In this document: positions 1 to 32,371 of the stretch, piece by piece
How the letters are laid out: every line of letters starts with the position of its first letter
Numbering within the stretch: the first letter of the stretch is position 1
NCBI GenBank assembly: GCA_013286465.1
Contig: JABDFR010000030.1
Span: forward strand, 1 to 32,371
Source: Acidobacteriota bacterium
GTDB taxonomy: Bacteria > Acidobacteriota > Terriglobia > Acidiferrales > UBA7541
DNA length: 32,371 nt
Direction of reading: 5' to 3'
Notes under the pieces: generated by a model
What the model saw: the letters and a program-made list of their open reading frames with translations, nothing else
The model's database searches: none
Told to the model about the DNA's origin: nothing
Made by a program: the position numbers and the translations under genes

Positions 1-1206
1 GTGTCCGCCGGTTCGCTACGCGCCGCTCTGCAATGCGCTTTCAGCAGTCTAAATCCAGAAACGCAATGTGAACCCGCTAGGATTTATCTCGAGGAATTTC
101 GATCGTTCAGTTCCAGCATCGCCTGGGATTTCAACCGACTCTACTGGCATCGCCTGAAAGACTGGGAACAAGCCACCGGTAAAAGCTACGAAGCGGCGCT
201 TCCAGGAGGCAAATCCGAAGCGCATGATCCCGGCGCCATCGCCGATTCCGTCGCCGATTTCTGGACTCTGCTCAAGGATCTCGAAGGCCAAAATCAGCTC
301 CCGCCGGAATTATTCATTCTCGAAATCGGCGTCGGCATGGGCACCCGCGCCGGCCTCTGGCTCGATCGTTTCCGCGCGCTCGACAAACAACGCGGCACGA
401 ATTTTTATCCCCGCATCCGTTTTTTGCTCGGCGACTACTCGCAAGCCACGCTAGATCGCTCGAGGCCGGCAGTACGAGAGCATCTCGAGCTATGCAGCTT
501 CATCGTTCTCAATGCGCTCGATCCCATCAAAACTCTCTCCTTCCTACGCCACAAAATTCTGCACATACATCTGACCAACGTCTACGACAACTTGCCCGAC
601 GAAGAATTAGTCCGCCGCGATGGCCGCATCTATTGGCTGCAAGTGCGCGCATATTTATCAGCCGCAGATGCAACGCGAATCGGCGCCGAGTGCGGCGTCC
701 CAGTTTCCGAACTGCCGAAGCTGATCAATCGCCTGCTCGAAATCGGCCCCGAATGTCTGCCGGAGCGAACGCAAGGAGTAAAGCTCTGGCAGGAAGTTTG
801 GAAAGCGGTGCGACTCGAGGAGCGCTTGGTGGACGCCGATTCGCTGCCGAATTCGTCTTATCCCGAAGGCCTCGATGCCTCAAATCTCGAAAACATGCTG
901 CGAGATGCTCCGAGCGATTTGCGATTCCACCTAAGCTCCGGCGCGCTCGAAAGTTTTCGCAACACGCTGCCTCTTCTACACCCGCGCGGCTATTTGCAAG
1001 TACAGGATATTTTCGTCACCAGCCTCGGCGACTATCGCATGGGCTTTCACGGCCCCGGCAAGCTCGATGGCTCGATTGTAAATTGGGTAAACGGCGTTCT
1101 GCTCCGCGAAGTAGCAGAGCGTTACGGCTATGATTTGCATTTCGCGCCGTTTCATTACCGGCCAGGTTCGCGAGCCTCGGTCCTCTACACGACGCGACGG
1201 GAGTAA
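1..1206 (+). CDS. SAM-dependent methyltransferase-like protein (5' end uncertain)
   Basis: The protein has a clear class I SAM-binding motif at residues 106-118 (ILEIGVGMGTRAG). The layout, a long N-terminal helical part followed by a Rossmann-like core and a C-terminal beta region, recalls the MidA-like (COG1565) methyltransferases. The methyl acceptor cannot be read from the sequence. The reading frame is open at the first base of the window. The GTG at position 1 is a possible start, but the gene may begin further upstream, so the N-terminus is not established. It ends four bases before a MetE-type gene that is followed one base later by a MetF-type gene, so the three probably form one transcript concerned with methyl-group transfer. 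The fold assignment is fairly safe. The specific role is unknown. Confidence 0.65.
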   Translation: MSAGSLRAALQCAFSSLNPETQCEPARIYLEEFRSFSSSIAWDFNRLYWHRLKDWEQATGKSYEAALPGGKSEAHDPGAIADSVADFWTLLKDLEGQNQLPPELFILEIGVGMGTRAGLWLDRFRALDKQRGTNFYPRIRFLLGDYSQATLDRSRPAVREHLELCSFIVLNALDPIKTLSFLRHKILHIHLTNVYDNLPDEELVRRDGRIYWLQVRAYLSAADATRIGAECGVPVSELPKLINRLLEIGPECLPERTQGVKLWQEVWKAVRLEERLVDADSLPNSSYPEGLDASNLENMLRDAPSDLRFHLSSGALESFRNTLPLLHPRGYLQVQDIFVTSLGDYRMGFHGPGKLDGSIVNWVNGVLLREVAERYGYDLHFAPFHYRPGSRASVLYTTRRE

Positions 1207-1209
1207 AGC

Positions 1210-2211
1210 ATGAACTTTCCCATCCTTCCCACAACAGTAGTTGGCAGCTACTCGATGCCCGGCTGGCTCGAACGCCTCAAGACCGAATATTTCGCCCGCC
1301 GCATCAGCCGCCACGATCTAGATGAAGTTCACGACGCGGTAACCAAAGCCGCCATCAAAGATCAAGAAGCCGCCGGTCTAGACATCATCACCGACGGCGA
1401 ACTCCGCCGCGACAACATGATCGACTACTTCGTAGAAAAACTTCCCGGCGTGCAAATCGATCGCTCCTCAAAAAAGTTTTACTACGATTTTTACGATTCC
1501 GAAGTGGTAGGGAAACTCCCCGCAGCTTCGCTAGGCCTGGTCGAAGATCTCCGTTTCCTGAAATCCTTCACCGAGCGCGAAGCAAAAGTCTGTGTAACCG
1601 GCCCGCACTCGCTAGTAAAACGCATTCGCAATAAGCATTACCAAAGCGAGGCAGCGTTCGCGGCCGACATAGCCCGCGTAATGAATCTAGAGCTAAAGGA
1701 ACTAGTAAAAGCCGGCGCCCGTTACATCCAAATCGACGAACCTTACTATTCCGGTTTCCCAGAAGACTTAGATTGGGGCGTCGAAGTGCTGAACACGCTC
1801 GTTGAAGGCGTCGAAGCAAAAACCGCAGTTCACATTTGTTACGGCAATCGCTACGGCAAACCATCCTGGGAAGGCAGCTACCGTTATCTATTCCCGCGCA
1901 TCCTCAAAGCCAAAGTCAAGCAACTCACTCTAGAATTCGCCCGGCGCGGCGGTGAAGATCTCGATCTGTTCCGCGAATTCGCCCCGCCGTTCGAGCTAGG
2001 CGTAGGAGTGATCGACGTAAAAACTCAAGCAGTAGAAACGCCTGAAGTAGTGGCGGAACGAATTCGCAAAGCCCTGGAAGTGATGCCGCCCGAAAAATTA
2101 TTCATCCTGCCCGATTGCGGCTGCTTTCATCTGCCGCGTCCCGTAGCCTTCGCAAAATTGCGCGCCATGGTAGAAGGCACGCGCCAAGTCCGAAAGGAAC
2201 TAAGAAGCTGA
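1210..2211 (+). CDS. Core MetE-type methyltransferase (cobalamin-independent methionine synthase C-terminal domain)
   Basis: The 333-residue protein corresponds to the catalytic C-terminal half of MetE and lacks the N-terminal half of the roughly 750-residue classical enzyme. The zinc and homocysteine-binding residues are visible: His208 and Cys210 (HICYGN), Glu242 (LTLEFAR) and Cys303 (PDCGC), with the IDEP motif at 175-178. Such short enzymes (core MetE, archaeal Mes proteins) transfer a methyl group to homocysteine. The donor may be a methyl-corrinoid or another carrier rather than methyltetrahydrofolate polyglutamate; this is known for relatives but not shown here. The start four bases after the previous stop, and the MetF-type gene one base after its own stop, place it in a methyl-transfer operon. 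Confidence 0.85.
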   Translation: MNFPILPTTVVGSYSMPGWLERLKTEYFARRISRHDLDEVHDAVTKAAIKDQEAAGLDIITDGELRRDNMIDYFVEKLPGVQIDRSSKKFYYDFYDSEVVGKLPAASLGLVEDLRFLKSFTEREAKVCVTGPHSLVKRIRNKHYQSEAAFAADIARVMNLELKELVKAGARYIQIDEPYYSGFPEDLDWGVEVLNTLVEGVEAKTAVHICYGNRYGKPSWEGSYRYLFPRILKAKVKQLTLEFARRGGEDLDLFREFAPPFELGVGVIDVKTQAVETPEVVAERIRKALEVMPPEKLFILPDCGCFHLPRPVAFAKLRAMVEGTRQVRKELRS

Positions 2212-2212
2212 A

Positions 2213-3820
2213 ATGCCCGCGGGAAATCCACTGCGCGATTCATTGACCGCCGGAAAATTCTGCTACGTGGTCGAACTTGTAGCCAGCCGGCTGACGCGCG
2301 AAGCCCGACTCCTAGAAGTAGCATCGCAGCTAGCGCAAGTTCCCGGCATAGTCGCGGGCAGCATCACCAGTTACGCCGGCGGCGCCATGGGCCGCGATCC
2401 AATTCGCGTGGGCACCGCAGCCCGCGCCCGCGGCCTCGTGCCAAACATTCACCTCACCTGCGTAAATCGCGATGTCCCCGCCGCACGCCGCGCACTCGAG
2501 GATCTTCACGCCCTCGGCATAGAGAATGTTCTCGCACTGAGCGGCGATTACCCCAAGACCTCCGCGAGCGAAGCGAAGCCGTCGCCGCAACAGCCAATCT
2601 TCGATCTAGATTCCGTCCAACTCGTCACGCTGATCGCGGAAATGCGCGCGAAAGGCCTGCCCTTCTGGATTTCCGTCGCCGTTTCGCCCTTCAAATACAC
2701 AGAAGCCGATTGCGCCTATCAATATCTAAAGCTAGAAAAGAAAATCGCCGCCGGCGCCGACTGCGCGATCACTCAACTCGGCTACGATGCAAAGAAATTC
2801 CGAGAACTAAAGCGTTACCTCGATGAGCGCAACTTGCGCACGCCATTACTCGGCAGCGTTTACGTCCTCCATGCCAAAGCCGCCGAAAAAATGTCGAAAG
2901 GCGAGCCCCCGGGATGCTGGGTTTCGCCGGAGCTGCTGGAGCAAATAAAAATTGAAACGCAATCAGCCGACAAGGGCATGGCCGCGCGACTCGAGCGCGC
3001 CGCGAGCATGGTCGCAATTCTGCGCGGCCTCGGCTATGCCGGCGCTTATATCGGCGGCGATCATCGCGCAGATCACGTCCGTTGGATCATCAAACGATCG
3101 GAAGCGCTCGCGCCAAAGTGGCAAGAACTCGCGGATCGTCTAGCTTTCGCGCCCAAAAGCGCATTCTATTTCTGCGATTCCGCGCTAGCGTCGTCGAAGA
3201 AGCCGAGCTTCGCGCCGTCAAGTAGCACGGCCACTCCGGGGGGTGCACCCATCGCGCGCCTGCTCGACACGCTCGGACGCATCTTCCCAGTCAACAAACC
3301 GGGCAAGCTCCGAGATTTCCTAACCACGATGTTCCGCTGGATCGACAAGCGCCCAAAACTTTCCCGCGGCGTAGAGCGCTTCGAATTCGCAATCAAGTCT
3401 CCACTATTCGGCTGCCAAGCCTGCGGCAATTGCGTCCTCGGCCACATGGAATACGTCTGCCCGCAAACCTGCCCCAAGGGAATGCGGAACGGCCCGTGCG
3501 GCGGCACGCTAAACGGCCGTTGCGAAGTGGTCGATAAGCCATGCGTCTGGGTGGAAGTTTACGCCCGCGCAAAATCCGAGAAGCGCATGGAAGATCTGAA
3601 AATTTACATACCGCCGCGCAACAAAAGCCTCGCCGGCACAAGTTCCTGGATCAATTATTTTCTAGCCCGCGACAGTCGCCCCGGCCATCCAAATTTCGAA
3701 TCCAGGGACGGGGGAGCGTCAGGACCAAGTACCACCAGCTCGTCGCGTGCACAAAGCGGAGCGAGCACGGAACCGCGCGCGCACGGAGACGGCGCGCTGA
3801 TTCATATTGATCACAAGTAG
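2213..3820 (+). CDS. metF: Methylenetetrahydrofolate reductase with C-terminal MetV-type cysteine-rich domain
   Basis: Residues 10-315 form the MTHFR TIM barrel, with the start-proximal Glu21 (usual catalytic position) and the ALSGD motif near 108-112. Residues 385-470 form a second domain with eight cysteines (401, 404, 407, 416, 420, 429, 437, 444) matching the MTHFR C-terminal or MetV family, which in acetogens is a separate subunit. At 535 residues it is much longer than E. coli MetF (about 296). It reduces 5,10-methylene-THF to 5-methyl-THF in the cytoplasm; the cysteine cluster suggests iron-sulfur and/or zinc binding and perhaps a ferredoxin-like electron path. The start lies one base after the MetE-type stop. 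The inter-domain linker (about 322-348) and the C-terminal tail (about 485-530) are Ser/Gly/Ala-rich low-complexity stretches. Confidence 0.9.
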   Translation: MPAGNPLRDSLTAGKFCYVVELVASRLTREARLLEVASQLAQVPGIVAGSITSYAGGAMGRDPIRVGTAARARGLVPNIHLTCVNRDVPAARRALEDLHALGIENVLALSGDYPKTSASEAKPSPQQPIFDLDSVQLVTLIAEMRAKGLPFWISVAVSPFKYTEADCAYQYLKLEKKIAAGADCAITQLGYDAKKFRELKRYLDERNLRTPLLGSVYVLHAKAAEKMSKGEPPGCWVSPELLEQIKIETQSADKGMAARLERAASMVAILRGLGYAGAYIGGDHRADHVRWIIKRSEALAPKWQELADRLAFAPKSAFYFCDSALASSKKPSFAPSSSTATPGGAPIARLLDTLGRIFPVNKPGKLRDFLTTMFRWIDKRPKLSRGVERFEFAIKSPLFGCQACGNCVLGHMEYVCPQTCPKGMRNGPCGGTLNGRCEVVDKPCVWVEVYARAKSEKRMEDLKIYIPPRNKSLAGTSSWINYFLARDSRPGHPNFESRDGGASGPSTTSSSRAQSGASTEPRAHGDGALIHIDHK

Positions 3821-3952
3821 CGCGACTCGGAGATTCGCTCGAAGCGCCGGTTGCTGGTATTCTTGCGCGTCTCGGACATAAACGGAATCGCGACTATGTT
3901 CGCAATCGCGATCGAAACGCGTTGAGCTGAAAATTTCTTCAGGGAGATTTTC

Positions 3953-4678
3953 TTGTCGACTTTTGTTCTAGTTCACGGCGCCTGGCACGATGGCTCGGCC
4001 TGGCACGACACCAGCCAGCATCTCGGAACGAAAGGCCACAAAACCTTCGCCCCCACCATCGCCGGCCAAGGTAAAGGCGCCGACCGCAACGTAAATCACG
4101 CCATCTGCACGAAATCCATCGTCGACGCTATCGTCAGCAAAGATCTTCGCGATTTTGTTCTGGTCGGACACAGCTATGGTGGAACAATCATCTCCAAAGT
4201 CGCCGAAGCTATTCCCGATCGAATTCGACGCCTCGTTTTTCTTACCGCTTTCGTGCTGCGCGACGGAAAAAGCCTCGTCGACGAAGTCCCCCCGGAAACC
4301 GCCGCAATTTTCGCCCAAATCGCGCAAGCTAGCTCTGACAACACCGTCATGCTGCCGTTCCCCGTTTTCCGCGAGCAATTCATCAACGACGTCCCGCTCG
4401 ACATCGCACAAAAAGTCTACGCGGAACTGTCACCGCAACCGTACCAGCCGCTCGCCGACCGCCTCGACATGAAGAAGTTTTACTCGCTTCCCACGCCGAA
4501 AAGCTATATCAATTGCACCGAAGATACCGCGCTGCCTCCCGGCGAATTCGGCTGGCACCCGCGCATGTCCAGCCGCCTCGGCCTCTATCGCCTCGTCCAA
4601 ATGCCGGGGAGCCATGAAGTGATGTACAGCAATCCCGAAGGGCTCGCAGAAAAAATAATCGAAGCAGGACGCGACTGA
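3953..4678 (+). CDS. Alpha/beta hydrolase
   Basis: A 241-residue alpha/beta hydrolase with the oxyanion region VHGAW (8-12), nucleophile elbow GHSYGG (Ser74), a likely acid near Asp191 and the catalytic His221 (PGSHEV). The closest recognisable style is the small esterase/hydroxynitrile-lyase-like group, so ester or C-C bond hydrolysis is possible and the substrate is unknown. The start is a TTG, chosen because AGGGAG lies at 3941-3946, six bases upstream, and the protein begins directly at the first beta strand. It opens the long cluster that holds the aryl-ketone carboxylase, after a 132-base gap in which no convincing promoter was found. It might act on an ester or beta-diketone precursor of the ketone pathway; that is speculation from position. 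Confidence 0.85.
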   Translation: MSTFVLVHGAWHDGSAWHDTSQHLGTKGHKTFAPTIAGQGKGADRNVNHAICTKSIVDAIVSKDLRDFVLVGHSYGGTIISKVAEAIPDRIRRLVFLTAFVLRDGKSLVDEVPPETAAIFAQIAQASSDNTVMLPFPVFREQFINDVPLDIAQKVYAELSPQPYQPLADRLDMKKFYSLPTPKSYINCTEDTALPPGEFGWHPRMSSRLGLYRLVQMPGSHEVMYSNPEGLAEKIIEAGRD

Positions 4679-4704
4679 ACTTCAAAGCCACAGAGCACAC
4701 AGGG

Positions 4705-5385
4705 ATGCCGAAACTAACCGCCAAACCGGAACCGCTCGAAGTAGATCTCGCCCACTCCGCGATCATCGTCGTCGATATGCAGAACGCCTTCGTAAGCAAA
4801 GGCGGCACTCTCGACATCGCCGGAATCGATTTGGCGGACGCTCCTCAAGTGGTTCGCAAAATTCGCGGAGTTCTCGACGCCGCGCGCGCAGCCGAAGTGC
4901 CCGTCATTTATCTGCAGATGGTTTACAAGCCGGACCTAAGCGATTCCGGCGGCGCCGCCTCGCCGAATTGCCGCAAAGAACTCGCGTTGCATTTGATGGA
5001 AGCCAAGCCGGAACTAAAAGGAAAGCTCCTGACGCAAGGCAGTTGGGATAGCGCGCTCGTCGATGAACTGGCCGCGAAGCCCGGCGATCTGGTAATCACC
5101 AAGACGCGTTATAGCGGCTTCGTAGGCACTACTCTCGATTCGCAATTGCGCGTCCGCGGCATACAATATCTTTTCTTCGTGGGAATCGCCGCGAACGTTT
5201 GCGTAGAATCAACGCTGCGTCATGCTTTTTTTCTCGATTACTGGCCCATTCTAGTTTCCGATAGCACCATGGCTGCCGGCGGACCAAGCGCCCTCGCCGC
5301 CACAATTTTTAATGTCGAATCATTTTTCGGCTGGACCGTAAATTCCGATGAGCTGAGCGCGTGCTTCGCAGCGCGAGGGGATTGA
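4705..5385 (+). CDS. Isochorismatase-family cysteine hydrolase, RutB-like
   Basis: The 226-residue protein shows the full catalytic triad of the cysteine hydrolase family: Asp24 (VVDMQNAF), Lys133 (TKTRYSGF) and Cys166 (ANVCVESTLR). Its overall pattern, including GSWD, the PGD turn, the RYSGF segment and a C-terminal FFGW, resembles E. coli RutB, the ureidoacrylate amidohydrolase of pyrimidine breakdown, as remembered. No other rut gene is present, so the natural substrate here may be a different carbamoyl or amide compound. The ATG fits the RutB N-terminus although only AGGG directly precedes it. It ends seven bases before the first carboxylase subunit gene, so it is very likely co-transcribed with the carboxylase. 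Confidence 0.85.
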   Translation: MPKLTAKPEPLEVDLAHSAIIVVDMQNAFVSKGGTLDIAGIDLADAPQVVRKIRGVLDAARAAEVPVIYLQMVYKPDLSDSGGAASPNCRKELALHLMEAKPELKGKLLTQGSWDSALVDELAAKPGDLVITKTRYSGFVGTTLDSQLRVRGIQYLFFVGIAANVCVESTLRHAFFLDYWPILVSDSTMAAGGPSALAATIFNVESFFGWTVNSDELSACFAARGD

Positions 5386-5391
5386 ACGAGC

Positions 5392-7395
5392 GTGTGGACT
5401 GCGGACATTGACGTCGGCGGCACGCTGACCGACGGCCTCTTCACCAGCGGAGACAAAATTGTCTCCGTAAAAGTGGATACCACTCCGCACGATTTAACCG
5501 TTTGCCTGTTCGATTGCCTCACGCAAGCAGCCACGAAGCTCGATTTCGCTGATGCCGTTGCATTTCTCGAAGAAGTAGATCTGATTCGCTGGTCCACTAC
5601 GATCACGTCAAACGTCCTCGCCGAACTTCGCGGTCCAAGAGTCGGTCTATTGATCACGCGCGGGCACGAATTGGATCTCTACGGCAGCGGGCGCAGTCCC
5701 GTCCTCGGCAAATTCCTGAATGATCGCGACGTGATCGGTATCACCGGCTCCTCCACCGAAACCGAAATCATGAATGCCGCGCGCTCGCTGCTAGAAACCG
5801 GCGTTCGCCGCATCTGCATCAGCCTGAAAGGCTCGCAGCAAAATCCCCAGTGCGAAATCGCCTTCAAGAAAATCATCGATCAGCAATATCCCGATCATTT
5901 TCTAGGCTCCGTTCCGGTTCTAGCCGGCAGCGATATCTCCCAGAGCCCAGACGATCGCACACGCACCTACTGCGCGCTCATCAACGCCTACACGCACGGC
6001 GCGCTAGCCGCCACGTTATTCAAAGCCGAAGACGAACTTCGCGTGGCATCAAAATATTCCGGCGCATTCCTAGTCAGCCATATCAACGGCGGCGTCGCAG
6101 GCATCGCGAAAACTAAAGCGATCGACACCATCGAATCCGGCCCCATCCTCGGTATTCTCGGCAGCGCCCACCTCGCGAAATCCTACGGCTTGAACGAAGT
6201 AGTCGCCATGGACGTAGGCGGCACAACGGCAAAAATCAGCGTCCTGCGCAACGGCGAGCCGATTTATCGCAAGCCCTCCGATTTATTCGGAAATCCGATC
6301 GAAGTCTCGCTCCCGTTTTTGCGTTCGATCGCGTTAGGCGGCGGAAGCGTGGTCAAGCCGCTAGCGGACTCGCAGCCGCCCTCAGTTCAACTCGGCCCGG
6401 AAAGCATGGGCTCGTTCCCCGGCCCCGCGTCTTACGGCCTCGGCGGAGACCAAGCCACGCTCACCGACGCGTTCGTCGCCGCCGGAATCATCAATCCACA
6501 ATATTTTCTAGGCGGATCGAAGCCCATCGACCTAGAGCTCGCACGGAAAACGATCGAATCGCTAGTCGCCAAGCCATTGAAGGTAAGTCTCGACGACGCC
6601 TGCAAAATCATCATCGATCGCGCCTTCGCAGCAGTAGCGAAAATGATCGCCGATGCGCAAAAAGAATTGGGCGCGGATCTTTCAGCACACACTCTTTTCG
6701 CTTATGGCGGTAATGGCGGTCTTTTCGGTGCCGGAGTAGCAGCCAACGCCGGAATAAAGCGCGCCCTGGTATTCTCGCTCGGCCCAGTTTTCAGCGCGTT
6801 CGGTTCCTCCGTGTCCGATATCTGCCACGTCTACGAGCGCCCGCTTTCCGAATCAGCAATCACCGAAGCAGGATTAACCCGTATCCGCCGAGCTCTCGAA
6901 GAAATCAAAGCCGAATGTGCGAAAGACTTGCTCGGCGAAGGAATTCGTCCCGAGGGTCTGGCTTACTCGCTCGAGTTTGAGATTGCCGGCGAAAAAGGTT
7001 CGTCGCCCGTCGCTTTCACAGAAGACGCGCTCGCTAGCGAAGCCCAACTGCAGTCCGCGATTGCGAAAGCACGCGGCACGGGCAATGGATTAAGCGCGAA
7101 GCCCATCAGCCTCGAGCTGCTGCGCGTCCGCGCGAAAAAACCCATGTCGAAGCCGCACTTCGTCGAGCGCGCCCGCACCAGTCCCGATCCAGCTCACGCG
7201 CGCATAGGCACAAGAAAAATCGCTTGGGGCAGCTGCACCGGCGAAGCGCAAATTTACCGCTGGGAATCCCTGCAGCCGGGAAATCGCATCGCAGGCTGCG
7301 CGGTCATCGAAGGCGAAAACACCACCTATCTCGTTCCCGATGGCTGGAATCTAGAAGTAGACGGTTTCGGAAACGCGTCGCTCACGCGCTCATAG
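5392..7395 (+). CDS. apcA: Acetophenone carboxylase-like subunit ApcA (hydantoinase A family, about 70 kDa)
   Basis: This 667-residue protein belongs to the hydantoinase A/acetone carboxylase beta superfamily. It carries the two ASKHA-type phosphate-binding motifs, DIDVGGTLTD at residues 5-14 and MDVGGTTAKIS near 277, and the GGGS loop further on. Where hydantoinases read H/S-GTT-ATN-LLERKG it reads STTITSNVLAELRG, so it is the more divergent of the two A-type proteins here. In Aromatoleum the first Apc subunit is a 70 kDa protein of this family; size and position agree. The complex would carboxylate an aryl methyl ketone using ATP and bicarbonate, without biotin. Start GTG at 5392 directly precedes the first motif. 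Acetone carboxylase or N-methylhydantoinase are alternatives made less likely by the neighbours. Confidence 0.8.
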   Translation: MWTADIDVGGTLTDGLFTSGDKIVSVKVDTTPHDLTVCLFDCLTQAATKLDFADAVAFLEEVDLIRWSTTITSNVLAELRGPRVGLLITRGHELDLYGSGRSPVLGKFLNDRDVIGITGSSTETEIMNAARSLLETGVRRICISLKGSQQNPQCEIAFKKIIDQQYPDHFLGSVPVLAGSDISQSPDDRTRTYCALINAYTHGALAATLFKAEDELRVASKYSGAFLVSHINGGVAGIAKTKAIDTIESGPILGILGSAHLAKSYGLNEVVAMDVGGTTAKISVLRNGEPIYRKPSDLFGNPIEVSLPFLRSIALGGGSVVKPLADSQPPSVQLGPESMGSFPGPASYGLGGDQATLTDAFVAAGIINPQYFLGGSKPIDLELARKTIESLVAKPLKVSLDDACKIIIDRAFAAVAKMIADAQKELGADLSAHTLFAYGGNGGLFGAGVAANAGIKRALVFSLGPVFSAFGSSVSDICHVYERPLSESAITEAGLTRIRRALEEIKAECAKDLLGEGIRPEGLAYSLEFEIAGEKGSSPVAFTEDALASEAQLQSAIAKARGTGNGLSAKPISLELLRVRAKKPMSKPHFVERARTSPDPAHARIGTRKIAWGSCTGEAQIYRWESLQPGNRIAGCAVIEGENTTYLVPDGWNLEVDGFGNASLTRS

Positions 7396-7440
7396 ATCGG
7401 ATCGCAAGAGCGCAGCAATCTGAATCAGTCGAGAGGCAAA

Positions 7441-7824
7441 ATGCAAAACGCACCAAATCGAATTCGAGTCACCGAATACCTCGACGTCGACATCGATCAA
7501 GAAAAATGGCTTTGCAATCGCTGCAATCGTGATCTCGGCTCGGCCCGCGAAAACTATAAAAAAGGCTGCCTCGTCTACGATCGCGACCCGCGCGAAATTC
7601 ATCCGCCCATCGTCACCGGCGCATTCAGTTTCTCCCCCGATCCACTCTGGGTCCGCATCGTAGAATTTTATTGCCCCGGCTGCGGCACCCAAGTCGAAAC
7701 CGAATATCTCCCGCCCGGCCATCCCATCACGCGCGACATCGAAATCGATCTCGACGCACTCAAAGCCCGCCTGCAAAACGGCGAATTCACCATTCGCGCC
7801 CAGCGCCTCGAGGTCCCCGAATGA
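7441..7824 (+). CDS. apcB: Acetophenone carboxylase-like small subunit ApcB (acetone carboxylase gamma family)
   Basis: A 127-residue protein of the acetone carboxylase gamma family, a small zinc-binding subunit found only in ketone carboxylases. Two CxxC pairs, Cys25/Cys28 (CNRC) and Cys78/Cys81 (CPGC), form a probable zinc ribbon, and Cys43 is an extra cysteine. Size (about 15 kDa) and place, between the two A-type subunits, match Apc2 of Aromatoleum. GAGAGG at 7431-7436, four bases before the ATG, supports the start. The stop overlaps the next start in ATGA. This gene is the strongest argument that the flanking hydantoinase-type proteins form a carboxylase and not a hydantoin or oxoproline hydrolase. 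Confidence 0.88.
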   Translation: MQNAPNRIRVTEYLDVDIDQEKWLCNRCNRDLGSARENYKKGCLVYDRDPREIHPPIVTGAFSFSPDPLWVRIVEFYCPGCGTQVETEYLPPGHPITRDIEIDLDALKARLQNGEFTIRAQRLEVPE

Positions 7825-9941
7825 ATTCGATCGACATCGACGTCGGCGGCACCTTCACCGATCTAGTCCTGCATTACGACGGCAAAGCCCTGATCAAAAA
7901 GGTGCCCACCACGCCCTACGATCTCTCCGTCTGTTTCTCGCGCGTAATCGAAGAAGGCGCCACCGCGGTAGGCAAAAAAATGGACGAACTGCTCCCGTCC
8001 ATCGACATGATTCGCTATTCCACCACTATCGCCATGAATCGCCTCATCGAGCGCAAAGGCCCGCGCCTAGCCCTAATCACCACCGAAGGTCACGAAGACG
8101 TAGTCCTGATCGGCCGCGGCGCGCAATGGATCGATGGCACACGCGTACAAGAGCGCAGAAATCTAGCCATTCAAAAGAAACCCGACCCGTTAATTCCGCG
8201 CGACATGATCGTCGGCGTAAAAGAACGCGTAGATTCCCGCGGCCGCGTAATCCGCCCGGTAGACGAAAATGATGTCCGCGAAAAAATCCGCTATCTCGTA
8301 AATCGCGGCGCCCGCGGCATCGTAATTTCATTCCTCTGGGGCTTTCTAAATCCAATCCACGAGCGCCGCGTAAAAGAAATCATCCGCGACGAATACAAAG
8401 AATTCCACATCGGCTATCTGCCAGTAGTTCTAGCAGGCCAGGTAGTAGGAAAACTCGGAGAATACGAACGCACCATGGCCGCCATCCTCGACGCCTACTT
8501 GCAGCGCTCCATGCAAATCGAACTCTCCGCCATGTGGGACAAACTCCGCGAGCGCGGCTACACCAAGCCTCTCCTAATGATTCAAAGCTCCGGCGGAATC
8601 GCAGAAGTTTTCCGCACCACCGCCAGCCGCACTTTCAACAGCGGCCCAGTCTCAGGCCTGATGGGCGCGCATCACGTAGCCCAATCGCTCGGCTATCAAA
8701 ATGTAGTAATGACCGACATGGGCGGCACCAGTTTCGACGTAGGCCTAGTCGTGAAAGACAGCGTCCGCAGCTACGATTTCCGCCCGATCATCGATCGCTG
8801 GATGGTCGGCATCACAATGATCAAGACGCTCTCCATCGGCGCAGGTGGCGGCTCGATCGCATCAGTAAATAAACTTCTGCAAAATCGAGTGCAAGTAGGC
8901 CCACGCAGCGCCGGCTCCATGCCCGGCCCCGCCTGCTTCAGCCTAGGCGGCACCGATCCCACCGTCACCGATGCCGACGTAGTCCTCGGCTATATCAATC
9001 CCGAGTATTACTACGGCGGCCGCATGCGCCTCGACAAAAATCGCGCGATTCAAGCCATCCGCGAAAAAATCGCTAAGCCCCTAGGAGTAGGCATCGAAGA
9101 AGCCGCCTCCATAATCCGCAAGATCGTAAACGGAAATATGGCCTCAGCAATCATGAAAGAAGTTCACCTCCGCGGCTACAGCCCGGAAGATTTCATCCTA
9201 TTCGTAGGCGGCGGCGCAGGCGCAACCCACGCCGAAGGCTTCAAAGGCGACATTCGCAAAGCCGTAACATTTCCATTCTCCCCAGTCTTCTGCGCCTTCG
9301 GCTCCTCCACCATGGACATCATGCACGTCTACGAAGTCTCCAAAAAAATCACGCTGATGTCCCCAGGCACCCAGCAACTCTCCGAAGAATTCGCCACCTT
9401 CAACACCACGGTAGAAGGTCTAATCGAACAAGCCCGCAAAGATTTGCTAGGCGACGGCCTAGATCCGCAAAAAGCCGCCTATGTTCTCGAGCTAGACATG
9501 CTCTACGGCGGCCAATTTCACGTGAAGCGAGCCCTCTCCCCGCGCCTCTCGCTACATTCCACCGAAGACGTCCGCGCGATCTGCGACGCCTTCAACAAAG
9601 AATTCAGCGAAGCCTTCAGCCCCTTCGTCGTAAATCCAGAAGGCGGAATCTTCATCGAAAGCTTCATCCTGAAAGCAATCGTCTCCACTCCAAAAGTAGA
9701 AATGCCGAAACTGCCGCTAGAAGGCACCGATCCATCGGCAGCAAGAAAAGGCGAGCGCTCGGTCTATTGGCCCGAACTAAAAGATTTTCGCCCAACGCCA
9801 ATCTTCACCCAAGAATCCCTGCGCCCAGGAAACGTAATCCAGGGCCCAGCAGTAATCGAAGGCGAATACACAACAATCGTAGTCCCCCCATCAATGCGTT
9901 TTTCCATCGACGAGCGCAGCCTGGGAATTCTCGAATCGTGA
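7821..9941 (+). CDS. apcC: Acetophenone carboxylase-like subunit ApcC (hydantoinase A family)
   Basis: A 706-residue hydantoinase A-family protein (about 77 kDa) with DIDVGGTFTDL at residues 4-14, the STTIAMNRLIERKGPR element, TDMGGTSFDVG near 295, and a GAGGGS loop. It is closer to the family consensus than the paralogue at 5392-7395. The ATG at 7821 was chosen over an upstream in-frame codon at 7671 because it overlaps the stop of the small subunit in ATGA and because the extra 50 residues are Arg/Ser-rich and read through the small-subunit gene. It would be the second ATP-using A-type subunit of the carboxylase; the Aromatoleum counterpart is larger (87 kDa). Confidence 0.85.
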   Translation: MNSIDIDVGGTFTDLVLHYDGKALIKKVPTTPYDLSVCFSRVIEEGATAVGKKMDELLPSIDMIRYSTTIAMNRLIERKGPRLALITTEGHEDVVLIGRGAQWIDGTRVQERRNLAIQKKPDPLIPRDMIVGVKERVDSRGRVIRPVDENDVREKIRYLVNRGARGIVISFLWGFLNPIHERRVKEIIRDEYKEFHIGYLPVVLAGQVVGKLGEYERTMAAILDAYLQRSMQIELSAMWDKLRERGYTKPLLMIQSSGGIAEVFRTTASRTFNSGPVSGLMGAHHVAQSLGYQNVVMTDMGGTSFDVGLVVKDSVRSYDFRPIIDRWMVGITMIKTLSIGAGGGSIASVNKLLQNRVQVGPRSAGSMPGPACFSLGGTDPTVTDADVVLGYINPEYYYGGRMRLDKNRAIQAIREKIAKPLGVGIEEAASIIRKIVNGNMASAIMKEVHLRGYSPEDFILFVGGGAGATHAEGFKGDIRKAVTFPFSPVFCAFGSSTMDIMHVYEVSKKITLMSPGTQQLSEEFATFNTTVEGLIEQARKDLLGDGLDPQKAAYVLELDMLYGGQFHVKRALSPRLSLHSTEDVRAICDAFNKEFSEAFSPFVVNPEGGIFIESFILKAIVSTPKVEMPKLPLEGTDPSAARKGERSVYWPELKDFRPTPIFTQESLRPGNVIQGPAVIEGEYTTIVVPPSMRFSIDERSLGILES

Positions 9942-9965
9942 TCTGACCAGAACTGAAGGAGCTTT

Positions 9966-12026
9966 ATGCCGATCCCCACAACAAAGGAAAAGTTGGCCTG
10001 GCTAAAGCCCGCCCCAGCCACCCAACACGAAAAAGAATGCGCCGCAAAAGTAGCCCAAGGCGATTACGAAATCGGCATCCAAATCACCAACGACATCCTC
10101 GACGAAGCCATGGAAGTTTTCGTGCGCGCCTCGCGCAGCTATTTCGGCGTCTCCGGCGATTCCATGGTCGCCATCTTCACCGCCAACGGCGATCTAATCA
10201 ACGCCAGTTGCGGCACCTACCTACACGCGATCATCCAACCGATCGTAATCAAATTCATCCACAAATATTTTTCAGAAAATCCAGGAATCAAAGACGGCGA
10301 CATCTGGTACACCAACGACGCCCTCTACGGCGGCATCCACAACCCAGATCAAGTAGCTCTAATGCCGGTTTTCCACCAAGGAAAACTAATCGCCTGGGCC
10401 TCCGCCGCGTTACACACCACAGAAACCGGCGCCATCGAGCCAGGCGGCATGCCCGTAAGCGCAAAATCTCGTTTCGAAGAAGGCCTAAATCTCCCGCCCA
10501 TCAAAATCGGCGAAAATTTCGAAATCAGAAATGATTTCCTGGAATTTTATTCCGTCTATGGCCTGCGCGCACCGGCTATGTTCATCTCCGATCTACGCGC
10601 CCGCTGCACCACCGCCGATCGCGTCCGCATCCGCCTGATCGAACTAGCCGACAAACGCGGATCCGATTTCGTAGTAGGCCTCCTACGCAAAATGTGCGAC
10701 GTAGCCGAAGAAGGCGCCAGGAAAAAAATCCGCGCCCTACCCGATGGCACTTATAAATCGGTAGTTTTCAATGACGCCATAGGCTGGACGCCAGCGCTAG
10801 TGCGCGCCTGCCACCTGACGCTAACAAAAAAAGGCGACAACCTGATTTTCGATTTCGAAGGCACCTCCCCGGAAAATCCATCTTCCTATAATGTCCACCC
10901 GCAAGCAGTAGTAGGCCACATCGCAAATTTCTTTTACGAATATTTATTCCACGATCTACCGATCTGCAGCACCACTTTCGCGAGCATAGATTTCAAATTT
11001 CCAGAAGGCATAATCCTGAATCCCGGCAAAATGGCCGCCACCAGCTGCTGCGTCTTCATCGGCATGCAAGCCCGCTGCGCCACCCACAACGTCTTCGCCA
11101 AAATGGCCTTCTCCACCGAAGGCCTCTGGCGCCAAATCGCCGCGGCCCCAGGCAGCCAACACACCTCGCAAATCTGCGCCGGCCTCTCGCAATGGAAGCT
11201 GGCGGTAGCCGACGTTCTCTCTTTCTCGCTAAACTCCATGGGCCAAGGCGGTCGCGCCTCCACCGATGGCATGGACGCCTACGGTTTCGCCTGGTGCGCC
11301 TTCGGCCGCGCCCCAGATTCCGAGCAAGTAGAAAGCGAACTCCCCATCACGGTAACTCTCTCCCAACATTGGAAAGATTCCTGCGGCCACGGTCTCCATC
11401 GAGGCGGCTCCGGCGGCGTGCAACACTGGATGATTCATAAAATGCCGGATCTCGTGTCCATGTGCATGGGCAACGGCAGCAAAGTCCCGCTAGGCCAACC
11501 CCTTTTCGGCGGCTACGCCTCAGCTCCGATTCCAGGCATCAGCATTCGCAAAGCAGATTTGATGGCGCGAATGCAGCGAGGCGATGCGACAGTAACTCTA
11601 GATAACCGCGCCATCCTCGAAGAAACTTCAATCCACGGCAATTGGAATTACGAACTAGTAGCCCGTACTCCGAAAGTTTATGACGAGGGCGATCTGCTAT
11701 TCGGATTCAGCGGCGGAGGCCCCGGCTACGGCGATCCGCTCGAGCGCGATCCCGAAGAACTGCTGGAAGATCTGAAGAAAAATATAATTTCCGACTGGAC
11801 CGCCAAAAGCATCTACAAAATCGCTTACGATCCCGAAAAACACAAAGTGGACATCGAAAAAACCAAGCAACAAAGAGACGAAGAGCGCCGCGCCCGCCTC
11901 ACCCGCGGAAAAACTTTCGAAGAATTCGAAAAAGCCTGGAACCAAACCAGCCCGCCGCCGGAAATTCTGCAATGGTACGGCCGCTGGCCCGACGCGAAAT
12001 CTCTCGGCCCAATTTTCCGTCCGTAA
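9966..12026 (+). CDS. apcD: Acetophenone carboxylase-like subunit ApcD (hydantoinase B family, about 75 kDa)
   Basis: A 686-residue hydantoinase B/acetone carboxylase alpha-family protein. Typical elements are the NDALYGGIHNPD segment near residue 118, PGGMP near 160, FEEGLNLPP near 169, and a C-terminal FGFSGGGPGYGDPLERD block near 577 that is a hallmark of HyuB proteins. Family members bind a metal and form the carboxylation site facing the A-type subunits. Size and order agree with the 75 kDa Apc subunit. AAGGAG at 9956-9961 sits four bases before the ATG. It follows the ApcC stop by 24 bases and is followed after three bases by the ApcE-like gene. Confidence 0.87.
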   Translation: MPIPTTKEKLAWLKPAPATQHEKECAAKVAQGDYEIGIQITNDILDEAMEVFVRASRSYFGVSGDSMVAIFTANGDLINASCGTYLHAIIQPIVIKFIHKYFSENPGIKDGDIWYTNDALYGGIHNPDQVALMPVFHQGKLIAWASAALHTTETGAIEPGGMPVSAKSRFEEGLNLPPIKIGENFEIRNDFLEFYSVYGLRAPAMFISDLRARCTTADRVRIRLIELADKRGSDFVVGLLRKMCDVAEEGARKKIRALPDGTYKSVVFNDAIGWTPALVRACHLTLTKKGDNLIFDFEGTSPENPSSYNVHPQAVVGHIANFFYEYLFHDLPICSTTFASIDFKFPEGIILNPGKMAATSCCVFIGMQARCATHNVFAKMAFSTEGLWRQIAAAPGSQHTSQICAGLSQWKLAVADVLSFSLNSMGQGGRASTDGMDAYGFAWCAFGRAPDSEQVESELPITVTLSQHWKDSCGHGLHRGGSGGVQHWMIHKMPDLVSMCMGNGSKVPLGQPLFGGYASAPIPGISIRKADLMARMQRGDATVTLDNRAILEETSIHGNWNYELVARTPKVYDEGDLLFGFSGGGPGYGDPLERDPEELLEDLKKNIISDWTAKSIYKIAYDPEKHKVDIEKTKQQRDEERRARLTRGKTFEEFEKAWNQTSPPPEILQWYGRWPDAKSLGPIFRP

Positions 12027-12029
12027 AAA

Positions 12030-13040
12030 ATGATGAAGGATTTCAACCCGCGCCAAGCAGTTCGAGGGCTCCTGCAATCGATCGCTCCCGCGCGCCCTTT
12101 ATTTCTGCCCATCGTCTTCTCTCTAGGCGCGCGCATCGAAAATGTCTCGCTCCGCAATTTCCTAACCAATCCCACTAAAATTTCCAACGCCCTACGCCAG
12201 ATTCGCACCCACCTCCGCAGCGATGGCATCACCTGTTATTTCGATCCATATTTAGAAGCCGAAGCCCTCGGCGGCGTCTTAGATTGGGAGTCGGACGCCC
12301 GCCGCCCCTCGCTGCGCTGGCCGCAACCATCGCACGACGGCGAATTACCCGAAGGCCTCTGCGCCCCAGATGAAACGGCGAAACGAGGACGTGTTCCCAT
12401 CGCAGTAGAAGTCATCCGTCGTCTCAAGCCGCTTGTTCGCGATGATTTCTTACTCGTCGCCGGCGTCACCGGACCGCTCACACTGGCCGCGCAAATCGCG
12501 CATATCGAAACTGGTGAATCTGCCCGCAAGCTCTCGCCGCCGGATTCAGCGCTAAGCCTCGCCGCCGATGTCACTCCAGTGGTAGCCCGTGCCCTCGTCG
12601 AAGCCGGCGCGAATGTAATACTAATTCGCGAGGAACTTCTCCCATCTTCAGCCGACGCTCTAGCAGATTGGTCCTCGCGCCTCGCGTCGACAATTAATAT
12701 CGTGCGCTTCTATGAAGCTCTTCCAGTTTTGCTGCTGAGCCCCGCGCGACCCGCAGCAAACGAAATTGAAAACATCATCCGCGAGCCGTGGGACGCCGTC
12801 GTTTGCGCGCCAGTCGAGGCCGCCGCCGGCTTCGTCACGGAACGCCGCGTAGCAGGATACGGAATCTCGCTGCCATCATCAGCATTCGAGCCCGATCAAT
12901 CCAACAACGCGCAACTCACAACAAATCTTCGAAAAATAATTCCAGAATTCCACCCGGCGCTAGTCACCACAACCTCCGACCTCCCAACCACCGCCGATCT
13001 AAAATATCTAAATGCCATCGCCGAGGAAGTGAATTGTTGA
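12030..13040 (+). CDS. apcE: ApcE-like accessory subunit with uroporphyrinogen decarboxylase-like fold
   Basis: A 336-residue protein in the position and size class (34 kDa in Aromatoleum) of the fifth, separately purifying Apc subunit that is needed for activity. Its sequence reads like the URO-D/cobalamin-methyltransferase TIM barrel: RPLFLPIVFSLGAR near residue 22, DPYLEAEALG near 72, VAGVTGPLTLAAQ at 143-155, and VEAGANVILIREE near 190. The arginine- and aspartate-rich active site of true URO-D is not convincing, so it is not a haem enzyme. The ATG at 12030 follows the ApcD stop by three bases; a second ATG at 12033 is equally possible. Its stop overlaps the next start. The Apc assignment rests on context and size; the fold assignment on motifs only. 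Confidence 0.68.
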   Translation: MMKDFNPRQAVRGLLQSIAPARPLFLPIVFSLGARIENVSLRNFLTNPTKISNALRQIRTHLRSDGITCYFDPYLEAEALGGVLDWESDARRPSLRWPQPSHDGELPEGLCAPDETAKRGRVPIAVEVIRRLKPLVRDDFLLVAGVTGPLTLAAQIAHIETGESARKLSPPDSALSLAADVTPVVARALVEAGANVILIREELLPSSADALADWSSRLASTINIVRFYEALPVLLLSPARPAANEIENIIREPWDAVVCAPVEAAAGFVTERRVAGYGISLPSSAFEPDQSNNAQLTTNLRKIIPEFHPALVTTTSDLPTTADLKYLNAIAEEVNC

Positions 13041-14914
13041 GCGCGCGAAATTCACCATCGGCACGCTCCGCAGTCCGCCAAGTTCGCATGCGAACTTCAG
13101 GCGCCAGGCTCGAGCGCCGCCCCGACGGCACTTTGCTCGTCACGCCCGACGAACAACTCCGCGAATATCCGAAAGTGCTGACCGATCGCGTCGCACACTG
13201 GGCCCGCGAATTTCCCGAGCGAGTCTGCATCGCCAAGCGCGACGTCAAAGGCGAATGGCGCCGCCTCACCTACGCCCAAATCTGGCAATCGATTCGCGCG
13301 GTAGGCGAAGCCCTACTCAGCTTCGGCCTTTCCGCCGACCGCCCTGTCATGATTCTTTCCGAAAATGATCTCGAGCAATTTATTCTGACGCTCGCCGGTC
13401 AGCACGTAGGAATTCCAGTCGCGCCAATTTCTCCGCCGTATTCGCTAGTCTCCAAAGATCTCAGCAGATTGCGTCACATCGAGAATTTACTGACTCCAGG
13501 CCTAATTTTCGCAGCGGATGGAAATCGTTACGAACGAGCGCTCGCGGCAATCGCGAAAGAGGGAACTCCGATTGTCGTCACGCATTCGCCGCCCCGCGGC
13601 AAACCGACGATTTTATTTTCAGAGCTGCTGAACACAACATCTTCGTCATCAGTCGACGCCGCGCACGAGCGCATCAATCCCGACGACGTCGCAAAATTTC
13701 TTTTCACCTCCGGCTCAACAGCCATGCCCAAAGGCGTCATCAACACGCACCGCATGATCTGCAGCAACTTACAAATGATCAATCAGGTTTTCGGTTTTCT
13801 CGAAGAGGAGCCGCCAGTCCTGGTGGACTGGCTTCCGTGGAATCACACCTTCGGCGGTAACCACAACACAGGAATCTCGCTCTACAACGGCGGCACTTTC
13901 TACATCGACGACGGCAGGCCCGGCCTGGATTCCTTTCGCGAAACACTTCGCAACCTTCGCGAAATCTCCACGACCGTCTTCTTCAACGTCCCGAAAGCCT
14001 ATGAGGGACTGCTGCCCGCGCTGCGCTCCGATCGCGAACTGCGCGAAACTTTCTTTCGCCGCCTGAAACTTCTTTTCTATGCAGCCGCCGGCCTTTCTCA
14101 GCCAATGTGGGACGCCTATCGCTCGCTCGCGCAAGAAGCCTGCGGCGAACGCATCATCATGGTCACTGGCCTAGGCGCCACAGAAACCGCCCCCATGGCT
14201 ATTCAAACTAGCTGGGAAACCGATCACGCCGGCGTAATCGGCATTCCCGTTCCCGGCGTCGAGCTGAAATTAGTCCCGCGCGATGAAAAACTCGAAGCCC
14301 GCGTCCGCGGTCCAAATATCACTCCGGGATATTGGCGCCAACCGGAACTCACGGAAAAAGTTTTCGACGAAGAAGGCTTCTATTCCTTCGGCGACGCCGT
14401 TCGTTTCATCGATCCGAACGACGTCAACAAAGGCTTCCTCTTCGACGGCCGCTTCTCCGAAGATTTCAAGCTAGCCAGCGGCACCTGGGTCAGCGTCGGC
14501 CCATTGCGCGCCCGAATTCTCAGCCATTTCGCACCGCTGGTCCGCGATGTAGTAGTCGCAGGCCACGATCGCGATGATGTCGGCCTGCTGATCTTTGCCG
14601 ACCTGCGCGCCTGCTGCGAACTCTTCGACGCCGATCAATCGAATCTCCCCGCCGCAGAAATTCTCGAACACGATCTCGTGCGCGCCAGATTTAGGGACTT
14701 AATCAAAAGTTTCGCTGAGCAATCCACAGGCAGCTCCACGCGCATCGCCCGCGCAGTCCTCGTCGAAGAGCCGCCGTCCCTCGACGCCGGAGAAGTCACC
14801 GACAAAGGCTCGCTCAATCAACGCGTGGTCCTCGAACGGCGCGCCGCCCTCGTCGAAGAGTTATACTCATCTATAGAAGCATCGCCGAGAATTCTGCGAC
14901 TCAGGGAGAAATAG
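13037..14914 (+). CDS. Aroylacetate/feruloyl-CoA synthetase-type AMP-forming ligase (Bal-like)
   Basis: An AMP-forming acyl-CoA synthetase of about 625 residues in the feruloyl-CoA synthase group. The adenylation motif FTSGSTAMPKG is near residue 221, TGLGATETAP near 376, a GYWRQPELT block near 434, and the family-typical C-terminus DAGEVTDKGSLNQR carries the catalytic lysine. In Aromatoleum the gene after apcABCDE encodes benzoylacetate-CoA ligase, which activates the carboxylase product. The start is taken as TTG 13037, overlapping the upstream stop (TTGA), with GAGGAA at 13023-13028 eight bases before. ATG 13088 is an alternative but has no ribosome-binding site and removes family N-terminal residues. 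Feruloyl-CoA or another aryl acid is the competing substrate. Confidence 0.85.
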   Translation: MSARNSPSARSAVRQVRMRTSGARLERRPDGTLLVTPDEQLREYPKVLTDRVAHWAREFPERVCIAKRDVKGEWRRLTYAQIWQSIRAVGEALLSFGLSADRPVMILSENDLEQFILTLAGQHVGIPVAPISPPYSLVSKDLSRLRHIENLLTPGLIFAADGNRYERALAAIAKEGTPIVVTHSPPRGKPTILFSELLNTTSSSSVDAAHERINPDDVAKFLFTSGSTAMPKGVINTHRMICSNLQMINQVFGFLEEEPPVLVDWLPWNHTFGGNHNTGISLYNGGTFYIDDGRPGLDSFRETLRNLREISTTVFFNVPKAYEGLLPALRSDRELRETFFRRLKLLFYAAAGLSQPMWDAYRSLAQEACGERIIMVTGLGATETAPMAIQTSWETDHAGVIGIPVPGVELKLVPRDEKLEARVRGPNITPGYWRQPELTEKVFDEEGFYSFGDAVRFIDPNDVNKGFLFDGRFSEDFKLASGTWVSVGPLRARILSHFAPLVRDVVVAGHDRDDVGLLIFADLRACCELFDADQSNLPAAEILEHDLVRARFRDLIKSFAEQSTGSSTRIARAVLVEEPPSLDAGEVTDKGSLNQRVVLERRAALVEELYSSIEASPRILRLREK

Positions 14915-14916
14915 CG

Positions 14917-16161
14917 ATGGAAACTCGCGCTGGCGGCACATTCGTCGCCTACAACGACATCTGGTTGCTCGACGGCGTTCGCACTCCGTTCGTCGATTAC
15001 AACACCGCACTCGGCACCGTCTCGCCAATCGATCTAGGCATCAAAGCCGCCCGCGCCGTTTTCGAGCGCTCCGGAATTCCTGCGACGGACGTGGGCGCAA
15101 CGATCGCCGGCAGCGTAGCGCAAGCCAGCTTCGACGCCTACATGCTCCCCCGCCACATCGGCCTCTATTCCGGCGTCCCCATCGATCGCCCAGCATTACT
15201 CGTGCAAAGAGTCTGCGGCACCGGCGTAGAAGCCATAGGCCAAGCCGCCGACGCAATCACTCTAGGAAAAATCGATCTCGGGCTATGCGTAGGCGCCGAG
15301 TCCATGAGCCGCAATCCCGTAGCAGCCTTCACCCACCGCGGCGGTTTCCGCATGGGGCAAGTCGAATTCAAAGATTTTCTCTGGGAAGCCCTCGTAGACA
15401 CGGCCCCCGGCGTTTCGATGGGCCAAACCGCCGAACTCACCGCGCAAAAATATAAAATCACCCGCGAAGATGCCGATCGCTTCGCCGAATCCAGTTTCGC
15501 CCGCGCCCTAGCCGCACAAAAAGCCTGCTTCCTCTCCGGCGAAATCACTCCGCTAACAAATGAAAAATTCGAACTCGAAGGCTACAAGCCGCGCGGCATT
15601 CGCCTAGCCAAAGGCCCCGAAAAGCTCGACCTCGACACGCACATCCGCCCGTCCACTTACGAAGTCCTCTCCAAAATTCCCCCAGCCTTCGGTGGCGTAC
15701 AAACCGGCGGAAATAGCTCGGCAATCGTAGACGGCGCAGCCGCCGCACTAGTAGGCTCCGGCGCCTACGCAAAATCCCGCAACAAGCAGCCGCTCGCCCG
15801 CATCGTCGCGGTAGCCACAGTCGGCGTTCCACCAGAAATCATGGCCATCGCACCGGCCCCGGCCATCCGCAAACTGCTCGAAGGCACCGGCATGAAACTA
15901 GAATCGATCGATCGCTTCGAAATCAACGAAGCCTTCGCCGCCCAAACGATCGGCGTCGAGCGCGAACTAAATCTCGACCGCGCCAAGTTAAATGTAAACG
16001 GCGGCGCCATCGCCATCGGCCATCCGCTAGCCGCGACGGGCATTCGTCTTGCCGTAACGCTAGCCCGCGAACTCCGCCGCTCGAAACTCCACTACGGCAT
16101 AGCCTCAGCCTGCATAGGTGGCGGGCAGGGAATCGCCATGCTCCTAGAAAATGCCGCCTAA
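14917..16161 (+). CDS. Thiolase (acetyl-CoA C-acyltransferase), probable aroylacetyl-CoA thiolase
   Basis: A 414-residue type II thiolase with active-site Cys100 (QRVCGTG), the NEAFAAQ motif near 338, the GGAIAIGHPLAATG block carrying the catalytic histidine, and the second cysteine in ASACIGGGQG near 400. It would cleave a 3-ketoacyl-CoA with CoA; in this setting benzoylacetyl-CoA or a hydroxylated analogue, giving acetyl-CoA and an aroyl-CoA. AGGGAGA at 14903-14909 precedes the ATG, which lies two bases after the ligase stop. The N-terminus has about 12 residues before the usual first strand, as in many family members. A biosynthetic acetoacetyl-CoA thiolase cannot be excluded from sequence alone. 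Confidence 0.9.
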   Translation: METRAGGTFVAYNDIWLLDGVRTPFVDYNTALGTVSPIDLGIKAARAVFERSGIPATDVGATIAGSVAQASFDAYMLPRHIGLYSGVPIDRPALLVQRVCGTGVEAIGQAADAITLGKIDLGLCVGAESMSRNPVAAFTHRGGFRMGQVEFKDFLWEALVDTAPGVSMGQTAELTAQKYKITREDADRFAESSFARALAAQKACFLSGEITPLTNEKFELEGYKPRGIRLAKGPEKLDLDTHIRPSTYEVLSKIPPAFGGVQTGGNSSAIVDGAAAALVGSGAYAKSRNKQPLARIVAVATVGVPPEIMAIAPAPAIRKLLEGTGMKLESIDRFEINEAFAAQTIGVERELNLDRAKLNVNGGAIAIGHPLAATGIRLAVTLARELRRSKLHYGIASACIGGGQGIAMLLENAA

Positions 16162-16170
16162 ACTCGCCCC

Positions 16171-16584
16171 ATGCTGATCCACCGCAAAAAGATCCAAGTC
16201 GAGTGGGGCGATTGCGATCCCGGCGGCATCGTCTATTTTCCGCGCTATTTCGAATACTGCGACATCTGCACCAACGCCCTATTCGTCCACGCCGGCCTGC
16301 CCAAACCAAAAATGCTACGAACGTACAAAATCGCAGGCATCCCCATAGTAGATGTCCACGGAAGATTCATGATCCCCTCCGAATATCCCGACACGCTGGA
16401 AGTAGCATCGTCAATCTCCGAATGGGGCCGCAGCAGCTTCACAGTCCAGCACAAAATCTATAAGGGCAAGAATTTAGCCGCCGAAGTAATCGAAAAGCGA
16501 GTCTGGGTAACGCGCATCCCAGGCACCCGCTCGCGTTTCAAAGGCGAGCCAATCCCAGGAAAAGTAAAATCCCGCTTCAAGTAG
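16171..16584 (+). CDS. 4-Hydroxybenzoyl-CoA thioesterase-family protein
   Basis: A 137-residue hot-dog fold thioesterase. The N-terminal EWGDCDPGGIVYFPRY (residues 11-26) closely follows the Pseudomonas CBS3 4-hydroxybenzoyl-CoA thioesterase pattern, and Asp16 aligns with its catalytic Asp17. Conserved GIPIVDVHGRF and EWGRSSF segments follow. It would hydrolyse the aroyl-CoA released by the preceding thiolase to the free aromatic acid. The gene begins nine bases after the thiolase stop and lacks a clear Shine-Dalgarno sequence, so it may depend on coupling. Its TAG stop coincides with the first bases (GTAG) of an intergenic repeat at 16581. YbgC-like acyl-CoA thioesterase is the alternative family member. 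Confidence 0.85.
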   Translation: MLIHRKKIQVEWGDCDPGGIVYFPRYFEYCDICTNALFVHAGLPKPKMLRTYKIAGIPIVDVHGRFMIPSEYPDTLEVASSISEWGRSSFTVQHKIYKGKNLAAEVIEKRVWVTRIPGTRSRFKGEPIPGKVKSRFK

Positions 16585-16644
16585 CACCGTCCCCGTGCCG
16601 CTGGCGTCCCTGCCCGCTCTTTTCGAGCGCGAGAGTCGCCGGGG
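16581..16644. repeat. GTAGC-type intergenic repeat, diverged copy
   Basis: The stretch begins GTAGCACCGTCCCCGTGCCG and continues with CTGGCGTCCCTGCCCGC. It shares the GTAGC head and the (C/T)GG(C/T)GTCCC(T/C)GCC core with copies at 21706-21740 and 24714-24748. It fills the start of the 257-base gap between the thioesterase and the dioxygenase genes. The rest of that gap (to 16841) contains GC-rich sequence including a GCCGG/CCGGC-rich part near 16742 and shows no gene I can support. Confidence 0.5.
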
Positions 16645-16841
16645 ACTTCCAAGTTGGACGAAGCGCGTTACTTACGATGGGCGAAGCGGTAGGATCTCTC
16701 AATCCGCGAGATGCCAGCTCGGGCCGTAATTACGCGAAAGAGCCGGCAGAGGCGCCGGCGTTACGAACACCACCGCCCACTAGCGCATCTCCCCAATTTC
16801 GTGTAGAAATCTACCAATCCACAGGACCACGGGAGGAACGC

Positions 16842-17342
16842 ATGTCTACACTCGACACCACCAGCAGCCTATATCAAACGATCAAAGAATACGGCCGCCC
16901 CGATTGCCATATCTCCGCCAGCGAAGCAGAATCCCCCTGGGTCCCCTTCGTAGAAAATGTTTTCATCCGCCACTTGGCCTTCGACGTCCGCGCCAGCGCC
17001 TTCGCCAATATTCTCTGGGTGAAAAAGAATGGAGTTCTAGGCCGCCATCGCCATCGCGGCCCGGTCATGGCCTGCACACTAGAAGGAAGCTGGCGCTATC
17101 TCGAATACGATTGGGTCTCCCGCGCCGGCGATTACGTCCACGAAAGCCCCGGCGTAATCCACACTCTAGTCTCGGATGATCCCAACGGCATGAAAACATT
17201 CTTCTGGCTAAATGGCTCGCTAGAATTTTACGACGAGCAAGATAATCTGCTGCAAACGCTAGATGTCTTCTGGATGATCGATCACTATCTAACGCACTGC
17301 CGCCAACACAACCTGAAAATCAACGAAAAGCTTTTCGTCTAA
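16842..17342 (+). CDS. 2,4'-Dihydroxyacetophenone dioxygenase-like cupin
   Basis: A 166-residue cupin. The metal-binding histidines are His69 and His71 (GRHRHRG) and His107 (GVIHTLV), a three-His arrangement as in 2,4'-dihydroxyacetophenone dioxygenase. The middle part LEGSWRYLEYDW and the HESPG turn are typical of that family and of ChrR-like cupins. The known enzyme (about 177 residues) cleaves the C-C bond next to the ketone of 2,4'-dihydroxyacetophenone to 4-hydroxybenzoate and formate, with non-haem iron and O2. The ATG at 16842 has GGGAGG at 16831-16836; the 55 in-frame residues upstream are low-complexity and lack family sequence. It stands 257 bases after the ketone carboxylase cluster in the same direction. 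Substrate and metal are inferred. Confidence 0.78.
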   Translation: MSTLDTTSSLYQTIKEYGRPDCHISASEAESPWVPFVENVFIRHLAFDVRASAFANILWVKKNGVLGRHRHRGPVMACTLEGSWRYLEYDWVSRAGDYVHESPGVIHTLVSDDPNGMKTFFWLNGSLEFYDEQDNLLQTLDVFWMIDHYLTHCRQHNLKINEKLFV

Positions 17343-17344
17343 AT

Positions 17345-17390
17345 GTAGGGGCGGGGGTTAATCTCCCGCCCGCTTTGGCCCTGGGTGTTC
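17345..17390. repeat. Hairpin repeat A (GTAGGGG family)
   Basis: A 46-base element starting GTAGGGGCGGG and ending CTGGGTGTTC. A stem GGGCGGG/CCCGCCC encloses a short loop. It matches the element at 17946-17990 base for base except in the stem, where pairs change together, and in a few linker positions. It lies directly after the dioxygenase stop codon. The remaining gap to 17544 holds no gene; AGGTGAT before the next ATG is its ribosome-binding site. Confidence 0.7.
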
Positions 17391-17544
17391 CAGTCCGCAT
17401 CAACCCAGCCGCTCCCACTCCCAACGAAACTGCAACACTCCCCGCAACATTTCCCCTCGCCCGGTGTTTCATCTATAAGACCGAGCCAACACCCAGAGTG
17501 AATCTCGGTCCTCATTCATTTTCATAAATCAACGAGGTGATCCG

Positions 17545-17904
17545 ATGAAACTCACATGGCTAAACAAGCTGAATGTTCTACCTCTAGCAATCATCCTGAC
17601 GGGCGCAGCAGCCAGCCTCCCGGTCTACGCCCAATCCCAACAAGCCGATCCGGACACAATTCACCAACGCAAAGAAAATCAGCAGGATCGCATCGCGCAA
17701 GGCGTAAAGAGCGGCCAACTAACCCCCCGCGAAACCGCCAACCTGGAAAATAAAGAAGCAGCCATCAACCAGGAAACCCGCGCCGATCGCCGGGCCAATG
17801 GCGGCAAACTGACGCAAGGCGAAAAAGCCCAGATCAATCGCCAGCAAAACCGAACCTCGCGCCAGATCTATCGCGACAAACACAACGCCCGCACTACCAA
17901 GTAA
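17545..17904 (+). CDS. Small secreted basic protein, function unknown
   Basis: A 119-residue protein with a clear signal peptide: positive start, hydrophobic residues 11-24 (VLPLAIILTGAAAS) and a likely cleavage after VYA at residue 29. The mature part is rich in Gln, Arg, Asn and Lys and has two related helical units: RIAQGVKSGQLTPRE at 50-64 and a second with NGGKLTQGEKAQINRQQNR near 85. The pattern of -SGxLT-x-E- and -GGxLT-x-x-E- is widespread in periplasmic proteins of unknown function. The ATG has AGGTGAT a few bases upstream. The gene is flanked on both sides by copies of the same hairpin repeat, which may mark transcript ends. Confidence 0.8.
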   Translation: MKLTWLNKLNVLPLAIILTGAAASLPVYAQSQQADPDTIHQRKENQQDRIAQGVKSGQLTPRETANLENKEAAINQETRADRRANGGKLTQGEKAQINRQQNRTSRQIYRDKHNARTTK

Positions 17905-17945
17905 CTTCCGATCCCCCCACGCGCCGCGCGATGAAGCGCGGCGCG

Positions 17946-17990
17946 GTAGGGGCCGGGGTTCACCTCCGGCCGCTGCGGCACTGGGTGTTC
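17946..17990. repeat. Hairpin repeat B (GTAGGGG family)
   Basis: A 45-base second copy of the repeat at 17345-17390: GTAGGGGCCGGGGTT, then a stem GGCCGG/CCGGCC and the shared end CTGGGTGTTC. Stem bases differ from copy A in both arms, keeping pairing. It lies between the convergent ends of the small secreted protein gene and the MerR-TPR gene and could serve as a terminator for either. Confidence 0.7.
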
Positions 17991-18023
17991 GACGCCTTTC
18001 AATTTTCCCGGAAAAATTTTCGC

Positions 18024-18935
18024 TTATCGACGCACAGGAAAGGGAATCGGCGGAGGAAGTTTTCGCCCAGGCCGCAACTGCTCAATACGCGTACGCGCCT
18101 TCTCAGCCCAAGTACCGCGCGGGTCATGCTTCAGATAAAGCGACCAATGTTCGCGAGCCCGCGCCGGGTCGCCTTTTTTCTCATAAGCCAGCGCTAAATT
18201 AAAATGCGCGTCGGCATGATTCGGCATCGCTCGAATCGCGCATCGCAAATTCTCGATGGCCTCATCAATCTTCCCGGCCTCTTCATAAACACAGCCCAAA
18301 TTGTACCGGCAAATCGCGTTCGCCGGATCGAGAGCAACGGCGGCCAAAAAAGCATTCTGCGCATCTTCCAACCGGCGCTGATGGTAAAGCGCCACGCCCA
18401 AATTAATATGCGCCTCCACCCACTCAGGCGAAATCTCAATCACCCGCTGATAAGCCTCCACAGCCTCATCCACCGTCTCCGGCGAAGTTTCCGCAGCCAG
18501 CGCAATCTCAAACCATTCCTCCGCTGAACGCGAGCCCAGCTGATGAACATTGCTAGCCGCAGACGATGCCGGCGCCCCCTGCAGCGGCAGAATCCACTGA
18601 AGCTCCAGCGGATCAAACGGCGGCGCCATCTCGCCCGGAAGCACAAAAGCCACACTCTGCCGGCATTCCAGCAACCGCAAATTCTCCACACGCAGCGCCG
18701 AACCCCCAAGCTGCCGCTCGATCGCCGAAACCGCCCGCCGCAATCGCCGCGCCGGCACGCGCGAATCCGTCAGCCGCTTGATCGTCCGCAGCGCCACCAA
18801 ATCCCCAAAATCGTAAAAGCGCTCGCCCCAACGAATCCGCGGCCGTACCAGCCGCAACCGTTCCCAATAGCGCAACCGCCGGTCATCCACCCCGACGATC
18901 CGCCGTGCCTCCGACCGCGTATATCGCTCGCCCAA
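18024..18935 (-). CDS. MerR-type DNA-binding domain fused to TPR repeats
   Basis: Residues 4-70 (from TTG 18935) form a MerR helix-turn-helix: YTRSEARRIVGVDDRRLRYWERL, followed by the FYDFGDLVALRTIKRL wing-type segment. Residues from about 150 form at least three TPR units, including EWVEAHINLGVALYHQRRLE, NAICRYNLGCVYEEAGKIDE and HADAHFNLALAYEKKGDPA. There is no recognisable small-molecule binding domain, so the TPRs probably mediate protein contacts. The start at TTG 18935 is preferred because GGGGGA precedes it; an upstream TTG at 18986 would add 17 Ala/Gly/Arg-rich residues. The gene is divergent from a histidine kinase gene, and the shared 205-base region could be its operator. Its target is unknown. 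Confidence 0.8.
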   Translation of the reverse strand: MGERYTRSEARRIVGVDDRRLRYWERLRLVRPRIRWGERFYDFGDLVALRTIKRLTDSRVPARRLRRAVSAIERQLGGSALRVENLRLLECRQSVAFVLPGEMAPPFDPLELQWILPLQGAPASSAASNVHQLGSRSAEEWFEIALAAETSPETVDEAVEAYQRVIEISPEWVEAHINLGVALYHQRRLEDAQNAFLAAVALDPANAICRYNLGCVYEEAGKIDEAIENLRCAIRAMPNHADAHFNLALAYEKKGDPARAREHWSLYLKHDPRGTWAEKARTRIEQLRPGRKLPPPIPFPVRR

Positions 18936-19022
18936 GTTCCCCCGTCTCGCCGATGGCCCGCCCGCCGCGCGCGCGCCCCAAGCCAAAATTTCTGCGCTCG
19001 ATTATCCCCCGGCTGTCAATCC

Positions 19023-19038
19023 CTGGCCAACCGGCCAG
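19023..19038. promoter_or_regulatory. Inverted repeat in divergent promoter region
   Basis: CTGGCC and GGCCAG are separated by four bases (aacc) between the divergent MerR-TPR and histidine kinase genes. It could be an operator for the MerR-type protein, but 6-bp arms in GC-rich DNA can arise by chance. Confidence 0.3.
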
Positions 19039-19140
19039 TGCCGCCACCGAAGTTCGTCCCAGCCATTACACGACAGGGAACACGCCCGGACCGCAAGCGC
19101 CGGCCGTGCTAGCCTGAAACGACGGGAGAGTGTAGTCGAA

Positions 19141-20808
19141 ATGCCGCTCAGTGTAGCCGAAAAAGATCATCTCGTACGTCTGGTAGCCTGGGCGCGAATC
19201 GCCTTCGTGCTGCTGGCCTTCGTAGCCGCAGGCGAATCGCGAAGCGCCGGCGGATTCACCGGCATTTTTCTGCTCGGCTACGTAGTGGTCGCGCTGGTCC
19301 TCGCGTTTGTAGCGCAGTACTGGTCGAAACTCCGCATACGCGTGCCGGTATGGATCGATGTAATCGCCATGGCGATCTTTCTGCCCTTCACCGCATCGTA
19401 CGTTTCGTTCGTGATGCTGTTTTGCTTCTCCGCTTTCGCGGTAGCCACTACCGCAAATGCCGAAGTAATCCGCGGCTTTGTCGGCCTTTCGGTAATGGCC
19501 GCCGCCGCCCGCCTGGGCTTACACAATCCCTGGAACCGCGGTTCCTTCATAGATTTCGGTGTACTAATGGCGGGCACTGTCGCAGCCGGAGCCGGCGCAG
19601 CCTGGCTCGGACGCCGCGAGCGCCAGGAAACCGACCATCGGCATCTGCTCGAGAAAATCTCCAATCAAATTCAATTCGAACGCGGCCTTTCGGAATCAAT
19701 TCAACACGGCCTAGCCGATTTGGCCGAGGCCTTCGAGTGCGAGCAGGGTTGCCTCGCTTTCCTTGATAATGAACTAGATCGAATTTTCGTCTGGCGCATC
19801 AAGCCGGGAGAAACCCCAGCATCCGGGCCCGAAACGATGCCGCTCTCGCGCATGGATGCTTATCTTCTAGATTCGCTCGAAGTCACCATGTGCTGGAATT
19901 CCCTCGAAGGCGCTGGCGAAGGCTTCGGATGGGATCGCCGTACCGGTCAGCCAGTGGCGAATCCGCCCAAGCCATCTACCGCGATGAAGGATGAACTCGG
20001 AGTGAAATCGCTCGTAGCCGCCACGCTGCAAGAGGCCGACGGCCGCCCCTCAGGCCGCGTCATGGTCCTGAATCGCCGCCGCAAATTCTCGCGCACCGAC
20101 CTGGCCTGGTTCGAGCACGTAGTGCGGCACATCTCCCCGCAAATCGACAATGTCTATCGCATGCGCCATCTCCGCGCGCGCACGGTAGAAGCCGAGCGCA
20201 GCCGCATTTCGCGCGATTTGCACGATGGCATTCTGCAAACTCTGCTGAGCCTGCAAATTCAACTCGAGGTAATGCGCCGGAACGCCTCAAACGGCAGCGC
20301 CCATTTGTCCTCGGACCTCGCCGCTCTGCAAAAAACCGTGCGACACGAAGCCGACGAACTCCGCCGCATGGTCACGGAAATGCGCCCGCTGCGAGTAGAA
20401 AGCGCCGACCTCCGCGAACTAATGCTAGGATTCGCCGAACGCTTCCAAAACGAGTCCGAATTAGCGGTAGATTTATTCGTAGACGACAAGAATTTACGCG
20501 CTCCAGACCGCGTCTGCCGCGAAATTTTCCAGATATACAGAGAGTCACTCAACAACATAAAAAAGCATGCTCACGCCAGCCACGTCGTGGTAAAACTGAA
20601 TCAGGACGAATCAAAGCTCAATTTTGTCATCGATGACAACGGTTTGGGCTTCAGTTTCTCAGGCCGCTTCTCGAGTGAAGAGCTAGACCGGCTACGCTTG
20701 GGCCCTATTTCAATTAAGGAACGCGCCCGTAGTGTGGGGGGCAATCTCACGGTAGAATCGAATCCGGGTCATGGGGCGCGTCTAACAATCGAAATTCCAT
20801 TGAATTGA
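19141..20808 (+). CDS. Membrane sensor histidine kinase, NarL-type (HisKA_3)
   Basis: The 555-residue protein has an N-terminal membrane region of about five to six helices (residues 12-155), a GAF-like sensor region (about 175-335), and a HisKA_3 dimerisation domain with the phosphorylated His361 in RISRDLHDGILQ. The ATP-binding domain follows with ESLNNIKKHAHAS (N box) near 465, DDNGLGF (G1) near 500 and a second glycine block GHGARLTIE at the end. It would autophosphorylate and pass the phosphate to the response regulator encoded one base downstream. The signal is unknown. The ATG follows GGGAGAG by about a dozen bases. Confidence 0.9.
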   Translation: MPLSVAEKDHLVRLVAWARIAFVLLAFVAAGESRSAGGFTGIFLLGYVVVALVLAFVAQYWSKLRIRVPVWIDVIAMAIFLPFTASYVSFVMLFCFSAFAVATTANAEVIRGFVGLSVMAAAARLGLHNPWNRGSFIDFGVLMAGTVAAGAGAAWLGRRERQETDHRHLLEKISNQIQFERGLSESIQHGLADLAEAFECEQGCLAFLDNELDRIFVWRIKPGETPASGPETMPLSRMDAYLLDSLEVTMCWNSLEGAGEGFGWDRRTGQPVANPPKPSTAMKDELGVKSLVAATLQEADGRPSGRVMVLNRRRKFSRTDLAWFEHVVRHISPQIDNVYRMRHLRARTVEAERSRISRDLHDGILQTLLSLQIQLEVMRRNASNGSAHLSSDLAALQKTVRHEADELRRMVTEMRPLRVESADLRELMLGFAERFQNESELAVDLFVDDKNLRAPDRVCREIFQIYRESLNNIKKHAHASHVVVKLNQDESKLNFVIDDNGLGFSFSGRFSSEELDRLRLGPISIKERARSVGGNLTVESNPGHGARLTIEIPLN

Positions 20809-20809
20809 A

Positions 20810-21475
20810 ATGACAAAAGGGAAACCACCAGTGCGCATTCTTGTCGCCGACGACCACGCGATTTTTCGCGATGGCCTGCGGCGCCTGCTCGAAGGCTCCG
20901 ACGACGTTTCCATCGTCGGCGAAGCCTCCAACGGCAATGAATGCATCAAGATGCTAGCCAAGTTGAAGCCCGATATTCTGCTCCTCGATCTACGCATGCC
21001 GGAAAAAGACGGCCTAGGGGTACTAGAAGAAATCAATTTCGATTCAATGGCCACGCGGGTCATAGTACTAACCGCCGCCGAAGACGATCGCGACGTAGTC
21101 CGCGCCATGCGCCTGGGCGCCCGCGGCGTAGTTCTGAAACAATCCGCCAGCGACCTGCTCCTAAAGAGCATCCGCAAAGTAAGCGACGGCGAAATCTGGC
21201 TAGACAACCGCATGACCGCCGAAGTGATCGACGCCTTCAAAAAGTCTTCAGAAGCCGGCCAGCGCCGCGAAAAGCCGTTACTGAGCGATCGCGAAAAGGA
21301 AATCGTGCAACTGGTAGCCCAAGGCTTCCGCAACAGGGAAATCGGCGAAAAACTCTTCATCAGCGAGCAAACCGTAAAAAATCACCTGCACAACATCTTC
21401 GACAAACTAGGCGTATCCGATCGCCTGGAACTAGCCCTCTACGCCATCCACCACCGCCTAATCGAGCAAGCCTAA
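20810..21475 (+). CDS. NarL/FixJ-type response regulator
   Basis: A 221-residue response regulator with receiver domain residues 8-125, acidic pair Asp14/Asp15, phospho-acceptor Asp60 (LLLDLRMP) and Lys112 (VLKQS). A LuxR-type helix-turn-helix fills residues 155-215 (LSDREKEIVQLVAQGFRNRE, then SEQTVKNHLHNIFDKLGV). It is the partner of the histidine kinase that ends one base upstream. GTG 20831, with AAAGGGA eight bases before it, is an equally good start and would give a protein beginning at the first beta strand (VRILVADD). Its target genes are not evident. Confidence 0.93.
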   Translation: MTKGKPPVRILVADDHAIFRDGLRRLLEGSDDVSIVGEASNGNECIKMLAKLKPDILLLDLRMPEKDGLGVLEEINFDSMATRVIVLTAAEDDRDVVRAMRLGARGVVLKQSASDLLLKSIRKVSDGEIWLDNRMTAEVIDAFKKSSEAGQRREKPLLSDREKEIVQLVAQGFRNREIGEKLFISEQTVKNHLHNIFDKLGVSDRLELALYAIHHRLIEQA

Positions 21476-21540
21476 GTTCGATTCCTCACTCGCTTCGCCG
21501 ATCTCCTGAAATTCCGGTCCTTTCATAGACGATGCCGCGC

Positions 21541-21640
21541 TTGTAGCACAGCCACTCTTGGCTGTGTCGGGTTTAGGCAAATGGCTAGACGCAGCGCGGA
21601 AGCATACAAAAAGCCACAGCCAGGAGTGGCTGTGCTACAA
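21541..21640. repeat. REPIN-like pair of inverted hairpins
   Basis: Two 26-base arms at 21541-21566 and 21615-21640 are inverted repeats of each other with one mismatch. Each arm is itself a hairpin, CACAGCCA and TGGCTGTG around a four-base loop (ctct in one, ggag in the other), flanked by TGTAG or CTACA. This is the layout of a REP doublet (REPIN/BIME), normally mobilised in trans by a RAYT transposase; none is encoded in the window. The first hairpin may also end the response regulator transcript. Confidence 0.8.
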
Positions 21641-21683
21641 AACATCACGCAAATCCTTCACTCTGCAATAGGTCGTAATACGA

Positions 21684-21689
21684 TATAAT
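21684..21689 (+). promoter_or_regulatory. Candidate -10 element upstream of the TPR/ClC gene pair
   Basis: A perfect TATAAT stands about 100 bases before the ATG at 21793. No good -35 hexamer is found 16-18 bases upstream, so the promoter call is tentative. Confidence 0.35.
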
Positions 21690-21705
21690 GCTGCTTGTGC
21701 TTAAA

Positions 21706-21740
21706 GTAGCGCCGGTGTCCCTGCCGGCACCTTGCGAGCG
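21706..21740. repeat. GTAGCGC intergenic repeat, copy 2
   Basis: GTAGCGCCGGTGTCCCTGCC, then GGCACCTTGCGAGCG. GCCGG and CCGGC can pair around a short loop. It aligns over its whole length with 24714-24748 and partly with 16581-16617. Its position upstream of the TPR gene argues that the coding region begins after it, at 21793. Confidence 0.65.
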
Positions 21741-21792
21741 AGATGCCAACCACAAACCGGCATCGCGCGCGGACCGAGCGTTAAAATTAACA

Positions 21793-22956
21793 ATGAGTGC
21801 GACGCGATATCGAAATTCGACCGCCGGCCAATCCCGCGAACTAGTCCTCGTAATCTGCGCGTTGCTTCTCGTTGCCCTCTTCTCGCTCACCGGCATCCTA
21901 ACCCGCGCCTTCCACAAAAAGCAGGCCGCCCTGGCCGCCGAGTGGTACGCCAAAGGCAACGTCTGCCTGGCGGCTAACTCCCCGCGCGAAGCCCTCGACG
22001 ACTACCGCCGCGCCCTGATCTTCGACCCAGAAAATGAACCCTACCAACTCCATCTTGCCCAAGCCCTTGCCCAGCTAGGCCGCCAGGAAGAAGCCCGCGC
22101 CTATCTCCTAAATCTCCTGAGCGATCGCCCCGGCGACGGCGAAGTAAATTTCGAACTAGCCCGCCTAGCTGCCGAAACCGGAAACATCGACGATGCCGTC
22201 CGCTTCTATCACGCCGCCGTCTACGGCGCCTGGGAGAGCGACCCCGTCGCCGCCCAGCTGCGAGCGCGTCTCGAACTTTCCCAGTTTCTCGTCCGTCACG
22301 GCGAACGCACTCAGGCTGAAGCCGAACTCATGTCGCTGGCCGCGAATATCCCCGATCGCGACGCGCAATTGCACACCCAGGCAGGCGATTTATTTCAAAG
22401 CATGGGAGATTTAAGCGGCGCGCTCAGTGAATACCGCTTCGCGCTCAAAGCCGTGCCGGAAAATCTCACCGCCCGGATCGGTGCGGGAATGGTTTCATTC
22501 AAGTTGGGCAATTATTCGAAAGCAATCGAAGATCTGGAAATCGCCGCGAAAGCCGACCCTGAAAATAAAACCGTCGCAACGACGCTCGAGACCGCACGCC
22601 TGGCAATCGAATCGGATCCATTCAGCCCGCGGCTTTCCGTTCGCGAGAAAGCTCAACGCGTTTCAACAGCCCTGTCTCGCGCGATTCAACGCGCCGACCA
22701 GTGCAGCGCGTCCTCAAAAAATGCAAACGCGGCACCTCTCGCCGCGCTAGCCGCACAGGCGAAATCGCAGCGCGAGTCGATTTGGAGCGAACGCAATTTA
22801 CTTTCCCATCCGGATCAACTCGACCCGGCGATGGAAATGGTTTTCAAAATTGAGACCGCGGCGAACCAGACGTGCGGCGAGCCCTCGAGCTTTGATGTGG
22901 CGCTCCAATTAATTGAACGTAAGCTCCGCGCCATGCAGGAAGGCGCCCCGGAATGA
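21793..22956 (+). CDS. Membrane-anchored TPR protein
   Basis: A 387-residue protein with one transmembrane helix at about residues 17-38 (LVLVICALLLVALFSLTGIL) and a TPR-rich periplasmic or cytoplasmic part. Repeats are visible as AAEWYAKGNVCLAANSPREA, EPYQLHLAQALAQLGRQEEA, EVNFELARLAAETGNIDDA, HTQAGDLFQSMGDLSGAL and ARIGAGMVSFKLGNYSKAI. The last 110 residues lack recognisable repeats. Start ATG 21793 is chosen because upstream sequence contains an intergenic repeat. Its stop overlaps the ClC transporter start (ATGA), indicating translational coupling, although no functional link is known. Role unknown beyond protein-protein contact. Confidence 0.85.
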   Translation: MSATRYRNSTAGQSRELVLVICALLLVALFSLTGILTRAFHKKQAALAAEWYAKGNVCLAANSPREALDDYRRALIFDPENEPYQLHLAQALAQLGRQEEARAYLLNLLSDRPGDGEVNFELARLAAETGNIDDAVRFYHAAVYGAWESDPVAAQLRARLELSQFLVRHGERTQAEAELMSLAANIPDRDAQLHTQAGDLFQSMGDLSGALSEYRFALKAVPENLTARIGAGMVSFKLGNYSKAIEDLEIAAKADPENKTVATTLETARLAIESDPFSPRLSVREKAQRVSTALSRAIQRADQCSASSKNANAAPLAALAAQAKSQRESIWSERNLLSHPDQLDPAMEMVFKIETAANQTCGEPSSFDVALQLIERKLRAMQEGAPE

Positions 22957-24713
22957 GCGGCGCGGCCCCCACAGTCCCGGCTGCGACGCCGCCCACAAAG
23001 GCTTCGGCGTGGGCCACATTTATCGCGCGCCTCGCCGGAACGCGCCGCCGCTGGGTCTCGGTCTTCAGCGAAGACCATCTTTTTCTGATGCTGGCCGTGT
23101 TGATTGGAATCTTCGCCGGCCTCTCAGTCGTGCTTTTCCGTATTTCCATCGAATGGATTCAACTCCTGCTGCTCGGCCCCGCCGTCCATCCATCGGTAAC
23201 GCGCGTGCTTCTGGCTCCAACTCTTGCGGGCCTGGTTGTGGCCCTCTTGGTGATCCACGTGTTCCCCCGCGTGCGCGGCAGCGGCGTGAACCAGACCAAA
23301 GCCGCTGTCTATGTTTTCGATGGCTACGTCCCCTTCAGCACGGTAATCGGGAAATTCATCACCTGCGCCATCGCCATCGGCAGTGGCCAATCGCTCGGCC
23401 CCGAAGATCCCTCTCTGCAAATCGGAGCGGGCATCGCTTCCAGGCTGGGCCGCTCGCTGAAGCTCTCCCGTGAAAAAATCCGCCTGATCGCCCCGGTAGG
23501 TGCAGCCGCGGGCTTGGCCGCGGCGTTCAATGCTCCGATTTCAGCTGTTCTCTTCGTAATCGAAGAGGTGATTGGAAACTGGAGCGGCGGAGTTCTCGGC
23601 GCCATCGTGCTGGCCGCCGTATCGAGCGTGGTGGTGATGCGCCAGTTTCTCGGCACCAACGCTCTCTTCCGCATTCCCCCATTTCGCCTCGAACATTCCT
23701 CGGAATTGCTGGCCTACGCAGTGCTCGGAATCGTCGGCGGCGGCGCGTCCGTATTGCTGCTACAAGCCATCGCTGGAATCCGCCCGCGCCTGCGTCGCCT
23801 GCCGCGCTGGACGGAATATTTTCAACCGGCCCTCGCCGGCCTGCTCATCGGACTGATCGGAATCCGCGTCCCGCAAGTAATGGGCGCAGGCTACCCGATC
23901 ATCGATTGGGCTCTCCACGATCAATTCACGTGGAACATGCTTTTGCTTCTGGCCGCCTGCAAAATTGTGGCCACCAGCCTGTCGTTCGTCAGCGGCACTC
24001 CCGGCGGAATGTTCGCCCCCACTCTTTTTATCGGCGCGATGCTCGGAGGCGCAGTCGGCGGCGTCGAGCATCTTTTCTTTCATCAGCTCACCGGCACGGT
24101 CGGCGCCTTCGCGCTTGTCGGCATGGGCACTCTTTTCGCCGGCTTCTTGCGCGTCCCGATCACCTCGGTCTTCATGGTCATCGAAGTTTCGGGAAGCTAT
24201 TCCGCCATTCTTCCGGTCATGATTTCGAACACCATCGCCTATCTGATTTCTCGCCAATTTCAGCAAACGTCGCTCTTCGATTTGCTCGCGCGGCAGGACG
24301 GAATGATTCTGCCCTCGGTCGAAGAGCAACGCGAGCGAGTTCTGCTGCGCGTTGAAGACGCGATGCCGGAGCGCGATGGCGCGGCCGCCACTCCGGAAGA
24401 AATGTTCGCGGATGCGATTCGCCGAGCTGGCGTGACTTCCGAACTGTGCTTTCTGGCCGGCGGGCCGGTGGGTTGGCGCGTCTATCGCCGAGTCACCAAG
24501 TCTGACGAAGCGAAAGCCGACGAGGGTGTTACTTCGGAAGCCTCGCCGTTCTTGTATCTCGATCTCCCGCTCGAGGATGCATTGCAAATTATGGCCGATT
24601 GGCCCGTTCTACCGGTGATCAGCCGCGTAAATGCGCAGTCCCTCGAAGGCGTCCTAGCCCACGCCGACATTATGCGAGCTTTCCGGGAAGTAGGAAGCAT
24701 CGAGCCATCCTAA
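22953..24713 (+). CDS. ClC-family chloride channel or Cl-/H+ antiporter
   Basis: A 586-residue multi-span membrane protein of the ClC family. The three chloride-pathway motifs are visible: GSGVN at 109-113 (usually GSGIP), SLGPEDPSLQ near 147-156 (usually GREGP, with the gating glutamate kept as Glu151), and GTPGGMFAP at 348-356 (GxFxP). The PVGAAAGLAAAFNAPISAVLFVIEE segment is diagnostic (shown by its first and last parts). A C-terminal cytoplasmic extension from about 450 ends in a CBS-like segment (EDALQIMADWPVLPVIS). It moves chloride across the inner membrane; retention of Glu151 favours antiport. The ATG overlaps the TPR gene stop. Confidence 0.9.
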   Translation: MSGAAPTVPAATPPTKASAWATFIARLAGTRRRWVSVFSEDHLFLMLAVLIGIFAGLSVVLFRISIEWIQLLLLGPAVHPSVTRVLLAPTLAGLVVALLVIHVFPRVRGSGVNQTKAAVYVFDGYVPFSTVIGKFITCAIAIGSGQSLGPEDPSLQIGAGIASRLGRSLKLSREKIRLIAPVGAAAGLAAAFNAPISAVLFVIEEVIGNWSGGVLGAIVLAAVSSVVVMRQFLGTNALFRIPPFRLEHSSELLAYAVLGIVGGGASVLLLQAIAGIRPRLRRLPRWTEYFQPALAGLLIGLIGIRVPQVMGAGYPIIDWALHDQFTWNMLLLLAACKIVATSLSFVSGTPGGMFAPTLFIGAMLGGAVGGVEHLFFHQLTGTVGAFALVGMGTLFAGFLRVPITSVFMVIEVSGSYSAILPVMISNTIAYLISRQFQQTSLFDLLARQDGMILPSVEEQRERVLLRVEDAMPERDGAAATPEEMFADAIRRAGVTSELCFLAGGPVGWRVYRRVTKSDEAKADEGVTSEASPFLYLDLPLEDALQIMADWPVLPVISRVNAQSLEGVLAHADIMRAFREVGSIEPS

Positions 24714-24748
24714 GTAGCGCTGGCGTCCCCGCCGGCATCCGACGAGCG
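24714..24748. repeat. GTAGCGC intergenic repeat, copy 3
   Basis: GTAGCGCTGGCGTCCCCGCC, then GGCATCCGACGAGCG. It begins at the first base after the ClC stop codon and matches the copy at 21706-21740 at most positions, with changes in the stem that keep pairing. Confidence 0.65.
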
Positions 24749-25035
24749 CAATCGCCGGTGAAGATTGCAATCGCGGCCGGAGCACCGCGGTAAATAAAGG
24801 GCGGCATTTGTGTTTTGCCGTCGGGGCAAGACTGCCGGCGTCGGAAAGCGCGAGATCCTCCTAAGTGCTGTAAACAGCGGCCCGTTCCGGAACCTCCATT
24901 CGTAACCCCTGTATTTTCAGCACGAAACTAGTACCTTTGTACCGATTCCATAGCCCAGAATTGAGTCCCTTGCGCTATTGGTTCTGCAAGTCCCTCCCAC
25001 TATTCTAGATAGCGTCATCGGAAAGGATTGTGTCT
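24749..25035. other. Intergenic region before the PilZ gene
   Basis: With the repeat before it, the gene-free stretch is 322 bases. It contains GC-rich imperfect hairpins near 24800-24845 and a GTACC-TTT-GTACC direct repeat near 24931. I see no coding region, and no promoter that I would defend. Confidence 0.4.
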
Positions 25036-25371
25036 GTGTCACACAAAGAGAGGCGAACGAGCCGGCGCTTCATGATGAAGCTCCCTCTAACCGTTCGCTG
25101 GATGGACAATACAGTAGTCGGCGAAGTTGCCACGGAATCCCGCGAGGTCAGCTCGCGGGGGCTCTACTTTTATCTTCCCAAGGTCCTCAAGAGCGGTTCG
25201 GCCGTCGAAATCGTCATGACGCTGCCGCACGAGCTCACCCAGGCCGGACCTGTGAAAGTCCGGTGTCTCGGGCGCATTCTGCGCACCGACGAACCCGGCC
25301 AGGGAGATATCGGTGTAGCTGCCGCGATCGAGCGGTACGAATTCCTGCGCAACGGCGAATCCGCCGCATAA
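25036..25371 (+). CDS. PilZ-domain protein (c-di-GMP receptor candidate)
   Basis: A 111-residue single-domain protein. The c-di-GMP-binding signature is present as an N-terminal arginine cluster (ERRTSRR, residues 5-11, containing RxxxR) and EVSSRG near residue 38, where the usual D/NxSxxG has Glu in place of Asp/Asn. A beta-rich core and the C-terminal IGVAAAIERYEF strand fit the PilZ barrel. It would bind c-di-GMP in the cytoplasm and act on motility, adhesion or transcription; no partner gene is nearby. GTG 25036 is preferred over in-frame GTG 25030, because AAGGA at 25023-25027 then lies eight bases upstream. Confidence 0.85.
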   Translation: MSHKERRTSRRFMMKLPLTVRWMDNTVVGEVATESREVSSRGLYFYLPKVLKSGSAVEIVMTLPHELTQAGPVKVRCLGRILRTDEPGQGDIGVAAAIERYEFLRNGESAA

Positions 25372-25704
25372 CGGTTTTCTTACCCAGACCCTGCGGAGAT
25401 GGGTGAGAAGCGGCCGGGTAGCTTCGTCCTCAGCGGAGCTCCCGGCCATATTTTCGATTGGCAGAACCAGCCCTCTGGTGCCAATTCGGAACCCGCATTT
25501 TTCGAGCCTCTCCTACCGAATCCCGGAACTGTCCGCTTTTGCACATCCCAGATTCCAGAAACGGTCAAAAGTCACATTGTGACGCCCACGTAACCCCAAT
25601 AAATCCCAGCAAATCAGGAGCTTACGGACTGGTGCGATTGGTACTTGGACTGCCATGTGCTCACCAGCGATTCGGGTGTCCGGGGGCTTTGCGTGTTCGA
25701 AGCG
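25372..25704. other. Intergenic region after the PilZ gene
   Basis: Apart from the terminator hairpin at 25412-25454, this 333-base stretch shows nothing I can name. A reading frame open from TTG 25645 into the following gene exists but has no ribosome-binding site or family sequence before 25705. Confidence 0.4.
25412..25454 (+). terminator. Rho-independent-type terminator after PilZ gene
   Basis: GGCCGGG (25412-25418) pairs with CCCGGCC (25441-25447), extended inside by AGCT/AGCT with one bulged T, followed by ATATTTT. The stem is strong and the tail is moderately T-rich. It lies 40 bases after the PilZ stop codon. Confidence 0.6.
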
Positions 25705-26328
25705 ATGAGCGGCCGGCAGCAGGTAGCAGGGAACCTAGGGCGGCGACGACGCGTTTCGGTTTCGGCGATTCTCACCCTCCTGGCTGGATTTGCCTTTAAT
25801 GGCGCTGCTGCGTTACACCGCGTCTTGCCCGCTCGCTCCGCGCAATCGGCGGATTTCTCCTCTCCTAACTTGGTTGCGCTCGCAGCTTCGGCGCGCATCG
25901 CATCGCGCAGCATTGCGCCGTCGGCGTTGCTCGTCAGCGCCAGCCCGCATCGCGCGGAATCGCTGACGGCGGGCCGGGAAACGCCATTCACGCTCACCGG
26001 CAACGGTACTCCGGATTTGGTGGTAGGCCTGAGCGTGCATCCGAAGCAATTCTCGCATCTTTCGACCAAGCCCATTTTGGGACGCACGTTCCGTCCCGGC
26101 GACGAACACACGCGCCGCTCCGTGGTAGTTCTGAGCGAGCGCCTCTGGCGGCGCAGCTTCGGCGCGGACCCAGCAGTAATCGGCAAAGCCATCACCCTAG
26201 ATTCGCAGGATTACATAGTGATCGGCGTAATGCCCGCATCGTTCTGGTTCCCGCATCCCTCGGACCCAGTTGAGCTGTGGGTACCAGCGAAAGCTCCGTC
26301 GCTTTCTGTCGCGGAACTCACCTCCTAA
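25705..26328 (+). CDS. Orphan MacB-like periplasmic core domain (truncated permease, ADOP-type)
   Basis: A 207-residue protein with a hydrophobic N-terminal segment (residues 18-37) followed by the second half of a MacB-type periplasmic core domain: VVGLSVHPKQFSHLSTKPILGRTF, VVVLSERLWRRSFGADPAVIGK and VIGVMPASFWFPHP-VELWVPA are its hallmarks (shown in parts). Full acidobacterial permeases are about 800 residues with FtsX domains; these are missing here, both before and after. There is no ATPase partner. The ATG at 25705 lacks a clear ribosome-binding site. It is either a remnant of a larger permease gene or a small membrane-tethered domain that has gained its own role. Confidence 0.55.
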   Translation: MSGRQQVAGNLGRRRRVSVSAILTLLAGFAFNGAAALHRVLPARSAQSADFSSPNLVALAASARIASRSIAPSALLVSASPHRAESLTAGRETPFTLTGNGTPDLVVGLSVHPKQFSHLSTKPILGRTFRPGDEHTRRSVVVLSERLWRRSFGADPAVIGKAITLDSQDYIVIGVMPASFWFPHPSDPVELWVPAKAPSLSVAELTS

Positions 26329-26401
26329 TCTCTCAACCTTCTTCCATCTTCCTTGGCTGAAAGCCTTGACCTACAGTCACTTGTGGGCTGCCCGACCCGT
26401 C

Positions 26402-26440
26402 CCTTACAAAAACTTTACGCCTTCCTTATGGGTTCCTGAC
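26402..26440 (+). promoter_or_regulatory. Candidate KdpE operator: 11-bp-spaced direct repeats
   Basis: CCTTAC (26402), CTTTAC (26413), CCTTAT (26424) and CCTGAC (26435) recur exactly every 11 bases, 71 bases before the first gene of the kdp operon. OmpR/PhoB-type regulators such as KdpE bind tandem direct repeats with one-turn spacing. A GGAGGA at 26499-26504 before the first ATG is the ribosome-binding site. Confidence 0.55.
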
Positions 26441-26510
26441 CACGCCCCCGCTAAAGTTCTTGCTGCCTAGTGAGCCTGCCACCGAATCAAAGCGCTACGG
26501 AGGACGAGTT

Positions 26511-26597
26511 ATGCGCGATGTCATTTTCATTGCCGTGACGGTTGTCTTTTTCGTGGTCTCGCTGCTCTACGTCAACGGCTGCGAGCGCTTGAAGTAG
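26511..26597 (+). CDS. 28-residue membrane peptide at the head of the kdp operon
   Basis: The peptide begins MRDVIFIAVTVVFF, continues with a hydrophobic helix and ends CERLK: a single transmembrane helix with charged ends. GGAGGA is six bases upstream of the ATG, as good as any ribosome-binding site in this operon, and kdpF follows after ten bases. Short peptides of this look occur ahead of kdpF in other bacteria as far as I recall, but no function is known to me. It may be a second KdpF-like small subunit or a regulator of the pump. Confidence 0.65.
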   Translation: MRDVIFIAVTVVFFVVSLLYVNGCERLK

Positions 26598-26607
26598 GAG
26601 ATCGAAG

Positions 26608-26697
26608 ATGACTTTGGGAACGCTGGCCATACTGATCATTTGCGGGCTGCTGCTGGGATATCTCTTTTACGCCCTGCTGCGCGCGGAAAAGTTCTAA
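26608..26697 (+). CDS. kdpF: KdpF, small stabilising subunit of the K+ pump
   Basis: A 29-residue single-helix peptide with the family-typical ending LFYALLRAEKF. KdpF stabilises the KdpFABC complex in the inner membrane. The gene starts ten bases after the preceding small peptide and ends two bases before kdpA. Confidence 0.88.
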   Translation: MTLGTLAILIICGLLLGYLFYALLRAEKF

Positions 26698-26699
26698 CC

Positions 26700-28472
26700 A
26701 TGACGCCGAATGGCTGGACACAAATCATAGTCTTTCTCTTCGTGATCCTGGTGATCACCAAACCGCTAGGCATCTACCTGGCGCGCGTGTTCGAGCGCGA
26801 GAAAACCTTTCTCGATCCGCTAGCTCGCCCGATCGAGCGCCTGATCTACAAGCTCACCGGCGTCGACGAAGCCACCGAAATGCGCTGGACCGAATACACC
26901 GTAGCGATGCTGCTCTTCAGCGCCGCGTCGATGGTCCTGCTCTACCTGATCGAGCGCGTGCAGCTCTGGCTCCCGCTCAATCCGCAGCACTTCGCAAACA
27001 TAGCCCCAGACCTAGCCTTCAATACTGCGGCATCATTCACGACCAACACGAATTGGCAGTCGTACTCCGGCGAATCCACGATGAGCTATCTGACGCAGAT
27101 GGCCGGTCTTGCCTACCACAATTTCGTCTCGGCCGCCGTCGGCATCGCGCTGGCCATCGCGGTGATCCGCGGCATAGCGCGTCGCGAGCGCGAGACCATC
27201 GGAAATTTCTGGGTAGACCTCACGCGCGGACTTCTCTGGGTCCTGCTGCCGGTATGTTTAGTCGTAGCGCTCGTTTTTGTGTCGCAGGGAATGGTGCAGA
27301 ACTTAAGGCCCTACGACAAAGCCGCTCTGGTTGAGCCACAACAGGTAACCACGACCGGCAACGACGGCAAGACCACCACACAGACCGTCACCGATCAAGT
27401 GATCGCGCAAGGGCCAGTAGCGTCTCAAGAAGCGATCAAGATGTTCGGCACGAACGGCGGCGGCTTCTTCAACGCCAACAGCGCGCATCCCTTCGAAAAT
27501 CCCACGCCGCTGACCAATTTTCTGCAGCTACTTCTGATTTTCGCCGTCCCCTCGGCGCTCACTTACACACTCGGGTTCATGACCGGCTCTCGCAGGCACG
27601 GCTGGGCCGTATGGATGGCCATGGTGGTCGTTTTTCTCGCCGGCGTGACGGTGGCGTATTGGTCCGAGGCGAAAGGGAATCCGCTGTTGCATGGCGCGGA
27701 TCAGCGCGCCACGTCGATGCAACCGGGCGGAAACATGGAAGGGAAGGAAGTGCGATTCGGGATCGCCGATTCAGGGCTGTTTGCCACGGTAACGACGGAC
27801 GCGAGCTGCGGAGCGGTGAATGGAGTGCACGATTCCTACACGCCGCTAGGCGGTCTGGTCCCGCTCGTCAATATCATGCTGGGCGAGGTGATTTTCGGCG
27901 GCGTTGGTGCGGGTCTCTACGGCATGTTCGTGTTCATCATCCTGGCGGTATTTATCGCCGGATTGATGGTCGGAAGAACGCCCGAATATCTCGGCAAGAA
28001 GATCGAGTCCTATGACATCAAGATGGCCATGCTTGCGGTTTTGATCGTGTCCATGTCCATCCTGATTTTTTCAGCGATTGCCAGCGTCGAAAAATTCGGC
28101 ACGTCAAGCATTTCGAATCCCGGCCCTCACGGCCTATCGCAAATTATGTACGCCTACACTTCCGCGGCCGGAAATAATGGCTCGGCATTCGCAGGGCTGA
28201 ACACAAATACGCTTTGGTACAACACCAGCATGGCCTTCGTGATGCTGATGGGCCGCTTCTTCATGGTGATCCCCATCCTGGCTATCGCCGGAAGCCTCGC
28301 GCGAAAAAAGATTACTCCCGCATCGCTCGGAACATTTCCCGTGACGGGCCCGTTGTTCACGGTCCTGCTCGTTTCCACCATCATCATCGTCGGCGCGCTG
28401 ACGTTTTTCCCAGCCCTAAGCCTCGGGCCGATTCTCGAGCACCTGCAAATGCTCGCCGGAAAGGTGTATTGA
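26700..28472 (+). CDS. kdpA: KdpA, potassium-translocating subunit
   Basis: A 590-residue integral membrane protein. It shows the KdpA features of a selectivity-filter-type loop TNTNWQSY near 116, [18 protein letters not shown] starting near 252, and [14 protein letters not shown] near 396, with about ten membrane segments. It binds and conducts K+ in the KdpFABC high-affinity uptake pump. ATG 26700 follows the kdpF stop by two bases; an upstream in-frame start would run through kdpF in another frame and is rejected. It is normal in length (E. coli 557). Confidence 0.97.
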
Positions 28473-28479
28473 GGCCAAC

Positions 28480-30522
28480 ATGCCCACTCCAGAAAAATCC
28501 AAACTGCTCACCGACTCGCACCTGATAACGGTCGCAATAGTGGATTCATTCCGCAAGCTCAGTCCGCGCGTCTTGTACAAGAACCCGGTGATGTTCGTGG
28601 TCGAAGTCGGAGCGGTGCTGACCTCGATCGAATGGGCCTACGACCTCGCCCATCGAGTCCCAGGAACCGGATTCGGTTTGCAAATCACGCTGTGGCTTTG
28701 GTTCACGGTGCTGTTCGCGAATTTCGCGGAAGCCATGGCCGAAGGCCGCGGCAAAGCCCAAGCCGAGACGCTCCGAAAAGCGAAAGCAGAAACACCCGCG
28801 CGCCGCCTGAAGCGCGATGGCACGACCGAAGAGGTAGCCAGCACAGCCTTGCGCTCGGGAGATCACGTCCTCGTCGCCGCAGGCGAATTTATTCCCGGCG
28901 ATGGCGAAGTCGTGCAAGGTGTGGCGTCGGTCGACGAATCGGCGATCACCGGTGAATCCGCCCCCGTAATTCGCGAAGCCGGCGGCGATCGCTCCGCGGT
29001 CACAGGCGGTACGCGCGTTCTTTCCGACGAAATCAAAGTTCTAATCACGTCGAATCCCGGCGAGACTTTTCTCGACCGCATGATCCAGCTCGTTGAAGGA
29101 GCTTCGCGCCAAAAAACGCCGAATGAAATCGCCCTGAATATTCTTCTCGCAGGGCTGACGATCATATTTCTCCTGGCGGTAGTCACGTTGCAGCCCTACG
29201 CGATCTATTCCGGCGCGCCACAGACTCTTTTCGTGTTGGTGTCGCTGCTGGTGTGCCTGATTCCTACTACGATCGGCGGCTTGCTCTCGGCGATTGGAAT
29301 CGCCGGCATGGATCGCCTGATCCAACGCAACGTTCTAGCCATGTCGGGCCGCGCTGTCGAAGCCGCCGGCGATGTCGACGTTCTGCTGCTAGACAAAACC
29401 GGAACCATCACGTTAGGAAACCGTCAAGCCACACGCTTTTTCGCCGCCTCAGGCGTCACCGACGAAGATCTCGCCAACGCCGCGCAACTCGCTTCACTCG
29501 CCGATGAAACACCGGAGGGGCGCTCAATCGTTGTGCTGGCGAAGCAGAAGTACGGCCTACGCGGGCGCGAACTTTCGCCGCACAATCCGACATTTATTCC
29601 ATTCACGGCGCAGACGCGCATGTCGGGCGTCGATCTCGACGGCCAGGAAATCCGCAAAGGCGCCGCCGAAGCCATCGAAAAATACGCAGGCACTCACGGC
29701 CAGCGCGTCCCGAAAGAAATTTTGGAAGCCGTACAAGCCATCTCCACATCGGGCGGCACGCCCCTACTAGTAGCCAGAAATCGCAAAGTCCTCGGCGCGA
29801 TTCAATTGGAAGACGTAGTAAAAGGCGGTATGCGCGAACGTTTCGAACAACTCCGCGCCATGGGCATTCGCACCATGATGATCACCGGCGACAATCCGCT
29901 CACCGCCGCCGCCATCGCCCGCCAAGCAGGCGTCGACGGCTTCCTGGCCGAAGCCAAGCCCGAAGACAAAATGGCGCTAATCAAGAGCGAGCAGATGAAA
30001 GGCAAGCTCGTAGCCATGACCGGCGATGGCACCAACGACGCCCCCGCGCTAGCTCAAGCCGACGTAGGCGTAGCCATGAACACCGGCACGCAAGCCGCAA
30101 AAGAAGCCGGCAACATGGTCGACCTCGATTCGAATCCTACCAAGCTCATCGAGATCGTGGAAATCGGCAAGCAGTTGCTGATTACCCGCGGCGCGCTTAC
30201 CACTTTCTCGGTGGCCAACGACGTCGCCAAATATTTCGCGATTATCCCGGCGATGTTTGCCGCCGCGTTTCCAGCGCTCGAAATCCTGAATGTCATGCAC
30301 CTGCGCACGCCGCAATCCGCGATTCTCTCCGCGGTGATTTTCAACGCGCTGATCATCGTGGCGTTGATTCCATTGGCGCTGCGAGGCGTGCGCTATCGTC
30401 CGGTAGGCGCCGAAGCCTTGCTGCGCCGCAATCTGTTGATCTATGGCGTGGGCGGAGTAATCGCGCCATTCATCGGCATCAAGCTGATTGACATGATCGT
30501 GACGTACCTGCACTGGGCGTGA
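28480..30522 (+). CDS. kdpB: KdpB, P-type ATPase subunit
   Basis: A 680-residue P-type ATPase with phosphorylation site Asp305 in [13 protein letters not shown], the TGES loop (ITGESAPV) near 152 that carries the serine phosphorylated for inhibition in E. coli, the nucleotide-binding KGAAEAI segment near 387, and the hinge [17 protein letters not shown] near 513. It drives K+ uptake by ATP hydrolysis. The start is seven bases after the kdpA stop, in a junction TGAGGCCAACATG where the ribosome-binding GAGG overlaps the stop codon. Confidence 0.97.
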
Positions 30523-30529
30523 GGCCAAT

Positions 30530-31105
30530 ATGAAGAAAAATCTGATGATCTCAATCTGGATGACGCTGGTTACTACGCTAATCTTCGGCCTGCTCTATCC
30601 GCTGGCGGTGACAGGCATCGCGCAAGTAACCATGTCATCGCGAGCCAACGGGCAACTCCTCACCCCAAACGGAAAGCTAGTCGGCTCGGCAATCATCGGC
30701 CAACCGTTCAGCCAACCTCAATATTTCCATTCGCGCCCGTCGGCAGCCGGAAACGGCTATGACCCCACAGCCAGTGGCGGCTCAAATCTTGGACCAACCA
30801 ACAAAACGCTGACCGATCGCGTAAATGGCGACGTGGCCAAGCTCCAGGCCGAAAATCCAAACGCCCCAGTCCCAGTCGACCTAGTAACGACGTCGGGATC
30901 GGGCCTGGATCCGCACATTTCACCGGCCGCAGCCGAATTCCAAATCCCAAGAGTAGCCCACGCCCGCGGAATCTCAGAAACAGATCTGCGAACGATAATC
31001 GCAAAACACACCAAAGGCCGCGACCTAGGTTTCCTCGGCGAACCCCGCGTCAACGTACTCGAGCTAAATCTGGAACTAGATGCCACTCACCCCATCGCGC
31101 ATTAG
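30530..31105 (+). CDS. kdpC: KdpC, chaperone-like subunit of the K+ pump
   Basis: A 191-residue protein with one N-terminal membrane helix (residues 8-30) and the KdpC periplasmic domain: IGQPFSQPQYFHSRPSAAG, ASGGSNLGPTN near 81, DLVTTSGSGLDPHISPAAAE near 117 and VNVLELNL near the end (seen in parts). The junction to kdpB (TGAGGCCAATATG) copies the kdpA-kdpB junction with one changed base. The protein supports K+ binding to KdpA and ATP binding in KdpB. Confidence 0.96.
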   Translation: MKKNLMISIWMTLVTTLIFGLLYPLAVTGIAQVTMSSRANGQLLTPNGKLVGSAIIGQPFSQPQYFHSRPSAAGNGYDPTASGGSNLGPTNKTLTDRVNGDVAKLQAENPNAPVPVDLVTTSGSGLDPHISPAAAEFQIPRVAHARGISETDLRTIIAKHTKGRDLGFLGEPRVNVLELNLELDATHPIAH

Positions 31106-31140
31106 CGGGACCCGCATTTGCACTAGCTTTTGTGGGTGCC

Positions 31141-31154
31141 TCCGCCTAGGCGGA
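31141..31154. repeat. 14-bp perfect palindrome
   Basis: TCCGCCTAGGCGGA is fully self-complementary and lies 36 bases after the kdpC stop. It contains a central CCTAGG. Its likely role is a repeat hairpin or part of kdpC transcription termination. Confidence 0.6.
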
Positions 31155-31265
31155 CGCCGTCTTTGCGCGTGGGGTTCTTGAATCCGCGTTCGACGTGGCA
31201 ATTTCTTCAGAGTGAAATCTCAAATGCCTCCATTGACACGCTCTACGGCACTTGAATTTCTCTAC

Positions 31266-31294
31266 GTAGGGGCGACGGCTCGACTCGCCCGCCC
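31266..31294. repeat. GTAGGGG-family hairpin, third copy (5' part)
   Basis: GTAGGGGCGA, loop, then TCGCCCGCCC. The stem GGGCGA (31270-31275)/TCGCCC (31285-31290) and the GTAGGGG head resemble the elements at 17345 and 17946, but the CTGGGTGTTC end is lacking. Confidence 0.45.
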
Positions 31295-31402
31295 GTGTAA
31301 CGCCCGCCAAAAATGTGGCCTATTTGCGCAGGCGTAACGCGATCCGGCATTCTTCCCATTCCATCCGCCTCGCAAATGTCCACGATGTCAACAAAACCAT
31401 TT

Positions 31403-31431
31403 GAAATCTCAAATCTGAAATTTGAAATTTC
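31403..31431. terminator. AT-rich imperfect palindrome, possible bidirectional terminator
   Basis: A 29-base near-palindrome (GAAATCTCAAAT on the left, ATTTGAAATTTC on the right, two mismatched pairs) lies 14 bases beyond the kdpE stop and between two convergent transcripts. The stem is AT-rich and therefore weak, so the terminator call is tentative. Confidence 0.4.
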
Positions 31432-31444
31432 TTCTGCCCCAACC

Positions 31445-32155
31445 CTACTTGCGCGATTTCCCGTTCGCGTCACGTGCTAAAACGAAGCGATACCCGACCC
31501 AGGGCTCCGTCAAAATATATTTCGGCCGCGAAGGCTCAGGCTCAATCTTCTTCCGCAACTGATTCACGGTCACCCGCAGATATTCCGTCTCGTCCCCATA
31601 ATCCGGCCCCCAAACAGCCTGCAACAAACGCCGGTGCGATAGCGGCTTCCCCTGATTGGCAACCAAATGCCGCAGCAATTCGAATTCTTTCGGCGTGAGA
31701 TGAACGTCCTCACCGCGCGCGGTCACCGAGCGGCTCTCAAAATCAATCTTCAAATCCTTGGTCGCTATGGGCGTAAGCACTTCATTGGGCGTAGTTCGAC
31801 GCAACGCCGCGCGAATGCGCGCCAGCAATTCCTCCATGCTGAAAGGCTTCGTAACGTAATCATCAGCCCCAGCATCGAGCGAGCGCACTTTATCTTTTTC
31901 CGAACTGCGCACGGTGAGCATGATGATAGGCACACTCGAAGCGGCGCGAAGATCGCGGCAAGTAGCCAAGCCGTCGAGCCCCGGCATATTCATATCGAGC
32001 AGAACGAGATCGGGACGCTCGCGCCGAAATTCGGCAAGCGCGGATTCGCCATCGCGCGCTTCTACGATGGCATAACCTTCAGAGGAAAGCGTGGCGCGCA
32101 GCACGCGGCGAATCTGCGGTTCGTCGTCCACCACCAAAATCTTCGCGCCCTTCAA
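31445..32155 (-). CDS. kdpE: KdpE, OmpR-type response regulator
   Basis: A 236-residue regulator with receiver domain (residues 5-120; acidic Asp10/Asp11, phospho-acceptor Asp54 in LVLLDMNMP, Lys103 in VTKPF) and an OmpR-type winged helix (about 135-228) including [20 protein letters not shown] and [12 protein letters not shown]. It is called KdpE because kdpD ends in overlap with its start and the kdp structural genes face it. The TTG start overlaps the kdpD stop (TTGA). It would activate kdpFABC, probably from the 11-bp repeats at 26402-26440. Confidence 0.93.
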
Positions 32156-32371
32156 CGCGTTCCGCCGCTGGCGCGATCGATTGGCAGGCTGAACGAAAAT
32201 ACCGAACCGTGCCCGAGCTGGCTGGTCACTCCGATGGTGCCGCCATGCGCCTCGACAATCGCTTTCGCGATCGGCAAGCCCATGCCCGTTCCTTGCACTT
32301 GGAAACGCTGGTCTTTGCCGCGATAAAATTTGTCGAAGATCAATCCCAATTCCATATCCTCGATGCCCGGT
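32152..32371 (-). CDS. kdpD: KdpD sensor kinase, C-terminal end (partial)
   Basis: Only the last 72 residues are in the window; the reading frame is open to its end. They form the distal part of a histidine kinase ATP-binding domain: [18 protein letters not shown] (F box), [18 protein letters not shown] (G2 box) and [11 protein letters not shown] at the end. The overlap with kdpE and the kdpFABC genes opposite identify it as KdpD, which senses K+ limitation or turgor. The USP and membrane domains lie outside the window, so the identification depends on context. Confidence 0.85.

Follow-up and report, generated by a model that had tools for sequence, protein, structure and literature searches.

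What is a gene for a small cupin doing at the end of an Apc-type carboxylase cluster? The question is raised by a contig of an uncultured acidobacterium, analysed here over 32,371 nucleotides (this whole stretch is called the window). The cupin gene occupies positions 16842–17342 of the forward strand, as an open reading frame of 166 codons that starts with ATG and is preceded by a GGAGG ribosome-binding-like site (16832–16836). The preliminary description had recognised in it the histidine pattern of 2,4'-dihydroxyacetophenone dioxygenase (DAD), and the reading frame and an alignment confirm this: the first cupin motif, R-H-R-H (17046–17054), contains His69 (17046–17048) and His71 (17052–17054), and an IHTLV motif provides His107 (17160–17162). 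The gene lies, as described, on the same strand as the thioesterase gene and exactly 257 bases beyond its end at 16584.

The cupin is a real gene, beyond a chance match, on several lines of evidence. It matches Pfam Cupin_7 (2.3e-11; the label of this family is 'ChrR Cupin-like domain') and, in a phmmer search of the PDB, has DAD as its top match (9.2e-24). There are six orthologues, the window copy included, which are at least 75% identical over their full length and share the same start methionine. Finally, the substitutions relative to the congener G001 number 29, 20 and 89 at the first, second and third codon positions, the third being dominant (dN approximately 0.16, dS saturated). A longer mechanical reading frame, starting at 16677 and adding 55 residues, is supported by none of the orthologues.

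The genes upstream, all on the forward strand, encode ApcA-like (5392–7395), ApcB-like (small subunit, 7441–7824), ApcC-like (7821–9941) and ApcD-like (9966–12026) carboxylase subunits, an ApcE-like protein of URO-D fold (12030–13040), a PRK12582-type acyl-CoA ligase (13037–14914), an acetyl-CoA C-acyltransferase or thiolase (14917–16161) and a 4HBT-fold acyl-CoA thioesterase (16171–16584). ApcA to ApcD are thus all present in one cluster, with NCBIfam scores of 670, 199, 1092 and 893 bits, respectively. These are strong matches, yet every one is under the strict equivalog cut-off, and the substrate therefore need not be acetophenone itself. The Apc arm probably acts on 4-hydroxyacetophenone-type ketones. 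The arrangement resembles apcABCDE-bal of Aromatoleum aromaticum EbN1 in its strong matches to the ApcA–D models and in the ApcE-like gene and CoA ligase that follow, and differs from it in that all the subunits score below the equivalog cut-offs, and in the addition of a thiolase and a thioesterase within the cluster, to which sister clusters add pobA.

Two features ahead of the carboxylase are worth recording. In the window, and likewise in eight or more sister clusters, ApcA is immediately preceded by a RutB-like hydrolase of isochorismatase fold (4705–5385, forward strand). Further upstream (1–3820) are a 401-residue reading frame with no Pfam match, a protein with a MetE-like catalytic domain, and MTHFR with a DUF5981 tail; the first two of these also lie ahead of ApcA in G099 (locus L063). 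This group of genes might indicate methyl transfer from methoxylated aromatics.

The gap of 257 bases between thioesterase and cupin (16585–16841) lacks the pobA gene that is found at this place in G001 and in genus g7. A search of the gap for a pobA remnant found no trace, a scan of it gave no terminator-like site, and its sole promoter-like site is at chance level. Across these 257 bases the cupin may or may not be co-transcribed with the thioesterase.

The sister clusters are informative about where the Apc arm leads. pobA directly follows the thioesterase in five of them, which supports the earlier proposal that 4-hydroxybenzoate is the end product of the Apc arm. In G001 and in G007 (genus g7) the thioesterase, pobA and cupin genes come one after another, separated by 33–102 bases, so that the cupin lies inside an apc-thioesterase-pobA run in two genera; in G019, G006 and G086 thioesterase and pobA occur with no visible cupin, the G019 cluster stopping at a contig edge. 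G007, G032, G096 and G097 have pcaGH in the vicinity of the cupin, and G001 has them in the vicinity of the apc cluster. The genome of the window itself has its pobA on a separate contig (C87), and a search of this genome, which is 66% complete, found no pcaH. The pobA gene of C87 is convergent to a fragment (L055:3-389) that resembles a formate dehydrogenase or NuoG-type subunit.

A survey of the pairing of Apc with the cupin had been suggested in the preliminary description, and its outcome is mixed. In the window the cupin stands beside a complete apc-ligase-thiolase-thioesterase set. Among the 89 genomes of the family, ApcD occurs in 19, a cupin orthologue in 6 and both in 5; that is, five of the six genomes with the cupin have Apc, and 14 of the 19 with Apc have no cupin. 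The pairing is thus partial; for the co-occurrence of the two within the family, Fisher's test gives p = 0.0014, with relatedness not corrected for. At a strict cut-off, Apc was found in none of the 395 other genomes sampled across the phylum, and the search of plasmids gave a single archaeal match (42%), which is uninformative.

We now consider the nature of the cupin. Its predicted structure is confident (pLDDT 93.8), and the closest structures in the PDB are 5bpx and 4p9g, both of DAD from Alcaligenes sp. 4HAP, with TM scores of 0.78–0.85. Next are 3ebr, an RmlC-like cupin from Ralstonia eutropha (TM 0.82–0.86) that is approximately 30% identical and falls outside both the DAD clade and that of the window in the tree, and then acetylacetone-dioxygenase-like cupins (3bal, TM 0.71–0.79). 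The iron in DAD is held by His76, His78 and His114 (PMC4219425). The window residues His69, His71 and His107 align with these and are invariant in 39 of 39 members of its clade, as are the equivalents of Tyr93 and Glu108 (window Tyr86 and Glu101). Equivalents of Phe43 and Phe129 are also present, the proteins are of similar length, and DAD and the cupin share a linkage to the use of 4-hydroxybenzoate. In the broad sense, therefore, the window cupin belongs to the DAD-type cupin superfamily, as judged by sequence and predicted fold over the full domain.

It is less close to DAD than the preliminary description assumed. In a tree of 103 relatives the true DADs form one clade (support 100/100) and the window cupin belongs to a sister clade (98/91), which is 31–38% identical to them and has members in at least four phyla (Acidobacteriota, Actinomycetota, Bacillota and Pseudomonadota). 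The two clades also differ in the pocket. In the model of Keegan and colleagues, the phenol group of the DAD substrate is held by Trp61 and Asp63 (PMC4219425); in the window these residues are Phe54 and Asn56, and Ser49 is replaced by Ile42. Across the sister clade Ser49 becomes Ile in 37 of 39 members, Asp63 becomes Asn in 38 of 39, Trp61 is Tyr, Ala or Phe, and Trp137 is Phe in all 39, with His96 also substituted, while the true DADs retain Trp61, Asp63 and Ser49 in eight of eight cases. Tyr153 and Met156 of DAD were left out of all arguments, as two alignments of the C-terminal helix conflict. The same authors noted that weaker homologues of DAD may use other substrates (PMC4219425). As a family assignment, a true DAD is rejected on the clade and the pocket residues. 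This leaves the possibility of a functional DAD with a diverged pocket, converting 2,4'-dihydroxyacetophenone to 4-hydroxybenzoate and formate. Such an activity would agree with the shared fold and iron site, with the retained Tyr93 and Glu108 equivalents, with the linkage to pobA and pca genes, and with the RefSeq name of one clade member ('2,4'-dihydroxyacetophenone dioxygenase family protein'); but given the separate clade, the four pocket substitutions and the occurrence of true DADs alongside members of this clade, described below, we regard it as rather unlikely.

The Pfam label invites a different reading, that the protein is a non-enzymatic, regulatory cupin like ChrR, or else a catabolic gene functionally unrelated to its neighbours, as the partial pairing with Apc could also suggest. 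ChrR carries an N-terminal zinc-binding domain, and the 166 residues of the window protein align with DAD almost end to end, leaving little space for one. ChrR structures superpose badly on the model (TM no higher than 0.55, rmsd at least 6.5); the window protein has no NCBIfam match, and the clade members score 12.9–17 bits against a ChrR cut-off of 124.5. On these scores and the fold comparison we reject an anti-sigma factor of the ChrR type, which the preliminary description had named as a function that would contradict its reading. The linkage to aromatic catabolism recurs, and we consider this reading as a whole very improbable.

The genomic surroundings of the clade elsewhere bear on its function. 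True DADs are found near clade members in seven alphaproteobacterial loci, of which six come from a contig scan and the seventh is on a plasmid of Novosphingobium. These loci also carry SDR and Zn-ADH genes, in most cases together with genes for a TonB receptor and an AraC regulator. The recurrent locus (seen at L091, L095, L098, L084, L087 and L152) comprises a TonB receptor, a true DAD, usually a glyoxalase-fold protein, the cupin, an SDR, a Zn-ADH and mostly an AraC regulator, and is likely to be devoted to aryl-ketone catabolism. Because the two proteins are kept side by side, gene order argues that they have different jobs, and they are probably not interchangeable. Among more distant acidobacteria, the cupin of locus L073 lies in a pca operon, immediately ahead of pcaH, pcaG and genes for a pcaB-like lyase and a pcaD/carboxymuconolactone-decarboxylase fusion, and that of L074, L076, L078 and L079 adjoins benzoylformate decarboxylase. 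SDR, Zn-ADH and regulators of the aromatic XylR_N or AraC type are other neighbours of the clade. In uncultured Actinomycetota (L088, L090, L102) the cupin comes after genes with transketolase-type E1 beta domains, similar to acetoin or 2-oxoacid dehydrogenases. Apc is close by in just two of the 32 clade loci of the contig scan. This last count weighs against an oxidative shunt in which the cupin would attack 4-hydroxybenzoylacetate, a different 1,3-dicarbonyl or some other intermediate of the Apc arm and so bypass ligase and thiolase: most members of the clade have no Apc nearby, making an Apc-specific substrate unlikely. The position of the cupin within the run of apc, thioesterase and pobA genes in two genera, and the presence of acetylacetone dioxygenase (3bal) among the closer folds, speak for a shunt, but DAD is nearer in both sequence and fold, and a shunt seems distinctly doubtful.

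The preliminary description went on to propose a system with two modes, in which the Apc arm would supply 4-hydroxybenzoate at low oxygen and a 'ring-side' dioxygenase would supply the same acid at high oxygen. The chemistry does not fit well. DAD cuts the side chain, and requires an alpha-hydroxyketone; it does not take 4-hydroxyacetophenone directly (PMC4219425). DAD-type chemistry would thus offer no second route for 4-hydroxyacetophenone unless this were hydroxylated first. Nor is Apc confined to anaerobic life, since A. aromaticum runs it both aerobically and anaerobically (PMC4729919). An anaerobic route would retain the CoA ester, which the thioesterase discards, and where pobA is the next gene, as in five sister clusters, the Apc product is committed to oxygen-dependent steps; the pcaGH of relatives need oxygen as well. 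Terminal oxidase genes were found in 15 of the 15 genomes tested, including all those with the cupin, and a search of the cupin-bearing genomes, several of which are incomplete, gave no benzoyl-CoA-reductase-type (HGD-D) gene.

Paired HGD-D genes do occur in four members of the same family that have Apc and no cupin (G006, G018, G086 and G107). In G086, the one examined (L156), they match the BcrB and BcrC models below cut-off and lie beside a BadH-like dehydrogenase. Some Apc-bearing relatives without the cupin may therefore degrade aromatics anaerobically, and in G006 and G086, where Apc, pobA and benzoyl-CoA-reductase-like genes occur together, two fates for the CoA ester are conceivable. 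An inverse association of the cupin with benzoyl-CoA reductase (0 of 5 against 4 of 9) is not significant (p = 0.22). The adjacency of the Apc and cupin genes also speaks for alternate use at low and high oxygen; we give that proposal very little credence, and as stated it is probably not the case. The Apc arm appears to end in oxygen-dependent breakdown of 4-hydroxybenzoate and protocatechuate, and the locus seems to be a common funnel, not a means of switching between oxic and anoxic life.

On the basis of these observations, we hypothesise, with moderate confidence, that this member of the sister clade to DAD works as a mononuclear Fe(II) dioxygenase and is a second feeder into an aerobic trunk that it shares with the Apc arm. 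The apc-ligase-thiolase-thioesterase set would feed this trunk from 4-hydroxyacetophenone-type ketones, and the trunk itself would run from 4-hydroxybenzoate through protocatechuate to beta-ketoadipate. Acting on the side chain of an aryl ketone with a neighbouring oxygen function, the cupin would cleave the C–C bond beside the carbonyl, so that a short acid is released together with an aromatic one, and it may be regulated jointly with Apc. The fold, the iron site, the clade, and the gene order and linkage are results of the analysis; the catalysis, the substrate class and the joint regulation are proposals. Counting against the hypothesis are the place of pobA on another contig of the host genome, in which (at 66% completeness) no pcaH was found, and the fact that only a minority of Apc genomes have the cupin. 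Its substrate would be an aryl ketone, probably an alpha-hydroxyketone; this class is inferred from the kinship with DAD and from the nearby dehydrogenases, and is the weakest step in the argument. More tentatively, the clade could represent a new specificity among side-chain dioxygenases, for example one that converts lignin C3 aryl ketols (2,3-dihydroxy-1-aryl-propanones) into glycolate and an aromatic acid, and that is partnered with true DAD in sphingomonads and with an aerobic Apc/pobA route in Acidobacteria.

A close functional parallel is the Hpe pathway of Rhodococcus rhodochrous GD02, which acts on acetovanillone and 4-hydroxyacetophenone. It too carboxylates aryl methyl ketones aerobically, and leads to 4-hydroxybenzoate or vanillate and on to the protocatechuate pathway; it does so using a kinase, a biotin-dependent carboxylase and a phosphatase, whereas the window encodes an ATP-dependent Apc-type carboxylase. 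In 2022 its authors were aware of no further case of carboxylation in the aerobic breakdown of aromatics (PMC9618137), to which the aerobic use of Apc by A. aromaticum is a counterpoint (PMC4729919).

No member of the cupin clade with an established biochemical function was found. The database name 'DAD family' is probably a misfit for a clade that extends over at least four phyla, and its repeated pairing with true DADs points to a further step in the breakdown of aryl ketones. The host of the window is an uncultured soil acidobacterium with Apc genes for using plant-derived aromatic ketones by addition of CO2, and the route from Apc through thioesterase to pobA would constitute, in such uncultured soil acidobacteria, a distinct aerobic solution for lignin-derived acetophenones.
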